Below are positions 1-44,288 of a DNA stretch of 44,288 nt, piece by piece; the stretch's first letter is position 1; the number at the start of each line of letters is the position of its first letter. Under the pieces are notes generated by a model that searched no databases, was not told the DNA's origin, and saw nothing but the letters and a program-made list of their open reading frames with translations. Source of the stretch: an uncultured Rhodospirillales bacterium (GTDB taxonomy: Bacteria > Pseudomonadota > Alphaproteobacteria > CACIAM-22H2). The stretch covers positions 1 through 44,288 of the forward strand of contig CAIOSQ010000392.1 in assembly GCA_903860935.1 (NCBI GenBank), in the 5' to 3' direction. A program made the position numbers and the translations under genes.

Positions 1-561
1 GCGACCGTCTCGGATATCGAACCCCGTGACCTGCACGCCCTCGATCAGGCGGGCGCCGCGCTGCCGCGCGCCCTTGGCGAGCGCCATGGTGACATCCGCC
101 GGATTGGCTTTCCCATCATGCGGCACCCAGATCGCGCCCTGCAGGTCGTCGGTGCGCAGCAGCGGCCAGCGCTCGCCCGCCTCCTGCGGCGAGATCAGAT
201 GCATCTCGACGCCAAACCCCCGCGCGAGCGCGACCTGGCGACGATAGGCGATCATCCGCTCCGGCGTGCGGGCGACGTTCACCGAGCCGCATTGTTTCCA
301 ACCCGTCGCGAGGCCGGTCTCCGCCTCGAGCGAGGCGTAGAGTTCGATCCCGTAACGGCTCATCCGCGTCATGTTGCGGTTCGGCCGCATCTGGCCGATC
401 AGCCCCGCTGAGTGCCATGTCGTTCCGCTCGTCAATGTCGCCTGCTCGAGCAGAACCACGTCGCTCCACCCGAGTTTCGCCAGATGGTACGCGAGGCTGC
501 AACCGGCGATGCCGCCACCGATGATGACGACCCGGGCCTGGGTCGGCAGTTGCACGCTCAT
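1..561 (-). CDS. FAD-dependent oxidoreductase, dimethylglycine/sarcosine dehydrogenase-like (3' end cut by window edge)
   Basis: The minus-strand frame opens at ATG 561 after an AAGGAA-type ribosome binding site and stays open to base 1, giving 187 N-terminal residues; the ORF track does not list it. The product begins with a dinucleotide-binding fold, VVIIGGGIAGCSLAYHLAKLG (GGGIAG at residues 15-20). It continues with TSGTTWHSAGL, which matches the segment of dimethylglycine and sarcosine dehydrogenases that carries the covalently flavinylated histidine. Family members oxidatively demethylate secondary or tertiary amines and often carry a C-terminal GcvT-like folate domain, which would lie outside the window. 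It starts 13 bases after the AEP permease gene and is probably the last known gene of that operon. Its place there suggests an N-alkylated aminophosphonate as substrate, but that is inference. Ordinary dimethylglycine or sarcosine catabolism is the alternative. Confidence 0.82.
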   Translation of the reverse strand, partial: MSVQLPTQARVVIIGGGIAGCSLAYHLAKLGWSDVVLLEQATLTSGTTWHSAGLIGQMRPNRNMTRMSRYGIELYASLEAETGLATGWKQCGSVNVARTPERMIAYRRQVALARGFGVEMHLISPQEAGERWPLLRTDDLQGAIWVPHDGKANPADVTMALAKGARQRGARLIEGVQVTGFDIRDGR

Positions 562-574
562 CGTCCCGTTCCTT

Positions 575-2281
575 TCACCGCGTGCGGCGCCGCCACGCGT
601 GCGTGGTCCGGGCCAGCAGCGTGTTGAGCGCGAGATGGACCAGCTTCACCACGGCGGACGTCGCCACGATCGTCATCGCCATCGCCGCGGCCGCGGCCGT
701 GAACCCCGCCTCGTCCATGTTCACGACCGTGATCGAGGCCAGCTTGCTGTTGGTCGAGTAGAGGAAGATCACCGCGGACACGGTCGTCATCGCGTTGACG
801 AAGAGGTAGACGAAGATGTCGAGGATGGCCGGCGAGCAGACGGGGATGGTGACCCGCCAGAGCGTCGTCCAGAACGGCACCTTGAGCGAGGCACCGACGG
901 ACTCGAACTCGGCATCCAGTTGTTTCAGCGCCGTCACCGCCGTCAGGTGGCTCACCGTGTAGAAATGCGCGACCGTGTTGATCACGAGGATCGCCATCGT
1001 CGCGTAGACGAAGCCGAGCGGGTTCCAGCGCGCATTGAAGAAGAAGATGTAGGCGAGCCCGAGCACCAGCCCCGGGACCGCGAGCGGAAGCATCGCCAGC
1101 AACTGGACGATCGCCCGCCCGGCGCCGAAGCCGCGGCTCTTCTCGATCAGATAGGCGCCGAGGAACACGACCGCCGTTCCGCATATCGCGGTCCAGGCAG
1201 CCAGTTCGAGCGAGTTGAAATAGGCGCTCCAGCCGGACGCGTCGAACTTGTCGAACTCGTAGTTGGCAAGGGTGAGCGTCAGGTTGTACGGCCAGAACTT
1301 GATCAGCGAGCCCCAGGCCGCGACGCCGAGAATGGTCAGCAGCAACGCCGCGATCGTCGTGCAGTAGACCAGGAGGATCCAGTCGCGCAGCGGGCTCGGA
1401 CGAGGTTCCAGGGGCACCGCGCGCGCCGACAGAACCGCGACCTGACGGCGCTGCACGATCCGGTCGGCGACGAACGCGAGCACCGCGGGCAGGAGCAGCA
1501 TCATGCCGACGACCGCGCCCATCTCGAAATTCTGCTGACCGACGACCTGCTTGTAGACGTCCGTGGCGAGGACGTTGAAGCGCCCGCCGATCACCTTGGC
1601 GATGCCGAAATCGGTGACCACCAGCGTGAAGACCACGAAGCTCGCGCTGATCACCCCGTATTTTGCGCCCGGCAGGGTCACCGTCAGGAACGTCCGCGTC
1701 CGCGACGCTCCCAGGGCCGATGCGGCCTCGTAGAGCCGCGCATCGGCCATCGCGAGCGCCGTCACCAGGATCATGAGCGCGTGCGGAAAGCAGTAGAAGA
1801 CCTGCGCGATCACGATGCCGAGCGGCCCGTAGATCGAATTGCCGAACAGCAGGGATTTCAGGAAGCCCTGGTTGCCGAACAGATAGATGAGCGCGATCGC
1901 GGCCAGCAGCGACGGCGCCAGGATCGGGATCAGGGCAAGCGCCTGGAACAGGCCCTTCCAGCGCATGCACGAGCGTGTCAGGGCATAGGCGTAGACAAAG
2001 GCGAGCGGGATGACGATCGCCGTCGTGACCAGCGCGATGGAGAGCGAATTCCAGAACGAGGCCAGAAGCGAGGGCGTCGAGACATAGCGCGCGTAGTTCG
2101 CGAGCCCGACGAAATTGCCGTTGAAGTCCTGGAAGCTTTTCGACAGCAGCGACCAGAGCGGCAGCGCGACCGTCGCCACGAGCCAAAGCCCGAGCACGAC
2201 GAGCAGCACGCGCATCGCGATCTCGTCGCGCGCCGGCCGCAGCCGCGCGCTGCCCGGACCCGGGACGGCCGCGCGCGCCAT
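575..2281 (-). CDS. phnU: AEP-type ABC transporter permease, two permease modules in one chain
   Basis: This 568-residue inner-membrane protein contains two consecutive binding-protein-dependent permease modules. Each has its own ATPase-docking EAA loop: the first is EAASALGASRTRTFLTVTLPG near residues 185-205, and the second is the FESVGASLKVPFWTTLWRVTIP segment near residue 450. About a dozen hydrophobic segments are visible. The layout is that of FbpB-like permeases and of the single-chain permease of 2-aminoethylphosphonate importers (PhnU2/AepW type). The start at 2281 is chosen because ATG overlaps the stop of the ATPase gene as TGATG, which implies translational coupling. An internal ATG at residue 23 is possible. 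An iron or other ABC importer would look similar; the AEP assignment rests mainly on the phnWAY neighbours. Confidence 0.85.
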   Translation of the reverse strand: MARAAVPGPGSARLRPARDEIAMRVLLVVLGLWLVATVALPLWSLLSKSFQDFNGNFVGLANYARYVSTPSLLASFWNSLSIALVTTAIVIPLAFVYAYALTRSCMRWKGLFQALALIPILAPSLLAAIALIYLFGNQGFLKSLLFGNSIYGPLGIVIAQVFYCFPHALMILVTALAMADARLYEAASALGASRTRTFLTVTLPGAKYGVISASFVVFTLVVTDFGIAKVIGGRFNVLATDVYKQVVGQQNFEMGAVVGMMLLLPAVLAFVADRIVQRRQVAVLSARAVPLEPRPSPLRDWILLVYCTTIAALLLTILGVAAWGSLIKFWPYNLTLTLANYEFDKFDASGWSAYFNSLELAAWTAICGTAVVFLGAYLIEKSRGFGAGRAIVQLLAMLPLAVPGLVLGLAYIFFFNARWNPLGFVYATMAILVINTVAHFYTVSHLTAVTALKQLDAEFESVGASLKVPFWTTLWRVTIPVCSPAILDIFVYLFVNAMTTVSAVIFLYSTNSKLASITVVNMDEAGFTAAAAAMAMTIVATSAVVKLVHLALNTLLARTTHAWRRRTR

Positions 2282-3372
2282 CAGCCGCGCGTATAGACCA
2301 CGAGGCGATCGGCGGGCAGCGCGACGCTCAGGCGCTGGCCCGGCGCGAGGCCGAGATCGTGGATCAGGTTGGAGGAGAAATCGCCCGAGAGGCGTTGCCC
2401 GCCGCCTGGCGCGACGGCCAACCCGGCACGGCAGAAGGCGCCGAGAAACTCCATGTCGGTGATCTCGACCTCGAGCACGTTCGCGTCGCCGGGCACGACG
2501 CCACGTACCCGGACATCCTCGGGCCGCAGGCAGACCTGGACCTCGTGGCCCACGGCGATCGTCCCCGTGTCGCAGGCGATCGCACGCCCGTCGAGCATGA
2601 CACGCCCCGGTGCATCGACCTTGCCCGCAAGGAAATTCATGGTCCCGACGAAATCGGCGACGAAAGGCGTCGCGGGCCGCATATAGATGTCCCGCGGCGT
2701 GCCGACCTGCTCGATCGAGCCGTGGTTCATCACCACGATCCGGTCGGCCATGGTCAGGGCCTCTTCCTGGTCATGCGTGACCATGATCGTCGTGATGCCG
2801 AGGCGTCGCTGCAGCCCCTTCACCTCGTGGCGCAGCCGCGCCCTGACCCGGGCATCCAGCGCCGAAAGCGGTTCATCGAGCAGCAACAGGCCGGGAGAGG
2901 TCGCCAGCGCGCGAGCAAGCGCCACACGCTGCTGCTGACCGCCCGACAATTGGGATGGGTATTTGCGTCCGGAATCCGGAAGCCCGACGAGGTCGAGCAA
3001 TTCGGCGACGCGCGCGTCGATCGCCGCCCGCCCCTGGCCGCGGCTGCGCAAGCCGTAGCCGACATTGTCGCGGACCGTCAGATTGGGAAACAGGGCGTAG
3101 GACTGGAAGACGATCCCGAAATCGCGCTCCGCCGGCGGGAGGGACGAGATGTCTCGCCCGGCCTGCCAGATCCGTCCCTCGCTCTGCGCGTCGAGACCCG
3201 CGATCGCCCGCAGAAGCGTCGTCTTCCCGCAGCCGGACGGGCCAAGAAAGCACACGAATTCGCGGGGTCTGATCTCCAGGTCGACACGATCCAGCGCGGT
3301 GAAACTGCCAAATCGCTTCGTCAGCCCCTCGATCCGCAGGAAGGCGCTCGCGCCAGGGTCGGTCGATATCAT
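2281..3372 (-). CDS. phnT: AEP-type ABC transporter ATP-binding protein
   Basis: A 363-residue ABC ATPase that powers the adjoining permease from the cytoplasmic side. Visible motifs are Walker [19 protein letters not shown]-loop region [18 protein letters not shown], signature [15 protein letters not shown], Walker [13 protein letters not shown] and the switch histidine in [16 protein letters not shown]-type C-terminal region of about 120 residues follows, as in spermidine/iron/phosphonate-type importers. The ORF track extends the frame to 3546, but the extra 58 residues are low-complexity and cross the intercistronic hairpin. I therefore take ATG 3372 ([22 protein letters not shown]), where the conserved ABC fold begins. 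The stop overlaps the permease start. AEP specificity comes from context. Confidence 0.88.
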
Positions 3373-3421
3373 GGGGCAGAGGGCGTCATGTGGTTCCGAA
3401 ACCTCGGCGGATCGGCGGCGA

Positions 3422-3453
3422 GCCGCCCCGGAAGACGGATCTTCCGGGGCGGC
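3422..3453 (-). terminator. Intercistronic stem-loop between phnS and phnT
   Basis: A perfect 14-bp inverted repeat, GCCGCCCCGGAAGA / TCTTCCGGGGCGGC, encloses a 4-base loop. It lies between the stop of the binding-protein gene and the start of the ATPase gene. No T-tract follows on the minus strand. A partial attenuator or a 3' mRNA-stabilising hairpin that keeps binding-protein transcript in excess is therefore more likely than a full terminator. Confidence 0.7.
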
Positions 3454-3466
3454 CGCCTGTCGCTGA

Positions 3467-4492
3467 TCAGCGCGGTGCCGACTTGCCGTCGTAGCGCTTT
3501 GTCCACTCGGCGAGGATCCGGTCGCGGTTCTCCGACATCCATGCAAGATCGAGCGGCAGCATCGAGGGCTCGGCGTTGGCCGGATAGTTCGGCGGCGCGA
3601 CGTTGAGGCCCGGGGTCGCGACGATCGCGTAATACTTGCCGTAGAGCTCGTTGGCCTTGCGCGAGACAGCGAAATCCGCGACGCGCTGGGCTGCGGCGAG
3701 GTTCTTGGTGCCCTTGACGATCGCCGTCGCTTCCATGTCCCAGCCGGAGCCTTCCTTCGGGATCACGAGGTCGATCGGCGCGCCCTTGGTCTTCTCGCTG
3801 GCGCCACGCATGTCGAAGCCGATGCCGACCATGCGCTCCCCACGCGCCGCCTGGACGCAAGGGGCCGAGCCCGAATGCGTGTAGACGGCGACGTTGTCAT
3901 GGAGCTTGTCCATGAAGCTCCATGCGCCCTGCTCGCCCATCGCCTTGATCCATCCGGCGATCGCGAGGAAGCCCGTGCCCGACGACGACGGGTTCGGCAT
4001 CACGATCTGGCCCTTGAACTTCGGATCCGTCAGATCCATCCATGACGCCGGCATAGGCGCGGCCGCCTTCTTCTGCTCGACCGTGTTCACGCACACGACC
4101 GCAAGCCACGCATCCATGCCCGTCCAGGCCATCGGGTTGGCGCTCGAGCGGAAGGCCGGCTTGAGCTGGTCGGCGCCCTTGGGCGTATACGGATGGACGA
4201 GGCCAGCCTTGTCGAACGCGATGATGCTGGTCACCGCCAGACCCCAGACCACATCGGCGCGGGGATTGTCCTTCTCGGCGAGGAAGCGCGACGTGATCAC
4301 GCCCGTCGATTCGCGCACCCACTGGATATCGATATCGGGGTTCTCGCTCTCGAACGCCTGCTTGTACGGCTGCAACTGGTCGCTCTCGAGGGCGGTATAG
4401 ACCGTCACTCTCGTCTTCTGCTGCGCATCCGCCGCGCCCCATGCGAGCGTCATCGCCAACGCCGCGCCAGCCATCAGAAATCGCTTGAGCAT
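3467..4492 (-). CDS. phnS: AEP-type ABC transporter periplasmic binding protein
   Basis: A 341-residue periplasmic binding protein of the Fe3+/AEP (extracellular solute-binding family 1) type. The mature part starts after a signal peptide, [25 protein letters not shown], and continues [19 protein letters not shown], typical for the PhnS2/AepX-FbpA fold. I start at ATG 4492 because it follows a strong AGGAGG site and directly gives the signal peptide; the longer track ORF adds 51 implausible residues. It presents AEP to the double-module permease. It sits between phnY and the ATPase gene, with hairpins on both sides that could set its expression apart from its neighbours. Iron-binding relatives cannot be excluded from sequence alone. 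Confidence 0.87.
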
Positions 4493-4555
4493 CGACCCCT
4501 CCTGTTCATCTGTGCCTCCCGCCTCCGTGAGCGGATCGTGGGAGTTCTGCACGAT

Positions 4556-4566
4556 TTGTATGACAA
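4556..4566. promoter_or_regulatory. Short inverted repeat TTGTatgACAA upstream of phnS
   Basis: TTGT and ACAA half-sites are separated by three bases in the only AT-rich patch between phnY and phnS. The position fits an operator or promoter element for phnS, and the shape resembles GntR-type operators. No GntR gene is visible in the window and the repeat is short. Confidence 0.25.
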
Positions 4567-4576
4567 CAAGGTGACG

Positions 4577-4602
4577 GGCGGAAGCCCGCCGCGCCTTCCG
4601 CC
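4577..4602 (-). terminator. Stem-loop after phnY
   Basis: The inverted repeat GGCGGAAG / CTTCCGCC has a 10-base GC-rich loop and lies just downstream of the phnY stop on the minus strand. The following minus-strand sequence (CACCTTGTTGTC) is only mildly T-rich. It may end or attenuate the phnWAY transcript before phnS, or act as a processing site. Confidence 0.45.
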
Positions 4603-4610
4603 TTCGTCCC

Positions 4611-6071
4611 TCACCCCGGCCAGGGCAGGGAGTAGGTCCGGACATTGGTGAAGCTCTTCATCGCCTCGACGACACCCTCCTTGTACCCGTTGCCCGAATC
4701 CTTGATGCCGCCGAACGGCGACATCTCGATGCGGTACCCGGGAACCTCCCAGATGTTCACCGTCCCGACATTCAACTCGTTGACGAAACGAGTGATGAGA
4801 TCGAGCCGATTCGTGCAGACCCCGGACGACAGACCGAACGCGGTCGAGTTGGACACCCGGATCGCATCGTCGACGTCCTTGACCCGGATGATCGGGATCG
4901 CCGGCCCGAACGTCTCCTCGCGCACCAGGTCGCAGTCGAAGGGCACCCGGTCGACCACCGTCGGCGGAAACACCGCGCCGCGACGGTCGTTGCCATGCAG
5001 CAGATGCGCGCCCTTGGAGACGGCATCCTCGACGCGACGCTGGAAAAGGATCGCGGATTTCTCGTTGATCACCGTCCCGACGTCGGTCGCCGGATCGCGC
5101 GGATCGCCCGCCTTAAGCTTGCGCGCCTTCTCGACCACCAGCGCGGCGAAGGCGTCGGCCACCGTCTCGACGACCAGGATCCGCTTCACGGCCGTGCAGC
5201 GCTGCCCGGAATTCTTGGTCGCTCCGGCGACCGCCAGTTCGGCGGCCTTGTCGAGGTCCGCATCGTCGAGCACGATCAGCGGATCGTTGCCGCCGAGTTC
5301 GAGCACCGTACGCTTGTAGCCCGCACGTTCTGCGATCAACTTGCCGACGGGTACGGAGCCGGTGAAGGTGACCAGGTCGATCATCGGATTGACGATCAGT
5401 TCATCGGTGAACGGCCCCGGCAGCCCGGTGACGACCGACAGCATCTCTGGCGGCAACCCCGCCTCGTAGAGGATATCGGCGAGCGCGAGCGCCGTCAGCG
5501 GCGTGAGCTCGGTCGGCTTGAGGACGACCCTGTTGTTCGTCGCGATGGCCGGCGCGATCTTGTGCGCCGGCATGTTCAGCGGGTGGTTGAAGGGCGTGAT
5601 CGCGCTGATGCAGCCAAGCAGCGGCGTACGCATGGTGTAGATACGACGCGCCTTGCCGTGGGGCGTGATATCGCAGCTGAAAATCTCGCCGTCGTCCTTG
5701 ATCGCCAATTGCCCGGCGAGGCTGAAGACGTCGTAGGCGCGTCCCACCTCGTAGAGCGAATCCTTCATGCACAGCCCGGCCTCGGCGGTGATCAGTTCCG
5801 CGATCTCCTGCCGCTTCGCGGACAGCTTCTCGGCCGCCGTCATCAAGATGCGCTGGCGTTCGTACCGCGTCAGCTTCGACCGGTAGCCATGGCCGATCGC
5901 AAGCGCCTCGCGCACATGCTCGGGCCGGCCTGCCGGCACGGTCCCGACGAGCCGGCCGGTATATGGATCGCGGACCTCGATCGTCTCGTCGCAGGACACC
6001 TTGCGGCCGGCGATGCGCATCGCCTCGTGGCGAACGGGTGCGTCGGTCACGGCGGCGGTGGAACTGGTCAT
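4611..6071 (-). CDS. phnY: Phosphonoacetaldehyde dehydrogenase
   Basis: A 486-residue NAD(P)-dependent aldehyde dehydrogenase, matching the length of the characterised phosphonoacetaldehyde dehydrogenases. It has the cofactor loop [18 protein letters not shown], the general-base glutamate in [18 protein letters not shown] and the catalytic cysteine in [12 protein letters not shown]. The predicted reaction is phosphonoacetaldehyde to phosphonoacetate in the cytoplasm. The start codon overlaps the phnA stop as ATGA, so the two are translationally coupled, and phnW precedes them. This W-A-Y set is the known hydrolytic route for AEP that avoids phosphonatase (PhnX), which is absent here. A different aldehyde substrate is possible in principle, but the neighbours make that unlikely. 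Confidence 0.92.
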
Positions 6072-7315
6072 GCGGCGATCCTTTCCGCGATGCGGTTCAT
6101 GACGAGGTCGAAGACGTCGAAATTGCGGTAGCGGCGCCCGGGTTCGAGGGCGATGCGGCGATTGAAGACCAGCGGCACGCCCTGTTCCGAGATGCCCCCA
6201 TGCGAGCGCAGAGGCTCCTTGAGCCCGGAGAGGTCATGCCGCGACAGGCTGGTGCCGATCACCTTGTGCCGGCTCGAGACGACGACGATATCGCCCATGC
6301 GATCCTCGGGCAGTTCGAAACGCCGGCACGCGGCGGCGCGATCGAGCGCCACCTCGATGCCGGGCAGCGCGGCGAGCCGCGCCAGGACGGCCGCGATGTC
6401 CACACCCTCCGGGAGATACGCCGTCGCGAAGGATCCGAGCGCGCCGTGATGGACGACATAGGGATCGGTGATCGGCAGGATCACGCGCGCGGCGCCTGCG
6501 CCAAGCCAGCCATCGAGCACGTCCTGCAGGAAGACGATGTCCGGCCGCGCCGCCGTGTCGTGCTTCGCGTTCATGCCGTGATCCGCCGTCAGCCCGATGA
6601 CGCATCCCAGCGCGTCGAGCCTCGCGAGATAGGAATCCATCATCGCGTAGAAGCTGTTGGCGACCGGCGTCCCTGGCGCATGCTTGTGCTGTATGTAATC
6701 GGTGGTCGACAGGTACAGGATGTCCGGGCGCCAGGATTCCATCAGGCGGACACCGGCGGCGAAGACGAATTCGCTCAACCCGGCCGAATAGACGTCCGGA
6801 ACCGGCAGACCGACGAGGCGGAGAACGTCGTCGATCCCGTTGCGCTCCACGGTCGCCTGATCGGCCTTCTCGGAGGAGAAGCTGCACGCACGCCCGGGCC
6901 CGAGATCGAGCCCCTTGCCCAGCAGCCCGCGCAGCTTGTCCTTCGCGGTGACGACGGCGATACGCGATCCCGCGGACTGGGCCGCGCGGAAGATCGTGTC
7001 GACCCGCAAGAAACGCGGATCGTTCATCATCACCTCGGTTCCGCTCTCGCGGTCGAAGAAGTAGTTGCCGCAGATGCCGTGCACGGCGGGCGAAACGCCG
7101 GTGACGATCGACAGGTTGTTGGGATTGGTGAAGGTCGGCACCACGCAGTCGCCCACGATCGCCGTGCCCTCGCGCAGCACGCGCGCGAAGAACGGCGCCA
7201 TGCCGGCCTCGACCGCCGCCTCGATGTAGCCGGGCTCTGAGCCATCGACGCAGACGACGACGACCGGCGCCGACGGAGCCGCATAGGCGCGGCCATTGAC
7301 GGAGAAACTCGCCAT
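6068..7315 (-). CDS. phnA: Phosphonoacetate hydrolase
   Basis: A 415-residue alkaline-phosphatase-superfamily enzyme that cleaves the C-P bond of phosphonoacetate to acetate and phosphate. Metal-binding and nucleophile segments are recognisable: [13 protein letters not shown] near the N-terminus, the threonine nucleophile region [24 protein letters not shown], and [14 protein letters not shown] 7315 is chosen over the longer track start because a GGGAGG site precedes it and the conserved fold begins there. It is the middle gene of phnW-phnA-phnY, 16 bases after phnW and overlapping phnY. This is PhnA the hydrolase, not the unrelated PhnA zinc-ribbon family. Nucleotide pyrophosphatases share the fold but not this context. 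Confidence 0.93.
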
Positions 7316-7331
7316 CGATACCTCCCGGCGC

Positions 7332-8471
7332 TCAGGCTGCGGCCGGCGCGCCGTCGGCGACACCGAGTTCCGTCAGCATCTCGCGGATCGCGCCGAGCGC
7401 GCCGCGCATGTGGCTTGCGTCGAGCCGTCCGATGCAACCGATGCGGAAGGACTCGGCAACCGTCAGTTTGCCGGGATAGATCACGTAGCCGCGATCCTTG
7501 AGCCCGTCGTAGAAGCGCTGGAAGTCGAAGCGCGGATCGGCGGGCATGCGGAACGTCACGATGATCGGCGCCTGGAGAGCGTCGGGCAGCAAGGTACGGA
7601 AGCCCATGCCCCGCATGCCCTCGATCAGGACACGGCAATTCTCCGCGTAACGGGCGTGACGCCCTTCCCGAGCGCCCGCCGCCTCGTATTCATGGATCGC
7701 CTGGTGCAGCGCAACGATCACCTGGATCGGCGGCGTGAAGCGCCACTGCCCCGTCTTCTCCATGACCTGCCACTGGTCGAGCAGATCGAGGACGAGCGTC
7801 GTCGCGTTGCCCTTCGTGCGCAGCAGCGCATCCTTTCGGCAGACCACGAACCCCATGCCCGGAACGCCCTCGAGGCATTTGTTGGAAGACGCCGCGAGCG
7901 CGTCATACTGGACCTCACGCGCATCGATCGGCAGAGCGCCGAAGGCGCTCATCGAGTCGACAAGCAGGCGGCGGCCGGACGCGGCGACGATGCGCGCGAT
8001 CTCGGCGATCGGGTTCGCAATACCGCTCGTCGTCTCGCAATGCACGGCGAAGACATGCGTGATCCCCGCATCCGCGGCCAACGCCGCACCCAGCACCGCA
8101 AGATCGGGTGGCGTGTCCTCGGCCGTCTCGAGCACGCGGACGGCGCGCCCGGCGATCTCGCAGATCTTCTGGGCGCGCTTGCCATAGGCGCCGTTGACGA
8201 GCAGCAGAACCTTGCCGTCACGAGGCACGAAACTGGTCAGCATCGCCTCGACGGCAAAGGTCCCGCTGCCCTGCATCCCGACGGTCGCATGCGTGCCCGT
8301 GCCACCCGCGATCTCCGTAATCTTGTCGAGCACCTCGCGATTGAACCGCACGAAGGTGGCGTCGCGCGACCCCCAGTCATGGACCATGGCCCGCTTGACG
8401 CTCGCCGACGTCGTCAGCGGGCCTGGCGTGAGCAGGAAGGGATCTCCGGTCTCGGAATGCGCTTTCGTCAT
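7332..8471 (-). CDS. phnW: 2-aminoethylphosphonate--pyruvate transaminase
   Basis: A 379-residue class V aminotransferase that moves the amino group of AEP to pyruvate, giving phosphonoacetaldehyde and alanine. The protein opens with DPFLLTPGPLTTSASVK, has LLVDSMSAFGALPID before the PLP-binding lysine in AASSNKCLEGVPGMGF, and matches PhnW length. ATG 8471 follows an AGGAG site. The track reports a 1327-residue ORF from 11315, but everything beyond 8471 is antisense to the LysR and transporter genes. It is the first gene of the catabolic operon, divergent from the LysR regulator, which probably controls it. Serine-glyoxylate and other class V aminotransferases are relatives; phnA and phnY next to it decide the call. 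Confidence 0.94.
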   Translation of the reverse strand: MTKAHSETGDPFLLTPGPLTTSASVKRAMVHDWGSRDATFVRFNREVLDKITEIAGGTGTHATVGMQGSGTFAVEAMLTSFVPRDGKVLLLVNGAYGKRAQKICEIAGRAVRVLETAEDTPPDLAVLGAALAADAGITHVFAVHCETTSGIANPIAEIARIVAASGRRLLVDSMSAFGALPIDAREVQYDALAASSNKCLEGVPGMGFVVCRKDALLRTKGNATTLVLDLLDQWQVMEKTGQWRFTPPIQVIVALHQAIHEYEAAGAREGRHARYAENCRVLIEGMRGMGFRTLLPDALQAPIIVTFRMPADPRFDFQRFYDGLKDRGYVIYPGKLTVAESFRIGCIGRLDASHMRGALGAIREMLTELGVADGAPAAA

Positions 8472-8564
8472 CGGGTTCTCCTGAATCCGCCTGATCTTGA
8501 CCCTGTCGCGCCCCCTGCTCCAATACATAATTCGGATGCGATCCATAGACTGGAGCAATGCCAG
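8472..8564. promoter_or_regulatory. Divergent phnW / lysR control region
   Basis: This 93-base spacer separates the phnW start from the LysR start, the usual layout for a LysR-type regulator acting on its divergent target. It has a locally AT-rich core (CAATACATAATTCGG). A 5-bp inverted pair CTCCA/TGGAG spans this core. I see no convincing -35/-10 pair or T-N11-A operator, so the call rests on position. Confidence 0.5.
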
Positions 8565-9446
8565 ATGAACGCCGTCCAACTGCGCGCCTTCCATCTCGTC
8601 GCCCGCGAGCGAGGCTTCACCCGGGCCGCCGCCGCCGCGATGATCAGTCAGCCCACGCTGTCCAGCCATGTCGCGGCGCTGGAGCGCAGCTATGCCGTGC
8701 GGCTCGTCGAACGGCGCGCGCGTGGCATCGTGCTGACCCCGCTGGGGCGCGACCTGTTCGATGTCACGACGCGGCTGTTCGAGACCGAGGACGAGGCGCG
8801 GGCGCTGCTGAGCGGCACCAAGGCGCTGCGGCGCGGTCATCTGAGGGTCGCCGCCGACAACGCCTATCACGCGGTGCCGATCCTCGCCGAGTTGCGTCGT
8901 GACCATCCCGGGCTGACCTTTCGACTGTCGATCGGCAATTCCGCCGACGTCCTCCAGCAGGTCCTGGCGGGCGATGCCGACGTCGCGGTGACCGCCAAGA
9001 TCGGTTCCGACCCGCGCATCCACGCGGTTGAAATGAAGCGCGACCGCCTGATCCTCTTCGGGCCGCGCGGCAACCGTCTCGCCGCGCGCGGCCGCGTGCG
9101 GATCGCCGACCTCGCCGGACAACCCGTGGTCCTGCGCGAACCAGGCTCGTTCACCCGTGAGGTCTTCGAGGGGGCGATCGCCGCTGCGGGGATCCGGCTC
9201 GGCCCGGTGACCGAGGTGCAGACGCGCGAGGGCGTGCGCGAGACCGTCGCCGCCGGGTTCGGACTGGGCGCGGTGTTCGAGAGCGAGTTCCGCGCCGAGC
9301 GGCGTTTTCACGCATGCGCGATCGTCGATGCCGACCTCGCAGTGGGCGAGTATGCGGCGTGCCTCGCCGCACGGCGCGACACCGCGCTGGTCGCGGCCTT
9401 CATGGCGCGCGCGGCCTCGCTGAAATTGGATGTCATGAAACCGTAA
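8565..9446 (+). CDS. LysR-family regulator, probable activator of the phn operon
   Basis: A 293-residue LysR-type transcription factor. The N-terminal winged helix-turn-helix spans about residues 3-62 (AFHLVARERGFTRAAAAAMISQPTLSSHVAALE), followed by the linker helix and a two-lobed effector-binding domain starting near LRVAADNAYHAVP. ATG 8565 gives the standard LysR N-terminus (MNAVQLRAFHLV) and follows GGAG; the longer track ORF extends into phnW antisense. It is divergent from phnW, so AEP or a pathway intermediate is the likely co-inducer. In known AEP loci a LysR protein (AepR type) plays this role. The effector identity is inferred. Confidence 0.88.
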   Translation: MNAVQLRAFHLVARERGFTRAAAAAMISQPTLSSHVAALERSYAVRLVERRARGIVLTPLGRDLFDVTTRLFETEDEARALLSGTKALRRGHLRVAADNAYHAVPILAELRRDHPGLTFRLSIGNSADVLQQVLAGDADVAVTAKIGSDPRIHAVEMKRDRLILFGPRGNRLAARGRVRIADLAGQPVVLREPGSFTREVFEGAIAAAGIRLGPVTEVQTREGVRETVAAGFGLGAVFESEFRAERRFHACAIVDADLAVGEYAACLAARRDTALVAAFMARAASLKLDVMKP

Positions 9447-9497
9447 TCTTTCTGGCGCGCCATCCAGCGCGCGCCGTATCATCGCGACCGGACAGCC

Positions 9498-11198
9498 ATG
9501 CACGGAACGGAAATCCTCATCACGCTCGTCGGCAGCGTCGCCCTCCTTCTCTGGGGCGTGCGCATGGTGCGTACCGGCGTGACGCGCGCCTTCGGGGGCC
9601 ATATCCGGCGCATCGTCGCCACGAGCACCCGCAACCGCTGGCGCGCCTTCGCGACCGGGTTCGCGATCACCGCCTTCGTGCAGTCGAGCACGGCCACCAC
9701 GCTGATCGTATCCTCCTTCGCCGCCCGTGCCCTGATCGCGGCGCCAGCCGCGCTCGCCGTCGTTCTGGGAGCCGATCTCGGATCGACGATCGCGGCCCAG
9801 ATCTTCGTCCTCGACCTCGGCTGGCTCGGCTACGGCGCGATCGCCGGCGGCGTCTTCTGGTTCATGGGATCGCGCAACGAGCATAGCCGCCATGTCGCGC
9901 GGATCGCTCTCGGGCTGGGCCTGATGCTGCTGAGCCTCAAGCTCATTGCCGCCGCGTCTGCGCCCCTGCGCGGTTCGATGGCGATCACGGCCGTCCTCGG
10001 CGGGCTCGCGGGAGAGCCCCTGGTGGCGGTGCTGATCGGCGCCCTGGTCACCTGGCTCGCCCATTCGACCCTCGCCATCGTGCTGCTCGTCGCCTCGCTG
10101 GCCGCCGCGCAGCTCATGCCGGCGGAGGTTGCGGCGGCCCTCGTCGTCGGCGCAAACATCGGCGGCGCCTTCGCACCCTTCGTGAGCCAGGTCGCGGCGC
10201 CTCCTGCGGCACGGCGCGTGCCCCTCGGCAACCTCCTGATGCGCCTCGCCATCGCGGCACTGGTGCTGCCGGTCCTGCCGCACGCCGTCGGCGCGCTCGC
10301 CGCGATCAGCCCGGACGCGGCGCGGCTCACCATCCACATCCACACCGCCTTCAACCTCGCGACCGGCCTCGTCTTCATCGGCGCGGTACCCTTGGTCGCG
10401 TCGCTTTGCGAACGATTGCTGCCTGATCGACCGAGCATCGACGATTCCGGCAGGCCGCGTTATCTCGATCCGCATCTGGTCGAACACCCAGCCGAGGCGC
10501 TGGCCTGCGCCGCGCGCGAGACGCTGGCGCTGGGCGACCACGTCGCCGGGATGCTCCGCCAGAGCATGGACGTTCTGGTGCGCGACGATCAGAAGCTCAT
10601 GCGCTCCGTCGAGGAATCGGACGATGCCGTCGACCGGCTGCACGAGGCGATCAAGCTCTACCTGATCCAGGTCAGCCGCGCCGGAATGAGCGAAGCCGAG
10701 AGCCGTCGCTACGTCGAGATCCTGAGCTTCGTCACGAACCTCGAACATATCGGCGACATCATCGACAAGAACCTGATGGAACTCGCGAACAAGAAGATCC
10801 GCAACCGCGTCGCCTTTTCGGCCGAGGGCCTCGACGAGTTGCGCGCCTTCCATGCCCGTGTCCTCGACAACCTGCAGCTCGCATTCAACGTTTTCATGTC
10901 CCGCGATCCGGCGATCGCGCGCCGCCTCCTGCGGGAGAAGACGTCGATGCGCGAGGCCGAATTGTCGGCAGCCGACAGTCATTTCCGCCGCTTGCGCGAA
11001 GGGAGGCCGGAATCGATCGAGTCGAGCGCGATCCATCTCGACGTCGTCCGTGATCTCAAGCGCATCAACAGCCACCTGACCTCCGTCGCGTATCCGATCC
11101 TCGAGGCGACAGGCGAACTCGCCGAGACGCGGCTGCGCACCGACGCGGCGGCGATCGGGGCGACGATCCCGCCCCAGGACCGGCCTGCGGCGTCGTGA
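9498..11198 (+). CDS. Na/Pi cotransporter family protein with C-terminal PhoU-like domain
   Basis: A 566-residue membrane protein with two Na/Pi-cotransporter (PNaS) repeats in the first 320 residues. The diagnostic QSSTATTLIV lies in the first repeat, with a diverged counterpart near LVTWLAHSTLAIVLLVASLAAAQ in the second. After residue 330 there is a helical PhoU-like region (ETLALGDHVAGMLRQSMDVL... EHIGDIIDKNLMELANKK). Such proteins move phosphate with sodium, and the PhoU part is thought to tie activity to phosphate status. It begins 51 bases after the LysR stop in the same direction, so read-through is possible. Beside a pathway that releases one phosphate per AEP, a role in phosphate efflux or balance is an attractive inference. 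Direction of transport cannot be read from sequence. Confidence 0.85.
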   Translation: MHGTEILITLVGSVALLLWGVRMVRTGVTRAFGGHIRRIVATSTRNRWRAFATGFAITAFVQSSTATTLIVSSFAARALIAAPAALAVVLGADLGSTIAAQIFVLDLGWLGYGAIAGGVFWFMGSRNEHSRHVARIALGLGLMLLSLKLIAAASAPLRGSMAITAVLGGLAGEPLVAVLIGALVTWLAHSTLAIVLLVASLAAAQLMPAEVAAALVVGANIGGAFAPFVSQVAAPPAARRVPLGNLLMRLAIAALVLPVLPHAVGALAAISPDAARLTIHIHTAFNLATGLVFIGAVPLVASLCERLLPDRPSIDDSGRPRYLDPHLVEHPAEALACAARETLALGDHVAGMLRQSMDVLVRDDQKLMRSVEESDDAVDRLHEAIKLYLIQVSRAGMSEAESRRYVEILSFVTNLEHIGDIIDKNLMELANKKIRNRVAFSAEGLDELRAFHARVLDNLQLAFNVFMSRDPAIARRLLREKTSMREAELSAADSHFRRLREGRPESIESSAIHLDVVRDLKRINSHLTSVAYPILEATGELAETRLRTDAAAIGATIPPQDRPAAS

Positions 11199-11223
11199 CG
11201 CGGCGCCCGGCTGTGCGGGGCCG

Positions 11224-11238
11224 GCGACGCATTGCCGC
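11224..11238. promoter_or_regulatory. RegA/PrrA-like site upstream of hemN
   Basis: The sequence GCGAC-GCATT-GCCGC fits the described RegA/PrrA half-site pattern GCGRC-N5-GNCGC exactly. It ends 42 bases before the hemN start. A second symmetrical copy with a 3-base spacer (GCGGC-GTT-GCCGC) follows at 11240-11252. GC-rich background makes chance matches possible, so this is a candidate only. Confidence 0.4.
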
Positions 11239-11280
11239 AGCGGCGTTGCCGCGCGCGTCGGTGCGCCGCAGCATCCGCGG

Positions 11281-12618
11281 ATGCAGATCGATCGTCTGAC
11301 GCTCGCCGCGTCCAAGCTCCCCCGCTACACCAGCTATCCCACGGCCGCCCAATTCTCGGACGCAGTAGGCCACGCGGATGCGCAGGCGTGGCTGCGCGCC
11401 ACCGACACGCGACGCGCGGCGTCGCTCTACGTGCATGTCCCGTTCTGCCGACGGCTCTGCTGGTATTGCGGGTGCAACACGGAAATCACGCGCCGCATCG
11501 CCCCGATCGAGCGCTACCTCGCGACGCTGAACCGGGAGATCGACCTCGTCGTGGGGCTGCTCCCCGGACGCCTGCCGATCGCCCATCTCCATTTCGGCGG
11601 CGGCACGCCATCGATCCTGCCCGCACAGGCATTCACGGCCCTGATGGCGCAACTGCGCGCGCGCTTCGACCTGCGCGAGGATGTGGAGATCGCGGTCGAG
11701 ATCGATCCTCGTGGCCTCGACGAGGCACGCATCGCGGCCTTCGCCGCAAGCGGCGTGAACCGCGTAAGCCTGGGGATCCAGGACCTCGATCCCGACGTCC
11801 AGCGCGCGATCGACCGCATCCAACCCCTCGACCTCGTCGCGTCAAAGGTCGCGGACCTGCGCGCGGCCGGGATCGCGCGCATCGCGATGGACCTGATCTA
11901 CGGTCTCCCACGGCAGAGCGTCGGGACCATCACGCGGACCGTCGCCGATGTCGTCGCGCTCGGACCCGATCGGGTCGCGCTGTTCGGCTATGCGCATGTG
12001 CCCTGGATGAAACCCCATCAACGCCTGCTGGAACCGGCGGGGCTGCCGGGGATCGGCGAGCGGCTCGCGCTCAGCGACGCGGCAACCGGGGCGTTGCGGG
12101 TCGCCGGCTACGAGGCGATCGGCATCGATCATTTCGCGCGTCCTGGCGACGCTTTGGCCGTCGCCGCGCGCGTCGGCACACTGCGCCGCAACTTCCAGGG
12201 CTACACCACCGACGATGCGCCGACCCTGGTGGGGATCGGCCCATCGGCGATCGGCAGCTTCGCCGATGGCCATGTCCAGAACGCGACCCGGACGGATCGC
12301 TGGGCCGAGGCCATCGAGGCCGGCCGGTTGGCCACCAGCCGCGGCGTGCGCCTTGACACCATGGATCGGCGCCGTGGCCGAATCATCGAGCGCCTGATGT
12401 GCAATTTCGCCGCCGACCTCGCGGCCGATGTCGCGGAGGAACCGGCGCTGTCGGCGATCCTGGACAGTCTGGACGATCTCGACCGCGCCGGGATCGTCCG
12501 GCGTCACGGGATGGAGCTTTCCATCCCGCCCGACGCACGCCCCTTCGCGCGGATCGTGGCGGCGCGTTTCGACGGCTACCTGTCACCCACCGCCACGCGC
12601 CACGCGGCCGCGGTCTGA
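11281..12618 (+). CDS. hemN: Oxygen-independent coproporphyrinogen III oxidase
   Basis: A 445-residue radical-SAM enzyme that converts coproporphyrinogen III to protoporphyrinogen IX without oxygen. It has the HemN start pattern KLPRYTSYPTAAQFS, the cluster motif VPFCRRLCWYCGCNTEI (CxxxCxxC plus the extra cysteine of true HemN), the GGG loop HLHFGGGTPS and the C-terminal HemN domain after residue 350. Full length and the extra cysteine argue against the HemW heme chaperone. The start lacks an obvious Shine-Dalgarno site, but no better in-frame start is seen. It is convergent with the cbb3 assembly operon. Placing heme supply for low oxygen next to a high-affinity oxidase is common in Alphaproteobacteria. 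Confidence 0.93.
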   Translation: MQIDRLTLAASKLPRYTSYPTAAQFSDAVGHADAQAWLRATDTRRAASLYVHVPFCRRLCWYCGCNTEITRRIAPIERYLATLNREIDLVVGLLPGRLPIAHLHFGGGTPSILPAQAFTALMAQLRARFDLREDVEIAVEIDPRGLDEARIAAFAASGVNRVSLGIQDLDPDVQRAIDRIQPLDLVASKVADLRAAGIARIAMDLIYGLPRQSVGTITRTVADVVALGPDRVALFGYAHVPWMKPHQRLLEPAGLPGIGERLALSDAATGALRVAGYEAIGIDHFARPGDALAVAARVGTLRRNFQGYTTDDAPTLVGIGPSAIGSFADGHVQNATRTDRWAEAIEAGRLATSRGVRLDTMDRRRGRIIERLMCNFAADLAADVAEEPALSAILDSLDDLDRAGIVRRHGMELSIPPDARPFARIVAARFDGYLSPTATRHAAAV

Positions 12619-12652
12619 CCCCCGGCGTCATCGAGGTCCAGGGGCGGCGCCG

Positions 12653-12847
12653 TCAGCCCCGCGCGGCGTCGGTCGCGTCGTAGCCGCGCTTGATCAGCAG
12701 GAACACGAACAGCACGGCGAAGACGAAGACCCCGATGCCGAACCCGTAGACGGCACCGTCGCGCGCGCCGGACGCGAGGACCAGGCCGACGAGGCCAAGC
12801 AGCGCCACGAAAACGCCCATCACCCAGGAACTGATCACATCGTTCAT
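12653..12847 (-). CDS. 64-residue membrane protein coupled to ccoS
   Basis: I cannot name this family. The 64-residue protein has two hydrophobic segments (about residues 8-26 and 33-53) and a short charged tail ending KRGYDATDAARG. Its ATG overlaps the ccoS stop as ATGA, so it is translated with the cbb3 assembly genes and is the last gene of that unit. A role in cbb3 biogenesis, for example helping copper or heme insertion, is inferred from position only. It is a genuine reading frame by coupling, length of hydrophobic segments and absence of a better frame. Confidence 0.7.
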   Translation of the reverse strand: MNDVISSWVMGVFVALLGLVGLVLASGARDGAVYGFGIGVFVFAVLFVFLLIKRGYDATDAARG

Positions 12848-13017
12848 GGCTCTCTCCTTCGAGGCTTGTTCGGTCCCGGCTCGTCATCCAGCAGGATGCG
12901 ATGCGCGGCACCATCGAGGTCGTCGAATTGTCCCGCGCGCAACGCCCAGAGAAATGCGCCCAGGCCGATAAGGCCCAGGATTATCGCGAGGGGGATCAGA
13001 AGCAGGAGGGAGTTCAT
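12844..13017 (-). CDS. ccoS: cbb3 oxidase assembly protein CcoS
   Basis: This 57-residue gene is too short for the ORF track. Translation from ATG 13017 gives MNSLLLLIPLAIILGLIGLGAF followed by LWALRAGQFDDLDGAAHRIL. That is one transmembrane helix and the conserved WALRxGQFDDLDGxxxRIL signature of CcoS. CcoS is needed for redox-cofactor insertion into cbb3 oxidase subunits in the inner membrane. Its start overlaps the ccoI stop by ATGA, and its stop overlaps the next small membrane gene the same way, so ccoH-ccoI-ccoS and the 64-residue gene form one coupled chain. Confidence 0.93.
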   Translation of the reverse strand: MNSLLLLIPLAIILGLIGLGAFLWALRAGQFDDLDGAAHRILLDDEPGPNKPRRREP

Positions 13018-15419
13018 CCGGGTTGCCTTCCCTGCGCCAGACGCAAGGCGTTGGCGATGACGAGCACGGAAGAACTGGACATTGCGATCGCCGCGACCAG
13101 GGGTGTGACAAAACCACTCACCGAGAGCGGAACCGCGAGGGCGTTGTAGCCGAGGGCCAGGATCAGGTTCTCGCGGGCGATGCGCTGCGAGGCGCGGGCC
13201 AGGTCGAAGGCCTCGACGACAGCCGACAGCCTTTCACCCTGGAACACGAAATCCGCGGCGATCCGTGCGATGTCGACGGCCTCCGCCGGCGACAGGGACG
13301 CATGCGCCGCGGCGAGAGCCGGCGCGTCGTTCAGTCCGTCACCGATCATAGCCACACGACGCCCGGAGCGCGCCAGGGCGTCCAGACGGGCCAGTTTCTC
13401 GGCCGGGCGCAGCGCCGCCTCCCAGAGCGGGATCTCCAGTCGTTCGGCCATCGCGGCCACCGCCGCCGGCCGATCACCCGACAGGATCCGGAGTTCGAGG
13501 CCACGAGCCTTCAGCGCCTGGATCGCGGCCTCGGCATCGGGGCGCAGCGAATCGGCGAAGCGGAACCGGGCGGGCACGATGCCGGGCCCGACAAACCACA
13601 ACTCGAGCATGCCGAGTTCCGCCTCGGGATCGGTGTCCATGGCCGCGCCCTCGAGACCGCAGAACGCGCGGTTGCCCAGGCGCCACTCCCCCGTCGCCCC
13701 GCGCGCAAGCAATCCGCCGCCGGGTTGCTCGACGACATCGACGACGCGGGTCGCGTCCGGGAACGCGCGGGCCAGCGCGCGCGCCAGGGGGTGTCGGCTG
13801 GCCAGCGCGAGGCCGGCGGCACGGCGACCGAGTTCAGGATCGGCATCGCCGACGAGAACCGGACGCCCGAGGGTCAAGGTTCCCGTCTTGTCGAGAATCA
13901 CGGTGTCGACGGCCGCCAGACGCTCCAGCGCGGTGCCGGATTTCATCAGGATGCCATTCCGCATCAGTCGCCCCGACACCACGACCTGGACGACAGGAAC
14001 GGCCAGTGCGAGCGCGCACGGACAGGTGATGATCAGCACCGCAGCCGCATGCAGCAGGGCCGTATGGACGGGTGCCGCCATCAGCAGCCACCAGCCCAGG
14101 AACGTCGCCGCGCCGGCGACATGGACGACCGGCGCGTAATGCCGCGCGACCCGGTCGGCGAGCGCGACGACCCGCCCCTGCCCGCGCTCCGCCGCCTCCA
14201 TGAGGCGCGCGATCTCCGCGAGCAATGTGTTCTCCCCGGCGGCACCGGTCGTGATCTCGATCGGTTGCCCGAGATTGAGCGATCCGGCGAAGACAATGGT
14301 GCCTGGCGCGGCCGGCACGGGAAGCGATTCGCCGGTGACGACGCTCTGATCGATCGTCCCCGCGCCCAGGGTGACCGTACCGTCGACCGGAATGCGTTCA
14401 CCGCTGGCCACGAGCACGACATCGCCCACGGCCACGTTCCGAGGGCGGCGCGTCGCGACGCTGCCATCCGGCAGCAGCACGCGCACTGCGCGAGCCGCGA
14501 GCGCGACGACATGCTGGGCGGCCTGCCGCGCCCGGCCTCGCGCCCGCAGGTCGAGATAGCGACCGATCAGAAGGAAGAAGAGCAGCGTGATCGCCGAGTC
14601 GAAGAACGCATGCGCGCGTCCATTGACGGTCTCGAACAGGCTCATCGCCGCGGCCAGAAGAACGCCGATCGAGATCGGCACATCCATGTTGGTGCGACCA
14701 CCGGACAGCGCCGTCAGCGCCGACCGGAAGAAAGGGAGCCCCGCGACCGCGATCGCCGGCAGCGCGATCAGCGCCGAAGCCCAGTGCAGCAGATCGCGCG
14801 TGGCCGGCCCCATCGAGCCCGCGTGCCCCGACCAGACCGAGACCGAGAGCAGCATCACGTTCGCGGCGGCGAACCCGGCAACGGCCATCGCGCGCAGCAA
14901 TTCGCGCTCCTGGCGCGCCTGCGCGTCATCGCGCGCCGCGGCATCGAAAGGCGCGACCCGGAACCCGATCGCCGCGAGACGGTCGGCGAGCGCCTGCCCC
15001 AGCTCGGGCGGCCCATCCCAGGCAAGCGACAGGCGGCGGGTCGAGAAATTGACCCGCGCCTCGCGCACGGCGGGATCGCCCGCGAGCGCCGTCTCCGCGA
15101 GCCATACGCAGGCGCCGCAGACCAGACCGTCGACATGAAGCTGCAGGCGGCACGCGCCGTCCCGGGCCTGGACGAAGGGCGTCACGTCGTCAGCCGCGCC
15201 CGCCGGCCTCAGCGTCCCCGGCGCCGCGCGGCGACGGCGGTAGAAAGCATCCAGCCCGAGCCCGGACACCAGGGCCGAGGCCGCCTCGCAGCCATGGCAG
15301 CAGAAGCGCCCCTGCCCACCGCCAAGCGCGGCGCCGCAATGCGCGCATCCCGCGCCCGCCTCCTCGATCGGCCGCGGGCGCGCGCCAGGCGCGGTCAGTG
15401 CTGCCCCTGCCGCCGTCAT
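13014..15419 (-). CDS. ccoI: Copper-translocating P-type ATPase for cbb3 assembly (CcoI/FixI)
   Basis: An 801-residue P1B-type ATPase. The N-terminus has a cysteine-rich CAHCGAALGGGQGRFCCHGCEAA zinc-finger-like region typical of FixI, then an HMA domain with CGACVWLAE. The core shows the metal-channel motif ITCPCALALAVPV, the phosphorylation site DKTGTLTLGRP and the hinge GDGLNDAPALA. It is predicted to export copper to the periplasm for insertion into CcoN. ATG 15419 overlaps the ccoH stop by ATGA; the longer track ORF lies upstream of that coupling. The gene is followed by ccoS through another ATGA. CopA-type detoxification pumps are similar, but the ccoG-H-I-S order fixes the role. Confidence 0.94.
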   Translation of the reverse strand: MTAAGAALTAPGARPRPIEEAGAGCAHCGAALGGGQGRFCCHGCEAASALVSGLGLDAFYRRRRAAPGTLRPAGAADDVTPFVQARDGACRLQLHVDGLVCGACVWLAETALAGDPAVREARVNFSTRRLSLAWDGPPELGQALADRLAAIGFRVAPFDAAARDDAQARQERELLRAMAVAGFAAANVMLLSVSVWSGHAGSMGPATRDLLHWASALIALPAIAVAGLPFFRSALTALSGGRTNMDVPISIGVLLAAAMSLFETVNGRAHAFFDSAITLLFFLLIGRYLDLRARGRARQAAQHVVALAARAVRVLLPDGSVATRRPRNVAVGDVVLVASGERIPVDGTVTLGAGTIDQSVVTGESLPVPAAPGTIVFAGSLNLGQPIEITTGAAGENTLLAEIARLMEAAERGQGRVVALADRVARHYAPVVHVAGAATFLGWWLLMAAPVHTALLHAAAVLIITCPCALALAVPVVQVVVSGRLMRNGILMKSGTALERLAAVDTVILDKTGTLTLGRPVLVGDADPELGRRAAGLALASRHPLARALARAFPDATRVVDVVEQPGGGLLARGATGEWRLGNRAFCGLEGAAMDTDPEAELGMLELWFVGPGIVPARFRFADSLRPDAEAAIQALKARGLELRILSGDRPAAVAAMAERLEIPLWEAALRPAEKLARLDALARSGRRVAMIGDGLNDAPALAAAHASLSPAEAVDIARIAADFVFQGERLSAVVEAFDLARASQRIARENLILALGYNALAVPLSVSGFVTPLVAAIAMSSSSVLVIANALRLAQGRQPG

Positions 15420-15898
15420 TTCGCGAAGACCCTCTGGCGGGCTTCGACGCGCTCCCCGGCCCGCTCCACCAGCACGCGGACATCCCACTGCCCGCGGGCA
15501 GGCAGAACGACCTCGCCCGCATAGCGTCCGATCATGCCTTCAGCGAGGTCGACCTCGACGACGCCCACCTTTTCGACCGGCCGTACGAAGCGGGCCGCGA
15601 CCTTGCCACCCGTCAGTGAGCGGCCCTCGCGGTCCGTCAGCGTGACGGTGATGACGCGCTGCCCAAGCGCACCGGCGGCACCGAGATCGATCCCGACCTG
15701 CCAGCCCAGTCGCTCCTGGGTCTCCAGCGCATCGAGCACCTTGTTGTAGGCGATGCCGCGCCCGAACGCGTCGGGATGCGCGAGACCGGAATAGGTCGAC
15801 AGCGCCGCGGTGACCATGCCCGCATTTACCAGGACGACGATCCCCATACCCGCAACGAAGATCCATGGAACCAGAGTGCCGCGCCGGATCGCTGTCAT
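15416..15898 (-). CDS. ccoH: cbb3 oxidase assembly protein CcoH/FixH
   Basis: A 160-residue FixH-family protein with one N-terminal membrane helix (WIFVAGMGIVVLVNAGMVTAAL) and a periplasmic domain. That domain carries the family features YSGLAHPDAFGRGIAYNKVLD and a beta-rich second half. It takes part in cbb3 assembly, and in studied bacteria CcoH contacts the oxidase itself. A GGGAAGGG ribosome site precedes ATG 15898. It lies 19 bases after ccoG and is coupled to ccoI. Confidence 0.92.
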   Translation of the reverse strand: MTAIRRGTLVPWIFVAGMGIVVLVNAGMVTAALSTYSGLAHPDAFGRGIAYNKVLDALETQERLGWQVGIDLGAAGALGQRVITVTLTDREGRSLTGGKVAARFVRPVEKVGVVEVDLAEGMIGRYAGEVVLPARGQWDVRVLVERAGERVEARQRVFAK

Positions 15899-15917
15899 GA
15901 CGCCCTTCCCTTCCCGC

Positions 15918-17396
15918 TCAACGCTTCGGAGACACGAAACTGCTCGCCTGGCTCGCCGCGGCGCCGCGCGCCGCGCCGCTCAGGCGGAACGTGATGGCCA
16001 CGGAATCCTGCGCGGCCTTCGGCGCGGCGACATAGACCCTGTAGGTGGCGACCGAGTCCGGACGCGCCACGAGCGATACGCGCGCCGCCGGCGCATGCGT
16101 CGCCGCACCCACGACGGTCAGCGCCGCGCCCGCGAGGCCGTCCACGGTCAGCGTGTAGTCGCGGTCCGCGCGCGCCTTGTTCAGGATCTTGATCGTGTAG
16201 CCATTGCGGATGCTGCCGTCGGACAGCGTCACGAACAAAGGGGCGCGATCGCGCAGCACGTGCAACTCGGTGTCGCCGCGCAGCGCGAGAGCGGTCACCA
16301 TCACCGCCGCGACGACCACCATGATCGCGAGATAGATCATCGGCCGCGGCCTGATCCAGGGATGGCGATACGGTTGCCCTGAGATCGCGGCCTGCTGCGC
16401 CGCGAGGGTATCGAAGGCGATCAGGCCGCGCTGCCGTCCGACCTTGTCCATCACCTCGTCGCAGGCATCGATGCACAGGCCGCAGCCGATGCATTCGAGT
16501 TGCTGCCCATCGCGGATGTCGATCCCGGTCGGGCACACGGCGACGCATCCGCCGCAATCGACGCAATCCCCGCGCCCGTCCCAACTGCTTCCCGCCTTGT
16601 GCTTGCCGCGCGGTTCGCCGCGCCAACGCCGGTAGCTGACGATGAAGGAATGCTCGTCGAACATCGCCGCCTGGAAGCGCGGCCACGGGCACATGTAGGT
16701 GCAGACCTGCTCGCGAGCCCAGCCGGCGAAGGTATAGGTCGCGGCGGTGAACATCCCGACGAATACGTAGATGGCCACGGAGGCCGAACCGCTGAAGATC
16801 TCGACCAGCGTCGTCGGCGCGTCGGCGAAATAGAAGACCCAGGCGCCGCCGGTCGCCGCCGCGATCACGACCCAGGCGGCATGCTTGGCGACCTTGCGCG
16901 CCGCCTTGGCAAGCCCCCAGGGCGCCTTGTCGAGCTTGATCCGCGCGTTGCGGTCCCCCTCGATCCAGCGTTCGACCAGCATGAAAAGGTCGGTCCATAC
17001 GGTCTGCGGACAGGCATAGCCGCACCACAGGCGGCCGAAATACGCCGTCACGAAGAACAGACCGATCGCCCCGAGGATCAGCAGCCCCGTGATGAAGTAG
17101 ACCTCCTGCGGCCAGATCTCGATCCACAGGAAATAGCCGCGGCGCCCGGGCAGATCGAGCAGCACCGCCTGATCCGGAGCCCCGGGACCACGATCCCAGC
17201 GCAGCCACGGCACGACGTAGTAGAGGCCGAGGCACAGGGCGAGCACGATCCACTTGATCCGCCTGAACGCGCCCGCGACCTTGCGCGGATAGACCTTGAT
17301 ACGATTGACATAGAGCGGCAACTCCGCCCGCTGGTCGCGGACGGAGCGCACCGCATCTCCGGCTTCGCCGGACGGCATGGGCGCGGGACGCGTCAT
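15918..17396 (-). CDS. ccoG: cbb3 oxidase accessory protein CcoG (FixG/RdxA)
   Basis: A 492-residue membrane iron-sulfur protein. Membrane-linked cysteine pairs are seen in CGYACPQTVWTDLF and CTYMCPWPRFQ. A double 4Fe-4S ferredoxin segment follows (CVDCGGCVAVCPTGIDI and ECIGCGLCIDACDEVM), then a C-terminal periplasmic immunoglobulin-like FixG domain. CcoG reduces Cu(II) for cbb3 assembly in Rhodobacter. ATG 17396 has GGAGAGG upstream. It is placed 27 bases after ccoP, so structural and assembly genes may share a transcript. The 582-residue ORF starting at 17643 in another frame is a shadow. Confidence 0.94.
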   Translation of the reverse strand: MTRPAPMPSGEAGDAVRSVRDQRAELPLYVNRIKVYPRKVAGAFRRIKWIVLALCLGLYYVVPWLRWDRGPGAPDQAVLLDLPGRRGYFLWIEIWPQEVYFITGLLILGAIGLFFVTAYFGRLWCGYACPQTVWTDLFMLVERWIEGDRNARIKLDKAPWGLAKAARKVAKHAAWVVIAAATGGAWVFYFADAPTTLVEIFSGSASVAIYVFVGMFTAATYTFAGWAREQVCTYMCPWPRFQAAMFDEHSFIVSYRRWRGEPRGKHKAGSSWDGRGDCVDCGGCVAVCPTGIDIRDGQQLECIGCGLCIDACDEVMDKVGRQRGLIAFDTLAAQQAAISGQPYRHPWIRPRPMIYLAIMVVVAAVMVTALALRGDTELHVLRDRAPLFVTLSDGSIRNGYTIKILNKARADRDYTLTVDGLAGAALTVVGAATHAPAARVSLVARPDSVATYRVYVAAPKAAQDSVAITFRLSGAARGAAASQASSFVSPKR

Positions 17397-17423
17397 GACG
17401 CAGGCCTCTCCGCCTCCGGCAAC

Positions 17424-18281
17424 CTACTTGCCGCCGCCGAGCGCGTGGACGTAGACGGTCAGCATCTTGATCGTCGCCGCATCCAGCCGCTCCTCCCAGG
17501 CCGGCATCGCGCCGGCGCGGGCATTGGCGATCGACTTGACGACGCTGGCGCGGTCGCCGCCATAGAGCCAGATGCGATCGTTCAGCCGCGGCGCGCCGAG
17601 TTCCTGATTGCCCTCGCCCGCCCCGCCATGGCACGCGACGCAATGCTCGGCATAGAGCGTGGCGCCCGCCGCCGTGGAGGGCGATGCCGCGACCGCGCCC
17701 GAGAGCGACAGGACATGGTCCGCGTCCTTGCCGATCTCGTCGGCCTTGAGGATGCCGTCGACCCCGTAGCGCGGCATCTGCGAAATGCGGCTATTCGTGT
17801 CGGCGTTGCGGATCCCGTACCGGATCGTCGCATGGATATCGGCGAGACCACCGCCCCACAGCCAGTCGTCGTCGGCGAGATTGGGGTAGCCGACGGCTCC
17901 CGCCCCACCGGCACCGTGGCAGGGCGCGCAATTGTCGGCGAAGACCTGCCGTCCGCCGGCGAGAGCGAAGTTGAGAAGCTCCGCGTCGGCGCGAATTTGC
18001 GCGAGGTCGGCCGTCTCGATGCGCGCGACGAAACCGGCGCGCTGCCCACGCTGCTCCTCGAGGCTGCGGGTCAACTCGGCGCGGCTCCAATATCCGAACC
18101 AGCCGGTCACCCAGGGCAGCGACGGGTAGACGACCATGTAGCCGACTGCCCAGACGATGGTGACCCAGAACAGGTTCACCCACCATTTCGGCAGCGGCGT
18201 GTTGAGCTCGCGCACCCCGTCCCACTCGTGGCCGGTGGTCTCGCGACCCGTGATTTCGTCCTTTTCGATCTTGGTCGGCAT
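17424..18281 (-). CDS. ccoP: cbb3 cytochrome oxidase diheme subunit CcoP
   Basis: A 285-residue membrane-anchored diheme cytochrome c. It opens with an N-terminal KDEITGRETTGHEWDGVRELNTP segment, a signature of CcoP, followed by a membrane helix (WWVNLFWVTIVWAVGYMVVYP). Two heme-binding motifs, CAPCH and CVACH, lie in the periplasmic part, each with a downstream methionine ligand candidate. It passes electrons from cytochrome c to CcoO/CcoN. ATG 18281 follows GGAG; the 28 extra residues in the track ORF overlap ccoQ. Confidence 0.95.
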   Translation of the reverse strand: MPTKIEKDEITGRETTGHEWDGVRELNTPLPKWWVNLFWVTIVWAVGYMVVYPSLPWVTGWFGYWSRAELTRSLEEQRGQRAGFVARIETADLAQIRADAELLNFALAGGRQVFADNCAPCHGAGGAGAVGYPNLADDDWLWGGGLADIHATIRYGIRNADTNSRISQMPRYGVDGILKADEIGKDADHVLSLSGAVAASPSTAAGATLYAEHCVACHGGAGEGNQELGAPRLNDRIWLYGGDRASVVKSIANARAGAMPAWEERLDAATIKMLTVYVHALGGGK

Positions 18282-18295
18282 GACGTTCTCCAGGC

Positions 18296-18445
18296 TCAAC
18301 GCTCGTCCAGGGGGATGCGGGCGCGCTTGTCGAAATCCGCGCGGCGCGACGGCCAGAACGCCCAAGCCGCGATCGCGAGGAACGTGAAGACGGCGACGAC
18401 CGTCCAGGCGCTGCGGAGGAGTTCGTGCAACAGCTTGAGATCCAT
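18296..18445 (-). CDS. ccoQ: cbb3 oxidase subunit CcoQ
   Basis: This 49-residue gene is too short for the ORF track. ATG 18445 gives MDLKLLHELLRSAWTVVAVF, a single membrane helix and the tail FWPSRRADFDKRARIPLDER. The small size, the helix, and the position between ccoO and ccoP identify CcoQ, which stabilises CcoP in the complex. It starts 9 bases after ccoO stops and ends 14 bases before ccoP. Confidence 0.93.
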   Translation of the reverse strand: MDLKLLHELLRSAWTVVAVFTFLAIAAWAFWPSRRADFDKRARIPLDER

Positions 18446-18454
18446 CGTCCCCTC

Positions 18455-19180
18455 CTACTGCCTGAGATCCGCAGGCGTGAGGTCGATGAAGCGCACCAGC
18501 GTGCCGAGCATCTGGAGATAGGCGACCAGCGCGTCCATCTCGGTCAGGTCGCGCACCTCGGCGTTGAACTTCCCGACCACCGTCTTCGGATAGCGCTTCG
18601 CGAGGCCGCTGCCGTCGGCATCGGGATCCGCCTGCGCCTCAAGATCGGCCTTCGCGTTGGCGATCATCTCGTCGCTGTAGGGCACGCCGACGAGGCTCAG
18701 CGCCTTCAGGTGCTGGTCGACGTCGTCGTATTTCAGCGCCCGGGTCGCAAGGAAGCGGTAACCCGGCATGATCGATTCAGGCACCACCGCGCGCGGATCG
18801 ACGAGATGCGCGACGTGCCAGTCGGTCGAATACTTCCCGCCGACGCGGGCGAGGTCGGGCCCGGTGCGCTTCGAGCCCCACTGGAACGGGCGGTCGTAGA
18901 TGCTCTCGGCCGCCAGGCTGTAATGGCCGTAGCGCTCGACCTCGTCCTTGAACGGGCGCACCTGCTGCGAGTGGCACGTGTAGCAGCCCTCGCGGATGTA
19001 GATGTTGCGCCCCATCAGTTCGAGCGGCGTGTAGGGACGCATGCCCCTGACCCGCTCGATGGTGGATTCCACCGCGAAGAGCGGAATGATCTGCACGAGG
19101 CCGCCGATCGAGATCGTGACCAGGGTCAAGATCGCGAGCAGGACGACGTTCTTCTCGATGACTTCGTGACGTATGGACAT
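18455..19180 (-). CDS. ccoO: cbb3 oxidase monoheme subunit CcoO
   Basis: A 241-residue membrane-anchored cytochrome c. It has an N-terminal helix ([25 protein letters not shown]), the CcoO-specific [19 protein letters not shown] segment and the heme motif [13 protein letters not shown] methionine ligand candidate lies in [11 protein letters not shown] prefer ATG 19180 to the track start GTG 19189 because AGGTGG lies at the right distance before ATG and the family starts with MS-x-RHExIEKN. It follows ccoN by 10 bases. Confidence 0.95.
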
Positions 19181-19190
19181 GGGAGCCACC

Positions 19191-20663
19191 TCAGGCGCGC
19201 GCGGCGGCCAGGGCCGGAACGCCCGTCGCTTCGGAAGCGACGTCGCCGCGGATGGTGCGCCACAAATTGTAGGCCATGATCAGGGAGCCGCAGACGTAGA
19301 GCAGCCCGCCGATCGCGCGGATCGCGTAGAACGGGCGCATCGCCACCACGGTCTCGACAAACGAGTACTGCAGGAAACCGAGTTCGTCGTAGGCGCGCCA
19401 CATCAGGCCTTGCATGATGCCGCTCACCCACATCGCGGTGATGTAGAGGACGATGCCCAGCGTCGCGATCCAGAAATGCCAGGCGACCAGGCGCGTCGAG
19501 TAGACACGTTCACGCCGCCACAGCACCGGGACCAGATAGTAGAGCGTGCCGAACACGATGAAGCCGACCCAGCCGAGCGCACCGGAATGGACATGGCCGA
19601 TGGTCCAGTCGGTGTAGTGGCTCAGCGCGTTCACCGCCTTGATCGACATGACCGGCCCCTCGAAGGTCGACATGCCGTAGAAGCCGACCGCGGTGACCGA
19701 GAAGCGCAGACCGGGATCCGTGCGCAGCTTGTCCCACGCACCGGCGAGGGTCATGATCCCGTTGATCATGCCGCCCCAACTCGGCATCCAGAGCATGATC
19801 GAGAAAACCATGCCCAGCGTCTGCGCCCAGTCGGGCAGCGCCGTGTAGTGGAGATGGTGCGGCCCAGCCCAGATGTAGAGGAACACCAGCGCCCAGAAAT
19901 GGACGATCGACAGGCGGTACGAATAGACCGGCCGGTCAGCCTGCTTCGGGATGATGTAGTACATCATGCCCAGGAAGCCGGCGGTCAGGAAGAACCCCAC
20001 CGCGTTGTGCCCGTACCACCACTGGATCATCGCGTCCTGGACGCCGGCATAGGCCGAGTAGCTCTTCGCGCCGAACAGCGACACCGGGATCGCGGTGTTG
20101 TTGACGATGTGCAGGACCGCGATCGTCAGGATGAACCCGAGCAGGAACCAGTTCGCGACATAGATATGCGGTTCTTCGCGCTTGAAGATCGTCCCCATGA
20201 ACGCGACCAGGTAGGCGACCCACACGATGGTCAGCCAGAGATCCGCGTACCACTCGGGCTCCGCGTATTCCTTGCTCTGCGTGATGCCGAGGACGTAGCC
20301 GGTCGCGGCGATCAGGATGAAGAACTGGTAGCCGAAGAAGACGAACCATCCGAGCGGCGCGCCGCCGAACAGACGAGCGCGGCAGGTGCGCTGGACGATA
20401 TGCAGCGACGTGCCGATCAGGGCCGTGCCGCCGAAGGCGAAGATCACCGCCGACGTATGAAGCGGCCTCAGCCGTCCGAACGTCGTCCATTCCAGGTCCA
20501 GGTTGAGGGCCGGGAACACCATCTGCAGGGCGATCACCAGCCCGACGGTGAACCCCACCACGCCCCAGAAGATGGACATCACCATGAAGGCGCGCGTCAC
20601 GTCGTCGGCATAGGCCGGCGCGCCTCCTGCGGCCTGCGGCCGCCCGATCGCTGCATCACTCAT
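19191..20663 (-). CDS. ccoN: cbb3 oxidase catalytic subunit CcoN
   Basis: A 490-residue heme-copper oxidase subunit I of the C family, the oxygen-reducing and proton-pumping subunit in the inner membrane. Helix segments hold the expected histidines: [31 protein letters not shown] with the covalent-link tyrosine helix [13 protein letters not shown], the copper ligands in [13 protein letters not shown], and [15 protein letters not shown] choose ATG 20663 (MSDAAIG) with GGGGG upstream. ATG 20681 has AGGA too close to it, and the track start 20714 extends into an inverted repeat. It is the first gene of ccoNOQP-GHIS and divergent from a DUF2189 gene. Confidence 0.95.
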
Positions 20664-20695
20664 CCGAACCCCCGTCTTCATTCCTGTCGGAGTAA

Positions 20696-20721
20696 GCCGC
20701 GACTTAAAAACCATTCGCGGC
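20696..20721. repeat. Inverted repeat in the ccoN leader
   Basis: GCCGCGA and TCGCGGC arms are separated by a 12-base AT-rich spacer (cttaaaaaccat), 33 bases upstream of ccoN. It could be a leader hairpin or an operator. No classical FNR/FixK box (TTGAT-N4-ATCAA) is seen nearby. Confidence 0.4.
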
Positions 20722-20789
20722 TTGCGGATATGACGCGGTTCGGTGCTGCTCGCCCATGCGACACATTGTTACTGTGCGCGATCGTCGCA

Positions 20790-20804
20790 GCGACGTGTTG
20801 TCGC
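20790..20804. promoter_or_regulatory. RegA/PrrA-like site upstream of ccoN
   Basis: GCGAC-GTGTT-GTCGC matches the RegA/PrrA half-site pattern GCGRC-N5-GNCGC and is perfectly symmetric in its arms. It lies about 127 bases before the ccoN start and 65 before the divergent DUF2189 gene. Redox control of ccoNOQP by RegBA/PrrBA is known in Rhodobacter. The regulator is not in this window, so this is a candidate site. Confidence 0.45.
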
Positions 20805-20868
20805 ATGCGGCTCGGCGGTCCCGACATGTCAACTCGCGACAAGACAGAGTCACATGGAGGAGACCATC

Positions 20869-21654
20869 ATGACCCAGTCGAAAGCGGGCTTCGACCGTCA
20901 GGCAGCGCGGATACGGACCGTGGAAATCGATCGTCCATGGATCTGGCTCGCGTGCGGATGGAAGGACATTCTCGCCGCGCCACGCGTCAGCCTCGTCTAT
21001 GGCGGCACCATCGCGGCCGCCAGCGTCCTGCTTTGGGCGACGCTTGTCGCCTTCGAAACGATCTACTTGCTGCTGCCGCTCGCGGCCGGGTTCTTCCTGG
21101 TGGCGCCGCTGATCGCGGTCGGCCTCTACGAGACGAGCCGCCGACTAGCGGCGCATGAACCCGTGTCGCTCGGCCATGCGCTGGGCGCGGTGCGGCGCAA
21201 CGGCACCCAGGTCGCCCTGCTCGGTGTCGCCCTGATGCTGCTGCATCTCCTCTGGGTGCGCATCGCGACACTGCTCTTCGCGCTCTTTTTCGACCGCGCG
21301 CATCCGACATGGGGCAGCATCATAGATACCGTTTTCTTCTCTTCCGTCAGCCTGCCTTTCCTGGTCACCGGCAGCATCGTCGGCTTCGTGCTCGCGGTCG
21401 TCGCCTTCGCCATCGGTGCCCTGTCCATCCCCATGCTGATCGATCGCGACGTCGACGTCTTCGCCGCGATCGTCGCGAGCGTGAGCGCCGTGCGCGCGAA
21501 CTGGCGCCCGATGGCGCTCTGGGCAGCCCTGATCGTCGTCTTCACCGCGGTCGGCATGGCGACCTTCTTCGTCGGCCTCGCCATCGCGCTGCCCCTGATC
21601 GGGCACGCCACGTGGCACGCCTACAAGGATCTGGTCGATCCGGCGCCTTGCTGA
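20869..21654 (+). CDS. DUF2189-family membrane protein
   Basis: A 261-residue integral membrane protein with about six helices. It begins MTQSKAGFDRQAARIRTVEIDRPWIWLACGWKD, matching DUF2189 proteins, which carry a conserved WL..GW.D entry segment. It has the internal APLIAVGLYETSRRLAAHEP segment and ends in GHATWHAYKDLV. No biochemical role is established to my knowledge. ATG 20869 has GGAGGAG upstream; the 42 extra track residues are non-coding. It is divergent from ccoN across 205 bases containing the RegA-like site. Family members are often near cytochrome oxidase genes, so a link to respiratory membrane biogenesis is plausible but unproved. Confidence 0.82.
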   Translation: MTQSKAGFDRQAARIRTVEIDRPWIWLACGWKDILAAPRVSLVYGGTIAAASVLLWATLVAFETIYLLLPLAAGFFLVAPLIAVGLYETSRRLAAHEPVSLGHALGAVRRNGTQVALLGVALMLLHLLWVRIATLLFALFFDRAHPTWGSIIDTVFFSSVSLPFLVTGSIVGFVLAVVAFAIGALSIPMLIDRDVDVFAAIVASVSAVRANWRPMALWAALIVVFTAVGMATFFVGLAIALPLIGHATWHAYKDLVDPAPC

Positions 21655-21670
21655 GGCGCGGGATCGACGC

Positions 21671-22408
21671 TCACGCGACCAGACGCCAGGCCATTGCCAG
21701 AAGCAGGATCGCCGACGCCAGCAGGGCAATCGGCGCGAGAAATGCGGTCAGCCCCCTCCAGCGGCGGCCGAACACTGCGCCGGCCCAGCCGACGCCGATC
21801 AGTCCTGGCATCGTGCCCAGCGCGAAGGCGCCCATCGCCGCCGCGCCGCGCGCCGGATCTCCCGCCGCCGCCGCCGCCGCCAGCGCCGCGTAGATCAAGC
21901 CGCAGGGCAGGAAGCCGAGGACCATGCCCAGGGCATAGCCGCGCCAGCCCGTCGGATCCGCTATCAGGTTTCGCGCCATCGCCGGAGGCTGCGCTGGCAG
22001 GAACCGCACCAGGATGCGGTCCAACACACCGAGGCTCCGCCCAACGGCCTGCGCCAGCATGGCGAAAGCGGCAAGCGCGAGCAGCGTCGCGGCAGCGACC
22101 CGGAATGCAGCCATGTTGGCGATGAAGCCGACCATCCCGCCAGCGGCGGCGCCCAACCCAGCGTAGGTGGTCAGCCGCCCGAGATGGTAGGGCAGCAAAG
22201 CCGCACCGCGCAGGCGCTGCAGCACACCATAGCCGGCGGCGCGGCGCTCGGGCCTGTCCAGGGCGGCGCCGACCTGGGCGATAACGAAGGGACCGCACAT
22301 GCCCACGCAATGGGTAAGGCTGCCGGCGAGGCCGCTCAGGAAAAGAGCGAAAAAGAGCCCGAGCGGCTCTCCGAAAATCTCGACGGCCGGGACCGGGATG
22401 GAGTGCAT
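21671..22408 (-). CDS. Sulfite exporter TauE/SafE (DsbD_2)-like membrane protein
   Basis: A 245-residue protein with six or seven helices. The motif SLTHCVGMCGPFVIAQ in the first helix and GFLPCGLIYAALAAA in the middle are typical of the TauE/SafE-DsbD_2 proteins that accompany cbb3 genes. The paired cysteines and methionine are thought to handle copper or thiols. The start is unusual: ATG 22408 shares its A with the CCA end of the upstream tRNA-Arg, and no other ATG, GTG or TTG occurs in frame before the first helix is complete. The only Shine-Dalgarno-like bases (AGGG) lie in the tRNA acceptor stem. It is convergent with the DUF2189 gene, 16 bases away. Confidence 0.85.
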   Translation of the reverse strand: MHSIPVPAVEIFGEPLGLFFALFLSGLAGSLTHCVGMCGPFVIAQVGAALDRPERRAAGYGVLQRLRGAALLPYHLGRLTTYAGLGAAAGGMVGFIANMAAFRVAAATLLALAAFAMLAQAVGRSLGVLDRILVRFLPAQPPAMARNLIADPTGWRGYALGMVLGFLPCGLIYAALAAAAAAGDPARGAAAMGAFALGTMPGLIGVGWAGAVFGRRWRGLTAFLAPIALLASAILLLAMAWRLVA

Positions 22409-22484
22409 GGCGCGCCCTGCTGGATTCGAACCAGCGACCTACAGCTTAGAAGGCTGTTGCTCTATCCGGCTGAGCTAAGGGCGC
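22408..22484 (-). tRNA. tRNA-Arg (anticodon TCT)
   Basis: The minus strand folds as a complete cloverleaf. The acceptor is GCGCCCT/AGGGCGC, the D arm GCTC..GAGC, and the anticodon arm ACAGC-CTTCTAA-GCTGT with anticodon TCT. The T arm is GCTGG-TTCGAAT-CCAGC, with discriminator G and an encoded CCA. The final A is also the first base of the ATG of the TauE-like gene. It starts 7 bases after the NDUFS4-like gene stops. Confidence 0.97.
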
Positions 22485-22491
22485 CCATCGC

Positions 22492-22791
22492 TCAGCGCAC
22501 GCGAACGTAGCTGAAATTGTCGGCGTAGGCCCGCAGCTTCAACGAAGACTGCTGCGCGGTGCCGATGGTGTACTCGAGGCCCATGCGCGACGCGTAGGCC
22601 TCTGCTTCCTCGCGCGTCGCGAAGGCGAGTTGGACCTGAGCGCCGGTGTCCGACGACCCCGACCAGCCCATCAGCGGATCGGGCCGCTTGGCGCCGGACG
22701 GCTCGAACTCGAGGATCCAGTCCTTGGTCTTGCCCTTGCCGGACTGCATCGCGGAACGGGCGGGCTTGTAGATGCGGGCTTGCGCGGCCAT
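22492..22791 (-). CDS. Complex I NDUFS4-like accessory subunit
   Basis: A 99-residue soluble protein of the NDUFS4 (ETC complex I subunit) family. It begins ARIYKPARSAMQSGKGKTKDWILEFEP and contains the conserved PLMGWSGSSDTGAQVQLAFATREEAEAYA and YADNFSYVRVR segments. This accessory subunit of NADH:quinone oxidoreductase is shared by Alphaproteobacteria and mitochondria. There it binds at the peripheral arm and stabilises the complex. The core nuo genes are not in the window. It is sandwiched between tRNA-Pro and tRNA-Arg in the same direction and is likely cotranscribed with them. Confidence 0.92.
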   Translation of the reverse strand: MAAQARIYKPARSAMQSGKGKTKDWILEFEPSGAKRPDPLMGWSGSSDTGAQVQLAFATREEAEAYASRMGLEYTIGTAQQSSLKLRAYADNFSYVRVR

Positions 22792-22855
22792 GGGTCAGCT
22801 TCCGGAGTGGTTTCGGCGACACGTCCATGCGGAACCGGTAGTCGGCGCCGCGGCG

Positions 22856-22932
22856 TGGTCGGAGCGGCGGGATTCGAACTCGCGACATCCAGCTCCCAAA
22901 GCTGGCGCTCTACCAGGCTGAGCTACGCTCCG
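22856..22932 (-). tRNA. tRNA-Pro (anticodon TGG)
   Basis: The minus-strand cloverleaf has acceptor CGGAGCG/CGCTCCG and D arm GCTC..GAGC. The anticodon arm is CCAGC-TTTGGGA-GCTGG with anticodon TGG, and the T arm GCGAG-TTCGAAT-CCCGC. Discriminator A and an encoded CCA follow. It is transcribed toward the NDUFS4-like gene. Confidence 0.97.
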
Positions 22933-22960
22933 ACAGCCGCGCGCCGACATCGGCCAAGGG

Positions 22961-22989
22961 GGTATAGGCGAACGGGGCTGGCGCCGCAA
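22961..22989 (-). promoter_or_regulatory. Predicted sigma70-type promoter for tRNA-Pro
   Basis: On the minus strand TTGCGG, a 17-base spacer and TATACC lie 28 bases before the tRNA-Pro 5' end. Spacing and distance are right for a housekeeping promoter. It would drive tRNA-Pro and, by read-through, the NDUFS4-like gene, tRNA-Arg and the TauE-like gene. Confidence 0.6.
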
Positions 22990-23038
22990 GAACGCGGCGC
23001 GCTGCCTGCCGTCGTAAAAGCCGCCCGGCGCGGGACCC

Positions 23039-23524
23039 TCAGGGCGCGTTACGGAAGATCGGATGGCGGACGACATCGCCGGGGGCGAGCCCCAGGCGCG
23101 CCGCCGTGCCGCCATTGAGTTCGAGGACGCTGCGCACCGGCCCCTCGGAACCGATCGACGTCTCGTCGAAAGGCACCGCGCGCGCGTGGATGTTGACCAC
23201 CCTGCCCTCGCGATCGATGAACAGCATGTCGAGCGGGATGCGGGTGTTGCGCATCCACATCGCGACCGGTTGGTCGCGCTTGAAGTCGAAGATCATGCCG
23301 TGATCGGCGGGCATCGTATCGCGATGCATGAGGCCATAGGCACGCCGTTCGTCGGTATCGGCCAGTTCCACGGTGAAGCGATGGACCTTGCCGCCGCGGG
23401 CCTCGATCGTCAGTTCGGAGCGGGGAAAGCTGGGCGCGCGCAACGAGGACTGTGCCCAGGCGGGATATCCCGACAGGACAAGTGTCGTCGCGGCGGCGAA
23501 GAGGGCAAGACGGCGTCCGATCAT
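23039..23524 (-). CDS. DUF192-family exported protein
   Basis: A 161-residue protein with a signal peptide (MIGRRLALFAAATTLVLSGYPAWAQ) and a single DUF192 domain. Family hallmarks are ERRAYGLMHRDTMPADHGMIFDF, MWMRNTRIPLDMLFIDREGRVV and the C-terminal VLELNGGTAARLGLAPGDVV. The function is unknown; the protein is probably periplasmic. I take ATG 23524 because it gives a clean signal peptide, although it has no clear ribosome site. TTG 23563, the track start, would overlap the upstream deacetylase gene. It is probably cotranscribed with that gene. Confidence 0.85.
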   Translation of the reverse strand: MIGRRLALFAAATTLVLSGYPAWAQSSLRAPSFPRSELTIEARGGKVHRFTVELADTDERRAYGLMHRDTMPADHGMIFDFKRDQPVAMWMRNTRIPLDMLFIDREGRVVNIHARAVPFDETSIGSEGPVRSVLELNGGTAARLGLAPGDVVRHPIFRNAP

Positions 23525-23552
23525 GGCAAGGTCAGGATGCCCGGGCGAGCGG

Positions 23553-24662
23553 TCAGGGTTCAAGCGTCATCCGGGCGACATGGCGCAACTCCGGCCTCAC
23601 CGGCCCCTCGCGCGGCTCGTCGGCGAGGGTCGTGAACCATGCCTCCGGGCGTGGCTCGCTGCGCCGGCGGTTCCAGGACAGGCCACGCAGGACGGCCTCG
23701 GCGTCCGCCGGAAGCACATGCGGCAGGTCGAAGCCGTTGAGGATCGCCCAGATGCCGCTCCAGCATCGCGCGACGCTCCAGGGATTGTAGCCGCCTCCGC
23801 CCAGGACCAGCAGGCGCGGCGCGAGCGGCATGAACGCACGCACGGCCTCGAAATAGGCCCGGTTCGAGAGGCCGAGCCCGCTCATCGGATCATCGGCCAG
23901 GGCATCCGCTCCGCATTGCAGCACCAGGGCGTCGGGCCGGAACGCCGCCAGGAGCGGCAGAACCGCGGTCGCGACCAGATAGCGCATCTCGCTGTCGTTG
24001 AAGCCTGCCGGAACCGGCAGGTTGCGCGCCGATCCGCCTGCGCGTTCCGCCAGGGCGCCGCTATAGGGCCAGCGGCCATCCTCGTGGATCGAAATGGTGA
24101 GGACATTGTCCGCGCCCGCGAAGGCGCTTTCCACGCCGTCGCCATGATGGGCGTCGATGTCGACATAGGCAACGCGCCCCACGCCGCGATCGAGCAGTTC
24201 CAGGATCCCAAGTACGGGATCGTTGAAGTAGCAGAACCCCGACGCGCGATCGCGAAGCCCGTGATGGGTGCCGCCGGCCGGCACATGGACGATCCCATCC
24301 CGCTCCGCGAGCAGCGCCGCTGCCCGGATCGTGCCGCCGCAGGAGGTGGCGGGCCGGCGGAACACCTCGCCGAAGACCGGATTGCCGTTACGGCCGATAT
24401 TCCACCGCGCGCTCGCCTCCGGGTCGATGCGCTGCGTGCGCTCCGCATCCATCACGGCGGCCACATAGGCCGGATCGTGGAAACGCGCGAGTTGGTCGGG
24501 CGTCGCCACCGGGCTGTCGAGGAAGGCGCTGTCCGGAAGCCACCCCAGGGCGCGACAAAGATCCATCACCGCCGACACGCGCGGGATCCCGAGCGGATGC
24601 GTCGTGCCATAACGCGAGGCGCGATAGATCTCACTGCCGACGAAGACGGGGCGCGGGCTCAT
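23553..24662 (-). CDS. Histone deacetylase family protein (acetylpolyamine amidohydrolase/AcuC-like)
   Basis: A 369-residue zinc-dependent deacetylase fold. It has VPAGGTHHGLRDRASGFCYFND with the paired histidines, the metal ligands in YVDIDAHHGDGVE, the aspartate region PDALVLQCGADALADDPM, and the catalytic tyrosine loop LVLGGGGYNPWSVARCW. Bacterial members deacetylate polyamines, acetoin-pathway enzymes or other acetylated molecules; the substrate cannot be told here. ATG 24662 starts the conserved protein (MSPRPVFVGSEIYRASRYG); the 51 track residues before it are the Atm1-like gene in another frame. It follows the ABC exporter by 13 bases. Confidence 0.88.
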   Translation of the reverse strand: MSPRPVFVGSEIYRASRYGTTHPLGIPRVSAVMDLCRALGWLPDSAFLDSPVATPDQLARFHDPAYVAAVMDAERTQRIDPEASARWNIGRNGNPVFGEVFRRPATSCGGTIRAAALLAERDGIVHVPAGGTHHGLRDRASGFCYFNDPVLGILELLDRGVGRVAYVDIDAHHGDGVESAFAGADNVLTISIHEDGRWPYSGALAERAGGSARNLPVPAGFNDSEMRYLVATAVLPLLAAFRPDALVLQCGADALADDPMSGLGLSNRAYFEAVRAFMPLAPRLLVLGGGGYNPWSVARCWSGIWAILNGFDLPHVLPADAEAVLRGLSWNRRRSEPRPEAWFTTLADEPREGPVRPELRHVARMTLEP

Positions 24663-24675
24663 GCTCCGGTCCGGC

Positions 24676-26505
24676 TCACTGCCCGTGGCCGTCCTCGCGC
24701 GCTTCGGCCTGCTGCGCCCACATCCGCGCGTAAAGCCCGCCGTGCGCGAGCAGCGCCGCGTGGTCGCCCCGCTCCGCGACCGCGCCGTCCTGCAGCACGA
24801 CGATCTCGTCGGCATCGACGATCGTCGACAGCCGGTGGGCGATGGTCAGGGTCGTGACGTCGCGCGAGATCTGTCGCAGCGAGTCCTGGATCGCGCGTTC
24901 GGTCCGCGTGTCGAGCGCCGAGGTCGCCTCGTCGAAGATGAGAACGCGCGGCCGCTTCAGGATGGTGCGCGCGATCGCCACACGCTGGCGCTCGCCACCG
25001 GAGAGCTTGAGCCCGCGCTCCCCGACCCGCGTCTGATAGCCGTCCGGCAGCGCCAGGACGAAATCATGGATCCGCGCCAGTCGCGCCGCCTCCTCGACCT
25101 CGGCCGGCGTCGCGCTCGGCCGTCCATAGGCGATGTTGTAGAAGATCGTGTCGTTGAAGAGCACCGTGTCCTGCGGGACGATGCCGATCGCGGCCCGCAC
25201 AGAATCCTGCGTCACGGCGCGCAGATCCTGGCCGTCGATGCGGATCGCACCGCCGGTGACGTCATAGAAACGGAACATCAGGCGCGCGATGGTCGATTTC
25301 CCGGCGCCGCTAGGGCCGACGATCGCGAGCGTCCGGCCCGCCGGCACGCGCAACGCGACGCCTTTCAGGATCTCGCGCCGAACGTCATAGCCGAAGCGCA
25401 CATCCTCGAACACGACTTCGCCCCCGCCAGCCTCCAGCGGCCGCGCATCCGCGGCATCGCGCACCTCGATCCCGACCCCGAGCAGCTTGAACATCTGGCC
25501 GAGATCGGTGAGCGCCTGACGGAGTTCGCGATACATCATGCCCAGGAAGTTCAGAGGCAGGTAGAGTTGGATCAGATAGGCGTTCACCATCACGAAATCG
25601 CCGACCGTCAACTCACCAACCGCGACGCCGCCGCCCGCGAGCAGCATCACGGAGGTGACACCGAGCGCGATGATCGCCGCCTGCCCGATATTCAGAAGCG
25701 ACAGGGTGTTCGCGCTCCATACCGCCGCGCGCTCATAGGCCGAAAGCGACTGGTCGAAGCGCCGCGCCTCATGCGCCTCGTTGCCGAAATATTTGACCGT
25801 CTCGTAGTTGAGCAGGCTGTCGACGGCCTTGGCGTTCGCCTCGCTCTCGGCCTCCAGCATCCGCCTGCGGTAGATGAGGCGCCACTGCGTCACCGCGAGG
25901 GTCCATGCGGTATAAGCGGCGATCGTGACGAAGGTCGTCGCCGCGAAACGCCAGTCGTAGAGCCACCACAGGACGAGGCTCACGAGCAGGATCTCGAGCA
26001 GGGTCGGCGCGACCTGGAAGACCAGGTAGTAGACGAGGTTCTCGACCGCATTGATGCCGCGCTCGATCGCCCGTGACAGGCCGCCGGTCTGGCGATCGAG
26101 ATGGAAGCGCAGGCTCAGGCGGTGCAGATGCCGGAACGTCTCGAGCGCCAGGCGATGGACGCCGTGCTGCGCGACCGGATCGAAGACCATCGTGCGCAGT
26201 TCCTGCAGGGTCGACGACAGGATCCGGGTCGCGCCATAGGCGACGATCAGGCCGACCGGCAGCGCGATCTCGACATCGCGCAGGCTCAACGCGTCGACAG
26301 CACGCTTGTAGAAAAGGGGCACGAACAGCGTCGCGATCTTGGCGCCGAGAAGCAACCCGAGGGCGGCGAAGATCCTCACCCGCAGCGCTGCGCTCTGCTC
26401 GCGCCAGAGATAGGGTGCGAGCCGCGTGATCACCGCCAGCGGCGATTGCGCCGCCGGAGCAGCGCCGTCATCGGAATGGACCATGCCCGGCGCTCCGTGT
26501 GCCAT
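24676..26505 (-). CDS. ABC exporter, Atm1/HMT1 type
   Basis: A 609-residue half-transporter with a six-helix membrane domain (about residues 25-330) and a C-terminal ATPase. The ATPase shows Walker A GPSGAGKSTIARLMFRFYD, signature LSGGERQRVAIARTIL, Walker B RVLIFDEATSALD and the H-loop in TIAHRLSTI. Sequence features such as SRAIERGINAVENLVYYLVFQVAPTLLE are those of the Atm1 group, which exports glutathione-linked sulfur or metal conjugates from the cytoplasm. The start at 26505 overlaps the stop of the TRAP permease as TGATG. The context gives no specific substrate. Confidence 0.88.
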   Translation of the reverse strand: MAHGAPGMVHSDDGAAPAAQSPLAVITRLAPYLWREQSAALRVRIFAALGLLLGAKIATLFVPLFYKRAVDALSLRDVEIALPVGLIVAYGATRILSSTLQELRTMVFDPVAQHGVHRLALETFRHLHRLSLRFHLDRQTGGLSRAIERGINAVENLVYYLVFQVAPTLLEILLVSLVLWWLYDWRFAATTFVTIAAYTAWTLAVTQWRLIYRRRMLEAESEANAKAVDSLLNYETVKYFGNEAHEARRFDQSLSAYERAAVWSANTLSLLNIGQAAIIALGVTSVMLLAGGGVAVGELTVGDFVMVNAYLIQLYLPLNFLGMMYRELRQALTDLGQMFKLLGVGIEVRDAADARPLEAGGGEVVFEDVRFGYDVRREILKGVALRVPAGRTLAIVGPSGAGKSTIARLMFRFYDVTGGAIRIDGQDLRAVTQDSVRAAIGIVPQDTVLFNDTIFYNIAYGRPSATPAEVEEAARLARIHDFVLALPDGYQTRVGERGLKLSGGERQRVAIARTILKRPRVLIFDEATSALDTRTERAIQDSLRQISRDVTTLTIAHRLSTIVDADEIVVLQDGAVAERGDHAALLAHGGLYARMWAQQAEAREDGHGQ

Positions 26506-28487
26506 CAGCGCCGGCGAAGCTTCTGGGCCAGGGAAAGCGCCGCCGCGAGCGCGAGGCCGCCGGCCTTGATCCAGGCGATATGACCGCGATCGAGCGCCGC
26601 GGACGCGGCGTCGATCAGGCTCGGAAAGAGGAGCGCGATCCCGGACAAGAACCCGATGGCGCGCAGCCATCCCGGAACGCGCCCGTACAGCCACCCCTGC
26701 GCCGCCACCGCGAAGGCGAAGATGCCGACCGCCGTCGTGAAGGTTACCCAGGCGATGTCGAGCCAATCGCCGCCCTTGGGCACCGACAGCAGCAGGCCCG
26801 CTCCGAGCGGATCGAGCACGAACACGAACGGCACGAGGAAGGCAGGCATCGTGTATTTCCACGATTGCAGCGTCGTGACATAGGGGTTGCCGCCGGTGAT
26901 GGCCGCCGCGGCGAAGGGCGACAGCGCGGTCGGCGGCGACACCTCCGACAGCACGGCGTAGTAGAAGATGAACATGTGAGCCGCGTAATCCGGGATGCCC
27001 AGTTGGATCAGCGCCGGCGCCGCGATGACGGCGCAGATGATGTAGCTGGCGGTCACGGGAACCGCGAGCCCGACGATCCAGACGATGAGCGCCGTGTAGA
27101 CCGCGGTGAGCACGACGCTGCCGCCGGCGTAGGCGATCGCGATCGAACTGAATTTAAGCCCCAGCCCGGTGAGGGTCACGACCCCGACGATGATCCCGGC
27201 GGCGGCGCATGTCGCCGCTGTGCCGAGGACACCGACGGTCCCGTTCGCGAGCGCGTCCACGAGACGCCGCGGGGTCAGCGCCGTCTCGCGCGACAGATAG
27301 CTGACGAGGATCGCCAGCACGATCGCGTAGAACACGGACAGCACCGGCGAGTATCCGAGCACCATCAGGACGACGACCGAGATCAGGGACGTGAAGTGGA
27401 ACCCCTGCCGGCGCGTCAACTGCCAGAGCGTTTCCGTGCGGCCGAGATCGACGCGCGCGATCGCGAAGCGGCCGGCGTCCATCTCCACCATCACGAGCAG
27501 CGTGAAGTAGTAGAGAAGGGTCGGGATCAGCGCCATCCTGATCACGTCGAGATACGAGATCTTGAGGAACTCCGCGATCAGAAACGCCGCCGCGCCGAGA
27601 ACCGGGGGCGAGATGATGGCGCCGAGACCGCCAGCCGCCAGCAAGCCTCCCGCGGCGTTGCGGCCATAACCCGCCTTCTCCAGCAGCGGATAGGCGACCG
27701 ACCCGATCGTCACCGTGGTGGCGACGCCGGATCCCGACGGGCCGCCGAGCAGGAACGAGGAGAGGACGATGGCGCGCCCGGCGCTGTTCGGTTGCCCACC
27801 CATCGCGCGGAACGAGAAATCGATGAAGAACTTCCCGGCGCCCGAGGCCTGGAGCACGGCGCCAAAGATCGTGAACAGCACGATGAGGCTGGACGACACG
27901 TCGACCGCCGAACCGAAGATGCCCTCCAGGGTCATGTAGAGATGCCCGACGAGGCGGTCGGAATCGTAGCCGCGATGGGTCCAGGGCGCGGGCAGGTAGG
28001 GACCGAAATAGGCGTAGGCGATGAACAGGAGGCCAAGCACCGGCATGATCGCCCCGGTGGTGCGCCGCGTCGCGTCGAGCAGGAGGACGATGAACAGCGC
28101 GCCGACCAGCACGTCGTCGCGGTTCGGCAGGCTGGCGCGATCGCCGAAATCCTCACCACCGACGACCATGTAGCCGATCGCGAAGAGGCTCGCGCCCACC
28201 GCAACGAGGTCCCACCAGCGGATCCCGTCGCGGAAGCGCGCGGCCGCCGGGAAGAGCAGGAAGATCAGGACCAGCATGAACCCGACATGCACCGGACGCA
28301 GCGTCTGGGTCGGGACGATGTCGTAGGCGGCGTAGAGGTGGAAGGCCGTGCTGGCGACCGCCACGGCAGTCACGCCATAGCCGATCCAGCCGCGTAACCG
28401 ATGCGTCGCGCCTTCTTCCTGCTCGACCAGTTCCTCGGCCTTGCGAAGCTTGTCCTCGCCGACCGCCGGTCGCGTCATTTCGCTCAT
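26505..28487 (-). CDS. TRAP transporter fused permease (4TM plus 12TM)
   Basis: A 660-residue inner-membrane protein joining the small DctQ-like part (helices within about residues 35-185) to the large DctM-like part. The latter carries LGGPSGSGVATTVTIGSVAYPLLEKAGY and LLAAGGLGAIISPPVLGAAAFLIAEFL. It uses an ion gradient to import a substrate delivered by the adjoining TAXI binding protein. ATG 28487 has GGGGAGG upstream; the longer track form adds 15 residues in the hairpin spacer. The stop overlaps the Atm1-type gene. Fused TRAP permeases of this kind carry organic acids and other compounds, and the substrate is not evident. Confidence 0.92.
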   Translation of the reverse strand: MSEMTRPAVGEDKLRKAEELVEQEEGATHRLRGWIGYGVTAVAVASTAFHLYAAYDIVPTQTLRPVHVGFMLVLIFLLFPAAARFRDGIRWWDLVAVGASLFAIGYMVVGGEDFGDRASLPNRDDVLVGALFIVLLLDATRRTTGAIMPVLGLLFIAYAYFGPYLPAPWTHRGYDSDRLVGHLYMTLEGIFGSAVDVSSSLIVLFTIFGAVLQASGAGKFFIDFSFRAMGGQPNSAGRAIVLSSFLLGGPSGSGVATTVTIGSVAYPLLEKAGYGRNAAGGLLAAGGLGAIISPPVLGAAAFLIAEFLKISYLDVIRMALIPTLLYYFTLLVMVEMDAGRFAIARVDLGRTETLWQLTRRQGFHFTSLISVVVLMVLGYSPVLSVFYAIVLAILVSYLSRETALTPRRLVDALANGTVGVLGTAATCAAAGIIVGVVTLTGLGLKFSSIAIAYAGGSVVLTAVYTALIVWIVGLAVPVTASYIICAVIAAPALIQLGIPDYAAHMFIFYYAVLSEVSPPTALSPFAAAAITGGNPYVTTLQSWKYTMPAFLVPFVFVLDPLGAGLLLSVPKGGDWLDIAWVTFTTAVGIFAFAVAAQGWLYGRVPGWLRAIGFLSGIALLFPSLIDAASAALDRGHIAWIKAGGLALAAALSLAQKLRRR

Positions 28488-28536
28488 GCGCGCCTCCCCT
28501 GCCTCGTGCCTGTCGCCCGCCGCCCCCGACATGCGA

Positions 28537-28566
28537 ACGGCGCGCCCGCTCTCGCCGGCGCGCCGT
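28537..28566 (-). terminator. Intercistronic stem-loop between TAXI binding protein and TRAP permease
   Basis: A 10-bp perfect inverted repeat, ACGGCGCGCC / GGCGCGCCGT, has a 10-base loop. There is no T-tract on the minus strand. It sits after a binding-protein gene and before the membrane component, where a transcript-stabilising or attenuating hairpin would raise binding-protein levels. Confidence 0.55.
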
Positions 28567-28604
28567 CCACGGCCATCAACGCCTGTCCTGGCTTGCCGCC
28601 GTCG

Positions 28605-29597
28605 TCAGGCGCCCAGCTTGACGCCTCGCTCGGCGAGATACTTCACCGACCCCGGATGGAAGGGAACGGGCGAATTCGCCTGGAGCTGGTTGGCGAGCGA
28701 CAGCGCCTTGGCCTCGGCATGGACCGTGGCCCATTCCGCCGTGTTTTCGAAGATCACCTTGGTGATCCGATAGGCGACGTCCTCGGGCATCGACTCGTGA
28801 ACGACGAGGATATTCCACACATCCGCGTTGGGATTGTCCTTGTCCTGGCCTGGATAGGTGCCAGCCGGGATCGCACCTTTGGAGTAGAGGGCGCCCCATT
28901 TCGCGTTCATCGCATCGACGTGCTCGGCATGGTCGATCATCTTGATCTTGACGCCGGGCGTGGCGGCGAGATCGGTGACCGCCGCGGTCGGCAGGCCGCC
29001 GACCCAGAGATACGCGTCGATCTTGCGGTCCTTGAGCGCGTTCGTCGACTCGGCGACGCCGAGGCGCTCGCGCTTCATGTCCTTGTCCTTGTCCAGCCCC
29101 GCGGCCTCGATCAGACGGAAGCCCATGACTTCCGTGGCGCTGCCCGGCGAACCGGTCGAGACGCGCTTGCCCTTGAGGTCCTTGAAGCTGTTGATCCCGG
29201 TGCCTTCGATCGTGACCACATGCATGCGGTTCGGATAGAGGACCGCGAGGGCGCGGTTGGGCACTGGCGCACCCTTGAACTTGTCTTCGCCCTTGGCCGC
29301 ATCGAGGCTGGCATCGGCCATCGTGAAGCCGATATCCGCCCGCTTCGCACCGATCAGCTTCAGGTTGTCCACCGACCCACCAGTCACTTCGGCCGTCGCC
29401 TGCCAGCCGGGAACGTGCTTGGTCAGGAGATTGGCAAGGCCGCCACCCAGCGGATAGTAGACGCCGCCGGTGCCACCGGTGACGATGGAGAGGTTGCGGC
29501 GATCCTGCGCGAGCGCAGACGACGCCGTCATCAGCGAACCAGGCATCAGCGACAGGGCGGTTCCGCCCAGCATCAATCCACGACGCGTCGACATCAT
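28605..29597 (-). CDS. TAXI-family TRAP transporter solute-binding protein
   Basis: A 330-residue periplasmic binding protein. A signal segment with twin arginines (MMSTRRGLMLGGTALSLMPGSLMTASSALAQ) precedes the TAXI domain, which starts LSIVTGGTGGVYYPLGGGLANLL and includes ADIGFTMADASLDAAKG. It hands substrate to the fused TRAP permease encoded next. ATG 29597 is preceded by GGAGG; a second ATG three bases later is equally usable. It is divergent from coxG across 192 bases, which raises the possibility of shared control with the molybdenum hydroxylase. Confidence 0.92.
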   Translation of the reverse strand: MMSTRRGLMLGGTALSLMPGSLMTASSALAQDRRNLSIVTGGTGGVYYPLGGGLANLLTKHVPGWQATAEVTGGSVDNLKLIGAKRADIGFTMADASLDAAKGEDKFKGAPVPNRALAVLYPNRMHVVTIEGTGINSFKDLKGKRVSTGSPGSATEVMGFRLIEAAGLDKDKDMKRERLGVAESTNALKDRKIDAYLWVGGLPTAAVTDLAATPGVKIKMIDHAEHVDAMNAKWGALYSKGAIPAGTYPGQDKDNPNADVWNILVVHESMPEDVAYRITKVIFENTAEWATVHAEAKALSLANQLQANSPVPFHPGSVKYLAERGVKLGA

Positions 29598-29789
29598 TTC
29601 GGTTCCTCCGCAAACGATCGTCCGAGGCCCCCGGACGGGCACCGCCGGGATGGCGGCGGACATTTCAGTCTGACATAGAAGGCTTCCGAAGCGCGGGCAA
29701 GGCCGGACAGTCCCCGCATGACCGGCAGCGCTTGAGCGTCGCCCGCCGAGCGCGTAGCTTCCGCGCCTCTCGGAAAGTGGAGTTGGACG
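29598..29789. promoter_or_regulatory. Divergent TAXI / coxG intergenic region
   Basis: These 192 bases must hold promoters for the TAXI-TRAP unit and for coxG. I find ribosome sites at both ends (GGAGG for TAXI, GTGGAG for coxG) but no clear -35/-10 pair or strong operator palindrome. Confidence 0.4.
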
Positions 29790-30440
29790 ATGGAACTGAC
29801 CGGCGAACAGACGATCCCGGCGCCCCGCGAGCGGGTCTGGACGGCCCTCAACGACCCCGAGATCCTGAAACGCTGCATTCCCGGTTGTCAGGACATCCAG
29901 AAGCTGTCCGATACGGAACTCACCGCGAAGGTCGGGCTGGCCGTCGGCCCGGTGAAGGCGACGTTCAACGGCCGCGTCACCCTGTCCGATCTCGACCCGC
30001 CGAACGGCTACAAGATCTCCGGCGAGGGCCAGGGCGGTGTCGCCGGCTTCGGCCGCGGCAGCGCGGTGGTGCGGCTCACCGACGATCCCGCCGGGACAAA
30101 GCTGAGCTACAGCGCGGACGCGGCCGTCGGCGGCAAGCTGGCGCAGATCGGTTCGCGGCTGGTCGAAGCGACCGCGCGCAAGCTCGCCGACGAGTTCTTC
30201 ACGCGTTTTGCGGCGGAATTCCCGCCCCCGCCCCCGCCCCCTGCCGCGGCACCGCAGACTGAGCCCGTAGCCGCCCCCGCAACCACCGAGGCGCCGACCG
30301 TGGCCGCCGCCGACGCGGCCGACGCGCCCGAGCCAGCCGCCCCACCGGCCCCGGCCGCCTCGCCCCGGCTGTCGCCCGCCATCTGGATCCCGGCCCTGAT
30401 AGCCGCCGTGGCAGCCATCTACTGGTTGACGCGGGCCTGA
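29790..30440 (+). CDS. coxG: CoxG-type SRPBCC protein with C-terminal membrane anchor
   Basis: A 216-residue protein. Residues 1-145 form a CoxG (CO dehydrogenase subunit G) SRPBCC domain, starting MELTGEQTIPAPRERVWTALNDPEILKRCIPGC and including GVAGFGRGSAVVRLTDD. A proline/alanine-rich linker of about 50 residues (PPPPPPP and many AP repeats) leads to a single C-terminal helix, LSPAIWIPALIAAVAAIYWLTRA. In Oligotropha CoxG helps recruit the molybdenum enzyme to the membrane, and this anchor fits that role. It is the first gene on the plus strand and lies 147 bases before coxS, so it may have its own transcript. Confidence 0.88.
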   Translation: MELTGEQTIPAPRERVWTALNDPEILKRCIPGCQDIQKLSDTELTAKVGLAVGPVKATFNGRVTLSDLDPPNGYKISGEGQGGVAGFGRGSAVVRLTDDPAGTKLSYSADAAVGGKLAQIGSRLVEATARKLADEFFTRFAAEFPPPPPPPAAAPQTEPVAAPATTEAPTVAAADAADAPEPAAPPAPAASPRLSPAIWIPALIAAVAAIYWLTRA

Positions 30441-30587
30441 CGCGGGTCCGCCTCTTGCCTGACCGCCGCCCGCGCGCTTGACGCAACGGCCATGGGCGAC
30501 GGAACATCATCGCAACTTCAAGGATCGGCCGCGCGGACCAGATCGTCTCCCGCGCCGCCGCCGTGTACCGGAAGGGAGTGACGTCAG

Positions 30588-31064
30588 ATGCCTCAAGTTT
30601 CCATGACCGTGAACGGGCGCCCCATCAAGGCGGACGTCGAGGGCCGCACGCTACTCGTCCAATTGCTGCGCGAGAAGCTCGGCCTCACCGGCACCCATGT
30701 CGGCTGTGACACCAGCCAGTGCGGCGCCTGCGTCGTGCATGTCGACGGCAAGTCGGCGAAGTCCTGCACGCTGCTCGCGGCGCAGCTGGACGGCGCCAAC
30801 ATCACCACGATCGAAGGCCTCGCCGGCGCGGACGGCAAGCTGCACCCGATGCAGGAGGCGTTCCGCGACAACCATGGCCTGCAATGCGGCTTCTGCACGC
30901 CGGGCATGGTCATGAGCGCGGTCGACCTCGCCAAGACCAACCCGAACGCCAGCGAGCACGAGATCCGCGAGTGGCTCGAGGGCAACATCTGCCGCTGCAC
31001 CGGCTATCACAACATCGTGAAGTCGATCCAGGCCGGCGCCGCCGCGATGCAAGCGGCCAAGTGA
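30588..31064 (+). CDS. coxS: Molybdenum hydroxylase small subunit, two 2Fe-2S clusters (CoxS)
   Basis: A 158-residue iron-sulfur subunit. The plant-type 2Fe-2S ligands are in [16 protein letters not shown] plus SCTLL. The second, C-terminal cluster is in [11 protein letters not shown] and [13 protein letters not shown]. It passes electrons from the molybdenum site in CoxL to FAD in CoxM. ATG 30588 follows GGGAG. It is 21 bases before coxL. Similar subunits serve xanthine dehydrogenase and aldehyde oxidases; the S-L-M order with coxG and coxDE places it in the cox group. Confidence 0.93.
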
Positions 31065-31085
31065 CCGCAGACAGGAGGAACGCTC

Positions 31086-33467
31086 ATGGGTGCTGACGGC
31101 ATCGGCGCCGCCGTAAGGCGCAAAGAGGATGTCCGCTTCCTGACCGGACGCGGAACCTACACCGACGACATCTCCAGGCATGGCCAGACCCATGCCTACA
31201 TCGTCCGCTCGAGCCAGCCGCACGCGGCGATCAAGCGGATCGACACGTCCAAGGCGCTGGCCGCGCCAGGCGTGGTCGCGGTCTTCACCGGCGCGGACAT
31301 GGCGGCCGACGGCGTCGGCGGCCTGCCCTGCGGGTGGCTGATCAAGAACAAGGACGGCTCGCCGATGAAGGAGCCGGCGCATCCGCCGCTCGTCGTCGAC
31401 CGCGTGCGCCATGTCGGCGATCAAGTCGCCGTCGTCATCGCCGAGACCAAGGCCCAGGCCAAGGACGCGGCCGAGCTGGTGGAGATCGATTTCGAGCCGC
31501 TGCCGGCGGTCGTCGATTCGCTCGACGCGCTCAAGGCCGCTGCGCCGCAGGTGCACGGCGACGCCGCCCCCGGCAATCTCTGTTACGACTGGGAACTCGG
31601 CGACAAGGCCGCGGTCGATGCGGCCTTCGCCAAGGCGCACAAGGTCGCGAAGATCGACCTGTTCAACAACCGCCTGATCCCGAACGCCATGGAGCCGCGC
31701 GCGGCGACAGGCGACTACGATCCGGCGAGCGGCGACTACACGCTCTACACCACGAGCCAGAACCCGCACGTCATCCGACTGCTGATGGGTGCCTTCGTTC
31801 TCCATATCCCGGAGTCGAAGCTGCGCGTCTACGCGCCGGATGTCGGCGGCGGCTTCGGATCGAAGATCTACCACTACGCCGAGGAAGCGATCGTCACCTG
31901 GGCGGCGGGCAAGTTGAAGCGCCCTGTCCGCTGGACGGCTGACCGCTCCGAGAGCTTCATGTCCGACGCGCATGGCCGTGACCATCACAGCCACGCCGAA
32001 CTCGCGCTCGACAAGGACGGCAAGTTCCTCGCCCTGCGCGTCGCCACCGTCGCGAACATGGGCGCCTATCTGTCGACCTTCGCGTCGTGCATCCCGACCT
32101 ATCTCTACGCGACGCTGCTTGCGGGCGTTTACACCACGCCGGCGATCTACGCGGAGGTGAAGGCGGTATTCACCAACACCGTGCCCGTCGACGCCTATCG
32201 TGGCGCCGGCCGACCCGAGGCGACGTTCCTGATCGAGCGACTGGTTGACATCGCGGCGAAGGAAATGGGCATGGATCGCGTCGAGATCCGTCGCCGCAAC
32301 TTCATCCCGACCGACGCCTTCCCGTACCAGACGCCGGTCGCGCTGCAGTACGACAGCGGCGACTACTTCTCCACTCTCGAGCAGGCGCAGAAGACGGCCG
32401 ACTGGACCGGCTTCGAGGCGCGCCGCGCCGAGGCGAAGAAGCGCGGCAAGCTGCGCGGCATCGGCGTGTCGACCTATCTCGAGGCATGCGGGATCGCGCC
32501 GTCGAACATCGCGGGCGCTCTCGGCGCGCGAGCCGGTCTCTACGAGGCCGCGACCGTGCGCGTACACCCGACCGGAAGCGTGACGATCCTCACCGGATCG
32601 CATAGCCACGGTCAGGGCCACGAGACGACGTTCGCGCAGGTCGTCGCCGAGACGCTGGGCATCGGCATCGACCAGATCGATGTCGTGCACGGCGACACGA
32701 ACAAGATCCCCTTCGGCATGGGCACCTACGGCTCGCGCTCGCTCGCCGTCGGCGGCACCGCGATCGTCAAGGCCCTCGACAAGGTCGTGAACAAGGCGAA
32801 GAAGATCGCGGCGCACCTGCTCGAGGCCTCGGTCAACGACATCGAGTTCAAGGACGGGAAGTTCACGGTCGTCGGTACCGACAAGTCGAAGACCTTCGGC
32901 GAGATCGCGTTGACCGCCTACGTGCCGCACAACTACCCGCTCGAGGAACTCGAGCCCGGCCTCGAGGAAAACGCGTTCTACGATCCGAAGAACTTCACCT
33001 TCCCGGGCGGCTGCCATATCGCCGAGGTGGAGATCGATCCCGATACCGGCGTCACGAAGGTGGTGAACTTCACCGCCGTCGACGATGTCGGCCGCGTGAT
33101 CAATCCCATGATCGTCGAAGGTCAGGTCCAGGGCGGCGTCGCCCAGGGCATCGGCCAAGCCCTGCTCGAGAACTGCGTCTACGACAAGAGCGGCCAGCTC
33201 ATCACCGGCTCGTACATGGACTACGCCATGCCGCGCGCCGACGATCTGCCCTCGATCGGGGTCGCGACCCACGTCACCCTCTGCACTCACAACCCCCTTG
33301 GGGTGAAGGGCTGCGGCGAGGTGGGCGCCATCGGCTCGCCGCCGGCGGTGATCAACGCGGTCGTCGACGCGCTCAAGGATCACGGCGTGACCCATATGGA
33401 CATGCCGGCCTCGCCGCAAAAGGTGTGGTCTGTCATCAACGGCGCCCGTCGCATGGCTGCCGAGTGA
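31086..33467 (+). CDS. coxL: Molybdenum hydroxylase large subunit, form II CoxL type
   Basis: A 793-residue molybdopterin-cytosine-dinucleotide-binding catalytic subunit. Visible motifs are the N-terminal [38 protein letters not shown], and the active-site loop AYRGAGR at about residues 370-376. The catalytic glutamate lies in [18 protein letters not shown] near the C-terminus. AYRGAGR marks form II (putative CODH) enzymes, whereas proven high-affinity CO dehydrogenases (form I) have AYxCSFR. CO oxidation is therefore doubtful, and an aldehyde, purine-like or other substrate is just as likely. A strong AGGAGG precedes ATG 31086. It lies between coxS and coxM. Confidence 0.93.
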
Positions 33468-33484
33468 GAAGGGAGTACTGACAC

Positions 33485-34279
33485 ATGTACGATTTCGCAT
33501 ACCACAAGGCGTCTTCGGTCGCCGACGCCGCCGCCAAGGCGAAGGGCAACGACGACGCCAAGTTCATGGCGGGCGGGCAGACCCTGATCCCGACCCTGAA
33601 GCAGCGCCTCGCGCGTCCCTCCGACGTGATCGACCTCGCCGCGATCGCGGACCTCAAGTCGATCGCGGCCGGCGGCGGTGCGGTGACGCTCGGCGCGATG
33701 GCGACGCATGCCTCGGTCGCGGCGTCGGCCGACGTCAAGAAGGCGATCCCCGCGCTCGCCGCCCTCGCCGAGGGGATCGGCGATCCGCAGGTGCGCAATC
33801 GCGGCACCGTCGGCGGCTCGGTCGCAAACAACGACCCGGCGGCGGATTATCCGGCGGCCGTGCTCGGGCTCGGCGCCACGATCCATACCGATCAGCGGCA
33901 GATCGCGGCCGACGATTTCTTCCTGTCGGTCTTCACCACCGCGCTCAACCCCGGCGAACTCATCACGCGCATCTCCTTCCCGGTTCCCGAGAAGGCCGCG
34001 TATGTGAAGTTCCCCTCGCCTGCCTCGCGCTACGCGATGATCGGCGTGTTCGTCGCCAAGACGGCGAAGGGCGCGCGCGTCGTCGTGACCGGCGCCGGCA
34101 ACGGCGTGATCCGGATCAAGTCGATGGAAGCTGCCCTCGACAAGGCCTGGAGCGCCGCGTCGCTCGACGGGATCGCTGTGTCGGCCTCGGCCTGCAATGG
34201 CGACATCCACGGATCGTCCGAGTACCGCGCACACCTGATCTCGGTCATGGCCAAGCGCGCCGTCGCCGCCGCCGGCTGA
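33485..34279 (+). CDS. coxM: Molybdenum hydroxylase FAD subunit (CoxM)
   Basis: A 264-residue FAD-binding subunit. FAD-contact segments are [19 protein letters not shown] near residue 30 and [21 protein letters not shown] near residue 105, followed by the CO-dehydrogenase flavoprotein C-terminal domain. It takes electrons from CoxS and delivers them to quinone or another acceptor. A GGGAG site precedes ATG 33485, 17 bases after coxL. The gene ends just before a strong terminator, so coxG/S/L/M end here and the maturation genes are a separate unit. Confidence 0.93.
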
Positions 34280-34302
34280 ACGCCAGCGGTCGCGGCCAGC
34301 GA

Positions 34303-34330
34303 GGGGCGCCCGGAGCAATCCGGGCGCCCC
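34303..34330 (+). terminator. Rho-independent-type terminator after coxM
   Basis: A perfect 12-bp stem GGGGCGCCCGGA / TCCGGGCGCCCC with a GCAA tetraloop is followed by TTCGCGTTTC. It lies 24 bases after the coxM stop, between convergent genes, and may also serve the hydrolase gene from the other side. Confidence 0.8.
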
Positions 34331-34370
34331 TTCGCGTTTCAGCCTGCTGTCAGATCACGCCGCCGACTGC

Positions 34371-35297
34371 TCAGGCTTCGGACAGGAACGAGACGACGTC
34401 GAAACCCAGCGTCGAGGCGCCCGCCAGGGCCGGCGTGAAGCCCAGCAGGATGTCGCCATGCCCGGCGCCGTCGTAGAGCCGCACCTCGACCCGGTTGCCG
34501 AGCCCGCGCAACCGCTCGGCCAGGGCAACCGCATTGCGCGCCGGAACCAGCGTGTCGCCGGTGCCGTTGGCGAGGAACATCGGCGGGGCCCCGCGCCGCG
34601 CCTTGTCGACGATCCGCGCCTCGCTGCGGCTGCGCGCATCGGGAAAGACCGGGGCGAGCCAGCGTACCGTGCCGAAATCGTGATCATAGGGCCCGGAGAT
34701 GCCGACGATCCCGGCCAGATCGCCGGCATCGAAGCCGACCGCCGCCAGATAGCTCGGCTCCAGCCCCAGAAGCGCCGCCATATGGGCGCCGGCGGAATGC
34801 CCCATCAGGAAGAGCCGAGCCGGATCACCGCCGTACCCGGCGACGACACGGCGCACGAAGGCGGTCGCCGCCGCGCAATCCTCCACGAAGCCAGGAAAGC
34901 GCACCTCCGGATAAAGCCGATAATCGGAGAGCACGGCGACGTATCCGGCTCGTGCCAGATAGGCCCCGATGAAACGGTAGGAATCCTTGCTGCCCTGCCG
35001 CCAGCTTCCGCCGTAGAAGAACACCACCACTGGCGCCAGGCGGTGCGGATCGCGATCGGTCGGCAGATAGATATCGAGGGTCTGACGCGGCGCGGCGCCG
35101 TAGGACAGATCCGCCACGCGCGCATAGCCCACATCCGGGGTCACGGCATCGATGATCTGCAGGCCGTTGCACGCCGCGAGCCCGAGCGCGAGCCCAGCCA
35201 TCGCGCCGCCCTGGATCAGGCGGCGGCGCCCCGGATCCGGTATGGCGGCGCGGCCAATCCGCCATATCGCCTTGTCGCGCCCGTGCATTATCTTCAT
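34371..35297 (-). CDS. Alpha/beta hydrolase lipoprotein (esterase-like)
   Basis: A 308-residue hydrolase. The N-terminus has arginines and a hydrophobic stretch ending in a lipobox-like cysteine (RRRLIQGGAMAGLALGLAAC), so an exported lipoprotein is likely. The oxyanion loop VVFFYGGSWRQGSK, nucleophile elbow LFLMGHSAGAHMAAL, acid segment GTGDTLVPARN and catalytic histidine YDGAGHGDILLG form a complete esterase set of the BD-FAE/carboxylesterase type. ATG 35297 follows GAGGGTGA; the 709-residue track ORF runs on through antisense of the MoxR gene. It separates coxGSLM from the coxDE operon and lies on the opposite strand. Its substrate, and any link to the Cox enzyme, are unknown. Confidence 0.83.
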   Translation of the reverse strand: MKIMHGRDKAIWRIGRAAIPDPGRRRLIQGGAMAGLALGLAACNGLQIIDAVTPDVGYARVADLSYGAAPRQTLDIYLPTDRDPHRLAPVVVFFYGGSWRQGSKDSYRFIGAYLARAGYVAVLSDYRLYPEVRFPGFVEDCAAATAFVRRVVAGYGGDPARLFLMGHSAGAHMAALLGLEPSYLAAVGFDAGDLAGIVGISGPYDHDFGTVRWLAPVFPDARSRSEARIVDKARRGAPPMFLANGTGDTLVPARNAVALAERLRGLGNRVEVRLYDGAGHGDILLGFTPALAGASTLGFDVVSFLSEA

Positions 35298-35348
35298 GGC
35301 GTCACCCTCGCGCCTGTCTACGCGGCGCCCGTACGGACGGATCATGCC

Positions 35349-36262
<914 letters not shown>

Positions 36263-36266
<4 letters not shown>

Positions 36267-37534
36267 GCGACGCGCGCACGACCGCCATGGCCGAGGCCGA
36301 CGGCGGGCGCTTCGTCGCCAACGTCGTTCATTTCGCGCGCATCCTGCGCGGTGCCGGTCTGCCGATCGGCCCGGGTCGGGAGATCGAGGCCGTGCGCGCG
36401 CTGGAAGCCGTCGGTCTGGCGACGCGCGAGGATTTCTACTGGACGCTCCACGCGGTCTTCGTGAACCGGCGCGACCAGCATGAAACCTTCGACCAGGCAT
36501 TCAAGATGTTCTGGCGCGATCCCAAGCTGATCGAGCGCATGCTGTCATTCCTGCTGCCCCAGGCCCGCGGCGACGGCGAGGACAAGGCGGACGACAGGGA
36601 GAAGCTTTCCCGCCGCCTCGCCGAGGCCTTCCAGGCCGGACGCAACCACGAGCGCCAGCCGCCGCCCGAACAGCCCCAGGACGAAGAGCGCCGCATCGAT
36701 GAGGTGATGACCTGGTCCGACCGCGAGATCCTGCAGCAGAAGGATTTCGAGCAGATGTCGAACGAGGAACTGGCCCAGGCACGGCTGGCGCTCGCCCGGC
36801 TGAAGCTGCCGTTCAACGAGATGCGCACCCGCCGCTTCAAGCCGTCGCGGCGCGGCAGCCGCATCGATTTCCGCGCCACGCTCCGTCGCTGGGCACGCAG
36901 CGGCGGCAACAGCGCCGATTTCGCGCGGCGCGAGCCCCGCACGCGCGTGCCTCCGCTCGTGGTGCTCTGCGACATCTCGGGATCGATGGAACGCTACACG
37001 CGGATGTTCCTGCATTTTCTGCACGCGCTCACCAACGACCGGTCGCGGGTGCATGTCTTCCTGTTCGGAACCCGTCTCAGCAACATCACCCGCGCCCTGC
37101 GACAGAAGGATCCCGACAAGGCGATGCTCAAGGTTGCCGCCAGCGTCGAGGACTGGGCAGGCGGAACCCGGATCGGACACAGCCTCGCCGAATTCAACCT
37201 GCGCTGGGGCCGGCGCGTCCTCGGGCAGAACGCCACGGTGCTGCTGATCAGCGACGGGCTCGATCGCGACGCCGCTCTGGGGCTCCGGGAGGAGATCGAT
37301 CGCCTGTCGAAATCCTGCCGCCGGCTGATCTGGCTCAACCCCCTCTTGCGCTATGCCGGGTTCGAGCCGAAATCCTCGGGCGCGCGGGCGATGCTGCCCT
37401 ATGTCGACGATTTCCGGCCGGCGCATAATCTCGCCAGCCTCGCGGCGATCGCGGATGCGCTGTCGGCGGACGCGCCGACGACGCGCCGACGCTACGAATG
37501 GAAGAGCAGCGCCGCGCAAGAATCCCCGCGTTGA
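36263..37534 (+). CDS. coxE: VWA-domain protein, CoxE type
   Basis: A 423-residue protein whose C-terminal half is a von Willebrand A-like domain with the metal-site motif VVLCDISGSMERYTR and GGTRIGHSLAEF. The N-terminal half is the CoxE-specific helical region with a charged, proline-rich linker (ERQPPPEQPQDEERR). It is the partner of the MoxR ATPase, coupled to it by ATGA. MoxR-VWA pairs act as metal-cofactor insertion machines. The reading frame in the track begins earlier at 35597, but that part is antisense-like shadow inside coxD. Confidence 0.92.
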
Positions 37535-37566
37535 CCGCAGACGACCGAGCAGGATGGAGCACCCCC

Positions 37567-37908
37567 ATGTCCGAGAGCCTCTCCGAGACCACGCCCCACG
37601 ACATTCTCGCCACGGCCGCGGCCTGGCGCGGCGCAGGCCGCGGCGTCGCGCTGGCAACGGTGGTCACGACCTGGGGATCGAGTCCGCGCCCCGTAGGCAG
37701 CCAACTCGTCGTCGACGACACGGGACGCTTCGCGGGATCCGTCTCCGGCGGTTGCATCGAAGGCGCGGTGATCCGCGAGGCGGTCGATGCCATCGCCACG
37801 GGCCGGCCGCGTCTGCTCGATTTCGGCGTCACGAACGAGCAAGCCTGGGAGGTCGGGCTGGCCTGCGGCGGCAAGGTCCAGGTCTTCGTCGAGAGGCTCG
37901 GGTCATGA
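37567..37908 (+). CDS. XdhC/CoxF N-terminal-domain protein (stand-alone)
   Basis: A 113-residue protein consisting only of the XdhC/CoxI N-terminal domain. The segment GVALATVVTTWGSSPRPVGSQLVVDDTGRFAGSVSGGCIEGAVIREA carries the usual GS.PR.G and SGGC.E motifs, followed by GLACGGKVQVFVE. XdhC-like proteins bind molybdenum cofactor and hold it for sulfuration and insertion. In many species this domain is fused to the Rossmann domain that here is the next gene. GGAG lies 8 bases before ATG 37567, and the stop overlaps the next start as ATGA, so the two halves are made together. Confidence 0.88.
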   Translation: MSESLSETTPHDILATAAAWRGAGRGVALATVVTTWGSSPRPVGSQLVVDDTGRFAGSVSGGCIEGAVIREAVDAIATGRPRLLDFGVTNEQAWEVGLACGGKVQVFVERLGS

Positions 37909-38609
37909 AATCCGCTGTCTTCGACCGCCTCCAGGCGCTGCGGTCCGCCGCGACCCCGGTGGCCCTGCTCACCAATCTGCGCAGCGGCCAGCAACTGATC
38001 GTGACGGCGACGGGCAGCGAAGGCGATCTCTGCCTCGACGTGGACATGATCCACGCGGCCCAGGAAGCGATCCGCACCGACGAGAGCACCAGTTTCGAGA
38101 CGCCGGCGGGGCGCATCTTCGTGCATGTCTTCGCACCGCCGCCGCGCCTCGTGATCGTCGGTGCCGTGCATATCGCCGAACCGCTCGCGCGCATGGGTGC
38201 GCTGGCCGGCTATGGCGTGACGATCGTCGATCCGCGGCGCGCCTTCGCCGGTAGCCAGGGTTTTCGCGATGTCACCGTGTCCGGAGACTGGCCCGACGAG
38301 GCGCTCGAGGCGCTGGTGCCCGACATGCGCACCGCCATCGTCACGCTCACCCACGACCCCAAGCTCGACGATCCGGCGCTGGACACGGCGCTGAAATCCC
38401 CCGCCTTCTATATCGGCGCGCTCGGCAGCCGGAAGACCCACGCCGCGCGTCTCGGCCGCCTCGCCGCGCTGGGCCATGAACAGACGGCGCTCTCTCGCAT
38501 CCATGGCCCCGTCGGCCTCGACATCGGCGCGTTGTCGCCGGCGGAGATCGCGCTGTCGATCATGGCGCAGATCACCGCTGTCCGGCGCGGCGGAGCGACC
38601 CGGGCATGA
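37905..38609 (+). CDS. XdhC-family Rossmann-domain protein
   Basis: A 234-residue protein with the XdhC C-terminal Rossmann domain: RLVIVGAVHIAEPLARMGALAGYGVTIVDPR, TAIVTLTHDPKLDDPAL, and AFYIGALGSRKTHAARLGRL. The last conserved block is IHGPVGLDIGALSPAEIALSIMAQI. It is the natural partner of the preceding short XdhC-type protein. Its start and stop both overlap neighbouring genes by ATGA. The likely role is binding and delivery of the molybdenum cofactor to CoxL. Confidence 0.9.
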   Translation: MKSAVFDRLQALRSAATPVALLTNLRSGQQLIVTATGSEGDLCLDVDMIHAAQEAIRTDESTSFETPAGRIFVHVFAPPPRLVIVGAVHIAEPLARMGALAGYGVTIVDPRRAFAGSQGFRDVTVSGDWPDEALEALVPDMRTAIVTLTHDPKLDDPALDTALKSPAFYIGALGSRKTHAARLGRLAALGHEQTALSRIHGPVGLDIGALSPAEIALSIMAQITAVRRGGATRA

Positions 38610-40234
38610 TCTTCGGCGAGATGCCGCTCGACGAGGCCGAGGGCGCGATCCTCGCGCACGCGCTCTCAGGCGAGGGTTTCTCCTTTCGCAAAGGCCGGGT
38701 CCTGGACCGCACGGACCTCGCCGCGATCGCACGCAGCGGGCGCGCACGCATCGTGGCGGCGCGCCTCGAAGCCGACGACGTCGCGGAGGACGCGGCGGCG
38801 GCCGCGATCGCCCGTGCCATCGCCGGCGACAATCTTCTGGTCTCGGCCGCCTTTACCGGGCGGGCCAATCTCTACGCCACCGCATCCGGCCTCGTGGTCT
38901 ACGACCCGACGGCCCTGGACGCCGTCAACGCGGTCGACGAGGCGATCACCCTCGCGCTGCTGCCGCCGCATGCGCCGGTCACGCCACGCCAGATGGTGGC
39001 GACCGTGAAGATCATCCCCTTCGCGGTCCCGCGCCTGGCGCTTGATGCCGTGCTCGCGCGCGTCGCGTCGATGTCGCCCTTTGCCCGTGTGGCCCCCTTT
39101 CGCCCGCTGCACGCCGCGCTCGTGCAGACGAGGCTGCCCGGAACCAAGCCGGGCGTGCTCGCGAAGACCGTCGATGCGACCCGCGCCCGGCTCGCGGCGC
39201 TCGGGGGGAGCCTGGACCGCGACGTGATCGTCGCCCATGACATGACGGCCGTCGCGGACGCCCTGACCGAAGCGGCGCGCGCGGGCAGCGACCTGCTGCT
39301 CGTCCTCGGTGCGTCCGCCGTGGTCGATCGCCGCGACATCGTGCCGGCGGCGATCGAGGCCGCGGGCGGCTCGGTCGCGCATTTCGGGATGCCCGTCGAT
39401 CCTGGCAACCTGCTGCTTTTCGGCACCCTCGACGGCCGTCCGGTGATTGGCCTTCCTGGCTGCGCACGCTCGCCGAAACTGAACGGTTTCGACTGGGTCC
39501 TTCAGCGCGTCGCCGCCGGTCTGCCGATCGGCCGCGCCGACATCATGCGCATGGGAGCGGGTGGCCTTCTCAGCGAGATCCCGTCCCGCCCCTTGCCGCG
39601 ACAAAGCGCGGCGCCAGCCCCGCAGCCGCCCCGGCAGCCGCGCATCGCGGCGCTCGTGCTCGCGGCTGGCCGCTCCAGCCGGATGGCCCCGGCGAACAAG
39701 CTTCTGATCGAGGTCGATGGCGTGCCCATGGCGCGGCGTGCCGTCGACGCGGCGCTGGCCTCGCAGGCCGTCGCCACGATCGCCGTGATCGGCAACGAAG
39801 CCGCGCGCGTGCGCCAGGCTTTCGCAGGTTGCGACATCGCGATCGTCGAAAACCCCGATTTCGCCGCCGGGCTCAGTTCCTCGCTGCGCGCGGGACTGGC
39901 CAGCCTGCCGGACGACATCGACGGCGTGCTGGTCCTGCTCGGCGACATGCCGCGGATCACCGCCGCCCATCTCGACCGGCTGATCGCGGCGTTCGCGCCT
40001 GACGAGGGGCGGGCCATCTGCATTCCCACCCATCGGGCCAAGCGCGGCAACCCGATCCTCTGGGACGCGCGCTTCCTGCCGGACATGCGCACGCTGGACG
40101 GCGATCAGGGCGCGCGCGGGCTGATCGGACGCCACGCCGATCAGGTCTGCGAGGTCGAGATGCCCGACGATGCCGTCCTGCTCGACGTGGACACGCCAGG
40201 CGCGCTTGCCGCCCTGCGGGAGAAAAGCGCATGA
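38606..40234 (+). CDS. Molybdopterin-binding / MocA-like cytidylyltransferase fusion
   Basis: A 542-residue two-domain protein. Residues 1-330 form a MoeA/MogA-like molybdopterin-binding region (MIFGEMPLDEAEGAILAH, DLLLVLGASAVVDRRDIVPAAIE and NLLLFGTLDGRPVIGLPG). A proline-rich linker leads to a C-terminal MobA-like nucleotidyltransferase (LVLAAGRSSRMAPANKLLIEVDG, VLVLLGDMPRIT) from about residue 347. It probably makes the molybdopterin cytosine dinucleotide form of the cofactor used by CoxL-type enzymes, coupled to cofactor handling. It overlaps both neighbours by ATGA. Such fusions are common in cox clusters (often called CoxI-like or MocA). Confidence 0.88.
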   Translation: MIFGEMPLDEAEGAILAHALSGEGFSFRKGRVLDRTDLAAIARSGRARIVAARLEADDVAEDAAAAAIARAIAGDNLLVSAAFTGRANLYATASGLVVYDPTALDAVNAVDEAITLALLPPHAPVTPRQMVATVKIIPFAVPRLALDAVLARVASMSPFARVAPFRPLHAALVQTRLPGTKPGVLAKTVDATRARLAALGGSLDRDVIVAHDMTAVADALTEAARAGSDLLLVLGASAVVDRRDIVPAAIEAAGGSVAHFGMPVDPGNLLLFGTLDGRPVIGLPGCARSPKLNGFDWVLQRVAAGLPIGRADIMRMGAGGLLSEIPSRPLPRQSAAPAPQPPRQPRIAALVLAAGRSSRMAPANKLLIEVDGVPMARRAVDAALASQAVATIAVIGNEAARVRQAFAGCDIAIVENPDFAAGLSSSLRAGLASLPDDIDGVLVLLGDMPRITAAHLDRLIAAFAPDEGRAICIPTHRAKRGNPILWDARFLPDMRTLDGDQGARGLIGRHADQVCEVEMPDDAVLLDVDTPGALAALREKSA

Positions 40235-41454
40235 CTTTCGATCCGGCGGCGCTGCGCGCGCAATTTCCCATCCTCGCCCGCCGCGTTCGCGGCCAGCCCC
40301 TGCATTATCTCGACAGCGCCGCCACCGCCCAGGTGCCGCTCGCGGTTCTCGACGCCGTGCGAACGCATGACGCGATGCACCGCGCCAACGTGCATCGCGG
40401 CGTCCACGCGCTCGCCGAGGAAGCGACCCAGGCCTACGAAGCGGCGCGCGGCGCGGTCGCGGGCTGGCTCAATGTCGCGCCGGACGAGGTGATCTTCACA
40501 TCCGGCGCCACCGCCGCGATCAATCTGGTCGCGCAGAGCTGGACCCGCTCCCTGTCTCCGGGGGACGAGATCCTTCTCACCGAACTGGAACACCATTCCA
40601 ACATCGTCCCCTGGCAGCTCGCCGCCGAACGGCAGGGGCTCGTCCTGCGCGCCCTGCCGGCCACGGCCGAGGGCCGGATCGACCTCGCGGCGCTGCCGGC
40701 GATGGTCGGCGCCCGTACGAAGCTGATCGCGGCGACGCATGTCTCGAACGTGACCGGTGCGGTCACCGATGTCGCCGCATTGGTGGCGGCGGCGCGTAGC
40801 TGCGGCGCGAAGCTCCTGCTCGATGGCAGCCAGCGCGCGCCGCATGGTCCGCTCGACATTCCGGCGCTCGGCGCCGATTTCTACGTGTTCACGGGCCACA
40901 AGCTCTACGGTCCCAACGGGATCGGCGCGCTCTGGGCGCGGCGGGAGATCCTCGCCGCGATGCCGCCTTTCCTCGGGGGCGGCGAAATGATCCGCCGCGT
41001 GACGATCGAGCGCTCGACCTACGCCGATCCGCCGCGCCGCTTCGAGGCCGGCACGCCACCGATCGCGCAGGCGATCGGGCTCGGCGCCGCGATCGGCTTC
41101 CTCTCGACCCTCGACTGGAGCGCTGTCGCTGCCCACGAGATGTCGCTGACGCAGCGCCTGCTCGACGGACTGGCCGCTGATCGCCGGATCCGCATCTTCG
41201 GACCTGCGGGCCTCCAGTCCCGGATAGGCGTGGTGTCCTTCGACATGGAGGGCGCGCATCCCCATGATATCTGCCAGATCCTGGACGCACGCGGCGTCGC
41301 GTGTCGCGGCGGGCATCATTGTGCGCAGCCGCTGATGGATCGTTTCGACCTCGCCGGAACGACGCGCGCGTCGATCGGGATCTACAACGACGCGTCCGAC
41401 ATCGATGCCCTGCTCGACGGGCTCGACGAAGTCGCGCGGCGGCTCTGCGCATGA
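40231..41454 (+). CDS. SufS/CsdA-type cysteine desulfurase
   Basis: A 407-residue class II cysteine desulfurase. It shows the N-terminal HYLDSAATAQVPLAVLDAV, the histidine region EHHSNIVPWQLAA, the PLP lysine in FYVFTGHKLYGPNGIGALW and the persulfide-forming cysteine in GVACRGGHHCAQPLMD. It releases sulfur from cysteine as an enzyme-bound persulfide. No sufB, sufC or sufD genes are near. It is instead locked by ATGA overlaps between the MocA-like fusion and an IscU/SufU-like gene. Supply of the terminal sulfido ligand to the molybdenum cofactor, as NifS4 does with XdhC in Rhodobacter, is the most reasonable role. General Fe-S assembly is the alternative. Confidence 0.9.
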   Translation: MTFDPAALRAQFPILARRVRGQPLHYLDSAATAQVPLAVLDAVRTHDAMHRANVHRGVHALAEEATQAYEAARGAVAGWLNVAPDEVIFTSGATAAINLVAQSWTRSLSPGDEILLTELEHHSNIVPWQLAAERQGLVLRALPATAEGRIDLAALPAMVGARTKLIAATHVSNVTGAVTDVAALVAAARSCGAKLLLDGSQRAPHGPLDIPALGADFYVFTGHKLYGPNGIGALWARREILAAMPPFLGGGEMIRRVTIERSTYADPPRRFEAGTPPIAQAIGLGAAIGFLSTLDWSAVAAHEMSLTQRLLDGLAADRRIRIFGPAGLQSRIGVVSFDMEGAHPHDICQILDARGVACRGGHHCAQPLMDRFDLAGTTRASIGIYNDASDIDALLDGLDEVARRLCA

Positions 41455-41885
41455 CTGCGGACGATCTCTATCAGGCCGAAATCGTCGCCCGCGCCAAGTC
41501 GGGAGCGGGTGATTCGCGGCTCGATCCGCATGATGCACGTGCGACCGTCGACAACCCGCTCTGCGGCGACCGCGTGACGCTGGATCTCTCGCTCGCCGCC
41601 GGGCATGTCGTCGCTCTCGGCCATCGCACGCGCGGTTGCGCACTGTGCCAGGCCGCTGCGGAAACGTTGCGGCGCTGCGCGCCCGGCATGGCCCCGTCCG
41701 AGGCACCGGCGCATCGCGAAGCCCTGGCCGCCTACCTCGCGGGTCGCCAAGACCTCCCCGAGCGCCTCGCGGATTTCAGCGCCTTCGCGCCGGTCAGATC
41801 GCATCCCAGCCGCCAGGGTTGCGTCCTGCTGCCCTTCGAGGCCTTCATCGAAGCGGCGGCGATGGTCGATCCGGACCGGCGATGA
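41451..41885 (+). CDS. SufU/IscU-like sulfur-acceptor or scaffold protein
   Basis: A 144-residue IscU-fold protein. The three ligand cysteines and the aspartate of the SufU/IscU family are present: NPLCGDRVTLDL, GCALCQAAAETL and RQGCVLLPFEAF. The SufU zinc/cluster arrangement is therefore intact. SufU relays persulfide sulfur from SufS-type enzymes, or holds nascent clusters. It starts inside the desulfurase stop (ATGA) and its own stop overlaps the cyclase gene. It may accept sulfur for molybdenum-cofactor sulfuration, or build clusters for CoxS and for the ferredoxin domain of the next gene. Confidence 0.85.
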   Translation: MTADDLYQAEIVARAKSGAGDSRLDPHDARATVDNPLCGDRVTLDLSLAAGHVVALGHRTRGCALCQAAAETLRRCAPGMAPSEAPAHREALAAYLAGRQDLPERLADFSAFAPVRSHPSRQGCVLLPFEAFIEAAAMVDPDRR

Positions 41886-43645
41886 CCATGCCGGCGACGC
41901 TTGCCCGCTTTCCAGCCCTGCTGGGCCGGGCGCGCCTCGTGACCGGCCTTGTCCTTTTCGCCTATGTGAGCCTCCACCTCGTCAACCATGCAGCCGGGCT
42001 CGTGTCGTTGGCGGCGATGGAGCGCATCGCAGCGTGGGTCTACGCGCTGCTTCACGTCACGCCCGTCGCCTGGCTGATCTACGGCGCACTCGGCATCCAC
42101 TTCCTTCTCGCGCTTCATGCGATCCATCGCCGCCAGCGGTTCTGGCCGATGCCCTGGCAGGACGCGCTGCAGTTGATCCTGGGCCTGTCGATCGTCCCGC
42201 TGTTGACCGCCCATGTCGTCGGCACCCGCGTCGCGGGCGAGATGCATGACGTCGTCTACACCCACACCCTCGTGCTGATCGAACTCGGCTGGGGCGTTTC
42301 CTTCGGCATCCCGCGCCAGCTCCTCGCGATGCTGATCGTCTGGATCCATGGCTGCTGCGGCGTCTACGCGTGGCTGCGGCTCAAGCCGGCATGGCCGCGG
42401 ATGCAGCCCGCGCTCCATGCCGCGGCACTGCTGCTCCCGGCCTTCGCCATCGGCGGGGTGCTGTCCGCGACTCAGGAAATCGCGATACGTGCCGAGACCG
42501 TCGGCTGGATCACCGACCAGCGTACCACCCTGAACGCGCCGGATACCGCCGCGCGCGCCGAGTTGGGACGGTTGGGGGAACTGGCGCTCGTCCTGTGGGC
42601 GGGAGGGCTCGTGGCGGCCCTGACGAGCCGTCGCATACGGCTCTGGCGCGAGGGCCGCGCCGGGCGGGTCCGGATCGCCTACCCGGACGGACGCCGGATC
42701 GATGTCCCGCGCGGCCTGTCCGTCCTTGAGGCCAGCCACATGGCGGGCATCCCGCACGCCTCCGTCTGCGGTGGTCGCGGCCGCTGCTCCACCTGCCGTA
42801 TCCGCGTCGGCGAGGGTGGCGCGCGACAGCCGCCGCCCAGCCCCGAGGAAAGCGCCGTCCTCGCCCGGATCGGAGCGGCGCCGGCGATGCGCCTCGCCTG
42901 CCAGCTCCGTCCGGTCGCCGACCTCGCCGTCGCACCGCTCCTGCCCGCGCGCGCACCGCTGCGCGAGGCTCGCAGAAGGATCGACAACGCGCCCATGCTC
43001 GGCCTCGAACGCGAGATCGCCGTTCTCTTCGCCGATCTCCGCGACTTCACCAGGTTGGCCGAACACAAGCTGCCCTTCGACGTCGTCTTCATCCTCAACC
43101 GGTATTTCGAAGCGATGGGCCGCGAGATCGAAGGCGCCGGGGGGCATGTCGACAAGTTCATCGGCGACGGTGTGATGGCGCTGTTCGGCACCGTTCCTGC
43201 GCGCGGTACGGTCGGCGCCGCCGCGGTCCCCGAATCGACGGCTCTCGCGGCGCGTGCCGCGGTCGATGCGGCGCGCCGGATGAGCCTCGGTCTGCGCGAT
43301 CTCAACGCCAGCCTCGCCCACGATCTCGAACGCCCACTGCGACTGGGAATCGGCATCCATGTCGGCCCGGTGATCCTCGGCGAGATGGGCTATGGCCGCG
43401 CGACGGGCCTGACCGCGATCGGCGATACGGTCAATCTCGCAAGCCGAATCGAGGCCCTGTGCAAACCCTACGGAGCCGAACTCGTGATCTCCGCGCATGC
43501 CGCCGAGGTGGCGGGATTGGCCCAGGCGCCCTGGCGCCGGGAAAGCGCGACGATCCCCGGCCGCGGCGCCGCGATCGATGTCCTCATCGTCCCGGACGCC
43601 GCAAGCCTGCCCCCTCGCGATGCGATATCCGCCTCGCCATCATGA
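41882..43645 (+). CDS. Membrane-bound adenylate cyclase with heme-type anchor and 2Fe-2S domain
   Basis: A 587-residue protein with three parts. Residues about 15-250 form a six-helix anchor with histidines placed as in succinate dehydrogenase cytochrome b (SLHLVNHAAGL, GIHFLLALHAIHRR). Residues about 262-345 are a plant-type ferredoxin with CGGRGRCSTC and a fourth cysteine in MRLACQL. Residues about 375-570 are a class III cyclase. The cyclase keeps the metal aspartates (FADLRDFT, FIGDGVMALFG), the adenine-selecting Lys/Asp (VDKFIGD, TAIGDTVNLASRIE) and the transition-state Asn/Arg, so it should make cAMP. Cyclases with a hexahelical heme anchor, some with a ferredoxin domain, are known in proteobacteria. 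ATG 41882 overlaps the SufU-like stop, making it the last gene of the maturation operon. Redox sensing is the inferred input. Confidence 0.9.
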   Translation: MTMPATLARFPALLGRARLVTGLVLFAYVSLHLVNHAAGLVSLAAMERIAAWVYALLHVTPVAWLIYGALGIHFLLALHAIHRRQRFWPMPWQDALQLILGLSIVPLLTAHVVGTRVAGEMHDVVYTHTLVLIELGWGVSFGIPRQLLAMLIVWIHGCCGVYAWLRLKPAWPRMQPALHAAALLLPAFAIGGVLSATQEIAIRAETVGWITDQRTTLNAPDTAARAELGRLGELALVLWAGGLVAALTSRRIRLWREGRAGRVRIAYPDGRRIDVPRGLSVLEASHMAGIPHASVCGGRGRCSTCRIRVGEGGARQPPPSPEESAVLARIGAAPAMRLACQLRPVADLAVAPLLPARAPLREARRRIDNAPMLGLEREIAVLFADLRDFTRLAEHKLPFDVVFILNRYFEAMGREIEGAGGHVDKFIGDGVMALFGTVPARGTVGAAAVPESTALAARAAVDAARRMSLGLRDLNASLAHDLERPLRLGIGIHVGPVILGEMGYGRATGLTAIGDTVNLASRIEALCKPYGAELVISAHAAEVAGLAQAPWRRESATIPGRGAAIDVLIVPDAASLPPRDAISASPS

Positions 43646-43684
43646 GGCGCGGCGCATGCTGTGCGTAAAACCCTAACGCCACGC

Positions 43685-43713
43685 TTGCTTTGCCCGCCCG
43701 GCGCCGCTAAGTC
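43685..43713 (+). promoter_or_regulatory. Predicted promoter for tRNA-Glu
   Basis: TTGCTT, a 17-base spacer and TAAGTC end 18 bases before the tRNA-Glu 5' end. The spacing is ideal and the -10 element is a partial match. Confidence 0.45.
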
Positions 43714-43731
43714 ACCTTCCGCCGCGCGTAA

Positions 43732-43807
43732 GTCCCCTTCGTCTAGAGGCCTAGGACACCGCCCTTTCACGGCAGTAACAGGGGTTCGAATCCCCTAGGG
43801 GACGCCA
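43732..43807 (+). tRNA. tRNA-Glu (anticodon TTC)
   Basis: A complete cloverleaf is seen. The acceptor is GTCCCCT/AGGGGAC, the anticodon arm CCGCC-CTTTCAC-GGCAG (one mismatch in the stem) with anticodon TTC, and the T arm AGGGG-TTCGAAT-CCCCT. Discriminator G and an encoded CCA follow. Such tRNA 3' ends are frequent integration sites for mobile elements. Confidence 0.97.
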
Positions 43808-44288
43808 GCTTTTTCAATGGGTTAGCGGTTCGTCGGCGAAAGTGTCCAATGGAGTGGCCAATACCGCCCCCTGGACGGTATCGGACGCAGGTGCAGGTTA
43901 GGTGCCCTTCCGGAGCGGTCGCGGTCAGACGTTACGCCCGGCCTTGAGCCGCATCAGGATCCAGTCAGACCGCTTCAGACGCCACCGGACAGGGTAGCGC
44001 TGCCGATTGTGGGGCCACACGGCGCCGCGCCGATCGGCAATCCAGCAAAATCAGGGGTTTCGACGCCTAGAATGGTGCCCTACCACGGCACCAGCGCCCA
44101 AAATCACCGCTTCCGGTGCCTCGTGCGTCGAGATCGATGCCGCCGTGCTCAGCCTCGCCGGACCCCGCCAGATCGCGCAGGACGCGCCCAACCGTCCGGA
44201 TGGTCTATTATCGCAACGCCCCGGCGCTTACAGCGCTCACCGCACCCTACCTTGCGTGCACTCTATTAATAAACAGAGGCGCTGGGCC
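43808..44288. other. Unassigned region downstream of tRNA-Glu, possible edge of an integrated element
   Basis: No convincing gene is present in these 481 bases; the 86-residue ORF at 44009 has no recognisable content. Visible structure is a near-direct repeat TGTCCAAT / TGGCCAAT (about 43842-43862), an inverted repeat ATACCG / CGGTAT (43861-43881) and a second one GGTGCC / GGCACC (44074-44092). The final 25 bases are AT-rich, unlike the rest of the window. The texture suggests non-coding or decayed DNA such as an attachment-site flank. No integrase gene is inside the window. Confidence 0.35.

Follow-up and report, generated by a model that had tools for sequence, protein, structure and literature searches.

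One nucleotide shared by a tRNA-Arg gene and the start codon of a DsbD_2-family gene in an uncultured Rhodospirillales bacterium

Bacterial tRNAs and mRNAs can be parts of the same transcript, as in thrU-tufB and metY-nusA of Escherichia coli, and in mitochondria the excision of tRNAs (tRNA punctuation) defines the 5' end of leaderless or nearly leaderless mRNAs. The locus described here, from an uncultured Rhodospirillales bacterium, resembles both systems: as in the E. coli pairs, a tRNA gene and a protein gene have the same orientation and are expected to be co-transcribed into RNA that requires processing and, as in mitochondria, the end of the tRNA adjoins or overlaps the message. However, the messages of thrU-tufB and metY-nusA keep a leader after excision of the tRNA, whereas at this locus nothing separates the tRNA from the gene, and the start codon forms part of the tRNA. 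Likewise, animal mitochondrial tRNAs lack an encoded CCA and the cut can spare the message, but here the CCA is encoded and is common to the AUG. Cleavage between the two Cs of an encoded CCA has been mapped in Propionibacterium acnes (PMC3848588) and Streptomyces coelicolor (PMC4681348), with subsequent repair by nucleotidyltransferase proposed by the authors of both papers; such a cut would leave here an intact AUG and a repairable tRNA, although these papers describe the cut in actinobacteria only, in passages that make no link to an overlapping gene. A search limited to the open-access literature, with subscription papers outside its scope, returned no described case of a bacterial tRNA overlapping a start codon.

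The window, the whole stretch of 44,288 nucleotides that we analysed, is one contig (C392) of a 4.59-Mb genome assembly of 468 contigs. On its minus strand, the tRNA-Arg(UCU) ends in AGGGCGC-G-CCA, with the CCA at positions 22410-22408, and the ATG of the following open reading frame (ORF) occupies positions 22408-22406, an overlap of one nucleotide (Table 1). A preliminary description of this DNA had proposed that the gene starts on the final A of the CCA, and the tRNA end assigned by ARAGORN and the start of the ORF indeed coincide. The overlap is real and unusual.

Table 1. Coordinates of the features at and around the junction.
Feature	Coordinates	Strand	Evidence
tRNA-Pro(UGG), which opens the tRNA-Pro - NDUS4 - tRNA-Arg block	22856..22932	-	ARAGORN
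NDUS4-like protein, 99 aa, just 5' of tRNA-Arg	22492..22791	-	PF04800, E 5.5e-33
tRNA-Arg, anticodon UCU, CCA encoded	22408..22484	-	ARAGORN; Rfam tRNA, 73.3 bits
In-frame TAG stop within tRNA-Arg, closing the ORF frame upstream	22439..22441	-	Translation of the upstream frame
AGGG, sole Shine-Dalgarno-like bases, 6 nt 5' of ATG, in the acceptor stem	22415..22418	-	Sequence; fold prediction
Nucleotide shared by the last A of the tRNA CCA and the A of ATG	22408..22408	-	Sequence; ARAGORN end and ORF start coincide
DsbD_2-family (PF13386) membrane protein, 245 aa	21671..22408	-	Pfam, E 1.6e-36; start register with homologues
DUF2189 membrane protein, gene convergent with DsbD_2; coordinates of the longest ORF, true start may be internal	20743..21654	+	PF09955, E 3.8e-37
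ccoN-like gene (COX1 family)	19191..20714	-	PF00115

The product of this ORF, initially described as TauE-like, is better named for the DsbD_2 family, which it matches over residues 22-233 with 126.6 bits, against a Pfam gathering cut-off of 24.9. The ORF is intact and its codon-position GC is normal. Neither ATG, GTG nor TTG occurs in the ten codons between the upstream TAG and the ATG, and the next in-frame starts, GTG at +102 and ATG at +108, fall within the first membrane helix and beyond a conserved His-Cys motif, bearing out the earlier statement that no other such start is available before that helix; rarer starts, such as an ATT at codon 11, are without support. The ATG lies 32 codons before the motif His, the same distance as the GTG start of the closest relative with a DsbD_2 gene (G003, 67 percent identity) and the GTG or TTG starts of homologues L008, L010 and L013; it is 33 codons from ATG in L009, L011 and L018, and 35-36 codons in L003, L005, L007 and L017. 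Because the starts of relatives fall in the same register before the His-Cys motif, the ATG at 22408 appears a credible start, and the tRNA would therefore adjoin a long-established start site.

As the preliminary description had also pointed out, the only Shine-Dalgarno-like bases are inside the acceptor stem, where the fold predicted for the tRNA with its mRNA tail gives the AGGG an unpaired probability of 0.00 and leaves the AU of the AUG almost fully unpaired. A four-base Shine-Dalgarno match precedes 9 of the 23 genes of the window and is missing from the other 14, compared with 15 percent of randomly chosen positions, so that its absence is ordinary for the genes of this genome's window. 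Most genes of Caulobacter also lack a Shine-Dalgarno sequence (PMC4117421).

The tRNA itself shows a cloverleaf, the UCU anticodon and an acceptor stem paired up to the 3' CCA end (ARAGORN, Rfam). It was the only UCU tRNA found in the genome by a pattern search and by a tRNA survey made on retrieved stretches of its contigs, and this single-copy arginine tRNA, which carries the overlap, is essential. The arrangement tRNA-Pro(UGG) - NDUS4 - tRNA-Arg(UCU) is widespread in the class, with either tRNA sometimes absent near NDUS4. Sequences 3' of tRNA-Arg(UCU) differ among relatives, among which only L038 also reads CCATG, without a long ORF. In the window the tRNA is closely flanked on its 5' side too, with just 7 nt (22485-22491) between it and the NDUS4 stop codon. 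In a sister genome (G002), contig C192 (L029) breaks off about 32 nt beyond NDUS4, close to or within tRNA-Arg, which may point to a site that is variable or difficult to assemble. We considered and rejected the integration of a mobile element at tRNA-Arg, as a search allowing up to 3 mismatches found the tRNA 3' end only once in the window; one other site in the genome, G000:C441:22216-22237 (L027), matches this end with 3 mismatches.

On the opposite side of the junction, a cluster for a cbb3 oxidase runs on from ccoN through ccoO, P, G, H and I down to position 13014 (FixO, FixP, FixG, FixH and E1-E2 ATPase matches). The order DsbD_2 - DUF2189 - ccoN is kept in five relatives (G003, G004, G006, G014 and G022), in association with the cco cluster, and the block conserved in the family comprises DsbD_2 - DUF2189 - ccoN - ccoO - ccoP - ccoG, usually with ccoH and ccoI. 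No DsbD_2 homologue in the family adjoins a tRNA: in G003, for instance, contigs C59 and C58 carry the tRNA block and the DsbD_2-cco block, respectively, and other genes precede DsbD_2. Of all genomes examined, this is the only one in which the blocks adjoin, and the join falls precisely at the tRNA end. The check on conservation that had been suggested with the first observation of the overlap thus shows that it is not shared, the junction being absent from the family relatives that have the gene and from the other sampled genomes of the class, and we found no conserved regulatory overlap.

We also examined how often CCATG occurs at the end of tRNAs. The tRNA-Arg(UCU) is followed by this sequence in five of 385 genomes of the class, including this one, and just one of the cases in the 384 others (four) opens a long ORF. 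This ORF (L140, 1544-2746, in G083) encodes a 401-aa alpha/beta hydrolase with a signal-like N-terminal stretch, and shows an identical one-base overlap with the CCA of the same isoacceptor. It differs from our locus in that the protein is unrelated, the genome belongs to a different bacterial family, and the true start could be a GTG that lies in frame 27 nt downstream. We then pooled these tRNA-Arg(UCU)-CCATG cases with those of a general tRNA pattern applied to 115 genomes, giving at least 77 confirmed tRNAs with CCATG, at least 13 of which open ORFs of 60 aa or longer (the window's included in both counts). Besides the window gene, plausibly only L140 looks like a gene starting at CCATG among the matches listed. 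L253, in which the MgtE domain does not start until residue 106 of the protein, was discarded as an overlap case in favour of a likelier internal start; the ORFs of L248 and L256 had no Pfam match, the family search having covered the longer of the 13 ORFs. Similarly, L227 and L247 were discarded for reading into NDUS4-like genes that have nearer internal starts. In these two distant genomes, CCATG follows tRNA-Pro(UGG) in frame with the NDUS4-like gene, and a one-base overlap can therefore also appear in the upstream half of the tRNA-Pro - NDUS4 - tRNA-Arg block. Overall, the overlap turns up at a low frequency and next to unrelated genes, as expected by chance.

We consider it likely, if far from certain, that the junction is lineage-specific, that two blocks conserved independently of each other were brought together by a rearrangement or deletion, and that any coupling between tRNA and protein is a by-product rather than an evolved control. 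Such an event would have joined tRNA-Pro - NDUS4 - tRNA-Arg to DsbD_2 - DUF2189 - ccoNOPGHI, leaving both just intact with one base in common; we infer the direction of change, a join here rather than a split in all sampled relatives, from the majority state, and the rearranged context is visible only up to the contig ends of this fragmented assembly. A sigma-70-like scan of positions 21600-23100, with promoters of other sigma factors outside its scope, found neither promoter-like nor terminator-like sites. With no spacer or terminator-like site, any transcript containing tRNA-Arg should extend into the DsbD_2 ORF, and the sequence suggests that the DsbD_2 message would be the 3' trailer of the tRNA. 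In the general model, as given in PMC4681348, RNase E cuts in the trailer and the RNA is then trimmed to the CCA; the genome encodes RNase E, RNase D and RNase PH, and usual maturation here would consist of a cut by RNase E and trimming by RNase D or PH. Trimming to the CCA would take away the A of the AUG, destroying that copy of the message. Since the tRNA-Arg(UCU) is single copy, it must be processed, and the protein would be made at a low level, either from molecules that are spared tRNA processing or from ones whose 5' end lies elsewhere; moreover, initiation led by the AGGG on unprocessed RNA should be poor, because these bases are fully paired in the folded tRNA. The earlier proposal therefore stands in one part, namely that a cut after the CCA removes the A of the AUG so that each transcript yields either tRNA or mRNA, which holds at the level of sequence, where there is no spacer. 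Its other part, that tRNA processing ties protein output as a form of control, finds no support in conservation, with no homologue of the family lying beside a tRNA. Against a mere by-product, the DsbD_2 gene is probably expressed well enough to be kept, judging from its intact ORF, normal codon-position GC and start in place, whereas an accident that did only harm should have been followed by decay of the gene.

An mRNA independent of tRNA processing could arise from a promoter of the DsbD_2 gene itself, within the NDUS4 gene or the tRNA. One would expect a gene associated with the cbb3 oxidase to require separate control, and leaderless and short-leader mRNAs are common in Caulobacter (PMC4117421); however, neither the sigma-70-like scan nor a search for FNR-like boxes near the gene, which found none above chance, offers a candidate, and a leader holding most of the tRNA would be predicted to fold, hiding the Shine-Dalgarno-like bases. 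We regard this possibility as unlikely, and as slightly less likely still a cut between the Cs of the CCA, or just before it, that would release a nearly leaderless mRNA beginning 5'-CAUG or 5'-CCAUG while a nucleotidyltransferase rebuilds the CCA, so that both products survive. The precedents in P. acnes and S. coelicolor favour such a cut, as do the one protein of the PolyA_pol/CCA-adding family encoded in this genome, the weak structure of the first 32 nt from CCAUG (-3.9 kcal/mol) and the 375 leaderless mRNAs that the alphaproteobacterium Caulobacter translates at normal efficiency (PMC4117421). Against it, we found no report of such cleavage for alphaproteobacteria, and E. coli lacks it according to PMC4681348. 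Cleavage before the CCA by RNase Z was rejected, since no protein of the genome exceeds the curated cut-off, the best match being a generic metallo-beta-lactamase. The fuller version, in which an endonuclease splits the encoded CCA between the Cs, CCA addition repairs the tRNA and the 5'-CAUG product serves as the leaderless message for a cbb3-linked protein, such that tRNA processing creates the start of the mRNA, seems to us distinctly improbable.

Much less credible is a dedicated switch, in which the ratio between tRNA maturation and translation would set DsbD_2 output and the protein would sense tRNA processing or demand for arginine-tRNA. Although the two products are mutually exclusive for each molecule if the cut falls after the CCA, the junction is conserved in no relative, and a single-copy tRNA should be processed almost completely, leaving little to translate; we know of no functional link between AGA decoding and the DsbD_2 protein. 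A wrong joining of the two blocks in a metagenome bin would account for the synteny break exactly at the tRNA and for the sister contig that stops near the same point. Nevertheless, tetranucleotide composition differs less across the join (distance 0.091) than within either side (0.145 between halves), one genus gives the matches to both sides, with comparable identities, and the tRNA occurs only once. Furthermore, the junction lies outside any shared repeat, the place where a de Bruijn assembler misjoins; if such an assembler was used, reads crossing the junction should exist. An assembly error thus appears unlikely, and we give it as little credence as the switch.

We regard the junction as a curiosity, probably an accident of this lineage, and its regulatory reading is weak because only this genome joins the two conserved blocks and the overlap is absent in relatives. 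Even so, with one base common to the start codon and the tRNA end, the survival of a translatable message depends on where the 3' cleavage falls, making the locus a natural test case. If the protein is made, something besides plain trimming after the CCA must occur, and the locus would show how CCA-encoded tRNAs are processed in alphaproteobacteria; if it is not made, the locus would illustrate how a gene can be silenced by a rearrangement beside a tRNA even though its reading frame stays intact.
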